Shown in pieces: positions 1-39,402 of a DNA stretch of 39,402 nt (position 1 is its first letter; each line of letters starts with the position of its first letter). The DNA comes from Flavihumibacter sp. CACIAM 22H1 (GTDB lineage: Bacteria; Bacteroidota; Bacteroidia; Chitinophagales; Chitinophagaceae): the NCBI RefSeq assembly GCF_001601815.1, contig NZ_LUKG01000030.1, forward strand, positions 1-39,402, given 5' to 3'. A model generated the notes under the pieces. It searched no databases. It worked only from the letters and a program-made list of their open reading frames with translations, and was not told the DNA's origin. Both the position numbers and the translations under genes were made by a program.

Positions 1-1897
1 CCTGTGTGGTACACAATACGATGTAATGGTTCTGAACAAACTCCTTATCATCCAGGTTGGCTACATCAATAATAGCCCGTACTTTATCATCTGAAGGCAA
101 CTGCATCAGGTTCTGAATGGCGCGTCCTTTACTGTTTTTCTCCCCTTCCGGAATTTCATATACTTTCAGCCAATAACACCGGCCTTTTTCGGTAAAGAAA
201 AGCATGGTATGGTGCGTAGATGCTACGAAAATATGTTCCAGGTAATCTTCATCGCGGGTTCTGCTGCCCAGGGCTCCTCTTCCTCCTCTCCGCTGCTGGC
301 GATATTCGGTAGCAGACGTCCGTTTGATATACCCCAGGTGCGAAATAGTGATCACCACATCTTCTTCGGCAATAAAATCCAATACATTCATTTCATTGGC
401 CAGGTAGGTGATATCTGACTTACGCGGCGTGGCAAATTTATCTTTTACCTCCTGCAATTCTTTCTTAATGATATCGTACCGGAGGCCTTCATTGCCTAAT
501 ACTTCCTGCAGGTGAGCGATCAGTTTCATCAATGAATCGTATTCCTCGCGGATCTTTTCCCGTTCCATTCCGGTCAATCGTTGTAAACGCATTTCCAGAA
601 TAGCTTTTGCCTGTATTTCATCCAGTCCCCATCCTGCATTTACCAATGCTTCTCTTGCAATTTCCGGGGTGGCAGAACTACGGATCAACGCAATCACTTC
701 ATCCAGGTGATCCAGCGCTATCAGGTAACCCAGCAATAAGTGCGCTCTTTTCTGCGCTTCTTTTAATTCATATTGTGTACGACGCACCACCACTTCATGG
801 CGGAAATCAACGAATTCATGAATCAGTTCTTTGAGGTTAAGGGTACGCGGACGGCCTTTGACCAATGCTACGTTGTTGATGCCAAATGAGGTTTGCAGCT
901 CGGTAAATTTGTAGAGCTGGTTTACCACCACATTGGCTACGGCATCCCGTTTCAGGTCGATTACAATACGGGTACCTTCCTTCTGGTTGGATTCGTTATT
1001 AACATGCGCAATTCCTTCAATGGTCTTGGAAATTACCAACTGGCCGATTTTATCGCAAAGTGCATCCCGGTTAACCTGGTAAGGGGTTTCTGTAATAATG
1101 ATCTGCTCCCGGCCGCTGGGCTTGGTTTCGATCTGCATTTTACCCCGCAGCACCACCCGTCCTCTACCTGTTAAAAATCCCTGTTTTACCCCATCCATTC
1201 CCCAGATGGTTCCTCCTGTCGGAAAATCCGGTGCTTTTACATATTTGATCAGGTCTTCCACGGAAATTTCACGGTCGTCGATGTAAGCGATACATCCATC
1301 TACCACTTCTCCGAGGTTATGGGGTAACATATTCGTGGCCATACCTACGGCAATACCGGTAGAGCCGTTTACCAATAACTGCGGAATTCGGGTAGGCAGC
1401 ACCGTTGGCTCTTCGAGTGAATCATCGAAATTGAGCTGAAAATCCACTGTTTCCTTATCGATATCTTCCAACATGGCTTCTGCAATCTTTTGCAGCCGCA
1501 CTTCCGTATAACGCATCGCCGCCGGACCATCACCATCCTGGCTTCCGAAATTACCCTGGCCGTCGATTAATGTATGCCGCATACTCCATTCCTGTGCCAT
1601 CCGTACCATGGTATCGTATACAGAAGCATCTCCATGAGGGTGGTATTTACCAAGAACCTCTCCTACAACCCTTGCCGACTTCTTATAGGGTTTATTGGAA
1701 TTGATCCCAAGGTCATTCATGGCAAACAAAACCCGGCGATGTACCGGTTTAAGTCCGTCCCGAACATCGGGTAAGGCCCGACCTACTATAACCGACATCG
1801 AATAATCGATATAGGCGGTCTTCATTTGCTCCTCGATATTGATCTGAATAATCCGGTTGGTGTCGTTGGTTTCCTGTGGCGTCAGATTTTCTTCCAT
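1..1897 (-). CDS. gyrA: DNA gyrase subunit A, 3' end beyond window
   Basis: This is the A subunit of type II topoisomerase, which cuts and religates DNA to introduce negative supercoils with GyrB. About 632 residues from the ATG at 1897 are visible; the C-terminal pinwheel domain lies mostly outside the window. The N-terminal breakage-reunion domain is clear, with HPHGDASVYDT at about residues 86-96, GQGNFGS, and the catalytic Tyr130 in MRYTEVRL (E. coli Tyr122). The quinolone-determining region has Ala91-Ser92 where E. coli has Ser83-Ala84; Asp95 (E. coli Asp87) is kept. The gene stands alone on the minus strand, with a TAnnTTTG-like box about 70 bases upstream. ParC was considered, but the N-terminus and Tyr context fit GyrA. 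Confidence 0.96.
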   Translation of the reverse strand, partial: MEENLTPQETNDTNRIIQINIEEQMKTAYIDYSMSVIVGRALPDVRDGLKPVHRRVLFAMNDLGINSNKPYKKSARVVGEVLGKYHPHGDASVYDTMVRMAQEWSMRHTLIDGQGNFGSQDGDGPAAMRYTEVRLQKIAEAMLEDIDKETVDFQLNFDDSLEEPTVLPTRIPQLLVNGSTGIAVGMATNMLPHNLGEVVDGCIAYIDDREISVEDLIKYVKAPDFPTGGTIWGMDGVKQGFLTGRGRVVLRGKMQIETKPSGREQIIITETPYQVNRDALCDKIGQLVISKTIEGIAHVNNESNQKEGTRIVIDLKRDAVANVVVNQLYKFTELQTSFGINNVALVKGRPRTLNLKELIHEFVDFRHEVVVRRTQYELKEAQKRAHLLLGYLIALDHLDEVIALIRSSATPEIAREALVNAGWGLDEIQAKAILEMRLQRLTGMEREKIREEYDSLMKLIAHLQEVLGNEGLRYDIIKKELQEVKDKFATPRKSDITYLANEMNVLDFIAEEDVVITISHLGYIKRTSATEYRQQRRGGRGALGSRTRDEDYLEHIFVASTHHTMLFFTEKGRCYWLKVYEIPEGEKNSKGRAIQNLMQLPSDDKVRAIIDVANLDDKEFVQNHYIVLCTTQ

Positions 1898-1963
1898 GCT
1901 GTAAAAAAATTAACCTTTTAAAAGGGTTCTTTGTTATTTAGTAAAAGCCGATTAGAAAGTGGG

Positions 1964-1971
1964 CAAATCTA
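1964..1971 (-). promoter_or_regulatory. Candidate -7 box for gyrA
   Basis: On the minus strand the sequence reads TAGATTTG, an exact match to the Bacteroidota -7 consensus TAnnTTTG. It lies about 66 bases before the gyrA start. No TTG is seen at 18-20 bases upstream, so the call rests on the -7 box alone. The transcribed leader would contain the perfect palindrome CCTTTTAAAAGG near 1914-1925. Confidence 0.35.
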
Positions 1972-2105
1972 CCGTTTTTAAGGGGCAAAACCTTAACAAT
2001 TCACTCAATTTTACCCCAATTTTTCCACTATTTAGTGGCTATCTTTTTTGTACTTTTATCAGCCAAACCAGGTGCATTCCAAACCAACCATAAAACCCTT
2101 CAAGT

Positions 2106-3083
2106 ATGCAACATTACCGGTTGTTGCGAAATAATAAAGAATCAGGCCCCTATACCTGGAAGGAGTTGGCGCACCTTCCCCTCAAACCCTATGACCTGGT
2201 TTGGGTGGATGGAAAAAGTGCGGCCTGGCGTTATGCTTCGGAATTACCGGAATTCAAGGAACTGGCTCCGGCTGTTGAAGAAGATTTTTACCAGCTCTTT
2301 CATAAAAGTCCGGCTGAGAAAAGCACCGAAGCCCTGCGGCCGGTAGCAGCAAAATCCATTAATGTTCCTGCTGATTCCCCGGGCAAAAAAAGAGTGGCGG
2401 TTATTTTACCAGAGCAGGCAGCTGCCCCTAAAAAGGAGCCGGCAACAGCACCCGCACCGGTTGCTGCCCCGGTACCGGAAAAAAGGCAGGCGCCGGTGGT
2501 AGTTGAAACAGCAGTACAGGAGGAACTGTTGCCTGCTGACCCGGTTATTGACCAATTACAGAAGGTACCCCGGCAACAAAAGTCAACAACTGCAGGGCGT
2601 ATTTTACCAAAATTAGGGTGGGCCGTAGTAGTGGCCGGCCTGGCGATTGTTGGTTTCCGGTGGATGACATCCAACACCAATCAAACGGTATTGCAGGAGA
2701 ATAATGAAAGCGCCCTACCGGTAATTCAAACCACCCAATCCAATACCGAAGAGGAGCTGCCCGCAGGTTTACCGTCGAACCCGGCGTTGGAGTTTGCGGC
2801 ACTGAAAAGACACCTGTCGGTACGGCCCGATCAGATTAACGTGGGCATGTTTGGAGGAATTAGCCGGCTCGTACTTAGTGTCCGAAACGATTACGGGCAG
2901 CCGCTCGAAGGGGTTACAATAGCTGTAGATTTTCTGGAGAAAGACCAATCACTACACCATACAGAAATTGTGCAGGTGAAGCGGATTGATGCTCAAACCA
3001 CCATTTCCGTACCCGTACCTGCTAATGGAAAAGGCAGGGCCGTGCAAACGCGTATTATTGGAATCGGAGACGCGGAAAATTAA
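2106..3083 (+). CDS. GYF_2-like domain membrane protein, function unknown
   Basis: The product is 325 residues with three parts. Residues 1-55 look like a GYF_2 (DUF4339-type) domain, with the pattern SGPYTWKEL followed by DLVWVDGKSAAWRYASELPEF; such domains usually bind proline-rich peptides. Residues about 85-160 are a low-complexity Ala/Pro/Lys/Glu linker. One membrane helix follows at about 177-193 (LGWAVVVAGLAIVGFRW). The C-terminal 100 residues after it look like a beta-rich domain (VLSVRNDYGQPLEGVTIAVDF). With no signal peptide, the N-terminal domain is probably cytoplasmic and the C-terminal domain periplasmic. It converges on the next gene with only 6 bases between stops and no visible terminator. 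I do not recognise a specific function. Confidence 0.82.
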   Translation: MQHYRLLRNNKESGPYTWKELAHLPLKPYDLVWVDGKSAAWRYASELPEFKELAPAVEEDFYQLFHKSPAEKSTEALRPVAAKSINVPADSPGKKRVAVILPEQAAAPKKEPATAPAPVAAPVPEKRQAPVVVETAVQEELLPADPVIDQLQKVPRQQKSTTAGRILPKLGWAVVVAGLAIVGFRWMTSNTNQTVLQENNESALPVIQTTQSNTEEELPAGLPSNPALEFAALKRHLSVRPDQINVGMFGGISRLVLSVRNDYGQPLEGVTIAVDFLEKDQSLHHTEIVQVKRIDAQTTISVPVPANGKGRAVQTRIIGIGDAEN

Positions 3084-3089
3084 GCAACA

Positions 3090-4337
3090 CTATTCTACCT
3101 GCCAGTCTTTTTCTGCAAGTATATTATATTGGATATCGCGGTATACCAGTTTATATTTTCCCGGTTGTAAAAAAAGCCAATAGTAACCATCCCTGTCTGT
3201 AAGATAGGTTTGATCCGCCGGCACCAAACTGACATAAGGTAATTTAAGCACTTCATCGGCATAATAGGCCTGTACAAAAAAAAGTTCCCGTTGAGCGGGT
3301 TGTATGGCAACTTCTTTACGTTTACCCGAAAGCGTTAGGAAACTTGCACGGTTCCGGATTGCTTTAGGTTGCGGAAAAATAACCTGCAGGTCGTATTGAT
3401 CGTTTTCCAGTAAACTTACCGGCTGCTTGCCGGAGAGTGCAATAGAAACCTGTTCTACCGGGATTTTTTTAAGCATTTCGTCATAAAAATACCGGCCATA
3501 CTCGAAGCTGCTGCCACTGCATAATTCTGTTTGATCAATGGTCAATGGATTAATACCCGACAGGCGGTAAAAGACCGTTGCCATAGGGGTAAAATCCCCG
3601 ATTGGTTTTTCTGCAATATGGGCCTGTTCATCCAGCACCAAAACCCGGGCACCCGGCTCTCGCTGAAATATTCCTGCCAGTTTAGTTGCCTGCACTGCAT
3701 CCTGCACATTGGCCGTTCGTTTGGTAATACCGGTATCGCCTTGTGGTATTAGGGTGTAGCCGAGTGCACGGGCTTTGCGGATAATTTCTGCTGCCAAAGG
3801 ATCAGCAACCTGGTAGCCCATGAACCTGTTAACGGTTTTTTTATGGGGGTCAGCAAGGGGATTCAGCCAATACAGGGATAAATACCGGAACCCCAATTGA
3901 TAAAAATCTTCCAGCAAACTGTAAAAAAATGCCCGTTGCTGCAACTGTGCTCCATTTTCGTTAAACATCACAATTTTCTCCGTGGCAGCCCGGTTTAGAA
4001 TCCATGACCGGGCATCCTGCAGTTGTAATTTTCCCATGGTATCCAGATAACGGCGAACATCTTTATACCCTTCCTTCATCATGGAATCATAGGAATTTTT
4101 CAGGTAATAATCTGCCAGCAGGTGATCGCCCGCAAAAGCCAGTTGACGGGCCAGTTGAAATTTCTCCTGGGTTGATTCTACGGTTTTAAACGCGGCGGCT
4201 ACCGAATGCAGGTACTGTTGTTCCTGCTCACTGCTATCTACCCGGTATTCCTGTAATTTACGTGCGGCGGATGAAAGTTGTGCTGTACCGGAAACCCCGA
4301 TTAACACTAAAAGAACCAGGGAAAGAATGCATTTCAT
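3090..4337 (-). CDS. Secreted protein, degenerate EreA/ChaN-like fold
   Basis: The product is 415 residues with a signal peptide (MKCILSLVLLVLIGVSGTAQ). The middle (about 110-290) follows the layout of the erythromycin-esterase/ChaN superfamily. A strand and motif at VMFNENGAQLQQR precede a helix and LGFRYLSL, and later come ARVLVLDEQAHIAEKP and SGINPLTIDQTE. In active relatives the first motif carries a Glu-x-x-His type signature; here it reads NENGAQ, so the expected His is missing. The C-terminal 110 residues look like beta-sandwich material. The gene lies 47 bases after the sirtuin gene and could be the last member of the pdhA run. The family assignment is by recalled pattern only; a non-enzymatic secreted protein is likely. 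Confidence 0.72.
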   Translation of the reverse strand: MKCILSLVLLVLIGVSGTAQLSSAARKLQEYRVDSSEQEQQYLHSVAAAFKTVESTQEKFQLARQLAFAGDHLLADYYLKNSYDSMMKEGYKDVRRYLDTMGKLQLQDARSWILNRAATEKIVMFNENGAQLQQRAFFYSLLEDFYQLGFRYLSLYWLNPLADPHKKTVNRFMGYQVADPLAAEIIRKARALGYTLIPQGDTGITKRTANVQDAVQATKLAGIFQREPGARVLVLDEQAHIAEKPIGDFTPMATVFYRLSGINPLTIDQTELCSGSSFEYGRYFYDEMLKKIPVEQVSIALSGKQPVSLLENDQYDLQVIFPQPKAIRNRASFLTLSGKRKEVAIQPAQRELFFVQAYYADEVLKLPYVSLVPADQTYLTDRDGYYWLFLQPGKYKLVYRDIQYNILAEKDWQVE

Positions 4338-4383
4338 GCTGCAAATTGAATGGAATTAATTCATCCTGCCTGTTAGCAAAAGA

Positions 4384-5073
4384 TTAAAAATAAGCTTGAA
4401 GTAATTGCTTTTTAAACCGCTCCATACCGGTACTGGCCGGTTCTTCAATACGGTGTACCCGGCTGCCGAGGCCTACAGCGGGGATTTTTTTATCTACCAC
4501 ATAAACCGGGCAAGCGGCTGGCACAAAATCAATCAGAGAGGCTGCCGGGTATACCACCAGTGAAGTACCAATTACCAGGAAAATATCTGCATTCCTGACC
4601 AGCGGAACTGCCGCTGCTATCTGGGGAACCGGCTCTTCAAACCATACAATGGCGGGTCGCCAGCGGCCCCCATCCGGCGCAAGGGCTCCGGGTTGCATAT
4701 CTCCTTCTATCGAAGCGGAAAGGTCTATATCAAACTCACTGTGCATTTTGAAAATTTCCCCGTGCAGGTGCAGTACTTTTTTTGAACCAGCCCGTTCGTG
4801 CAGGTCGTCAATATTCTGGGTAATGATCTGTACATCAAACTGGGCTTCTAATTCAGCCAGGATTTCATGCGCGCGGTTGGGTTTGGCTTCGAGTACATTT
4901 CTTCTTCGCTGGTTATAAAAATCCAGTACGCGTTCAGGATTTTTTTTCCAGGCACCCGGGGTGGCTACCTCTTCAATGGCATACCCTTCCCACAGCCCAT
5001 CGCTGTCGCGAAAAGTTTTCAACCCGCTTTCTGCGCTGATGCCGGCCCCGGATAATACAACCAGTTTTTTCAT
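4384..5073 (-). CDS. cobB: Class III-like sirtuin, NAD-dependent protein deacylase
   Basis: NAD-dependent removal of acyl groups from lysine is the family reaction. The 229-residue product starts at ATG 5073, chosen over an upstream in-frame start because MKKLVVLSGAGIS is the family N-terminus and AGGAGA lies just before it. Seen motifs are GAGISAESGLKTFRDSDGLW (NAD site), QNIDDLHERAG, and catalytic His in HLHGEIF. FYNQRRR matches the Tyr-x-x-Arg pair that favours succinyl and malonyl lysine in SIRT5-type enzymes. The zinc module is unusual: the stretch after HLHGEIFKMHSEFD up to RPAIVWFEE has no cysteine at all. The ATG overlaps the EVE gene stop by one base (TAATG), which implies translational coupling. 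Confidence 0.9.
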   Translation of the reverse strand: MKKLVVLSGAGISAESGLKTFRDSDGLWEGYAIEEVATPGAWKKNPERVLDFYNQRRRNVLEAKPNRAHEILAELEAQFDVQIITQNIDDLHERAGSKKVLHLHGEIFKMHSEFDIDLSASIEGDMQPGALAPDGGRWRPAIVWFEEPVPQIAAAVPLVRNADIFLVIGTSLVVYPAASLIDFVPAACPVYVVDKKIPAVGLGSRVHRIEEPASTGMERFKKQLLQAYF

Positions 5074-5483
5074 TATTGTTCTCCTGCCAGTTCCATTATG
5101 ACGTTCCATTCATGCTCCGTAACGGGTTGCACGCTGAGCCGGCTCAGTTTAACCAGCGCCATATCCGCCAGCCTTTTATCGGCTTTAATGGCGGTAAGCG
5201 GAACGGATCTTTTTAATTTTTTCACCGGTTTTAGATCCACCACCACCCAGGCTTCTTCCGCCGTGGTGGGGTCCTGGTAAAATTCTTTTGCTACTTCTGC
5301 TATTCCAACCACTTCTACCCCTTCGTTGCTATGGTAATACAGTACCTGCTCTCCTTTTTTCATAGCCTTGAGGTTATTTCTCGCAGCGTAGTTCCTTACC
5401 CCGTCCCAGAAGGTTTTTTTATCCTTTACAAACTGGTCCCAACTGTATTTGAATGGTTCTGATTTAACTAACCAATAGGCCAT
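5073..5483 (-). CDS. EVE (PUA-like) domain protein, thymocyte nuclear protein 1 type
   Basis: The 136-residue protein consists of a single EVE domain. It opens with MAYWLVKSEPFKYSWDQF, has WDGVRNYAARNNLKAMKKGEQVLYYHS, and ends in a typical VKLSRLSVQPVTEHEWNVI. EVE domains are PUA-like folds that read modified bases in DNA or RNA; the partner here is unknown. ATG at 5483 is preferred over a TTG two codons earlier because the family begins MxYWLxKSEP. It sits 29 bases downstream of the lutA-like gene and overlaps the sirtuin start by one base. EVE domains also occur in restriction and defence proteins, but this solo form is a common housekeeping type. Confidence 0.9.
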   Translation of the reverse strand: MAYWLVKSEPFKYSWDQFVKDKKTFWDGVRNYAARNNLKAMKKGEQVLYYHSNEGVEVVGIAEVAKEFYQDPTTAEEAWVVVDLKPVKKLKRSVPLTAIKADKRLADMALVKLSRLSVQPVTEHEWNVIMELAGEQ

Positions 5484-5512
5484 GAACAAGATTTTTAAGT
5501 AACAAATGTAAG

Positions 5513-6235
5513 TTACCAGCCCGATGCCAGTACATCTGCAATATGAAAAGTCTGCAGGGCAACCTGTTTTTTTTCAATGCAACCATTCAGGTGCATCAGG
5601 CAGGAAAGGTCGGTACTTATAATAGCGGAAGCACCCGATTCAAGTGCATTATTAATTTTCTGCTCTGCCATTGCCACACTAATTGGCTCGTATTTTATGG
5701 AGAAGGTTCCGCCAAATCCACAACAGGTTTCAACGTCCTTCATTTCTACAAGCTCCAATCCGGCAACATTTGCTAATAGTTTTCTGGGTTCTTCTTTTAT
5801 TTTGCGTTCCCGCAAAGCTGCGCAGGAATCGTGGTAGGTTGCTTTCATAACCATACTGGCACCCAGGTCTTCCACCCCTAATACATTTACCAGGAATGAA
5901 GAAAATTCATAGGTCCTTGCACGCAGCTCTTTTATTTGATTATGGATGGACGAGTTGTCAAATAATTGCGGGTAGTAATTGCAAACAAAGCCAACACAGG
6001 AAGCACTGGGGGCAACCAGGTAATCGGCATGCGTTATATTTTCTTTTACAAATTTTTCGGCAACGGCTTTTGCTTCGGCCTGAAAACCGGCATTAAAAGC
6101 AGGTTGCCCGCAGCAGGTTTGGTTGGGATTATAGTCGACTGTACAACCCAGTTTCTCCAATACTTTTATCATATTAAAAGCGGTGGATGGATATAATTGA
6201 TCCACAAAACAAGGAATGAACAATTGAACTTTCAC
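5513..6235 (-). CDS. lutA: LutA/YkgE-like (Fe-S)-binding oxidoreductase subunit
   Basis: The 240-residue protein has two CCG repeats: CCGQPAF with Cys41-Cys42, and CCGFGGTFS with Cys171-Cys172, plus partner cysteines at 9, 80 and 138. This matches the cysteine-rich domain pair of LutA/YkgE and GlpC/HdrB-type proteins that bind iron-sulphur clusters. In Bacillus, LutA works with LutB and LutC in L-lactate oxidation. No lutB or lutC lies in this window, so the role in lactate use is inferred from family only. The start is GTG at 6235, because no ATG exists before the conserved VQLFIPCFVDQ. It follows ribH by 5 bases in the pdhA run. Confidence 0.88.
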   Translation of the reverse strand: MKVQLFIPCFVDQLYPSTAFNMIKVLEKLGCTVDYNPNQTCCGQPAFNAGFQAEAKAVAEKFVKENITHADYLVAPSASCVGFVCNYYPQLFDNSSIHNQIKELRARTYEFSSFLVNVLGVEDLGASMVMKATYHDSCAALRERKIKEEPRKLLANVAGLELVEMKDVETCCGFGGTFSIKYEPISVAMAEQKINNALESGASAIISTDLSCLMHLNGCIEKKQVALQTFHIADVLASGW

Positions 6236-6240
6236 TGGAA

Positions 6241-6741
6241 TTATTTTTTAAAACTGCGCTGAAGTGCAATCATCTTTACTGCAGTAATAGCAGCTTCTTC
6301 GCCTTTATGCCCGTGTTTACCGCCAAGCCGCTCCCAGGCCTGTTCTTCATTTAATACCGTTAGCACACCAAATATGGTGGGAACCGGTAATTCGTTATTA
6401 AGTAAAACAACCCCATCCGTAACAGCTTTGCAGACATATTCAAAATGAGGCGTGTCTCCTTTTATAACACAGCCCAGGGCAATAAAAGCATGCGGCCGGT
6501 CATCCCAGTATTTCTTCGCTTCCCAGCAGGCCCGGATTGCAAAAGCAATTTCCACCGCCCCTGGCACAACAATAGTGGTAATTTTTTCGATGCCCTGTTC
6601 TGCCAGAATTTTTTTTGCCCCGGCTTCAAGTTCATTAATGATGCGGTCGTTCCACTCGGTTTTCACCAGAACAACACAGGCATCCTTGGGGAGGATGCCT
6701 GCAGGTATCTTTACAAGATGGGTATTTCCTGTTGCTGCCAT
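6241..6741 (-). CDS. ribH: 6,7-dimethyl-8-ribityllumazine synthase
   Basis: This enzyme condenses 5-amino-6-ribitylamino-uracil with dihydroxybutanone phosphate in the penultimate step of riboflavin synthesis. The 166-residue length is normal for the family. Seen motifs are TEWND near residue 29 (substrate ring stacking), VPGAVEIAFA, GCVIKGDTPHFEYVC with the catalytic His in TPHFEYV, PTIFGVLTV, and GGKHGHKGEEAA (phosphate site). It lies 5 bases downstream of the TPR gene and 5 bases before the lutA-like gene. Other rib genes are not in the window. No FMN riboswitch is seen upstream; expression likely comes from the pdhA promoter. Confidence 0.97.
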   Translation of the reverse strand: MAATGNTHLVKIPAGILPKDACVVLVKTEWNDRIINELEAGAKKILAEQGIEKITTIVVPGAVEIAFAIRACWEAKKYWDDRPHAFIALGCVIKGDTPHFEYVCKAVTDGVVLLNNELPVPTIFGVLTVLNEEQAWERLGGKHGHKGEEAAITAVKMIALQRSFKK

Positions 6742-6746
6742 ATGTA

Positions 6747-7427
6747 TTATAATTCACCCAGACGTGCCAGGTATTTGTCTACTTCAAAGCCTCTTTCTGA
6801 ACGGGGATATTTTTCCTTGATCAGCTTATAGGCATCAATGGCTTCTTTATTTTTTCCCATTGATTCATACAGGTATCCGCAACGAAACAGGTACTCTGAA
6901 GAATTGAATTCATCTTTTTCAAAAATTCCGGCAGCTTCTTTATACAGTTTAGCCGCTTCTTCTTTTTTACCCTGTTCTGCATACGCATCTGCCAATAAGG
7001 ATTTGGCACGGGCATTAATCTGCAGAGAACTGGTTGAAAAATCTTTCAATTGTTTTTCTGCATTCGCAAAATCACCCTGGCGCAGATAAATGGCTCCTGC
7101 GTAAAATTTAGACAAATTAGCGGCTTTGGTTCCACTGTATTTATCCATTATTTTAAGGAACCCGGGATTGGTTGCATCCCCGTTTAATGCAAGGGATAAA
7201 GAATCACGTTGAAAATATTGTTGTGCCTGGAATATAGCATCGTTGGCTTTTTTCTCTTTTGGCTCTGCAACCAGGTATTTATATCCTACGATTCCACCAG
7301 CCACTACTACCAATGCGGTTAGGCCGATCAGGATATTTTTGCTGTTCTGCTGCCAAAAGCCGGTTACTCTGTCAACAACCTCGTTTGTTTCGTCCGGTTG
7401 TACCGGTATGTTCTTATTCTCCGCCAT
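6747..7427 (-). CDS. Membrane-anchored TPR protein, YfgM-like
   Basis: The 226-residue protein has a short cytoplasmic N-terminus, one membrane helix at about residues 31-49 (NILIGLTALVVVAGGIVGYK) and a periplasmic helical domain. That domain contains TPR-type repeats, for example NARAKSLLADAYAEQGKKEEAAKLYKEA and YLFRCGYLYESMGKNKEAIDAY. The layout matches the YfgM/TPR_21 family, which in E. coli associates with the SecYEG-PpiD translocon and envelope stress control. The name is by architecture only. It lies between pdhA (16 bases upstream) and ribH (5 bases downstream), apparently in one transcript. Confidence 0.85.
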   Translation of the reverse strand: MAENKNIPVQPDETNEVVDRVTGFWQQNSKNILIGLTALVVVAGGIVGYKYLVAEPKEKKANDAIFQAQQYFQRDSLSLALNGDATNPGFLKIMDKYSGTKAANLSKFYAGAIYLRQGDFANAEKQLKDFSTSSLQINARAKSLLADAYAEQGKKEEAAKLYKEAAGIFEKDEFNSSEYLFRCGYLYESMGKNKEAIDAYKLIKEKYPRSERGFEVDKYLARLGEL

Positions 7428-7443
7428 GTTTTATTAGGAATTA

Positions 7444-8439
7444 TTAGTCTACGATAAAGGGATAATTCTGGTCAACATAAATATCTTTCAGCACTTCGCT
7501 ATCATCTGGCCAGGGGCTTTCTTCCGCAAATTTCACGGATTCTTCCACTTCCGCTTCTACCCTTTTATCTATTGCGTCGATTTCTTCCTGTGTGGCGAAT
7601 TTATTGTCAAGAATAGTTTTTTTCACCATTTCCAGAGGGTCTCGCTGCTTGTATTCTTCTACTTCTTCTTTGGTACGGTATTTCTGGGGATCGGAAATAG
7701 AATGCCCTTTGTAGCGGTAGGTTTTAATTTCGATAAGGGTAGGTCCGTCTCCTTCTCTTGCGCGCTTAACCGCTCTTGCCACGCTTTCGTGTACGGCTTC
7801 CGGGTTCATTCCATCAATTGAATCAGCCGGCATTTCGTACGCATCGGCTAATTTATAAATATCGTGCACATTGGAGGTTCTTTCTACAGACGTTCCCATG
7901 GCATAATTGTTATTCTCGCAAATGAAAATCACCGGTATTTTCCATAACATAGCCAGGTTAAATGTTTCGTGCAGGATTCCCTGGCGGGCAGCCCCATCTC
8001 CAAAGAAAGTAAGGCATACCGCATCGGTTCCTTTATACTTTTCCGCAAAAGCAATACCTGCGCCGGTACCGATCTGGGCGCCGACAATTCCATGGCCTCC
8101 GAAAAAGCGTTCTTCTTTACCAAAAAAGTGCATGGAACCACCCTTACCTTTTGCACAGCCGGTAGCTTTGCCATATAATTCCGCCATACAGGCTTTGGCG
8201 CTGATACCTTTTGCCAGGGCCAGGCCATGGTCGCGGTAGGCAGTAATAAACGCATCTTCCGGCTTGGTAGCGGTCATACATCCGGCGGCAATAGCTTCCT
8301 GCCCTACATAGGCATGGAAAAAACCACGGATTTTGCCTTCCATTTTGTATTTCTCTTCAGCCTTTAATTCAAACTGGCGGATCAACTGCATTAGTTCATA
8401 CCAGTAGAGATAGGTCTCCTTTGAAAATTTTGTAGCCAC
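7444..8439 (-). CDS. pdhA: Pyruvate dehydrogenase E1 component, alpha subunit
   Basis: The alpha chain of the thiamine-diphosphate E1 enzyme decarboxylates pyruvate and passes the acetyl group to lipoylated E2. The 331-residue length is typical. Seen motifs are YVGQEAIAAG, YRDHGLALAKG, GKGGSMHFF, GGHGIVGAQ, the TPP motif from GDGAARQG to ENNNYAMGTS, and the phosphorylation-loop region YRYKGHSISDP. The start is GTG at 8439 because an in-frame stop lies two codons upstream. No E1 beta, E2 or E3 gene is adjacent, so they must be elsewhere. It is the first gene of a six-gene run and has a near-consensus promoter at 8460-8488. Acetoin or branched-chain E1 alpha is a less likely alternative. Confidence 0.95.
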   Translation of the reverse strand: MATKFSKETYLYWYELMQLIRQFELKAEEKYKMEGKIRGFFHAYVGQEAIAAGCMTATKPEDAFITAYRDHGLALAKGISAKACMAELYGKATGCAKGKGGSMHFFGKEERFFGGHGIVGAQIGTGAGIAFAEKYKGTDAVCLTFFGDGAARQGILHETFNLAMLWKIPVIFICENNNYAMGTSVERTSNVHDIYKLADAYEMPADSIDGMNPEAVHESVARAVKRAREGDGPTLIEIKTYRYKGHSISDPQKYRTKEEVEEYKQRDPLEMVKKTILDNKFATQEEIDAIDKRVEAEVEESVKFAEESPWPDDSEVLKDIYVDQNYPFIVD

Positions 8440-8459
8440 TAGTTAAGTTTTGAGACGGG

Positions 8460-8488
8460 CAAAGATAAGGGAAAAATCAGCTATTCAA
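8460..8488 (-). promoter_or_regulatory. Promoter of the pdhA operon
   Basis: On the minus strand TTG (8488-8486), 18 bases, then TATCTTTG (8467-8460) match the Bacteroidota primary-sigma consensus. The leader to the pdhA GTG would be about 18 bases. The element lies within the sequence just before recF, so the two divergent genes share this short region. Confidence 0.6.
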
Positions 8489-8518
8489 GCAGTTAAAGAG
8501 TGTAATATTGCATTCATC

Positions 8519-9604
8519 TTGCTACAGCTGGCCTCCATATCGCTTTATCAGTTTAAAAATTATTTGAATGCCAGCTGGCAATTCGATCAGCAGATCGTGG
8601 CCATCAGTGGTCGAAATGGGATCGGTAAAACCAATTTGCTGGATGCCATCTATTTTCTCTGTTTCACCAAAAGCTATTTCCACCGCTCGGATGCAAACCT
8701 GGTTTTACAGGGTGCCCAGGGGCTTCGGGTGGCAGGCCTGTTCCATAAAGCCGGCCAGTCGGTGGAAGTAACCGGTATTATCCGGGAAACCGGAAAAAAA
8801 AGCTTTACGATCAATGGGCAGGCCTGTGAACGCTTATCCGATCATATCGGGCAATACCCAGCGGTTATAATTGCGCCCGATGATGTGCAGATAATTCTTG
8901 GCGGAAGCGAGGAACGCAGGCGTTTCCTAGATGCCCTGCTTTCACAGATCGATCATGACTACCTGCTTCAGTTAATGACCTATAACCGCGTTCTGCAGCA
9001 ACGTAACAGCCTGCTCAAACAGCAGTTGGAAACAGGGCGCCGGGACCTGGAATTATTGGATATCCTGGACCGGCAATTATTGGCGCCGGCTGCGTATGTA
9101 TATGAAAAACGAAACGAGTACTGCCAGGTACTCTTAGCACAGGCAGTGGACCGGTATGCCCATATAGCAGGTACCCGGTATGATCTTGAACTTAAGTACG
9201 ATAGTGCCCTGCATTCCGGCGGAATGGCCGACCTGTTGCATGCACATCGGAACCGGGATCTGGCCAGCGGCCGTACCCAGGCAGGCATTCACAGGGATGA
9301 TATCCAGCTATTGCTATCTGGCCAGGCATTCCGCCAGATAGCTTCACAGGGGCAACGTAAAAGCCTCTTGTTTTCATTGAAACTGGCAGAGTTCAATTTA
9401 CTGAAAGAAAAGAAAGGGTTTGCACCCCTCCTACTGCTCGACGATGTTTTTGAAAAACTGGATGCCGACCGCATGCATAACCTGCTTTATGAAGTCTGTC
9501 ATGCTAATGACGGACAAGTATTTGTGACCGACACGCACTCAGACCGGTTAAAAGAAAGCTTTGAACGACTCGGGAAGGGATACCAGGAACTGAAACAGGC
9601 ATAA
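8519..9604 (+). CDS. recF: DNA replication and repair protein RecF
   Basis: RecF is an SMC-like ATPase that loads RecA at gaps with RecO and RecR. Seen are Walker A GRNGIGKTN, the region SQGQRKSLLFSLKLAE (signature side) and Walker B LLLLDDVFEKLD, followed by D-loop-like residues. There is no ATG before the conserved SISLYQFKNY. The TTG at 8519 gives 361 residues, the usual family length; a TTG at 8450 would add 23 residues that do not look like RecF. The gene is divergent from pdhA. The terminator of the downstream antisense-oriented ncRNA overlaps its stop codon. A dciA-like gene follows on the same strand, a neighbourhood also known from Actinobacteria. Confidence 0.95.
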   Translation: MLQLASISLYQFKNYLNASWQFDQQIVAISGRNGIGKTNLLDAIYFLCFTKSYFHRSDANLVLQGAQGLRVAGLFHKAGQSVEVTGIIRETGKKSFTINGQACERLSDHIGQYPAVIIAPDDVQIILGGSEERRRFLDALLSQIDHDYLLQLMTYNRVLQQRNSLLKQQLETGRRDLELLDILDRQLLAPAAYVYEKRNEYCQVLLAQAVDRYAHIAGTRYDLELKYDSALHSGGMADLLHAHRNRDLASGRTQAGIHRDDIQLLLSGQAFRQIASQGQRKSLLFSLKLAEFNLLKEKKGFAPLLLLDDVFEKLDADRMHNLLYEVCHANDGQVFVTDTHSDRLKESFERLGKGYQELKQA

Positions 9605-9632
9605 AAAAACCAGCTCTTAGAGATAGCTGGTT
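9603..9632 (-). terminator. Intrinsic terminator of the minus-strand ncRNA
   Basis: A perfect 8-bp stem AACCAGCT/AGCTGGTT (9608-9615 with 9625-9632) has a 9-base loop and, on the minus strand only, is followed by seven T. On the plus strand no T-run follows, so it does not serve recF. It marks the 3' end of a minus-strand transcript for which no coding gene exists. Confidence 0.7.
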
Positions 9633-9835
9633 GGCGGAAAAGGGGGGCCACACCGCACCAAACGCTCAGTTCCACTCCCCCTCTCTACCAAACCTTCTGC
9701 TATTAACCAGAAATATCTTTTCAGAGATATCGTGGTATGGGTAGTCTACGGATCAAGGCATACATTCAGTTTTCAAAAAGACACATTTCAACCGTAGGAG
9801 ATGGATATAAAAACGGGACCAATAACCATACAAAG
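9603..9835 (-). ncRNA. Candidate structured non-coding RNA between recF and dciA
   Basis: This 346-base gap without a gene carries a complete minus-strand transcription unit: a consensus promoter at 9868-9839 and an intrinsic terminator at 9632-9603, giving an RNA of about 233 bases. It holds no plausible reading frame. Hand folding finds a hairpin ATATCT-CTGAAA-AGATAT enclosed by ACCA/TGGT and CTACC/GGTAG. A second arm is closed by CTACGG/CCGTAG, and a probable long-range stem pairs TCCATCTCC with GGGAGTGGA, which together give a multi-branch fold. I find no SRP, RNase P or tmRNA signature. A Bacteroidota 6S-type RNA is possible, but I cannot prove it. The start is inferred from the promoter. 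Confidence 0.6.
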
Positions 9836-9838
9836 ATG

Positions 9839-9868
9839 CAAAGCTAAATCCATTAGTTGCATGAACAA
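9839..9868 (-). promoter_or_regulatory. Consensus promoter of the ncRNA
   Basis: On the minus strand TTG (9868-9866), 19 bases, then TAGCTTTG (9846-9839) is an exact match to TTG-N19-TAnnTTTG. It is the best-matching promoter I see in the window and faces away from the dciA-like gene. Confidence 0.65.
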
Positions 9869-9938
9869 CCAGTTTATTGTGTATTTTTTACATGTTTATC
9901 CGATTTAGGTACCTGCTTTTCCGAATCGGCTATCTGCC

Positions 9939-9946
9939 TATCTTTG
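9939..9946 (+). promoter_or_regulatory. -7 box for the dciA-like gene, probably leaderless
   Basis: TATCTTTG matches TAnnTTTG exactly and is only 4 bases (CTGC) before the ATG at 9951. Transcription would then start at or within a base of the A of the start codon. The -33 position reads TTT instead of TTG at 19 bases spacing. Confidence 0.45.
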
Positions 9947-9950
9947 CTGC

Positions 9951-10232
9951 ATGGGCGAATATTCATTAGGAGACGCTATTCAGCAATTCCTGCAGAAAAG
10001 CAGGTTAAAAGGTTCAGTGCAGGCCCTTCAGATAACCGATGTATGGGAAACCATTATGGGAAAAACGGTGGCCCGTTACACGGAAAGCATCAAAATTTAT
10101 GGCGACAAATTATACATCACTACATCCATAGCGCCGTTAAAACAGGAGCTGCTGTTCCAGAAAGAACATATTATTGCCAGGGTCAATGAGGCATTGGGAG
10201 AAAAAATAATCAAAGACGTAGTAGTGCAGTAA
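9951..10232 (+). CDS. dciA: DUF721 protein, DciA-like helicase loader candidate
   Basis: The 93-residue protein matches the DUF721 pattern: LGDAIQQFLQKSRL, the central VWETIMGKTVARYT, and KIYGDKLYITTSIAPLKQELLFQKEHII. This family includes DciA, the replicative helicase operator or loader used by bacteria that lack DnaC/DnaI. Many short Bacteroidota versions consist of the DUF721 core only, as here. It follows recF, as in Actinobacteria where the DUF721 gene sits beside recF in the replication cluster. Function is inferred from family and position; direct helicase work in this phylum is unknown to me. Confidence 0.85.
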   Translation: MGEYSLGDAIQQFLQKSRLKGSVQALQITDVWETIMGKTVARYTESIKIYGDKLYITTSIAPLKQELLFQKEHIIARVNEALGEKIIKDVVVQ

Positions 10233-10255
10233 TAACAGCCGGCAACAAGCCCTCT

Positions 10256-11308
10256 CTATTGAATCCGGGCCCGGGGGTCGATCAGGCCGTAGAGCAGATC
10301 AGCGATTAGATTAACGACCACAAAAAAGCCGGCAGACAATAAAACTGCCCCCATCACCACCGGGAAATCCAGTTTTTCAAGTGCATCAACGGTAAGTTTA
10401 CCGAGTCCTTTCCAACCAAAAATATATTCTACAAAAAATGCACCTGCCAGCAATTCCGCAAACCAGCCGGTAATGGCTGTAAGTACCGGATTTAACGCAT
10501 TTCGCAGGCCGTGTTTCCAAATAACTTTCCTGGCAGAAAGCCCTTTTGCGCGGGCCGTACGGATATAGTCCTGCTGCATAACATCTAATAAGGAAGCCCT
10601 GGTGAGCTGGGCAATAATTGCAAGTGGACGAATTCCCAGCGTAAGCGCTGGTAGTATCAGATTAGACAGTGTAAGCACAGGCTGCCCGGTTTCCGTGTCG
10701 AGGTCAAACCAGGAACCTGTCATATGTAACCCTGTATAGGCTGTCCAGACAAAACCAAACAAATAAGCAATGGCAATAGCCATAAAAAAAGAAGGAGCCG
10801 ATATACCCAGGATGCTGGTAAAGATAGCGGTGGTATCCAGCCAGGTACCTTTTTTCAGGGCGGCCAACACCCCTATTGAAATGCCTCCAATAGTTGCCAG
10901 CAGAATGGCTGCACTGGCCAATAAAATGGTTCCCGGCAAAGCTTCCCTGATGATGGTGCCAACTTCTCTCCTGCTCTGGTACGAAGTGCGCAGATAGGGA
11001 ATTTTAAGGCCGATTTTTCTATTACCCGTATCTATGAAAAAGCCCTTTAACCCCTTGCGGTCAATTTCATCCTGGCTGTGAAAACCAAGGGGTGAAACAT
11101 CGTTCAGGTAAGCCAGGAATTGTTTCCATTTGGGTTGATCGAGGTAAAGATCGCGTCGGATATTATCTTGTGTAGCCTGGTCGGCTCTTTGCCCCATTAC
11201 AAGCCTGCTGGGATCACCAAAGCCCTGAAACAGGAAAAAGACCAGTACTACTACGCCCAGTAAAACGGCCCCACCATACACCAGCTTTCGTAAGAAATAT
11301 TTTGCCAT
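10256..11308 (-). CDS. ABC transporter permease, oligopeptide/dipeptide type (OppB/DppB family)
   Basis: The 350-residue inner-membrane protein has a first helix at about 9-28 (VYGGAVLLGVVVLVFFLFQGF) and a long periplasmic insert at about 35-120. At least five further helices follow. The EAA loop YIRTARAKGLSARKVIWKHGLRNAL, which contacts the ATPase, is present, as is a C-terminal FFVEYIFGWKGLGKL, typical of OppB-like permeases. The partner permease, ATPases and binding protein are not in the window, so the substrate cannot be set. It follows the BT_3928-type gene by 32 bases and is probably cotranscribed. Confidence 0.9.
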   Translation of the reverse strand: MAKYFLRKLVYGGAVLLGVVVLVFFLFQGFGDPSRLVMGQRADQATQDNIRRDLYLDQPKWKQFLAYLNDVSPLGFHSQDEIDRKGLKGFFIDTGNRKIGLKIPYLRTSYQSRREVGTIIREALPGTILLASAAILLATIGGISIGVLAALKKGTWLDTTAIFTSILGISAPSFFMAIAIAYLFGFVWTAYTGLHMTGSWFDLDTETGQPVLTLSNLILPALTLGIRPLAIIAQLTRASLLDVMQQDYIRTARAKGLSARKVIWKHGLRNALNPVLTAITGWFAELLAGAFFVEYIFGWKGLGKLTVDALEKLDFPVVMGAVLLSAGFFVVVNLIADLLYGLIDPRARIQ

Positions 11309-11340
11309 AGGTGATTTTCTTTTCCATCCATGTCCGGCCT

Positions 11341-12426
11341 TTACTTCACCGCCTTTTTCTCTACTACCACCCCGTCCACCAGCTTATACAATGTTGCGGG
11401 GTAACGGGCAGCCGTTTTAACAGCCACCGCATCACAACGCAGCACTAATACCGGTGTTTTGGAGCTGGTGATAAACGACTCCACAACATCTGCAACGGGT
11501 GTTATTACATATACCGGCCGACCAGATTCCTTTAGCTTACCGGCCAGTTGATCCAATACCTGAAGCAGTTGTTTTTTATCCTTTTCCTGGAGCGACTGGA
11601 TGAATAACCAATACATTTCGCCAGATTGGTTGATAATGGCTTGGGTGGTATCTGTTCCGCCCGGTGTAAGCAATACAAAATCTTTGATCTTGGGTTCTGC
11701 ATTTCCTTTCCGGATAAGCTTATCATATCTGCGCACAAATGAATAAACAGATTCATCAAAATCATCCGGAAACTGATCTGCCGTAAACTCCAGTTCTTTA
11801 CCAGCTTTATTGTAAACAAAACTGATAACGGTACTGTCTGGAATGGCGCCGGCCGGAATTTTCATCTGTTCGCTGATACGGGCTCCTTTTTTATAGGGCA
11901 GGCAATCCAGCACCGGCAGATAGTTAAGAACATACCATTGGAAACCAAAACTAAAAACAGTGGTAATAAGTAGTATCAGTATACTGGTACGGCTGCTTAT
12001 ACGCGTTTTAATACGATTCCGGTTAACAAATAGAAGAAGAATACCTGCTAACAGAACCAGGTCCTTTACAAAAGACTGGTCGGCAGTAAGCGGAATGCAA
12101 TCACCAAAACAGCCGCAGGTTTTTATTTTACCGGAGAACAATGCATAGCCGGTAAGAAAGGTAAAAAAGATAATAAGCAACAATAGCAACCAGCTAAACA
12201 ACCTCATTTGCCAGCCAATAAGTACAGCAACACCCGCAATAATTTCAAAAGCGATCATCAAAACAGAAAATGCCAGCGTATAGTCATTTAGGTTATGAAG
12301 GCCCCATACCTCAAAAAATTCCTGCATTTTGTAACTGAGCCCCAGTGGATCATTGGCTTTGATCAGCCCGGAAAAAATAAAAAGTATACCTACCAGGTAG
12401 CGGGTTACTGTAAGAATTGTTTTCAT
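11341..12426 (-). CDS. DoxX/MauE-type membrane protein, BT_3928 family
   Basis: The 361-residue protein has an N-terminal four-helix DoxX/MauE-like domain (about 1-165) that begins RYLVGILFIFSGLIKANDP. It carries a cysteine cluster CGCFGDCIPL between helices 3 and 4, a likely redox or metal site. A soluble C-terminal half follows (about 175-361), with strands VYVITPV and TPVLVLRCDAVAVKTAARYPATLYKLVDGVV. This half resembles a thioredoxin-like fold without the CxxC pair. The order recalls MauE-type electron-shuttling proteins, but no function is known to me for this family. It lies 22 bases after the DUF1599 gene. Confidence 0.85.
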   Translation of the reverse strand: MKTILTVTRYLVGILFIFSGLIKANDPLGLSYKMQEFFEVWGLHNLNDYTLAFSVLMIAFEIIAGVAVLIGWQMRLFSWLLLLLIIFFTFLTGYALFSGKIKTCGCFGDCIPLTADQSFVKDLVLLAGILLLFVNRNRIKTRISSRTSILILLITTVFSFGFQWYVLNYLPVLDCLPYKKGARISEQMKIPAGAIPDSTVISFVYNKAGKELEFTADQFPDDFDESVYSFVRRYDKLIRKGNAEPKIKDFVLLTPGGTDTTQAIINQSGEMYWLFIQSLQEKDKKQLLQVLDQLAGKLKESGRPVYVITPVADVVESFITSSKTPVLVLRCDAVAVKTAARYPATLYKLVDGVVVEKKAVK

Positions 12427-12448
12427 ATTGCTGGTTGACTTTAGCTGC

Positions 12449-13015
12449 TTAATGTTTACCTTCTTCCAATAAGATCAAGGCAAATGCTGCATAGTTAAAA
12501 ATATCAAGATAGTTAGCATCAATACCTTCACTGATCAGGGTTTGTCCGTCATTGGCAAGGATCTGACGAATTCGCAGGAGTTTGGCAAGGATAAGATCAG
12601 TAAAACTTTGCTGGCTCATATCGCGCCAGGCTTCGCCATAATCATGGTTTTTTTTCGACATCAGCAATCTTGCCCGGTTAACCTGATGGTCATATAACTG
12701 ATTAACCTGCTCGGTGGGTAAATTTTCTGCAGGTTCCTGTTGCAGTTCAAGTTGCATCAAGCCTATTACGGCGTAGTTTAAAATTCCCATGAATTCTGAT
12801 TTGATGCTATCGCCAACCAATTGCTTTTTATTTTCCTGGATGGTACGGATTCGTTTTGCTTTAATAAAAAGCTGGTCTGCCACAGAAATAGGTCGGTATA
12901 CCCGCCAGGACGTACCATAATCGCGCGTTTTTTGGATAAAAATATCTTTGCATTCCTGAATAGCCTGGTCGTACTGTGTTATTGTGTTGGGCATGGGTTC
13001 GAATAAAATGTTCAT
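12449..13015 (-). CDS. DUF1599 protein with two repeated modules
   Basis: The 188-residue protein consists of two copies of one module, at about residues 23-90 and 116-184. Both contain DYGxxWR (TRDYGTSWR, NHDYGEAWR), a helix with KxxRIRxI (IKAKRIRTI, AKLLRIRQI), and a C-terminal NYAxxxLxxLE (ILNYAVIGLMQLE, IFNYAAFALILLE). This is the DUF1599 family, whose helical repeats with conserved Asp and Arg suggest a nucleotide-handling fold; no activity is established to my knowledge. ATG at 13015 was used; ATG at 12994 is possible. The gene is divergent from folP by 31 bases and heads a probable three-gene run. Confidence 0.85.
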   Translation of the reverse strand: MNILFEPMPNTITQYDQAIQECKDIFIQKTRDYGTSWRVYRPISVADQLFIKAKRIRTIQENKKQLVGDSIKSEFMGILNYAVIGLMQLELQQEPAENLPTEQVNQLYDHQVNRARLLMSKKNHDYGEAWRDMSQQSFTDLILAKLLRIRQILANDGQTLISEGIDANYLDIFNYAAFALILLEEGKH

Positions 13016-13025
13016 CTTTATCGTT

Positions 13026-13033
13026 CAAAAATA
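13026..13033 (-). promoter_or_regulatory. Candidate -7 box for the DUF1599 operon
   Basis: The minus strand reads TATTTTTG, which matches TAnnTTTG, 10 bases before the ATG at 13015. No TTG is found at the right distance. If used, the leader would be only about 6 bases. Confidence 0.35.
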
Positions 13034-13046
13034 AGGATTCAAGCGC

Positions 13047-13871
13047 ATGTATACCCTCAATTGCCGTGGAGCTTTGCTTGTACTGGATCAACCAGTTGTG
13101 ATGGGCATTATTAATCTGACCCCAGATTCTTTTTTTTCAGGCAGCAGAAAGGAGCAGGTATCAGCAGTACTGGCAAAAGCGGAGCAAATGATACGGGAAG
13201 GGGCTACCCTATTGGATATTGGGGCCCAGAGTACTCGTCCGGGTAGCAACTATCTTACCGCAGCTGAAGAGTGGGCCCGGCTGGAACCGGTTTTACCTGT
13301 TTTACTTGAAAAATTTCCATCCTGTTTTTTTTCGATTGATACGTTTCATGCACGGGTAGCCGAACAAGCCGCCGCCATGGGTATCCATATGGTGAATGAT
13401 ATCAGTGCCGGATTACTGGATCCTGCTATGTTGGCGGTGGTAGCTGCGGCTGGCCTTCCGTTTATTGCCATGCATATGAAAGGAACACCTCAAACCATGC
13501 AGTCACTAGCTCAGTATACGGATCTGATAACGAAACTAACCGATTATTTCCTGGAACGTGTTAATAGCTGTAAAGCGGCGGGCATAAAAGATATTATTCT
13601 GGACCCCGGCTTCGGATTTGCCAAAACAATATCCCATAATTTTCAATTATTACGAGCGCTGGATCAGTTGCAGCTATTAGGGCATCCCCTGTTGGTGGGG
13701 CTTTCCAGAAAATCAATGATTACCAAAACCCTTGGGGTGCCGGCAGAAGCCGCCCTGAATGGTACCACCGTTTTAAATACGCTGGCGGTACTGAAGGGTG
13801 CATCCATTCTGCGGGTACATGATGTAAAGGAAGCCATGGAAGTGATTAAGCTGGTAAAAACAGATCATTGA
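13047..13871 (+). CDS. folP: Dihydropteroate synthase
   Basis: This enzyme joins p-aminobenzoate to dihydropterin pyrophosphate in folate synthesis and is the sulfonamide target. The 274-residue protein has the standard motifs: MGIINLTPDSFFSGS (pterin and pyrophosphate loop), LLDIGAQSTRPGS, IDTFHARVAEQA, HMVNDISAG, AMHMKGTPQTMQ, DIILDPGFGFAKT, VGLSRKSMI and the C-terminal LRVHDVKEAME. Nothing in these motifs suggests a resistant form. It is divergent from the DUF1599 gene. The hairpin after its stop has its T-run on the other strand, so it mainly ends the opposing FKBP transcript. Confidence 0.97.
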   Translation: MYTLNCRGALLVLDQPVVMGIINLTPDSFFSGSRKEQVSAVLAKAEQMIREGATLLDIGAQSTRPGSNYLTAAEEWARLEPVLPVLLEKFPSCFFSIDTFHARVAEQAAAMGIHMVNDISAGLLDPAMLAVVAAAGLPFIAMHMKGTPQTMQSLAQYTDLITKLTDYFLERVNSCKAAGIKDIILDPGFGFAKTISHNFQLLRALDQLQLLGHPLLVGLSRKSMITKTLGVPAEAALNGTTVLNTLAVLKGASILRVHDVKEAMEVIKLVKTDH

Positions 13872-13874
13872 TAC

Positions 13875-13906
13875 AAAAAATGCCGCCCGGTTTCCCGAAC
13901 GGCATT
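13875..13906 (-). terminator. Intrinsic terminator of the nrnA-FKBP transcript
   Basis: A 7-bp stem AATGCCG/CGGCATT (13879-13885 with 13900-13906) encloses a loop that can add CGG/CCG pairing. On the minus strand a run of six T follows. It lies 43 bases downstream of the FKBP stop and just after the folP stop. Confidence 0.65.
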
Positions 13907-13948
13907 CTCATGTGTGCGTGTATCAGCTATAGTAACAATTCCGCAGCT

Positions 13949-14854
13949 TTATTGTTTACCATCAACCGGCGGCATCAGGGGGTTTTGTTTGGGTTGAGGA
14001 GCCTGATCATTGATATCAACCATCTCTACATCAAACATAAGGGCTTCGTTGGGCTGACCACCAGGACCCGGACGTGATCCATAAGAAAGAAACCCGGGAA
14101 TATAGAGGGTACCTTTTCCGCCTTTTGCAAATTCTTTCAAGCCCTCATCCCAGCCCGGAATCACCTGGCCCATACCAAGGGGGAATGTAATGGGGTCTTT
14201 TCCGGCTTCCATGGTAGATTCGAACTCTTTACCTGTAGTAAGGATTTTACCCCGGTATTTTACGGAAACGTATTTACCAGAATCAGCTTTGGCACCGGTA
14301 CCAGGATTATCAACTTTCACATAAGTACCTTTACCAATTTTGGTAGCATTGATGTTATTTTTCTTGATGTACTCATCAACCAGGGCCTGATCGCGGTCTT
14401 TTTGTCCGGCCATTTCTTTATCCTGAGCGGCCTGCACCTGTTGTTCATTGTCCAGGATATCCGTAACCTTCAGGTACAGATAAAGTTTGTCGCCTTTTTT
14501 CATAAACGGAGGCAACATGGGGTTTTGTTTCATCAGGCTATCTACTTCCTGCACTACCACCACACTATCTCCTTTAGAAAGAAAACGAAATACTTCTGCT
14601 GCATTGTAAACTGGTCCAACACTGTCTACCCGTGCAAATACAGGTACACCTCCATTGGAAGTCATCAATAAAGAGTCATTTACTTTCTGCGTATAGTGCA
14701 CCTGAAGGAATTGCCCGATTTTTACCTGAGGACCACTTCCCTTTTCTACAATCTTATACGTGATACCGCTGGCTGTTTTACTGTAGTCGGTACTACCACA
14801 GGCCGCAAGCATGGTTGCGGCAATTACTGTTGAGAATACAAGCGTTTTTGTCAT
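13949..14854 (-). CDS. FKBP-type peptidyl-prolyl isomerase lipoprotein, two domains
   Basis: The 301-residue protein has a lipoprotein signal with lipobox LAAC (lipidated Cys19). An N-terminal FKBP-like half (about 33-140) lacks the canonical active residues. A charged helical linker follows, then a canonical FKBP domain at about 180-285 with VSVKYRGKI, PLGMGQVIPGWDEGLKE, GTLYIPGFLSYGSR and ALMFDVEMVDI. It probably assists folding of envelope proteins. The Pro/Gln-rich tail is disordered. It starts 3 bases after the nrnA-like gene, in one operon ending at the 13875 terminator. GldI of gliding flavobacteria is a related lipoprotein, but orthology cannot be claimed. Confidence 0.92.
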   Translation of the reverse strand: MTKTLVFSTVIAATMLAACGSTDYSKTASGITYKIVEKGSGPQVKIGQFLQVHYTQKVNDSLLMTSNGGVPVFARVDSVGPVYNAAEVFRFLSKGDSVVVVQEVDSLMKQNPMLPPFMKKGDKLYLYLKVTDILDNEQQVQAAQDKEMAGQKDRDQALVDEYIKKNNINATKIGKGTYVKVDNPGTGAKADSGKYVSVKYRGKILTTGKEFESTMEAGKDPITFPLGMGQVIPGWDEGLKEFAKGGKGTLYIPGFLSYGSRPGPGGQPNEALMFDVEMVDINDQAPQPKQNPLMPPVDGKQ

Positions 14855-14857
14855 TTT

Positions 14858-15871
14858 TTATATCAGTTGAAATTCTGATGCATTTTCTTTAAGTACCTTT
14901 TTAAAGGTTTTAACAGTTTCTTCCAGGGAGGCACTGCTTCGGCCACCGGCCGCATTAAAATGCCCTCCCCCTTCAAAAAACCGACGGGCAAAGGTATTGA
15001 CATCTACGTTACCCTTGCTACGGAAGCTCCATTTTCTTTCTTCGTCCCGATCAATACAAATCGCAGCCATCTTAATGCCGCCTATGGAAAGTGGGTAGTT
15101 CACCAGACCTTCGGTATCGCCGGTTTTGATATCATACCGCAGCAGGTCGTTTTTGGAAATATAGATGAGTGCCGTATTGTATTCGTAATAAACTTCCATG
15201 CGGCTGGTGAGGACAAAACCTATAAAGCGAAGCCGGCTTTCCATGAAATTATCATAAATATGCTCATGTACTTTGGTGTGTTTCAGGCCCGTCTCCTTCA
15301 GATGAGCAGCCATTTTGTGTACATTAGCAGAGGCTGCGGGAAACCTGAAAGACCCCGTGTCTCCGATTAAACCGGCATATAAACAGGCAGCTACATCTAC
15401 GGTAAGTAGGTTTTCCCACCCCCCTTCTATGATAAAATCATAGATCATTTCGCAGGTACTGCTTTTGGTGATATCACTGATACCGTATGCAAAACTTTCT
15501 ACCGCTGGTTGTTGATGATGATCGATCAATACTTTAGCTGCCGTTGCCTGTTCCAGCACGGGCGCCAGGTTTTTGGTGCGGCTAAGTGTATTAAAATCAA
15601 GACAAAATATCCAGTCTGCTGCATTAATTAGGCTGGCTGATTTTTCGCGGGTTATCTCAAAATTCAACACGGCTTCTGCACCTGGCATCCAATCCAGAAA
15701 AGCAGCCCAGTTTGTTGGTGAAATCACCGTAACGCTATGGCCGAGGGCAAGCAGTACCTGGCTAAGTGCAAGAGAGGAGCCCAGTGCATCCGGGTCAGGC
15801 TTCTGGTGGGTTGTAATAATTACGTTGGCCGGTGTAGCCAGTTTCGGGTAAATATGATGTATAGGTAGCAT
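14858..15871 (-). CDS. nrnA: DHH-family phosphoesterase, NrnA-like
   Basis: NrnA-type enzymes degrade short oligoribonucleotides and dephosphorylate pAp. The 337-residue product begins at ATG 15871; the longer reading frame upstream adds hydrophobic codons that overlap the ndk promoter region and are not family-like. Seen are THQKPDPDALGSSLAL (motif I, with Pro in the usual Gly-Asp position), FCLDFNTLSRT, LIDHHQQP (DHH motif), GDTGSFRFP, and the C-terminal DHHA1 motif EGGGHFNAAGG. It is followed after 3 bases by the FKBP gene. It is divergent from ndk, with overlapping short promoters between. Confidence 0.92.
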   Translation of the reverse strand: MLPIHHIYPKLATPANVIITTHQKPDPDALGSSLALSQVLLALGHSVTVISPTNWAAFLDWMPGAEAVLNFEITREKSASLINAADWIFCLDFNTLSRTKNLAPVLEQATAAKVLIDHHQQPAVESFAYGISDITKSSTCEMIYDFIIEGGWENLLTVDVAACLYAGLIGDTGSFRFPAASANVHKMAAHLKETGLKHTKVHEHIYDNFMESRLRFIGFVLTSRMEVYYEYNTALIYISKNDLLRYDIKTGDTEGLVNYPLSIGGIKMAAICIDRDEERKWSFRSKGNVDVNTFARRFFEGGGHFNAAGGRSSASLEETVKTFKKVLKENASEFQLI

Positions 15872-15880
15872 AAAGCCGGG

Positions 15881-15888
15881 CAAATGTA
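15881..15888 (-). promoter_or_regulatory. Candidate -7 box for the nrnA operon
   Basis: The minus strand reads TACATTTG, an exact TAnnTTTG, 9 bases before the nrnA ATG. The implied leader is about 5 bases. No well-placed TTG is seen. Confidence 0.4.
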
Positions 15889-15900
15889 GGGAAAAATAGC

Positions 15901-15908
15901 TACCTTTG
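15901..15908 (+). promoter_or_regulatory. Candidate -7 box for ndk
   Basis: TACCTTTG matches TAnnTTTG, 21 bases before the ndk ATG. It lies only 12 bases from the opposing nrnA -7 box, so the two promoters must overlap and may compete for polymerase. Confidence 0.4.
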
Positions 15909-15929
15909 CGCCCCAAAGAGCAAGTATAT

Positions 15930-16352
15930 ATGAGTAACAGAACATTCACTATGATTAAACCCGATGCAATGAAAAACGGCCATGCCGGTGCTATCATTGA
16001 TCGGATTATCAAAGAAGGATACCGCCTGGTGGCCCTTAAATTAACCAAACTAAGTGCTGAGAAAGCCGGCGAATTCTATGCCGTACACAAAGCACGCCCG
16101 TTTTATGGGGAGTTGGTTGAGTTCATGAGCAGCGGTCCCATTATTGCGGCGATACTGGAAAAAGAAAATGCAGTTGCTTCTTTCCGTACGCTGATCGGGG
16201 CCACAGACCCGGCAAAAGCTGAAGAAGGAACCATTCGGAAATTATTTGCTACTTCACTTGGTGAAAATGCGGTACACGGAAGCGACAGTGATGAAAATGC
16301 AGCCATTGAAGGAGCATTTTTCTTTAGTGGTATGGAACAGGTAAACGGTTAA
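15930..16352 (+). CDS. ndk: Nucleoside diphosphate kinase
   Basis: Ndk moves the gamma phosphate between nucleoside triphosphates and diphosphates through a phosphohistidine. The 140-residue protein starts at ATG 15930 (an upstream TTG lies inside the promoter box). Motifs are [52 protein letters not shown] and [12 protein letters not shown] with the active His. It is a single gene, with an intrinsic terminator about 30 bases after the stop. Confidence 0.97.
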
Positions 16353-16381
16353 TTTCCGTCCTTAACCACAAAACATTGAAA

Positions 16382-16409
16382 GGGCCTCCTATTGGAGGTC
16401 TTTTTTTTT
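16382..16409 (+). terminator. Intrinsic terminator of ndk
   Basis: A 7-bp stem (16383-16389 with 16394-16400, one G-T pair) has loop TATT and is followed by nine T on the plus strand. Confidence 0.8.
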
Positions 16410-16417
16410 GACCTATA

Positions 16418-17314
16418 TTATTGTACCAATACAGCTGTTCGACCGTTGTTTTCAACAGGTCGCAGGGTGTAGCCCGCTTTACGCAAGAGGTTAAGCACCC
16501 CTTTTTCGCCGGGTAAATGCGCCGCGCCAACGGCAAATAATACCGCATTTTTTTGCATCGCGGTTTCCATGGGTTGTATCCAGCTGGCATTCCTGCCGAA
16601 GAGAAAAAGTTCGAGGTAAGCGCTAACCCCGCCCTCTTCTTCCAGCGTAAGCTTTTCAATCTGCTGCAGGTCCTGCGAGCGGTAAATCTCCGACATGCGA
16701 TTGGTAAAACTGTCCTGGCGGGCTTCTTCATCAATGGTTTTAAGTAATTCTTTCGCCTGTTCGGTATAAGGTATACTATCAAATACACCTGCCTGGAAAG
16801 CGATGGTTTCCAGTCCGCCAATAGCTTTACCTTGTGTTTTTGCCTGTTTCAGAATTAATTCTTCCATGCCGGTTTTGGCATTGCAAGGCATTTTTGATTC
16901 ACTTAACATGGCGGCCACAAAATATGGTTTGAATCGTTCCATCATACTCAGCGGCAGCACTGTTTTATTGTTCGAAAAATAATCCTTTACCCGTTGGTAC
17001 TCTTCCGCACTCAGCAGGTCACTGATTTTTTTATTGTCTTTCATCCGGATATATTTAAATACACCCAGCATTTCACCCGGATTATCCATATCAATTTCGA
17101 AAAAAACCTGTTCCGATTTTTGTATGGCGGCCAAGAGGCTGTCCGACATCATTTCCTCCGCTGCACATAATACGTGCATGGTACCAAAAATATAAGAAGG
17201 TTTGGAGAGTCCCTTACCACTGATTTCCCATAACAGGGTTTTGGGAGATTGGGCTGCGAGCTGCAGGCACTGGAACAATAAGCTAACAGCGGTAACTAAG
17301 AAACGATGCTTCAT
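16418..17314 (-). CDS. TraB/GumN (TIKI-like) family protein, exported
   Basis: The 298-residue protein has a signal peptide (to LAAQS at about 22) and the family motifs: SYIFGTMHVL (GTxH motif), EQVFFEIDM, a middle helical region with IGGLETIAFQ, and the C-terminal AVGAAHLPGEKGVLNLLRKAGY. TIKI-type members are metal-dependent proteases, and the Gly-Thr-x-His, Glu and Gly-x-x-His positions are all kept, so this copy is probably active. Its substrate is unknown. It follows the beta-barrel gene by 3 bases, so both act in the envelope from one transcript. Confidence 0.9.
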   Translation of the reverse strand: MKHRFLVTAVSLLFQCLQLAAQSPKTLLWEISGKGLSKPSYIFGTMHVLCAAEEMMSDSLLAAIQKSEQVFFEIDMDNPGEMLGVFKYIRMKDNKKISDLLSAEEYQRVKDYFSNNKTVLPLSMMERFKPYFVAAMLSESKMPCNAKTGMEELILKQAKTQGKAIGGLETIAFQAGVFDSIPYTEQAKELLKTIDEEARQDSFTNRMSEIYRSQDLQQIEKLTLEEEGGVSAYLELFLFGRNASWIQPMETAMQKNAVLFAVGAAHLPGEKGVLNLLRKAGYTLRPVENNGRTAVLVQ

Positions 17315-17317
17315 GGA

Positions 17318-18178
17318 TCAATTTATATTTCGCGGGCAATCCAGTTGGCGCCCCATCGACTTTCCGTTATAGCCGCCGCGCCTTGCACTGCCCAGCCGGA
17401 AATTTACTGTGATTCCCTGAAAATAATACCAGTCTTTAAAATTCGGGCCTCCCCGCACGGCACCGGTCGGGTACACCTGGTTTCCATTTTTCAACTCATC
17501 TCCCCGGTAGGCCAGTTCTACAGCAAGGGCCCCCCTGCCTGCCAGCAGTATATCGGGGTCGACATAATTGGTACTTACATCATCGAGGTAATCGGTAAAT
17601 GTTTTACGCATACCGATTTCATATCCAAGGGTAACCTGCTCATTCAAGCGCAGCTGAATACCTCCGCCGAATGGAATAGCCAACTGCACTCTTTTATACA
17701 TAACGCGGTCGGGGAATGCGGTCAGTCCCTGTCCTTCGGTTCCAAGGGGTTGGAGATAGTATTTGTTTCCCAGGGTATCATGGGTATAGGGATCAAAGCC
17801 AAATACTCCCAGCCCTGCTATCAGATACGGGGTCCATTGTTTGGATTCAAGGTCCAGAAACCGGTACATGAGCTGAATATTTCCTTCCAGGATCTGCGAT
17901 TTGAAGTTGAGGTTCCTGGATCGTAAACCTGCATCCTTGTTGAAGCGGTCATCGGCGCTTATCCGGCCATAATTGGCCATTCCGCGGACCGCAAAATGTT
18001 TGTTAATATCATATTGAACCCCCACTCCAAGGGCAATCTGGGCCTGTTGGGTGGTAAATCGCCTGTCCTGTAGATCGCCCTGATAGTTTGCAACCCCGCC
18101 AAAACCGACCAATTGCCAGTTTTGTGCCAGAAGGGATACAGGTAAAAATGCCAGTAAGCCAATAAGGATTGTACGCAT
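17318..18178 (-). CDS. Outer membrane beta-barrel protein, DUF6089/PorG-like
   Basis: The 286-residue protein has a signal peptide (MRTILIGLLAFLPVSLLAQ) and a barrel-like pattern of alternating residues. It shows GFGGVANYQGDLQ near the start, VRGMANYGRI, PYLIAGLGVFGFDP and GYEIGMRKTFTDYLDDVSTNYVD, and ends in strands ITVNFRLG followed by a short basic tail. The opening and the TFTDYLDDVS stretch recall the DUF6089 family, to which the T9SS protein PorG belongs. A T9SS cargo gene lies 2.4 kb upstream, but that does not prove a link. It heads an operon with the TraB/GumN gene. Confidence 0.82.
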   Translation of the reverse strand: MRTILIGLLAFLPVSLLAQNWQLVGFGGVANYQGDLQDRRFTTQQAQIALGVGVQYDINKHFAVRGMANYGRISADDRFNKDAGLRSRNLNFKSQILEGNIQLMYRFLDLESKQWTPYLIAGLGVFGFDPYTHDTLGNKYYLQPLGTEGQGLTAFPDRVMYKRVQLAIPFGGGIQLRLNEQVTLGYEIGMRKTFTDYLDDVSTNYVDPDILLAGRGALAVELAYRGDELKNGNQVYPTGAVRGGPNFKDWYYFQGITVNFRLGSARRGGYNGKSMGRQLDCPRNIN

Positions 18179-18332
18179 AAAGCAGGTTGTGATCGTAAAT
18201 TAGCAAGTTTTAAGCCAAGCTTATAGCGTGCAAACACCCACTATTCGTATTTCAATGCTTTTCCTCCCGGATCAGATCGGAAAAAAATTGATTATAATCC
18301 TGCCAGGCCTAAACAGAACTACTTACGAAAAG

Positions 18333-18356
18333 AAAAAAAGTCCCGATTGGGACTTT
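18333..18356 (-). terminator. Intrinsic terminator of the decarboxylase gene
   Basis: An 8-bp perfect stem AAAGTCCC/GGGACTTT with a 4-base loop is followed on the minus strand by a T-run. It lies 24 bases past the stop at 18380. Confidence 0.75.
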
Positions 18357-18379
18357 AATTAGTTTATTCCGGTGGCTGT

Positions 18380-19774
18380 TTAATAGCCGAGGATTTTCAA
18401 CATACTTTGCGCCGACTGTTCTTTGGCGTACACCCAGTCTACGAGTTTACCATTTTTATCATGGCCGATGATAATATGTTTGGGGGATGGAATCATACAA
18501 TGTTTAATTCCTCCATAACCGCTGATCTGATCCTGGTAAGCGCCGGTATGGAAGAATCCCAGATAAAGTGGTTCACCTGTACCAACTTTCGGCAGGAACA
18601 CTTCGTTGATATGCTCTTCCGAATCATAGTAATCATGGCTGTCGCAGGTAATTCCGCCCAATACCACCCGCTGGTATTCCTCATCCCATTTATTGATGGG
18701 TAGAAGCAAAAAGCGTTCACCAATTCCCCAGGTATCGGGCAGGGTGGTAATGAAAGAGGAGTCAATCATGTACCAGATTTCCCGGTCGTTCTGGGTTTTT
18801 TGGGCAATAACAGAGTAAATATGTGCCATGCTCTCCCCTACCGTATAGCTTCCGAATTCGGTATAAATATTCGGCATGGGCACTTTAGCCTTTTTACAGG
18901 CAGCTTTGATATTGCTTACAATTTCATTGATCATGAACTGGTAATCATAGTCAAAGCCCAGGGAATGTTTAATGGGAAAACCACCACCAATATTTATACT
19001 GTCCAGTTCCGGACAGATTTTTTTCAGCTGGCAATACAGGTTAATGACCTTATTTAATTCCGACCAGTAATAGATATCATCCTTAATTCCTTTGTTCAGG
19101 AAAATGTGCAACATCTTCAACTGGAATTTATTTTCGTACCCTTCTATCTGGTCAACATAAAACTCCAGGATATCTTTTGCCCGGATACCCAGGCGAGAGG
19201 TATAAAACGGGAAGTTGGGTTCTTCTTCTGCCGCAACCCGGATACCGAGTTTAAAAGGCGCCCGAACTGATTTGCGATAGTCTTCCAGTTCGTTAACATT
19301 ATCCAGTACGGGAATTACATTTTTAAACCCACTATTAATGAGGCCCGCAATTCGTTTCGTATAGGTTTTCTGTTTGAACCCGTTACATATAATAAAGGTA
19401 TCCTTATTAATCTTCTTCTTAGCGTAGAGCTTTTTTATAATCTCAATATCGTAGGCATACGAAGTTTCGAGGTGGATATTATGTTTGAGCGCTTCTTCCA
19501 CTACAAAGGAGAAATGAGAGCTTTTAGTGCAATAACAATAAAAGTATTCCCCTTCGTATTTATGTTTTTTGAACGCATTGGCAAACATCTGTTTGGCCTT
19601 ATTGATCTGCATGCCGATTTTCGGCAGGTAAGACAACTTTAAGGGGGTGCCATACTTGTCGATAAGTGCTTTCACATTAAGGCCGTTGAATTGGAGGTAA
19701 TCGTCTTTTACCTCGAAACCTTCCTGCGGGAAATTGAAGGTTTGGTCTACCAGGTCAAAGTAGGTATTGTTCAT
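18380..19774 (-). CDS. Arginine decarboxylase-like PLP fold-III enzyme
   Basis: The 464-residue protein is a fold-III (alanine racemase-like) PLP decarboxylase. Seen are the PLP-lysine region GEYFYCYCTKSSHFSFVVEEAL, HLETSYAYDIEII, a Gly-rich phosphate site INIGGGFPIKHSLGFDYD, TEFGSYTVGESMAH, and the Cys-Asp substrate motif ITCDSHDYYDSEEH followed by LGFFHTGAYQDQ. It is much shorter than E. coli SpeA (about 658 residues) and lacks its insertion domains. Bacteroidota databases often call this form arginine decarboxylase, which would supply agmatine for polyamines. Diaminopimelate or carboxynorspermidine decarboxylase activity is not excluded. Single gene with its own -7 box and terminator. Confidence 0.8.
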   Translation of the reverse strand: MNNTYFDLVDQTFNFPQEGFEVKDDYLQFNGLNVKALIDKYGTPLKLSYLPKIGMQINKAKQMFANAFKKHKYEGEYFYCYCTKSSHFSFVVEEALKHNIHLETSYAYDIEIIKKLYAKKKINKDTFIICNGFKQKTYTKRIAGLINSGFKNVIPVLDNVNELEDYRKSVRAPFKLGIRVAAEEEPNFPFYTSRLGIRAKDILEFYVDQIEGYENKFQLKMLHIFLNKGIKDDIYYWSELNKVINLYCQLKKICPELDSINIGGGFPIKHSLGFDYDYQFMINEIVSNIKAACKKAKVPMPNIYTEFGSYTVGESMAHIYSVIAQKTQNDREIWYMIDSSFITTLPDTWGIGERFLLLPINKWDEEYQRVVLGGITCDSHDYYDSEEHINEVFLPKVGTGEPLYLGFFHTGAYQDQISGYGGIKHCMIPSPKHIIIGHDKNGKLVDWVYAKEQSAQSMLKILGY

Positions 19775-19815
19775 CTAGCGGAAAACATGATTAATTGGGT
19801 GATTCATATAAGCTA

Positions 19816-19823
19816 CAAACCTA
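19816..19823 (-). promoter_or_regulatory. Candidate -7 box for the decarboxylase gene
   Basis: The minus strand reads TAGGTTTG, matching TAnnTTTG, about 41 bases before the ATG at 19774. No TTG at 18-20 bases upstream. Confidence 0.4.
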
Positions 19824-19850
19824 TAAGAAAATCATGAATTAAATAGAAAT

Positions 19851-19880
19851 AAAAAACCGGCCCAAACGAATGGACCGGTT
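19851..19880 (-). terminator. Intrinsic terminator of rpmI-rplT
   Basis: The stem AACCGG/CCGGTT (19855-19860 with 19875-19880), extended inside by CC/GG after one mismatch, is followed by T6 on the minus strand. It lies 28 bases after the rplT stop. Confidence 0.75.
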
Positions 19881-19907
19881 AACTATTATTGGTATGGTGG
19901 AACCATA

Positions 19908-20252
19908 TTATTTAACAGAAGCAACCAGGGCTTTGAAAGACTCCGGATTGTTCATAGCCAGGTCTGCCAATACTTTACGATCCAGAGTAATTCCTTTCTC
20001 ATTCAACTTGTGAATGAATACGGAATAAGTCAACCCTTCTTCACGTACAGCGGCATTGATACGGGCAATCCAAAGAGCCCGGTATTCGCGCTTTTTGAGT
20101 TTACGACCCACATAGCTGTAGGTCATCCCTTTTTCAACCAGGTTTTTGGCTACTGTATATACATTCTTACGTTTACCGTAATATCCTTTTGCTTGGTCAA
20201 GGATTCTTTTTCTGCGAGCTCTTGAAGCTACTGCGTTTACTGAACGAGGCAT
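19908..20252 (-). CDS. rplT: 50S ribosomal protein L20
   Basis: L20 binds 23S rRNA early in assembly of the large subunit and in several bacteria represses its own operon. The 114-residue product has the basic N-terminus [32 protein letters not shown] and the family core [26 protein letters not shown], ending in the [12 protein letters not shown] region. Length and motifs are normal. It follows rpmI by 35 bases; the pair is set apart from infC by the large protease gene. Confidence 0.98.
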
Positions 20253-20287
20253 ATGCTAATGAGTTTAAATTTGGTGGTTAAATAAGC

Positions 20288-20485
20288 TTATTTAAGACCC
20301 AGCAGGCGTTGAACAAAGAACATGTTGGAATCTGCTACTACGCCGGCTTTGCGCATACCTCTTTTACGTTTGGTGGATTTTTTGGTCAGGATGTGACGCT
20401 TAAATGATTTCTGGTGCGTGATCTTTCCTGTTGCTGTCACCTTGAAGCGCTTCTTTGCGCTTGAATTGGTTTTTACCTTTGGCAT
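20288..20485 (-). CDS. rpmI: 50S ribosomal protein L35
   Basis: The 65-residue basic protein starts MPKVKTNSSAKKRFKVTATGKI and contains KSFKRHILTKKSTKRKRGMR, the L35 signature. It is the first gene of the rpmI-rplT pair and has a leader of about 105 bases with stable hairpins and its own promoter within the 3' end of the protease locus. Confidence 0.97.
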   Translation of the reverse strand: MPKVKTNSSAKKRFKVTATGKITHQKSFKRHILTKKSTKRKRGMRKAGVVADSNMFFVQRLLGLK

Positions 20486-20590
20486 TCTGATAACTTCTCT
20501 AAGTTACGCCCTGCTGGCGCCCCACACCGGTGGAGACTTATGGAGCCATTTGGGCAATTTCATCATGTTGCCATGATGCCCTTAAGGGAG
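20486..20590 (-). promoter_or_regulatory. Structured mRNA leader of rpmI-rplT
   Basis: Between the rpmI promoter and its ATG the minus strand can form a 7-bp hairpin CATCATG-GCAA-CATGATG with a GNRA tetraloop (20561-20578). It is extended by GGG/CCC over a six-base bulge. A second hairpin AACTT-AGAG-AAGTT lies just before the start, and CCCTTAAGGG and GGCGCC palindromes are also present. In Firmicutes and Enterobacteria, leaders of this operon bind L20 for feedback control. A similar role here is an inference from position and structure. Confidence 0.5.
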
Positions 20591-20592
20591 CG

Positions 20593-20623
20593 CAAAGGTA
20601 GATTAGTTTCCTGAAATTACCAA
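20593..20623 (-). promoter_or_regulatory. Promoter of rpmI-rplT
   Basis: On the minus strand TTG (20623-20621), 20 bases, TACCTTTG (20600-20593). The -33 part lies inside the last codons of the protease gene and the -7 box just after its stop codon, so the pair is transcribed independently of infC. Confidence 0.6.
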
Positions 20624-23600
20624 CCGTAACGCCTTTTTTTGTTGGCCGGTTCTTAGTTTAAGAATATAAACACCGGCCGGACGTCCTTTGGTGATGGAAG
20701 CAAGACTTACCCAATGCTGACCAGGGCCTACCGTAATGCTGGATTGCGACAATTGTTTACCAGACATATCCACTAATTCCAGCTCCAGTTTGGCACCATC
20801 CAGGCGGGTAAGCTGCAGCTTTAACTGGTCGCCCCTGCCTGGATTAGGATAGACAACCGCCTGCAGGCTGGCATCAAACTGCACCACCCTAATAACAGAA
20901 TAGCGAACGCCTCCCCGGTTGTCCACCAGCTTAAGGCGGTAAAAATAGGTTCCAGGAACTTCTATTGAATTATCCAGGAAGCTTGCCGACAAGGCGCTGG
21001 ATTCACTGATGGCATTACTGAAGATGGGCAAAAAGCCGGCATCCCGGTTATTTGAGCGTTCCAACTCCAGTTTAACAACACCCTGCCAGTCGGTAACCGA
21101 CCAGCTTAACCTTGCAGCCGGTTCGTTCCCCGAGCGCAGCGCCGAAAACTGAACCGGGGCGTTGCGGGTATTTCTACCCAGGTAAAATTCTCCGTACAAA
21201 GCGGTTGAAAGCTCTACATAGTAACCATTGTCATAAGGGACCAGCTCAAACCCTGCCGGATCCCAAATGGTTTCATAACCAGGTACATTATCGGAGATCT
21301 GCTGGTTAAGGGTGCTTACCGGGCCGGCATACCTGAAAACGGAAAGGTCGTAGGCACTTAATTTTTGCGTACAGGTATCACAGGGGTTGGCATCCAACCA
21401 GGCCTGAACGGTTTCATCCGGAATATAGAAACGGAACCGGGCACTGGTATCGGCATAGGCATCGGCCCCCTGGAGCACCCAATTGAAGGGCAATACCTTG
21501 TTACCGGAAAAATCGGCCATACCTTCTATTGGTGCATACGTAAACTGTACGGAATGGGTTCCTTCCTGGCCGCTCTTAAGTTCCGCCATTAGTTGTCCAT
21601 CTGCCAATACCTGCGAAAATGAATCTTTATATACCGAACTGTTTTTTGTTTGTTTTTTAGTGCCATTAAATAAAGGATAATTCCTGCTATATACATGAAA
21701 ATCATCTAGTAAGAGTCCTCCTGGTGTTCTTGGCATTATAGTAGCTGCATCATTTCTTCCGAGAGACATTAAGCGAAATTGAATGCTCGATGCGCCGGCA
21801 GGCAATGCGGAGGAAATCACCCGCCACCGATCATACCCCGGCAGGCCGCAACCAATCCAGGCGGTCTGTTCGGCATTTGTATACCAGTTAACCTGCGGGG
21901 CAACTGTTTTCAAGGGCAGCCACACCTTTCCCGTATCAAGGGAATATTCCATGAACACAGAATCCCTGTTATCGCACAATTGTTTATTAACAGATGCAGA
22001 AAAATAGGGTTGGGCAAGACCGCGCAGGTCAAAAAGCGGGCTCAGCAAATAGCCGGAAGGAATTATAAAACCAATACCCTGTATGGAGGAGATCCATTGG
22101 GTTCCCCAGAAAAATTTTCCATTGGCCGGTTTATACGGCGCAATAGAGGCACCGAGTTGAGAGGAATGTTCATATAAGAACGTGGAACCCCATCCGGCCT
22201 TACCCGATTCAAACCCTTCCAGGTAGGGAAAGCGCTCGATTTTCCTGGCGTACGCCAGATTGACCGACAGGCTGTCATCCGCCCGGTAAGGATCACCCTC
22301 GGCAGCTACCCAGGCTTTTACCCGGGCAAGTGCAGCAGGCCAGTTGTTTACAGGGAGTCTGAAATTAACGATGGCAGTATCGCCCCCCGCAATACTGGGA
22401 AATTCAACCTGTTGTATAATTTGATCAGGCGACTGAAGGGAAAACAATACAGGTTTACTGGCAGATTGTTTATTGTTGGCGGCGTATAAACTAATTCCGA
22501 TGGTATCGCCGTCGGTTACACGTTCCTTTTGATAGGTAAGATATACTAAACGGATATCCTCCTCCGCTTTAAAAAACTGAATTTTCCTAAATACGTGTAA
22601 TAGTTGCTGATAACTCGAATGTACCACCCGTAATCGCACCTGAAAACTGGCGCTGAATTCCTGGTGCCCCTTCTTCAATACATTACTGATATTCAGGAAA
22701 TCGATTTGCGGTTGCTGCGTAAGTGGATCGGACAAAGCTATCCCTAACCAGGAAGACGTATCATTTCCCCGGATAAAACAATCCACTTTTGCTAAAGGGA
22801 AATCGGGTATATCAATCGACATACCGATATTATCGTCAACGTTATAGTTCGCAAAGTTATAATTACCAATTAGTTGAACTGATTGATCTTCTATTTTACT
22901 ATTAATAAAAAAGCCTTTTGAGGTTTTTGTCTGTAATTCAAGGGCCGCTGTATTCAAAAGCAGATCCCAGGCAGGTAGTCCTACTAATGCTGAATATCCC
23001 GGATTTCTATAAATAGTGTCTTTTATTTCGTTTAAATTTTCGGTGAAGGGAAGCGTTAAAGGACTTGTACCAACGTAACGCCAATTTATGGCGGAGCTAT
23101 TATTTGTAGGATTAGGGTCCGTGAGTGTTGAAATTTTAAGTTCAAATCTTGCCGTTTCGCCCAAATTACCTACTGGTCTCAGCTTTGTGGTCCAGGTAAC
23201 TGTTTGTCCGCCTGGAAAATTTCTCACCAGGGTGTCGGCTGCAATAGGAAGGCCATTTTTTAAGAGAACCAGGAAAACGGTGTCAGTAATAATAGAACTG
23301 CCTTCATTTCGTAGTTGCACAGTGAAGGGTAGCAAGCTATCCCTGGCTGAGGGGCTACGACTTACAAGTAAAGAATCAGTAACCTGAATGGAAAGATCGT
23401 TGTTCATACCCGGAACCGGGCAGATCACAGGTCGGGTAAGAATTCTTTTGGCGATCGCCGGCAACCCTAGCTTACCCTGCAGGATGGGGCGGATACTTAC
23501 CCAATAGGGTTTTCCCGGTTTTAACTGTTGAATCTGGTAAACGGTATCTGAACTGTATTGGATCGTTTCCATTTCTGTTCCATTATATAAAAGAACTGCA

Positions 23601-25873
23601 ACGGAATCAATACTGGCAGGCTTTTTCCATTCAACCTTTATCTTAGATTCACAATCACTACTTACTGAAAAAACGGGTTCTGGCAAAATGCTAAAGGGAG
23701 CTGAGATTCGTTCCTGACCACTAGGCTGATGCACAATTTTTACCAATACCCTGTTGTTGGTGATGGAGGGAATTGTCCAGCTATTCCTGTTAGACAAAGC
23801 AGCTGCCCCATAAATGGTTGTCCAGCTAATTCCCCCGTTTGTCGAAAAAAAGAATTGGTAACTATCGGCTTCATGCCCGGGGTAACGCCAGTGTATAACT
23901 CTACGATCGCCCTGTTTATACAGTTCCCCTCCGGCGGGTTGCAGCAGATCAAAACTAAGTTCTTCCCAGTTGTACACTACATAAAAATTTTGTGGGCCCA
24001 GGGGCACTTCGTAGCCTTTTATTATTACCTGGTATCGCCCCGGCAGTGCACGATCAATTACCACCTGCTCAATGTTGTTAAGGTGGTCTTTAGCCCTGGT
24101 AGCCTGCTTTAATACGCCGGTAGCGCTTGTGTCCAAAACAAAAGGATCGTAAATGGAACCGTCGGGCAGTTGCACGGTAATATCCAGGTCGTTAACCAAT
24201 GCTAAGGAGGAATAATAAGAAGGCGGTTGATCATGCCAATAGAGCATGATTTTGAAATCAGCTACTTCCCGGTCGAGGTTAATTTCAAAACGCTGTTCTT
24301 GCTGGTGTTGAAGCCTGCCTGAAAACCAGTTTTTGGCATTCATGGTTTCAACGGCTTTCCTGATATTCAACCAGCCAAAACCATTGGCAAAATCTACATA
24401 TTTTGTTCCCAGGTCAGTAGCCGTATTACAAACCAATGCTTTCATGAGCGCTCCGTCGGGGTCATCCCCGTTAAATAATTGACGGTATCTTTCGTAGAGC
24501 AGTGCCAGTGCTCCACTTACCTGGGGACTGGCCATACTGGTACCATCCAGCCTGCCATATCCATTATTGGTGGCCGTGGAAAATACATTGGTGCTAACAG
24601 CCACAATTTCGGGTTTTACCCGACCATCGAGCGTGGGCCCTTTGGAATAAACAGAAGCCGATCCGGCTTCATTGGTTCCCCCAACGGTTAATATATTTTT
24701 TGCTGCCTGAAAGGCATTATCGATGGTGCGGTAACTGACCGGGTACTCACCACAGGTCAGGGTTCCGGTATTTCCGGCAGCGAACACGTGCAGCAGGTGC
24801 GGCATGTCCAGTAATTGCTGGTCGGCCTGTCCGCAATAGCCCGAATATTGGCCGGAATAAGGCAAACAAAAACTGCCAGCGCCATAGGAATTATTCGTAA
24901 TTACCATGCGCTTCTGTGCATAGAGTTCAGGTGTCTGAAATATTATATTATTAAAATATTCTACTTCAAGCCGGGCATCGTATGCAAAACCACGCATAAT
25001 CGGGTTCACATGTCCCTTGCCGGCCATAGTACCTGCCACATGGGTAGCATGAAAGTTGCCGTTATACAACTGGCCATCTTCATAATAGTTATGATCAATG
25101 TGGTAAATTCTGCCGGCATCTCCAATACCCATCGTTATACCTTTACCTGTTAGTCCGGGTACAGTACCATTTCCCTGGTGTACCAGGTTTCCGAAATGAG
25201 ATTCGGTACCAATAATATTAAGGGCAAATAATTCGGGTACAGGCAAGGCATACAATACAAATGGCTGTTCCAGTAATTTCTCCAAGGCTGGTGGGCTGAG
25301 GCGGGTTTCCAGCATTCTGCCATACAAAACCCGGGTTTCCGATGCTGCGGGTGCATCGGAACCAAGTAATGTTCTGATGGCACGGACAGCCGCCGCCGAA
25401 TCTATTCCTGGTGCCAGCCAAATATGATATGCCTGCCTGGCAGTAGCAGCCAGGGCTCTTTTTGCAGCAGGTACAAATGCCTCTTTTTCTTTCTTCAAAC
25501 TGGCAGCTGGGCTGAATATACCCGTTATGCCCCACTGTTGAAGATCCTGCTGCCGAATGGTAGAAGGAACCGTGGCCAGGTAGGTATTACCAGGAATGTA
25601 TTCATGCAAAACGATTCCCCTCGCAGCCATTTGCTGTTGCTGTTGAAGCCCGGGAATGTTGCTGAATTTTATAAAATAGATACCAGAGCCTCCTGCTTTA
25701 CCGGAATTTTCCAGGTGATGCGCAGTGGGTGGTGCAAGGACAAAAAGCTGGTTGGCAGCTGGCTCCTTGAAAAGTACGGGTCGGGTGCTTTCGGCCGGGG
25801 TTTGCGATTGAACTGCTTTGCAAAAAACCAGCAGAACCAGCAAAACCCTGACGAAGAGCAGAGGTTTAGGCAT
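20603..25873 (-). CDS. T9SS-exported giant subtilisin-like (S8) serine protease
   Basis: The 1756-residue protein has a signal peptide (residues 1-23) and a prodomain-like region. An S8 peptidase domain at about 220-500 has the triad Asp252 (GIGDAG), His275 (NFHATHVAGT) and Ser446 (LDGTSMASP), with oxyanion Asn369 (AAGN). A beta-rich domain follows, then a fibronectin type III-like module near 750-840 and a CARDB-like segment near 860-960. Further beta-sandwich regions follow, including a probable jelly-roll (SGYLLSPLFDLRGLAQPYFSASV). The last 80 residues are a T9SS type A sorting domain (VVYPNPGRGDQLKLQL to GVYILKLRTGQQKKALRLV). It is inserted between infC and rpmI, with its own transcription-unit borders. 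Substrate unknown; protein scavenging is likely. Confidence 0.93.
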   Translation of the reverse strand: MPKPLLFVRVLLVLLVFCKAVQSQTPAESTRPVLFKEPAANQLFVLAPPTAHHLENSGKAGGSGIYFIKFSNIPGLQQQQQMAARGIVLHEYIPGNTYLATVPSTIRQQDLQQWGITGIFSPAASLKKEKEAFVPAAKRALAATARQAYHIWLAPGIDSAAAVRAIRTLLGSDAPAASETRVLYGRMLETRLSPPALEKLLEQPFVLYALPVPELFALNIIGTESHFGNLVHQGNGTVPGLTGKGITMGIGDAGRIYHIDHNYYEDGQLYNGNFHATHVAGTMAGKGHVNPIMRGFAYDARLEVEYFNNIIFQTPELYAQKRMVITNNSYGAGSFCLPYSGQYSGYCGQADQQLLDMPHLLHVFAAGNTGTLTCGEYPVSYRTIDNAFQAAKNILTVGGTNEAGSASVYSKGPTLDGRVKPEIVAVSTNVFSTATNNGYGRLDGTSMASPQVSGALALLYERYRQLFNGDDPDGALMKALVCNTATDLGTKYVDFANGFGWLNIRKAVETMNAKNWFSGRLQHQQEQRFEINLDREVADFKIMLYWHDQPPSYYSSLALVNDLDITVQLPDGSIYDPFVLDTSATGVLKQATRAKDHLNNIEQVVIDRALPGRYQVIIKGYEVPLGPQNFYVVYNWEELSFDLLQPAGGELYKQGDRRVIHWRYPGHEADSYQFFFSTNGGISWTTIYGAAALSNRNSWTIPSITNNRVLVKIVHQPSGQERISAPFSILPEPVFSVSSDCESKIKVEWKKPASIDSVAVLLYNGTEMETIQYSSDTVYQIQQLKPGKPYWVSIRPILQGKLGLPAIAKRILTRPVICPVPGMNNDLSIQVTDSLLVSRSPSARDSLLPFTVQLRNEGSSIITDTVFLVLLKNGLPIAADTLVRNFPGGQTVTWTTKLRPVGNLGETARFELKISTLTDPNPTNNSSAINWRYVGTSPLTLPFTENLNEIKDTIYRNPGYSALVGLPAWDLLLNTAALELQTKTSKGFFINSKIEDQSVQLIGNYNFANYNVDDNIGMSIDIPDFPLAKVDCFIRGNDTSSWLGIALSDPLTQQPQIDFLNISNVLKKGHQEFSASFQVRLRVVHSSYQQLLHVFRKIQFFKAEEDIRLVYLTYQKERVTDGDTIGISLYAANNKQSASKPVLFSLQSPDQIIQQVEFPSIAGGDTAIVNFRLPVNNWPAALARVKAWVAAEGDPYRADDSLSVNLAYARKIERFPYLEGFESGKAGWGSTFLYEHSSQLGASIAPYKPANGKFFWGTQWISSIQGIGFIIPSGYLLSPLFDLRGLAQPYFSASVNKQLCDNRDSVFMEYSLDTGKVWLPLKTVAPQVNWYTNAEQTAWIGCGLPGYDRWRVISSALPAGASSIQFRLMSLGRNDAATIMPRTPGGLLLDDFHVYSRNYPLFNGTKKQTKNSSVYKDSFSQVLADGQLMAELKSGQEGTHSVQFTYAPIEGMADFSGNKVLPFNWVLQGADAYADTSARFRFYIPDETVQAWLDANPCDTCTQKLSAYDLSVFRYAGPVSTLNQQISDNVPGYETIWDPAGFELVPYDNGYYVELSTALYGEFYLGRNTRNAPVQFSALRSGNEPAARLSWSVTDWQGVVKLELERSNNRDAGFLPIFSNAISESSALSASFLDNSIEVPGTYFYRLKLVDNRGGVRYSVIRVVQFDASLQAVVYPNPGRGDQLKLQLTRLDGAKLELELVDMSGKQLSQSSITVGPGQHWVSLASITKGRPAGVYILKLRTGQQKKALRLVISGN

Positions 25874-25940
25874 AAAAAAAGAATCTTCTTAAATATACCC
25901 CAGATTCAACAATTTTCATAACTGTTACCGGGTTTTTTAA

Positions 25941-25968
25941 TAAGAAAAGCCCGCGTTGGCGGGCTTTT
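25941..25968 (-). terminator. Intrinsic terminator after infC
   Basis: A perfect 10-bp stem AAAAGCCCGC/GCGGGCTTTT with a 4-base loop lies 18 bases after the infC stop. T-rich sequence follows on the minus strand (TTTTCTTATT). It separates thrS-infC from the protease gene. Confidence 0.75.
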
Positions 25969-25986
25969 ACTAATATGTTGCGGTCA

Positions 25987-26577
25987 TTATTCTCCGCCTT
26001 CTTTCTTCTTTTTCTGGCTTTTGGGAGCCCAAATAGCCAACATCCGTTTTCCTTCCATTTTTGGCATACCTTCCAGTACGCCGAATTCTGAAAGACGTTC
26101 AGCAAATTTCAACAATAGCAATTCACCCCTGTCTTTAAACTGGATGGCCCTGCCACGAAACTGCACATAGGCTTTCACCTTATTGCCATCCTTGAGGAAC
26201 TCCTCGGCGTGTTTTGCTTTAAAGTTGAAATCATGGTCGTCCGTATTAGGTGTAAAACGAATTTCCTTCACTTCACTTTGCTTGGCTTTCGCCTTCATCT
26301 CCTTTTCCTTCTTTTTCTTCTCGTAAAGGAATTTATTGTAATCAATAATTCGGCAAACCGGCGGGTCTGCATTCGGAGAAATCTCTACCAGGTCAAGGCC
26401 CTGGTCCTGTGCCATGCGTTGTGCTTCCTGTATGGAATACACACCAACTTCTACATTATCCCCAACCAATCGCACCTGTGGTACGCGAATCATCTGGTTG
26501 GTCCTGTGCTCCTGTTGTTGTTCTTTTTTGAACCTTGGATTGAAAGCCCCCCTCGGAGGCCTGGGTGGAAATGCCAT
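25987..26577 (-). CDS. infC: Translation initiation factor IF-3
   Basis: IF-3 keeps ribosomal subunits apart and checks the initiator tRNA and start codon. The 196-residue product has the N-domain VRLVGDNVEVGVYSIQEAQRMAQDQGLDLVEISPNADPPVCRIIDYNKFLYE, a Lys-rich linker, and the C-domain beginning VKEIRFTPNTDDHDFNFKAKHAEEFL with VQFRGRAIQFKDRG. It begins with ATG (26577), not the rare AUU of E. coli. The N-terminal extension with Pro and Arg and a Lys-rich tail are typical of Bacteroidota. It follows thrS by 47 bases and ends in a strong terminator. Confidence 0.97.
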   Translation of the reverse strand: MAFPPRPPRGAFNPRFKKEQQQEHRTNQMIRVPQVRLVGDNVEVGVYSIQEAQRMAQDQGLDLVEISPNADPPVCRIIDYNKFLYEKKKKEKEMKAKAKQSEVKEIRFTPNTDDHDFNFKAKHAEEFLKDGNKVKAYVQFRGRAIQFKDRGELLLLKFAERLSEFGVLEGMPKMEGKRMLAIWAPKSQKKKKEGGE

Positions 26578-26624
26578 TTAAATATTTTGATTAAATAATT
26601 TACGTCCTAAAAATAATCCATTTT

Positions 26625-28562
26625 TTAATCCCCGCTGCTTCGTTCCTTAATTTCCCGTGAAAGAACGGTAACAAATTCCTCCACCGGCATGGTTCCGGCG
26701 TCTCCCCTGCCCTGCCGACGGATAGCTACCCGCCCCTCATTTACCTCTTTTTCCCCTAGAACCAGCATATAAGGAACCCGTTGCAACTCAGTATCCCTGA
26801 TTTTTTTGCCTATTTTTTCATTCCGGTCATCAATGGATACCCGGATACCGGCTGCTTTCAGTTTGTTTTTCACAGATTGGGCATATTCCATGAATTTATC
26901 ACTGATCGGCAGAATTTTTACCTGCTGCGGACTTAACCATAGCGGCAATTTACCGGCATAATGTTCCAGCAGGAAGCCGATAAACCGTTCGTGGGTACCT
27001 AATGGAGCCCGGTGAATTATCAACGGGGTATCGTGGTTATTATCGGCTGTGGTATAACTTAATTTAAAGGATCTACCCTGTGAAAAATCGACCTGGTTGG
27101 TAGCCAGGGTAAATTCCCGGCCAATTACGCTATAGATCTGCACATCAATTTTCGGACCGTAAAAAGCCGCTTCATCCTGTACTTCAACAAAGGGAATGTT
27201 GGAATCTATCAATACCTGGCGAACCATAGTTTCCGTCTCTTTCCAGAGTTCGGGTTCATCCACGTATTTTTTACCCAGCTTTTCCGGAGAATGCAGGCTG
27301 AGCCGCATTACATATTTATCGATACCAAAAATCTTAAAATACTTCAGGTACATTTCATTAACCGCCCGGAACTCCTCTTCAAACTGCTCTTTGGTACAAT
27401 AAATATGTGCATCATTCATATGAAGACAGCGCACCCGCATCAGGCCGAATAGTTCACCACTCTGCTCATAGCGGTACACAGTTCCGTATTCTGCAATCCG
27501 GTAGGGCAAATCGCGGTAACTCTTTGGTTCTGCAGCAAATATTTTGTGATGGTGGGGGCAATTCATCGCCCGCAGGTAGTATTTCTCCCCTTCCAGTTCC
27601 ATCGGCGGGTACATGCTATCGGCATAATAAGGAAGGTGCCCGCTGGTGAGGTACATGCTTTCCTTGGCAATATGCGGCGTAACCACCCGGTGGTAACCGG
27701 CTGCTTCTTCGGTTTCCTTGGCCAGTTTCTCCAATTCTTCAATAATGATAGTGCCATTGGGCATCCACATAATCAGCCCCTGGCCAACATCATCATCCAT
27801 GGTATAAATACCCAGTTCTTTCCCCAGTTTCCGGTGATCTCTTTTCTTCGCCTCTTCCAATAAGGCAAGGTATTCGTCCAGCTCTTTCTGGCTCGGAAAA
27901 CTTACCCCGTATACCCGGGTAAGCATTTTATTCTTTTCATCCCCTTTCCAATAAGCGCCGGCAATATTGGTAAGTTTAATAGCCTTGATAAAACCAGTAT
28001 GGGGTATATGCGGACCACGACAGAGATCCGTAAATGCGCCCTGGGAATAAAATGTAATTTCCCCGTCCTGCAGGTTTTGCAGCAAATCCAGCTTGTATTC
28101 ATCCCCTTTCTCTTCAAAATAGGCAATGGCATCCGCTTTGGGAACCTCCTTACGAATAAAAGGGTTGTTCTGCTTAGCCAATGCCGCCATTTTGGTTTCG
28201 ATAGCCCGGAGATCCTCTTCATGGAGGCTTTGTCCACCGAGGTCTATATCATAATAAAATCCATTATCTACAGGGGGACCTACCCAGAATTTTACACCCG
28301 GAAACCGGTCTTCAATGGCTTCCGCCATCAGGTGGGCCGTGGAATGCCAGAAAGTACTTTTCGCTTCTTTTTCTTCCCAGGTCAGGAATTTTATGGCAGC
28401 GTCTTCATAAATTGGACGATTCAGGTCCCAAACCTGGCCATTCACTGAAGCAGCCAGAATTTTTCTTGCCAGTCCCTCACTGATGGATTTGGCAATTTCT
28501 AAGGAAGAAGTTCCAGGTGCATAAGCACGTTCTGCTCCATCCGGAAAACTAATCTTGATCAT
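26625..28562 (-). CDS. thrS: Threonyl-tRNA synthetase
   Basis: ThrRS charges tRNA-Thr and edits Ser-tRNA. The 645-residue protein has the full domain order: TGS (1-60), the editing domain with HSTAHLMAEAIEDRF (His-x-x-x-His), class II catalytic core with the zinc-binding MNCPHHHKIF, motif 2 YRYEQSGELFGLMRVR, motif 3 HRAPLGTHERFIGFLLEH, and an anticodon-binding domain ending near MLVLGEKEVNEGRVAIRRQG. It heads thrS-infC. The leader is short (about 50 bases), with no room for a T-box or a long operator. Confidence 0.98.
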   Translation of the reverse strand: MIKISFPDGAERAYAPGTSSLEIAKSISEGLARKILAASVNGQVWDLNRPIYEDAAIKFLTWEEKEAKSTFWHSTAHLMAEAIEDRFPGVKFWVGPPVDNGFYYDIDLGGQSLHEEDLRAIETKMAALAKQNNPFIRKEVPKADAIAYFEEKGDEYKLDLLQNLQDGEITFYSQGAFTDLCRGPHIPHTGFIKAIKLTNIAGAYWKGDEKNKMLTRVYGVSFPSQKELDEYLALLEEAKKRDHRKLGKELGIYTMDDDVGQGLIMWMPNGTIIIEELEKLAKETEEAAGYHRVVTPHIAKESMYLTSGHLPYYADSMYPPMELEGEKYYLRAMNCPHHHKIFAAEPKSYRDLPYRIAEYGTVYRYEQSGELFGLMRVRCLHMNDAHIYCTKEQFEEEFRAVNEMYLKYFKIFGIDKYVMRLSLHSPEKLGKKYVDEPELWKETETMVRQVLIDSNIPFVEVQDEAAFYGPKIDVQIYSVIGREFTLATNQVDFSQGRSFKLSYTTADNNHDTPLIIHRAPLGTHERFIGFLLEHYAGKLPLWLSPQQVKILPISDKFMEYAQSVKNKLKAAGIRVSIDDRNEKIGKKIRDTELQRVPYMLVLGEKEVNEGRVAIRRQGRGDAGTMPVEEFVTVLSREIKERSSGD

Positions 28563-28615
28563 TTTAAGTTCACAGTTTTAACTTCGCAACTCCTACGAAC
28601 GAGTTGAAAGGAGGG

Positions 28616-28623
28616 CAAAATTA
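28616..28623 (-). promoter_or_regulatory. Candidate -7 box for thrS-infC
   Basis: The minus strand reads TAATTTTG, matching TAnnTTTG, 53 bases before the thrS ATG. No TTG at the expected distance. Confidence 0.4.
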
Positions 28624-28705
28624 ACGAACTCTTGCCAGAATAACTGGTTGAGCGGTATAATATTAAGGCCTCTTTTTTCTTAAATTGAACGACTAACAGG
28701 ACTAC

Positions 28706-29764
28706 ATGAGGTTTATTTTTACACTATTTCTTGCCCTTGTTCTGCAAGGGGTAATGGCGCAGGACATAACCGGAATCTGGAGAGGGCATTTCCGACAAAC
28801 CAACCGATCGCTTCAATTGCTCAACCTGGAAGACCGCTATCGCTTCGAAGTACAGATAGCCCAGGAAGGGAAAAACTTTAAAGCGGTAACCTATTCCTAC
28901 AAAACCACAGAATTTTACGGCAAAGCTGATGCAAAGGGCGCCATCCATACGGGTACTAAAAAAGTATACCTCGAAGAACTAAAGATCGTAGATGTGCGCA
29001 TGCAGATCGGGAATGATGCCTGTATAATGACCTGTTTTCTTCAATACACAAAAAACGGTAACGAAGAATTTATGGAGGGCACTTATGTAAGTATGAACAC
29101 CCGCGATTCCTCCGATTGCGGACGGGGAACGGTTTTTCTGCGAAAAGTGACTACCTCCGATTTTTACAAAGAGCCTTTTCTAACCGAGCGCGAGAAAAAA
29201 CCAAAAGCAGAAGAATCGGTCCGTATAAATGAAGCCCCGCCTATTGCCAGAAACAATCCGCAAAAGCCCCCTGCCACCGGCAATAAACCGGTACAACCAC
29301 CGGTAAAACCCAAGCCTCCGGCAAGCAAGGAGCCGTCTCCGGCAGCACCTGTTATTCCTGACCCGGAACCTGAATTTAGAAAACCTGCCGCCCCTGTGGT
29401 AGTTCCACCAGTAATAAAGGATCGGGAGAATGAAGTCGTAAAAACGTTTACCGTTACTACCAGGCAAATTTCCATTAACCTGTACGACAATGGTACCATT
29501 GACAAGGATACGGTTTCCGTGTACCTGAACAACCGGCTCGTAGTATCGAAAAAAATGCTTTCCCTATCGCCCATCACCGTTAATATAGACCTGGCGGAAG
29601 AAAATGATTATGTAGAATTGGTGATGGTAGCGGAAAACCTCGGGGAAATTCCTCCTAATACTTCCCTGATGCTGGTAAAAGCAGGTAATAAACAATACGA
29701 AGTACGGATTACCTCAACGGAACAAAAAAATGCAGTGGTGGTATTTAAATACCAGCGAGAATGA
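28706..29764 (+). CDS. Secreted protein of unknown function, paralog 1 of a tandem pair
   Basis: The 352-residue protein has a signal peptide ending VMAQ and begins DITGIWRGHF, a pattern of lipocalin-like or small beta-barrel secreted domains (about 20-155). This domain contains YSYKTTEFYGKA and a cysteine pair near residues 107-113. A Pro/Lys/Ala-rich linker (about 175-245) leads to a C-terminal domain of about 100 residues with INLYDNGTIDKDTVSVYLNN, VELVMVAENLGEIPPNTSLM and KNAVVVFKY. I have no functional name for the C-terminal domain. Its stop overlaps the next start (ATGA), so translation is coupled. The next gene is its paralog, without the long linker. Confidence 0.85.
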   Translation: MRFIFTLFLALVLQGVMAQDITGIWRGHFRQTNRSLQLLNLEDRYRFEVQIAQEGKNFKAVTYSYKTTEFYGKADAKGAIHTGTKKVYLEELKIVDVRMQIGNDACIMTCFLQYTKNGNEEFMEGTYVSMNTRDSSDCGRGTVFLRKVTTSDFYKEPFLTEREKKPKAEESVRINEAPPIARNNPQKPPATGNKPVQPPVKPKPPASKEPSPAAPVIPDPEPEFRKPAAPVVVPPVIKDRENEVVKTFTVTTRQISINLYDNGTIDKDTVSVYLNNRLVVSKKMLSLSPITVNIDLAEENDYVELVMVAENLGEIPPNTSLMLVKAGNKQYEVRITSTEQKNAVVVFKYQRE

Positions 29765-30612
29765 GACTACTCTTTTTTATCCTGGTATTAGTATTGCAGG
29801 AACCGGTTTTTTGCCAGGACCTGAATGGGATCTGGCGAGGGTCTTTAACACAGGAAGCGGGTGGATGTTTCCCGGTTTATAACCTCGAAATACAGGTAAT
29901 TTCAACGGGTACCGACATTGAGGGATATGCTTTTGACTATTATGATAAAAAACGCTTTGTCAAACATCACTTCAAGGGCACCTATAATGCAGCGCATAAA
30001 AAAATGATAATCCGGGAAGACCAGTTGCTGGAAGTGCAGATTCCACATGACTGTGTGGTTTGTACAAAAACCTATGAACTGAGTTTTGCAAAAGCTGCCG
30101 ACCGGGATGCATTAACAGGCACCTGGACAGGCATAGAAGCCGATAGCAAAAGGGTTTGTCCGGCTGGTAAAATAACCCTTTACCGGGAGTCGCAACCAGA
30201 TTTCCCCACGCCGTTTACAGATAGCGCACAACAGGTTAATCATAAGGGATTACTGAAAATGAAACAACGCAGCACAGAAATAGTACAGACCTTAGTGCTG
30301 GATAGTCCAACAGTAAAAATCGACTTATACGATAATGCAGAAATCGATAATGACACCGTTACCATTTATTTAAACAATGAATTACTGCTGTACCAGCAAC
30401 GTCTTACAAATCATGCGCTCAGTATCAGCATTAAAGCGGTGGCCGGGCAGGAGTATGAATTGGTAATGTATGCCGATAACCTGGGAAGCATTCCTCCCAA
30501 TACGGCATTGATGACGGTGAGTTCAGGTCGTGATAAATTTGAAGTACGTTTATCGGCATCCGATAAAAAAAATGCAGCCGTTCGTTTCAGGGTCCGGAAA
30601 AAAGACAACTAA
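29761..30612 (+). CDS. Secreted protein of unknown function, paralog 2 of a tandem pair
   Basis: The 283-residue protein has a signal peptide ending VFCQ, then DLNGIWRGSLTQ, the same opening as its upstream neighbour, and matching strands (FDYYDKKRFVKHHFKG, IPHDCVVCTKTYELSFAK). The C-terminal domain is IDLYDNAEIDNDTVTIYLNN, ELVMYADNLGSIPPNTALM, KNAAVRFRVRK, clearly homologous to the first copy. The linker is only about 30 residues, so the length difference is mainly the Pro-rich segment. Starts inside the stop of gene 1 and its stop overlaps the start of the membrane enzyme (TAATG). Arose by tandem duplication followed by clear divergence. Confidence 0.85.
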   Translation: MRLLFFILVLVLQEPVFCQDLNGIWRGSLTQEAGGCFPVYNLEIQVISTGTDIEGYAFDYYDKKRFVKHHFKGTYNAAHKKMIIREDQLLEVQIPHDCVVCTKTYELSFAKAADRDALTGTWTGIEADSKRVCPAGKITLYRESQPDFPTPFTDSAQQVNHKGLLKMKQRSTEIVQTLVLDSPTVKIDLYDNAEIDNDTVTIYLNNELLLYQQRLTNHALSISIKAVAGQEYELVMYADNLGSIPPNTALMTVSSGRDKFEVRLSASDKKNAAVRFRVRKKDN

Positions 30613-32495
30613 TGGAAACAATCACCTACAGTATCCGGTCTTTTATACTATTTTACCTGTTCCTCCTGCTCAACAAATTGATTTTCTTTTGTATAAATTA
30701 TGCGTCTTTTTCACTGGACAGGCTTTCCGATGGTTTTTCCATAATAGCTGGTAGTTTCTATTACGATTTCTGGGTCCTGTTTTTTTTCTGGTTATTAAAC
30801 TGGGCAGTCCGATTAATTAAAAATAGCCACCCAACTGGCAAAGCAGGCAAAATAGCAGAGCTATTAATGGTATTGGTAGTATTTGGATATATCCTGTTTT
30901 CCGTGTCCGGCGCATTGTTCTACAAGTTTAACTTTGAGTTGCCCTCAAATCGGACCCTTTCCATTATGTGGGATAACCGGCATTTTACAGGGGTTTATCT
31001 ACGCCAGTATAGTGGGTATTTGCTGGGCTTATTGCTGGCACTGGCTACCGTAATCTATTTTATTTTCAGGAAGAAAAGCCATACCCAGGCAGCTAAGCAA
31101 CAGGTAGTTTTAAAGCGTAAAACCCTAGTAATTTCGGTTCTGCTGTTCTTCTTAACGGGCGTATATTTAACCAGGGAAAAAATAGGGAGTGGTTGGCTTT
31201 CTCCTAATAGTTCTTTCCGTTTTGTAAAGCCCAGGTATTATAATTTAGTCATCAACCCTTTCTTTAATTTCGGGTATTCTTACCTGAAGCAACTGAATAC
31301 TTCCGACCTTTTTATTGACCTGTTAGAAACCGAACTGCCTCCTGTGGAGCAACCTGTTTCCGGAAGCAAGGAAGATACCTGGAAGGGCTTTGGACAGTTC
31401 CGGGGAAAAAATATTTTCCTGCTGATTATTGAAAGTGCATCGGCTGAGAATTTTGATGAAAGTTCACCCAGCAAATTCGAGATGCCTTTTTTTGATTCAC
31501 TTAAAAACCATAGTTTATTTTTTTCAAACGCATATGCCAACGGCTACCTGTCGAGCGAAGGAGTAAAAGCCATTTACCTGGGTATCGGCAATCATATAAT
31601 GGAAAAAAGGGTTAAACATCCTTATATCAAAGACCGGCTTTACCTCGCCAATCTGTTGTCCGGCGCAGGATATACCAGTAGTTTTTTTTACAGCAACGAC
31701 AGTTATGCGGCAGATTACTGGAAAGCGGTTGGGTATGCCGGTGTCCGGAATTATTATACTACGCCCCTTCTGGATCCGGCATATAAACATCTGCCGGAAC
31801 AGGAACTGCCCGATCATGTATTCTTTCCCCTGGTTGCTGAAAAAATGAACAGCTTTGAAGAGCCCTTTTTTTCAGGTATCTCCAATGTTTCTACCCATAA
31901 TCCTTATACCCGCTTTCCCGGTTATGAACAATACAAAAATAAAGCGCTCCCCTTTTCTCAGGCTGCATCCATGAGGTATCTGGATGATGTTCTACGTGAT
32001 TTTTTTCACCGTATTCAAGCAAATACCTGGTTTAAGAATACCATTTTTCTGTTTGTAGGGGATCACTATTCAAGAGCAGAAGATCTGCTGAACCGGTCTG
32101 ACTGGGGATTACTACAAATTCCCCTCATGATATATGCACCCGGAGAAAATCTTATCGGAAAAGCGGATTACCCCGTACAACAAGCCGATATTCCGTCTAC
32201 TATTCTGGAAATGGTGGGCATACCTGATGCCTTTACCCCGGCCGGCCGCAATATTATAGGACCTGTTACCAGCCAACGGCAAATTCTGACCAGAAAAGGA
32301 AATCTGCTCTTATTTGCCAATGATTCTTTATTTCTCTCCTACGACATGCTCCAACGCAGGCCGGTTGGTTGCTGGAATTATCGGAAAGATCCTGGATTGA
32401 AAAGCGAAATAACGCCGCCTGCTTTGTTCATAAAAGATTTCTTTACCTACCTGGGAGGCCTGAAACAGGTATACCGTCCACTAACCGGTAATTAG
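30612..32495 (+). CDS. LTA synthase-like membrane protein (alkaline phosphatase fold)
   Basis: The 627-residue protein has five predicted N-terminal membrane helices in residues 1-185 and a periplasmic catalytic domain (about 265-590) of the LtaS/sulfatase type. Seen are LLIIESASAENFD (metal-binding Glu), ANGYLSSEGVKAIYLGI with probable nucleophile Ser314 at the Thr300 position of S. aureus LtaS, NVSTHNPYTRFPGY, and FLFVGDHYSRAEDLL (metal Asp-His). Gram-negative members move phosphoglycerol or phosphoethanolamine onto glycans or lipids; no lipoteichoic acid is expected here. Coupled to the two secreted proteins upstream. Its 3' end overlaps the convergent TetR gene by 4 bases. Confidence 0.88.
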   Translation: METITYSIRSFILFYLFLLLNKLIFFCINYASFSLDRLSDGFSIIAGSFYYDFWVLFFFWLLNWAVRLIKNSHPTGKAGKIAELLMVLVVFGYILFSVSGALFYKFNFELPSNRTLSIMWDNRHFTGVYLRQYSGYLLGLLLALATVIYFIFRKKSHTQAAKQQVVLKRKTLVISVLLFFLTGVYLTREKIGSGWLSPNSSFRFVKPRYYNLVINPFFNFGYSYLKQLNTSDLFIDLLETELPPVEQPVSGSKEDTWKGFGQFRGKNIFLLIIESASAENFDESSPSKFEMPFFDSLKNHSLFFSNAYANGYLSSEGVKAIYLGIGNHIMEKRVKHPYIKDRLYLANLLSGAGYTSSFFYSNDSYAADYWKAVGYAGVRNYYTTPLLDPAYKHLPEQELPDHVFFPLVAEKMNSFEEPFFSGISNVSTHNPYTRFPGYEQYKNKALPFSQAASMRYLDDVLRDFFHRIQANTWFKNTIFLFVGDHYSRAEDLLNRSDWGLLQIPLMIYAPGENLIGKADYPVQQADIPSTILEMVGIPDAFTPAGRNIIGPVTSQRQILTRKGNLLLFANDSLFLSYDMLQRRPVGCWNYRKDPGLKSEITPPALFIKDFFTYLGGLKQVYRPLTGN

Positions 32496-33109
32496 ATTTT
32501 TGTAGTAATGCCCATAAACAATGCGTCGGCAATAAAACCGAGATGGTCCTTGAATTTTTCCTGATCATTGCCAAGAAATAAACGGGATCCGATTCCTTTT
32601 AATGAAACATTGATCGCTTTTGCCCAGATATCAATTTCTTCATGACTGAGTTCCCTGATCTCGCCTCTTCTGATCCCGTACAATACCAAATCTTTGAGAA
32701 AAACTTCCATATAGGCATTTCGCTTTTCGGTGATATTCATGATCAGAAAAGGGTTTTCCATTAATTCTGCTTTAAAAACAGAATATTCCTGCTTATTGGA
32801 AATTAAGTGGGTAAATAAACTAACCACAAAAGAACGGAACCGATCCTGAACGGCTTCTTCCCGGTTCATAGTTTCCACTGCATTGCGGTGTTGGAAGTCC
32901 ATATCCTCCAAGGCCATGGCTTCAAAAATCTCCTCCTTGGTCTTAAAATAGTAGTAAAGCGAACTTTTGGAGCGGCCGATTTTTTTGGCAATATCCTCCA
33001 TCGTGGTTTTTTTGAATCCAAAATGGATAAACAATTCCCGCGCCCCGGTTAATATCTCTTTACGAACTGGATCTAATCCAACAGACGTTTCGCTTAGACT
33101 ATTTGACAT
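32492..33109 (-). CDS. TetR/AcrR family transcriptional regulator
   Basis: The 205-residue protein starts at ATG 33109; the longer frame upstream would read through its own promoter. The N-terminal helix-turn-helix (about 14-62) reads KEILTGARELFIHFGFKKTTMEDIAKKIGRSKSSLYYYFKTKEEIFEA, a standard TetR DNA-binding domain. The ligand domain (about 65-205) ends KDHLGFIADALFMGI. It is divergent from a second TetR gene and the efflux operon, and its 3' end overlaps the LTA synthase-like gene. It may control either neighbour or itself; no evidence decides. Confidence 0.93.
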   Translation of the reverse strand: MSNSLSETSVGLDPVRKEILTGARELFIHFGFKKTTMEDIAKKIGRSKSSLYYYFKTKEEIFEAMALEDMDFQHRNAVETMNREEAVQDRFRSFVVSLFTHLISNKQEYSVFKAELMENPFLIMNITEKRNAYMEVFLKDLVLYGIRRGEIRELSHEEIDIWAKAINVSLKGIGSRLFLGNDQEKFKDHLGFIADALFMGITTKI

Positions 33110-33133
33110 TTTCAGTCGATTTTTGTAAATATT

Positions 33134-33162
33134 CAAATTTACTACAATTCTTTTCGATCCAA
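33134..33162 (-). promoter_or_regulatory. Promoter of the minus-strand tetR gene
   Basis: TTG (33162-33160), 18 bases, TAAATTTG (33141-33134) on the minus strand. The leader is about 20 bases and contains ATCGACTGAAA next to the start codon, sharing the GACT core with half-sites near the other tetR gene. Confidence 0.55.
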
Positions 33163-33320
33163 CCATGAAAGCCGGATAAACACGATTGGAAAGCCTATCG
33201 TTTCTACTGTGCAATTTTCAATAAACTGAATTTCAACAATATACAAAATGTTAGGCGCCAGATTTAGCGGCTCGTAGCCAGGCTTGGAAGCAGGCTTTGA
33301 CATTTTCTTAACATTATAAT

Positions 33321-33388
33321 TTCGACTATTTTATCGTTTTAGTCAAATATTCATATAATTTTGACCCATAAACCAAATTAGTCGAAAA
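33321..33388 (+). promoter_or_regulatory. Candidate promoter and operator of the tetR-efflux operon
   Basis: TAATTTTG (33356-33363) matches TAnnTTTG, 28 bases before the ATG at 33392. Around it lie three AGTC-type half-sites: TTCGACTA (33321-33328), TTTAGTCAAA (33338-33347) and TTAGTCGAAAA (33378-33388). The first two form an imperfect inverted repeat covering the -33 region, where a bound TetR dimer would block polymerase. Confidence 0.45.
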
Positions 33389-33391
33389 TTC

Positions 33392-34024
33392 ATGCAACAA
33401 ACTATTTTGGACGCCGTACACCAGGTTTTCACTACACAGTGTATAAGCCGGTTTACCATGGATGACCTCTCGGCACAATTGGGAATTTCGAAAAAAACAC
33501 TGTACCGCTTTTATCCAAGTCGGCAGGAGTTGGTAGACCAGGTATGCAAACGAGTAGCGGATGATAATGAGGCAGCCATGCAACCTTGGGATGCCGACGG
33601 CATCAGCAATCTTAATAAGCTGGTCGGACTAATCTCCAATGTGGTGGTATTCTGCAAAACGATTAGCCCGGATTTTTTTACAGACCTCCGCCGCCACTAC
33701 CCTGTTCAGTATATAGAATTGAACCTGAAGCTGGAAGAAAGCTTGCGAAGCCGCATCCTCCGTTTGCTGGAAGACGGCATACAGGAAGGTGTTTTTCGGA
33801 ACAGCCTGCATCCTGCATTGGTCATCAGTATCTGGCAACAACACCTGCAAAAGGATTTTGAATATGCGGCCCAATTGGTGAATGATTATTCGAAAGATGA
33901 AGTATTCCGCCAGGCAGTTTACCTGTTTTTATACGGGATCATTGCGCCTGCCGCCATTCCTACGCTAGAGGCATTAATGCTTGAATTCAATTGGAAATCA
34001 CCTCTTACTATCAACGCTATTTAA
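33392..34024 (+). CDS. TetR-family regulator of the adjacent RND efflux operon
   Basis: The 210-residue protein has an N-terminal helix-turn-helix (about 3-50): ILDAVHQVFTTQCISRFTMDDLSAQLGISKKTLYRFYPSRQELVDQV, followed by a helical ligand domain. It lies 12 bases before the tolC-like gene, in the same direction, so it is probably cotranscribed with the pump and acts as its local repressor, the usual arrangement for such systems. The inducer is unknown. The start has no extended N-terminus, which is short but complete for the family. Confidence 0.93.
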   Translation: MQQTILDAVHQVFTTQCISRFTMDDLSAQLGISKKTLYRFYPSRQELVDQVCKRVADDNEAAMQPWDADGISNLNKLVGLISNVVVFCKTISPDFFTDLRRHYPVQYIELNLKLEESLRSRILRLLEDGIQEGVFRNSLHPALVISIWQQHLQKDFEYAAQLVNDYSKDEVFRQAVYLFLYGIIAPAAIPTLEALMLEFNWKSPLTINAI

Positions 34025-34036
34025 TAATAAACAACG

Positions 34037-35407
34037 ATGAAGACTAGAAAAAGCCGGTTCTCCACCCTTTTGTTAGCGGCACTGCTGTTGGCAGGTGCCG
34101 GTGCAGAAGCACAAACACCGGATCAACCATTAACCCTGTCCAATGCGCTAAAATATGCGCTGGAGCACCAAACCGACATCCGGAAAGCAAAACTCGACAT
34201 GGAAAATTCAAACTACCAGATCGAGGAAGTTAAATCCAGGGCACTGCCCCAAATAACCGGAACCGGCGGTTTAACCTACAATCCAATCCTGCAGTTAAGC
34301 GCTGTACCAGGAGATTTAGCCGGGCAACCAGGCACCACCCTCCTAATTCCGTTCGGGCAAAAATGGATTGCCAGCTCGGTCATTTCTCTTTCGCAAAACA
34401 TATTTGACAAATCCGTATTTACCGGTTTAAAAGCTGCAAAAACCACCCGGGAATATTACCAGGTACTGGGAAAATTGACCGACGAGCAGGTAATTGAACA
34501 AGTGGCTAATAACTATTACCAGTTACTGGTGCAGCGGCAAAAACTTGCGGTTATTGACAGTACCATTGTTAATTCCACCAAGGTGCTGGACGTAATTAGC
34601 GGCTTGTATAAAAACGGACTGGCAAAAAAAATTGATGTAGACCGTACCCGGGTAAATATTTCTAACCTGCAGGCGCAACGGCAACAAGTACTGAATGCGG
34701 TACAGATCCAGGAAAATACCCTCAAATTTTTTATGGGAATGAAAATCAGTGAACCCATTCAGGTGCCCGCAGCATCTTTCGAAGCTATTCAACCGAATGC
34801 AGCCATACTGTCAGAAACCCCGGTGGTAACCAATATGACCGATTATCAATTGTTAAAAACACAGGAAAAACTCCTGCATTTTCAGAAAGAAAGTATGAAG
34901 GCGGCTGCTTTTCCTACCCTCAGCCTGAATGGAAATTATGGTTACCAGGGTTTGGGGAATACGTTCCCAATCGGAAAAGGGCCTTCGCAAAATATAAACT
35001 GGTTTGATTATGCGAATGTGGGACTGACCTTACGTATTCCTATTTTTACCGGCTTTGGAAATCGCGCACGGATTCGCCAGGCAGATATTGAAGTAAAGAA
35101 AATCCAGGAAGACCTTAACAAGCAGGAACTATCGCTCCACCTTGCTTATGAAAACGCAAAAGCGCAACTCGTGAATGCGCTTACCACTTTGCGCAACCAA
35201 CAGGAGAACGTGGAACTTGCGAAAGAAGTCTATTTCAATACCAGGAACAATTATGATCAGGGCCTTGCACCGCTCACTGATTTACTGGATGCCGAAAACT
35301 CGCTCACCACCGCACAAAATAACTACTCAACCGCCCTGCTGGACTACCGCCTTGCTGAAATCCAGGTTATTAAAACACAGGGAAAACTCACCACACTTTT
35401 AAACTAA
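34037..35407 (+). CDS. TolC-family outer membrane efflux protein
   Basis: The 456-residue protein has a signal peptide (to AEAQTPDQ, about residue 25) and the two-fold repeat of the outer membrane efflux family. The first half is LTLSNALKYALEHQTDIRKAKLDMENSNYQIEEVKSRALPQITGTGGL, and the second includes FPTLSLNGNYGYQG, VGLTLRIPIFTGFGNRARIRQADIEV and NNYDQGLAPLTDLLDAENSLTTAQNNY. It forms the trimeric channel of a tripartite pump with the next two genes (5 and 10 bases apart). There is no lipobox Cys, unlike the CusC type. Confidence 0.95.
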   Translation: MKTRKSRFSTLLLAALLLAGAGAEAQTPDQPLTLSNALKYALEHQTDIRKAKLDMENSNYQIEEVKSRALPQITGTGGLTYNPILQLSAVPGDLAGQPGTTLLIPFGQKWIASSVISLSQNIFDKSVFTGLKAAKTTREYYQVLGKLTDEQVIEQVANNYYQLLVQRQKLAVIDSTIVNSTKVLDVISGLYKNGLAKKIDVDRTRVNISNLQAQRQQVLNAVQIQENTLKFFMGMKISEPIQVPAASFEAIQPNAAILSETPVVTNMTDYQLLKTQEKLLHFQKESMKAAAFPTLSLNGNYGYQGLGNTFPIGKGPSQNINWFDYANVGLTLRIPIFTGFGNRARIRQADIEVKKIQEDLNKQELSLHLAYENAKAQLVNALTTLRNQQENVELAKEVYFNTRNNYDQGLAPLTDLLDAENSLTTAQNNYSTALLDYRLAEIQVIKTQGKLTTLLN

Positions 35408-35412
35408 TTGTA

Positions 35413-36480
35413 ATGAATAAGCTAGTAAAAATCCTCTTAACAATAGGCCTTGTAGGAGGCGCCCTGTTTGCCATTATTGCAGTTTTAAAAAAGAACAAAG
35501 CAACAGCCGCTGCAAAGACAGAAATTGTAGCACAGAAAAACAGTACCGTATCGGTTCGGGTTGATACCATACATAAATCAAGTCCCGACATTTCTGTAGT
35601 AGCCAATGGAAATTTTGAACCGTTTCAGGAACTATCCTTTTCGGCAGAAAAAGCCGGACGGGTTGTAAATGTGTTGGTAAAAGAAGGAGATTTTGTACAA
35701 AAGGGGCAGGTACTGGCCACCATCCGGGTAGATCAGTTAAACGTAGATCTACAAACGGCAACAGCCAATTATCAAAATGCACAGACCGACCTTACCCGGT
35801 ATGAAAATGCATTTCGTACAGGAGGCGTTACCCAACAACAACTGGATCAGGCAAGATTGAACCTGGCCAATGCCAAAGCAAGGCTACAACAATCGAACAT
35901 TAATTTAGGCGATGCCACTATACGCGCCAGTATAAGCGGTATTATCAATACCCGCAAAATTGAACCAGGTTCGGTGGTGGCACCCGGAACCCCCTTGTTC
36001 GACATTGTGAACATTTCAAAACTAAAATTGAAAGTGAACGTAAACGAAGCACAGGTAGCCCAACTGGCCATTGGCAAACCGGTAAAGATCAAAGCCAGTG
36101 TATTTCCAGACAAATCATTCGCGGGCAAGGTATCTTTTATTGCGGCCAAAGCCGATGCTGCTTTGAATTTTCCGGTAGAAATTGATGTATTGTCCAATCC
36201 GGGTAACCTGCTGAAAGCCGGTATGTATGGTACCGCGGAATTTGATTTTGCACAACAACAGCCCATTGTTCTGGTTCCGCGTGCCGCTTTTATCGGAAGC
36301 GTTAACAGCAATGAATTGTTTATTGTGAGGAATAACAAAGCCGAACTGGTTCAGGTAACTAGTGGCCGTGTGCTGGGCAACCATGTAGAGGTATTGGAAG
36401 GCATCCAGGAAGGAGAGCTGATCATTACCAGTGGACAGATCAACCTAACCAACGGAACCGACGTAACCATTATTCCTTAA
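35413..36480 (+). CDS. RND efflux membrane fusion protein (HlyD/AcrA family)
   Basis: The 355-residue adaptor has an N-terminal membrane anchor (about 5-25, ILLTIGLVGGALFAIIAVL) instead of a lipobox. A lipoyl-like half follows (GNFEPFQELSFSAEKAGRVVNVLVKEGDFVQKGQVLATI), then a helical hairpin (about 115-160), the second lipoyl half (TIRASISGIINTRKIEPGSVVAPGTPLFDIV), a beta-barrel domain, and a membrane-proximal domain (VEVLEGIQEGELIITSGQINLTNGTDVTI). It links the pump to the TolC-like channel. Confidence 0.95.
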   Translation: MNKLVKILLTIGLVGGALFAIIAVLKKNKATAAAKTEIVAQKNSTVSVRVDTIHKSSPDISVVANGNFEPFQELSFSAEKAGRVVNVLVKEGDFVQKGQVLATIRVDQLNVDLQTATANYQNAQTDLTRYENAFRTGGVTQQQLDQARLNLANAKARLQQSNINLGDATIRASISGIINTRKIEPGSVVAPGTPLFDIVNISKLKLKVNVNEAQVAQLAIGKPVKIKASVFPDKSFAGKVSFIAAKADAALNFPVEIDVLSNPGNLLKAGMYGTAEFDFAQQQPIVLVPRAAFIGSVNSNELFIVRNNKAELVQVTSGRVLGNHVEVLEGIQEGELIITSGQINLTNGTDVTIIP

Positions 36481-36490
36481 AATCAGCTAC

Positions 36491-39402
36491 ATGAAACTTG
36501 CAGAATTATCCATAAAAAGACCCTCGCTGGTAATTGTATTATTTACCATACTTACACTGGGGGGTCTGTTCAGCTATACCCAACTGGGTTATGAACTGAT
36601 TCCAAAATTTGAAACCAATGCCATAACGGTATCAACTATCTATCCGGGTGCTTCGCCCAGTGAAGTGGAAAACACTGTTACCAAAAAAGTAGAAGATGCC
36701 GTTGCATCACTGGAAAACATTAAAAAGCTCGAATCCAAATCACTCGAAAATGTATCGCTGGTAACCATTACCCTAACCAGTAATGCAGATGCCGATTATG
36801 CATTAAATGATGCACAACGGAAAATAAATGCCGTATTAAAGGATCTGCCGGAGGATGTGGATCCCCCCTCCCTAACCAAATTTTCGCTAAGTGATTTACC
36901 GATAATGACCCTGGCCGCATCCGCAAAATTAGATGAATCTGATTTTTTTGACCTGATCGACAAACGAATAAGCCCGGTTTTATCAAGGGTAAACGGTGTA
37001 GCACAGGTGAATCTGATCGGCGGACAGGAAAGGGAAATCCAGGTAAGCCTTGATCCGGATAAAATAAAAGGTTTTGGACTATCGGTTCCCCAGGTGCAAC
37101 AGGCCATCCTAAGTTCCAATCTCGATTTTCCAACCGGTAATGTACAAACGCGGGAACAGAGCATACTGGTTCGTTTATCCGGAAAATACAAAACAGTAGA
37201 AGAGCTCCGGAACCTGGTGGTTTTATCCAATAATGGGATCCAGGTTCGCCTGGCCGATGTGGCCGATGTACAGGATGGCCAGAAAGAAGTGGAAAAAATA
37301 GCCCGGGTAAACCAGGAAAATGCAATTACCATACAAATCATCAAACAATCGGATGCAAATGCCGTAGCGGTAAGTGAAGAAGTACAGAAACAGCTTCAAC
37401 GGCTGGAGCAGGATTACCAATCCGCCAGCCTGAAACTTACCATTGCCAATGACAGTACCGAATTTACGCTGGAGGCGGCCGATTCGGTAGTACACGATTT
37501 ACTGCTGGCGGTTGTATTAGTGGCTTTTGTGATGTTGTTCTTCCTCCACAGCTTACGGAATGCGGTAATTGTAATGGTGTCCATCCCTGCCTCACTTATT
37601 GCTACTTTTATTGGAATGGCCCTGTTTGGTTACACCCTTAATCTCATGAGTTTACTGGGCCTTTCGCTGGTAGTAGGTATCCTCGTGGATGATGCCATTG
37701 TGGTGCTGGAGAATATTTACCGTCATATGGAAATGGGTAAAAACAGGGTTCGTGCAGCAATGGATGGTACCAAAGAAATCGGGTTTACAGTAACGGCCAT
37801 TACCCTTGTAATTGTAGTGGTATTTCTTCCGATTGCCTTAAGTACGGGCCTGGTATCCAATATCATTAAACAGTTTTGTGTAACCGTAATTATTTCGACC
37901 CTTTTATCCCTGCTTTCTTCGTTTACCATTGTACCCTGGTTATCATCCCGCTTCGGAAAACTGGAACACCTTACTGGTAAAACCATATTTGGTCGTATCA
38001 TCCTGGCATTTGAAAGCGGGTTGGATAAATTTACCCATTGGATCTCCGGCATTCTTACCTGGAGCCTGCGGCATAAGCGCATTACACTCGGTATTGTACT
38101 GGCTTTGTTTTTCGGGTCATTTTACATAGTTGGTGCCGGCTATGTAGGGTCTGAATTCTTTTCCAAGAGCGATCGGGGCGAATTCCTGGTTCAATTGGAA
38201 TTACCCAAAGATGCGGCTATTGAACAAACCAATCAATTGACACAAAAAGCAGAAAACTATCTTAGAAATAAACCGGAAATTATTGACCTCATTACAACAG
38301 TAGGCCAAACAAGCGAAGGATTAGGCGCTTCACAAAGCACCGCTTATAAAGCTGAAATAAAAGTAAAACTGGTTCCTAAACAACTACGCGCCGACGACAG
38401 TTATGTGTACGCGGCAAAAATTAAACGGGAACTGGAAACAAAGCTGGTGGGTGCTAAAATAAAAACGACCCCTATAGGTATGCTGGGTACTGCCGACCAG
38501 GCGCCGCTTGCGCTGGTTATTACCGCTTCTGACCTGGACAGTGCCATGGTATTTGCAGAACAAGCGCATGCTTTATTGAAAAAAATTCCAGGTGCAACCG
38601 AAACCAAACTAACGGTTGAATCCGGAAACCCGGAAATCAATGTGCAGGTAGATCGGGATAAGATGGCTGCATTGGGATTGAATATGCAAACCGTCGGTTT
38701 AACCATGCAAACTGCCTTTAATGGCAATACGGACGGCAAATTCAGAGCCGGAGAATATGAATACGATATCAATATCCGTTACGGAAGCTTTTCAAGGTCG
38801 AATATCCAGGATGTACGTAACCTTGAGTTTGTAAACAACCAGGGGCAAATGATTAAGCTGTCTCAGTTTGCTACAATTGCGGAAGCATCGGGCCCCAGCC
38901 AGCTGGAACGCAGGGATAAAAGCCCATCCGTAACTGTACAGGGGCAAACAGTTGGTCGTCCTACCGGTACAGTGGCTACTGAATGGGAAGCTGCTTTTTC
39001 CCAACTACGCAAACCTACCGGTGTTAACTATCTGTGGGGAGGTGATATGGAGAACCAAAGTGAAGGATTCGGAACACTGGGTATTGCCCTGCTGGCAGCT
39101 ATTCTGCTGGTATACCTGGTAATGGTTACGCTCTACGACAGTTTTGTGTATCCTTTTGTGGTGTTGTTTTCGGTACCACTTTCCTTCATAGGCGCTTTCC
39201 TGGCGTTGGGATTAACCAATAATTCGCTCAATATTTTCACTATCCTGGGAATTATTATGCTCATAGGCTTGGTTTGTAAAAACGCTATTATGATCGTGGA
39301 CTTTGCCAATCACCGGAAAGCGGAGGGGGAGTCTACGTTTCAGGCATTGATACAGGCCAACCATGCCCGGTTAAGGCCCATTCTGATGACCACTATTGCC
39401 AT
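36491..39402 (+). CDS. RND efflux pump inner-membrane transporter, AcrB family, 3' end beyond window
   Basis: About 970 residues are seen from ATG 36491 to the window edge; full members have about 1030-1050. It begins MKLAELSIKRPSLVIVLF, with the porter-domain signature IYPGASPSEVENTVTKKVEDAV. Helix 4 has LVVGILVDDAIVVLENIYRHME, with the two Asp of proton relay (AcrB Asp407/408), and helix 10 has LVCKNAIMIVDFA (Lys940). HARLRPILMTT supplies Arg971 and Thr978 equivalents. The proton path is therefore complete. The sequence fits the multidrug (HAE1) rather than the heavy metal class. Third structural gene of the operon led by the TetR gene. Confidence 0.96.
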   Translation, partial: MKLAELSIKRPSLVIVLFTILTLGGLFSYTQLGYELIPKFETNAITVSTIYPGASPSEVENTVTKKVEDAVASLENIKKLESKSLENVSLVTITLTSNADADYALNDAQRKINAVLKDLPEDVDPPSLTKFSLSDLPIMTLAASAKLDESDFFDLIDKRISPVLSRVNGVAQVNLIGGQEREIQVSLDPDKIKGFGLSVPQVQQAILSSNLDFPTGNVQTREQSILVRLSGKYKTVEELRNLVVLSNNGIQVRLADVADVQDGQKEVEKIARVNQENAITIQIIKQSDANAVAVSEEVQKQLQRLEQDYQSASLKLTIANDSTEFTLEAADSVVHDLLLAVVLVAFVMLFFLHSLRNAVIVMVSIPASLIATFIGMALFGYTLNLMSLLGLSLVVGILVDDAIVVLENIYRHMEMGKNRVRAAMDGTKEIGFTVTAITLVIVVVFLPIALSTGLVSNIIKQFCVTVIISTLLSLLSSFTIVPWLSSRFGKLEHLTGKTIFGRIILAFESGLDKFTHWISGILTWSLRHKRITLGIVLALFFGSFYIVGAGYVGSEFFSKSDRGEFLVQLELPKDAAIEQTNQLTQKAENYLRNKPEIIDLITTVGQTSEGLGASQSTAYKAEIKVKLVPKQLRADDSYVYAAKIKRELETKLVGAKIKTTPIGMLGTADQAPLALVITASDLDSAMVFAEQAHALLKKIPGATETKLTVESGNPEINVQVDRDKMAALGLNMQTVGLTMQTAFNGNTDGKFRAGEYEYDINIRYGSFSRSNIQDVRNLEFVNNQGQMIKLSQFATIAEASGPSQLERRDKSPSVTVQGQTVGRPTGTVATEWEAAFSQLRKPTGVNYLWGGDMENQSEGFGTLGIALLAAILLVYLVMVTLYDSFVYPFVVLFSVPLSFIGAFLALGLTNNSLNIFTILGIIMLIGLVCKNAIMIVDFANHRKAEGESTFQALIQANHARLRPILMTTIA

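Follow-up and report, generated by a model that had tools for sequence, protein, structure and literature searches.

The gap between recF and dciA in Flavihumibacter probably holds an intergenic small RNA gene, whose product is a candidate regulator. Its conservation points, with somewhat better than even confidence, to a previously undescribed minus-strand gene, found almost only in this genus, in which an 18-base element, B, would be the working part; one locus in another genus of the family (G189) appears to carry a similar form. The window is the whole 39,402-nucleotide stretch that was analyzed, contig NZ_LUKG01000030.1 of Flavihumibacter sp. CACIAM 22H1. The gap was compared in all 15 Flavihumibacter genomes (G000-G014), the window's genome being G000. 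A RecF tree groups the six genomes G000, G003, G004, G005, G008 and G014 as a single clade (support 100/100), called the window's clade below. The nearest named loci by DciA are mostly from Flavihumibacter.

Conserved elements of the recF-dciA gap

The following features of the window are used throughout.

8450-9604, plus strand: recF, RecF/SMC domain by Pfam
9605-9950: recF-dciA gap, 346 bases
9951-10232, plus strand: dciA, DciA by Pfam
9939..9946, plus strand: -7 box of dciA, TATCTTTG, four bases 5' of the ATG and divergent from the RNA promoter
9856..9869, minus strand: element A, GTTGTTCATGCAAC, palindrome GTTG-N6-CAAC, includes the -33 TTG of the promoter match
9839..9846, minus strand: -7 box TAGCTTTG (TTG-N19), offset A+23, at that offset in the window's genome only, of 15
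9831..9838, minus strand: -7 box CATCTTTG, offset A+31, in 6/6 genomes of the window's clade
9603..9830, minus strand: predicted transcript, 5' end placed from the -7 boxes to within ~10 bases
9803..9820, minus strand: element B, GGTCCCGTTTTTATATCC, 18 bases, near the predicted RNA 5' end
9739..9753, minus strand: element C, ATCCGTAGACTACCC, an interrupted form of ATCCGTACCC
9695..9712, minus strand: hairpin E, TTCTG-GTTAATAG-CAGAA, in 6/6 genomes of the window's clade and 5/5 second loci
9629..9694, minus strand: hairpin D, long helix with variable loop, in 6/6 genomes of the window's clade
9603..9632, minus strand: intrinsic terminator AACCAGCT-N9-AGCTGGTT-T7, adjoins the recF stop codon, this form in the window's genome only

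A sequence-only reading of the window had proposed an orphan transcription unit without a gene in this gap, and no credible ORF is indeed found in its 346 bases (9605-9950). B was also considered as coding sequence and rejected, as start codons and frames were not preserved when the 15 gaps were inspected by eye. Because the TATCTTTG box sits four bases 5' of the ATG, the dciA mRNA is probably nearly leaderless.

The consensus described for Bacteroides fragilis is TAnnTTTG at -7 and TTTG near -33; work on Flavobacterium bore out the -7 part but not the -33 part (PMC7366714). The minus strand of the window carries a Bacteroidetes-type promoter match, TTG-N19-TAGCTTTG, which the sequence-only reading had called perfect. 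The match is present; in the other five members of the clade TAGCTTTG is not retained, whereas the neighboring CATCTTTG is. The window has four copies of TTG-N17..21-TAnnTTTG, all of them on the minus strand, and 20 shuffles average 1.25 per strand. Since the match alone is thus near chance, the weight rests on conservation. Palindrome A (GTTGTTGNTGCAAC) lies upstream of B in 13/15 gaps with at most three mismatches; it is only partial in G002 and G010, where its start was placed by hand. With at most one mismatch, TAnnTTTG stands at A+21 in G001, G002, G007, G009, G011 and G013 and at A+31 in the six genomes of the window's clade, which gives 12/15 genomes a -7 box at one or the other of these fixed offsets. 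None occurs within one mismatch at either offset in G006, G010 or G012, and 52/4846 gap positions match equally well. A together with a -7 box at two fixed offsets across the genus makes a conserved minus-strand promoter likely, though the position of the box differs between genomes. A is found at three exact places outside the locus in the 15 genomes; the copy elsewhere in G012 lies inside a long reading frame and was taken as chance (~0.5 expected in 15 genomes, control 0).

B is present in the gaps of 15/15 genomes with at most three mismatches and is exact in 10/15, while shuffles of the window yield 0.06 matches of this quality per 39 kb. The distance from the start of A to that of B is 49 in 9/15 genomes, 48 in one, 77-86 in four and 279 in G006. 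C is exact (ATCCGTACCC) in 10/15 gaps, takes variant forms in G000 and G007, and is lacking from the gaps of G002, G010 and G014. In support of the dciA -7 box, AAAGATA occurs on the minus strand in 14/15 gaps. A second B match in the window, with three mismatches, lies at 21421-21438 within a large reading frame on that strand.

To the spread of B beyond the genus, a sample of 294 family genomes was applied, 288 of them outside Flavihumibacter. The one-mismatch pattern was found in 1/288 (G137), in terminator-like sequence after another gene. A search model, R1, finds 15/15 genus gaps by construction and gives weak matches elsewhere in the genus (E 0.007-0.045); under stricter filters it finds 2/288 genomes outside, G286 and G189. 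The match in G286 is coding and was taken as chance. That in G189 has E 8.8e-4 for one genome, equivalent to ~0.26 over the 294 searched, and therefore rests on layout rather than score: the locus (L213, 165-370) has two tandem copies of B, a long strong hairpin and terminator-like ATCCCTTATTTAAGGGATTTTTTTTT, followed 3' by a LuxR-type response regulator and then a frame with a weak PAS match below cut-off. The G189 contig starts just before the two-B unit.

Within the 15 genomes the B core GTCCCGTTTTTA occurs 10 times outside the locus and its reversed control 45 times, and B as a dispersed genomic element was rejected on that ground. No exact B was found in viral contigs. A further unit in G007 (L085, G007:C34) consists of A, B, C, a second B and a terminator-like hairpin; it lies between a long reading frame and a frame beginning like a secreted protein. 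At G013:C1:1442069 (L084), A has 14 bases of B, inverted, immediately after it, in the opposite relative orientation, and this arrangement too sits 5' of a frame beginning like a secreted protein.

Structure and end of the predicted RNA

The sequence-only reading had folded the RNA into at least three arms. As a whole, the 266 nt are no stabler than their shuffles (z -0.92, 35/200 as good), and the predicted RNAs of G009, G002 and G010 give z 0.13, -0.92 and -0.79. One hairpin, D (9694-9629), does stand out, with z -3.35 in the window and between -3.35 and -6.89 across the six clade genomes on the minus strand (mononucleotide shuffles, strands folded freely), and no equally stable stretch is found elsewhere in the same gaps. 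D has lower energy on the minus strand in 6/6 genomes, with 16 G-U pairs versus 2 on the plus strand; the z-score is better on the plus strand in 3/6 (G005, G004 and G008). Covariation between relatives, proposed earlier as a check, gives a divided answer for D: 4 of its 16 consensus pairs are changed on both sides, but 7 are broken in at least one genome, and the RNAalifold covariation term over the six genomes is +0.28, which does not favor D.

Hairpin E, immediately 5' of D, has a conserved loop. It pairs in 8/8 distinct forms from both loci, with one pair changed on both sides, and pairing falls to 83% or less when the partners are slid; 120/500 shuffles reach it, so this control is not passed. 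Neither D nor E was seen in the other 9/15 genomes of the genus. The region downstream of B is rebuilt between sub-clades, with low-complexity inserts. The five clade members besides the window's genome have inserts resembling AGAAGTAGGAAGT that separate B from hairpin E (L014-L018); the window has none.

B was also examined as a seed for base pairing. Only in 5/15 genomes is it less paired than the RNA's average, and a consistently accessible seed was rejected. Taken over 24 bases, B pairs no better than shuffles with dciA, recF or 13 further genes of the window (lowest z -1.78); for dciA z is 1.18 in the window and between -0.79 and 1.50 in 11 relatives. Because B is open in so few genomes and pairs with none of these genes above shuffles, it is not simply readable as a seed.

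The 3' end is less uniform than the promoter. A hairpin with a T run, described earlier as a perfect terminator, is present at 9632-9603, and plausible minus-strand terminators were found by a looser scan downstream of B in only 5/15 genomes (G000, G004, G002, G009 and G010). The stock scan, with a loop limit of 8, did not call the 9632-9603 hairpin; a related scan gives 12 candidates on both strands of the whole window. In G004 the candidate lies within the gap. G002, G009 and G010, one branch of the RecF tree, share AAGCCT-NTCC-AGGCTT and a T run 25-32 bases inside recF, antisense to it. Candidates 63 or more bases inside recF (G003, G005, G008 and G012) and a short one 35 bases inside it (G011) were left out of the count, and no plausible terminator was found in 10/15 genomes.

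A second copy in a sensor-kinase leader

A search that started from a weak second match of B led to a second locus in five genomes of the window's clade (G000, G003, G004, G008 and G014).

G000:C19:60564-60868 (L174, L171): kinase leader; likewise L167, L168, L170 and L173
L214 86-2332: kinase gene

The locus begins with the same -7 box, TGCATCTTTG (CACCTTTG in G000). Next come, in order, a variant of B, hairpin E, whose loop reads GUUAGUAG or close to it, and a large hairpin carrying U runs. This last hairpin is terminator-like, has one pair changed on both sides, and stops ~25 bases short of an ATG; the gene that starts there encodes, in G004, a protein with PAS, HisKA and HATPase_c domains. 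In G003 the kinase gene has a divergent LuxR-type response regulator as its neighbor. The kinase translation of G000 shows stops further down. A model of the kinase-leader hairpins, R2, found 2/147 sampled family genomes, both of the window's clade. The leader, with its module of promoter, B and hairpin E and its terminator-like hairpin, is a candidate attenuator in the window's clade only.

Recurrence of the module behind a promoter in one orientation favors a function as RNA or leader, with which the inverted piece of B next to A in G013 does not agree. The place between two replication genes, which had seemed notable in the sequence-only reading, looks incidental, because the same module also precedes a sensor kinase and B shows no pairing with dciA or recF mRNA above shuffles.

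Known RNAs, alternative explanations and a possible role

Rfam gave no match in the window at gathering score and none in 9550-9960 up to E 10; the five second-locus sequences had no match up to E 5. In the loci of 11 relatives the only match, to a lncRNA family, was taken as chance (E 0.045, half its gathering score). The proposal of an undescribed RNA family is supported by the lack of an Rfam match together with a promoter geometry and 5' element kept in the genus and a hairpin kept in the clade. Among the papers listed in a search of the open-access literature with few terms, there was no description of the recF-dciA RNA and no study of small RNAs in Chitinophagaceae. Attenuators are terminator-containing 5' leaders. 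What likens the second locus to them is its large terminator-like hairpin, which has T runs and stops ~25 bases short of the kinase ATG; at recF-dciA, by contrast, no gene directly follows on the same strand. Decoy RNAs of the CsrB/RsmZ type titrate proteins. The likeness to these is in working only, a short motif common to a free RNA and an mRNA leader; the gap RNA differs in having one or two motif copies and no known binding protein, and membership is not claimed. According to PMC7366714, Bacteroides thetaiotaomicron has intergenic sRNAs which, like the window's unit, have a TAnnTTTG-type promoter and an intrinsic terminator; those were mapped experimentally by dRNA-seq, while the gap RNA is predicted, and the likeness is one of layout.

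The sequence-only reading had suggested a 6S-type RNA of the phylum. 6S RNA folds as a rod with a central bubble and paired 5' and 3' ends, binds RNA polymerase and templates pRNA. That the gap RNA is a 6S RNA diverged beyond the 6S-Flavo model is highly improbable. The 20 genomes searched have no 6S-Flavo match, which would leave room for one, but only weakly as 0/14 control genomes matched either. The Rfam comparison with 6S-Flavo that had been proposed as a check gave no match to the gap up to E 10, no end-to-end rod with a central bubble was predicted in any of four genomes (whole-RNA z -0.92 to 0.13), and the rebuilding of the region after B between clades, with its inserts, also speaks against it. 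The gap RNA is like 6S-Flavo (RF01685; PMC2864571) in phylum and in being an orphan intergenic unit, and unlike it in lacking a model match and a rod fold. A chromosomal site such as dif or a replication origin deserves as little credence. The gap adjoins replication genes and lies ~12-13 kb from a dif candidate, GTCTTATAATTTATATTATGTTAAAT (L117 9435-9455; L136 9111-9131), in two one-contig genomes, G012 and G006. That very candidate refutes the gap as dif: it is elsewhere, at G012:1489435, within ~100 bases of the cumulative GC-skew maximum, with an equal one at G006:1184111; the G006 skew is noisier, and its maximum in the stretch analyzed is ~143 kb away. Such sites are marked by a XerCD site or by DnaA boxes at a skew switch, and the gaps show neither arrangement. 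An origin is unlikely, as the gaps have no TTATCCACA and only a single degenerate DnaA-box match in G004 and another in G011, and the wide skew pattern places the locus near the terminus.

More weight belongs to the explanation that A, B and C are transcription-factor sites controlling dciA or a divergent promoter, with no functional RNA. We consider this unlikely, though a serious contender, and about a quarter of our confidence goes to B acting at the DNA level, by itself or in addition. A is palindromic, and the two copies of B at three loci (G001, the second unit of G007, and G189) are likewise compatible with a binding site on DNA. Across the 15 gaps the minus strand holds 16 copies of TCCGTA and the plus strand none, where shuffles average 1.1 and reach at most 5. 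Genes for LuxR-type response regulators are neighbors of B at two further loci, a G013 site away from the gap joins A to a partial, inverted B, and the spacing of A and B is 49 in 9/15 genomes although the -7 box is at +21 or +31. On the other hand, a -7 box belonging to dciA itself stands four bases ahead of the ATG and, in the window, ~70 bases away from A; the three exact places of A outside the locus and the scarcity of the B core relative to its reversed control are unlike a regulon; and hairpins D and E count against it. A functionless transcript, divergent or antisense to the recF 3' end and only ending or interfering with recF transcription, is rather improbable. It would agree with the 10/15 genomes that lack a plausible terminator before or just inside recF and with the terminators inside recF in G002, G009 and G010, yet it would not conserve B, the second locus precedes a sensor kinase rather than lying beside recF, and the window RNA is predicted to end at the recF stop.

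Under the preferred explanation, a small RNA gene, the unit would be transcribed from the minus strand and act through B as RNA. As a guess, one trans-acting factor might recognize B, with E in the window's clade, and act on the kinase leader as well; the free RNA would then compete with that leader for the factor, while the hairpins and terminator would mainly protect and end the RNA. Because the module in the kinase leader has the same sense, a shared binding partner seems more natural than base pairing of the two RNAs. Even granted that the RNA exists, the decoy step is doubtful. The fullest form of the idea, which we put forward as a long shot, is a genus-specific circuit in which termination in the kinase leader depends on an RNA-binding factor and the free RNA titrates that factor, both RNAs carrying promoter, B and hairpin E. 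In it B would be the factor's recognition motif, the motif also doubled before a LuxR-type regulator gene in another genus. The conservation record in 15 genomes, an exact motif and a second copy in a kinase leader give a defined starting place. If true, the circuit would mean RNA-based control tied to a two-component system in Chitinophagaceae.
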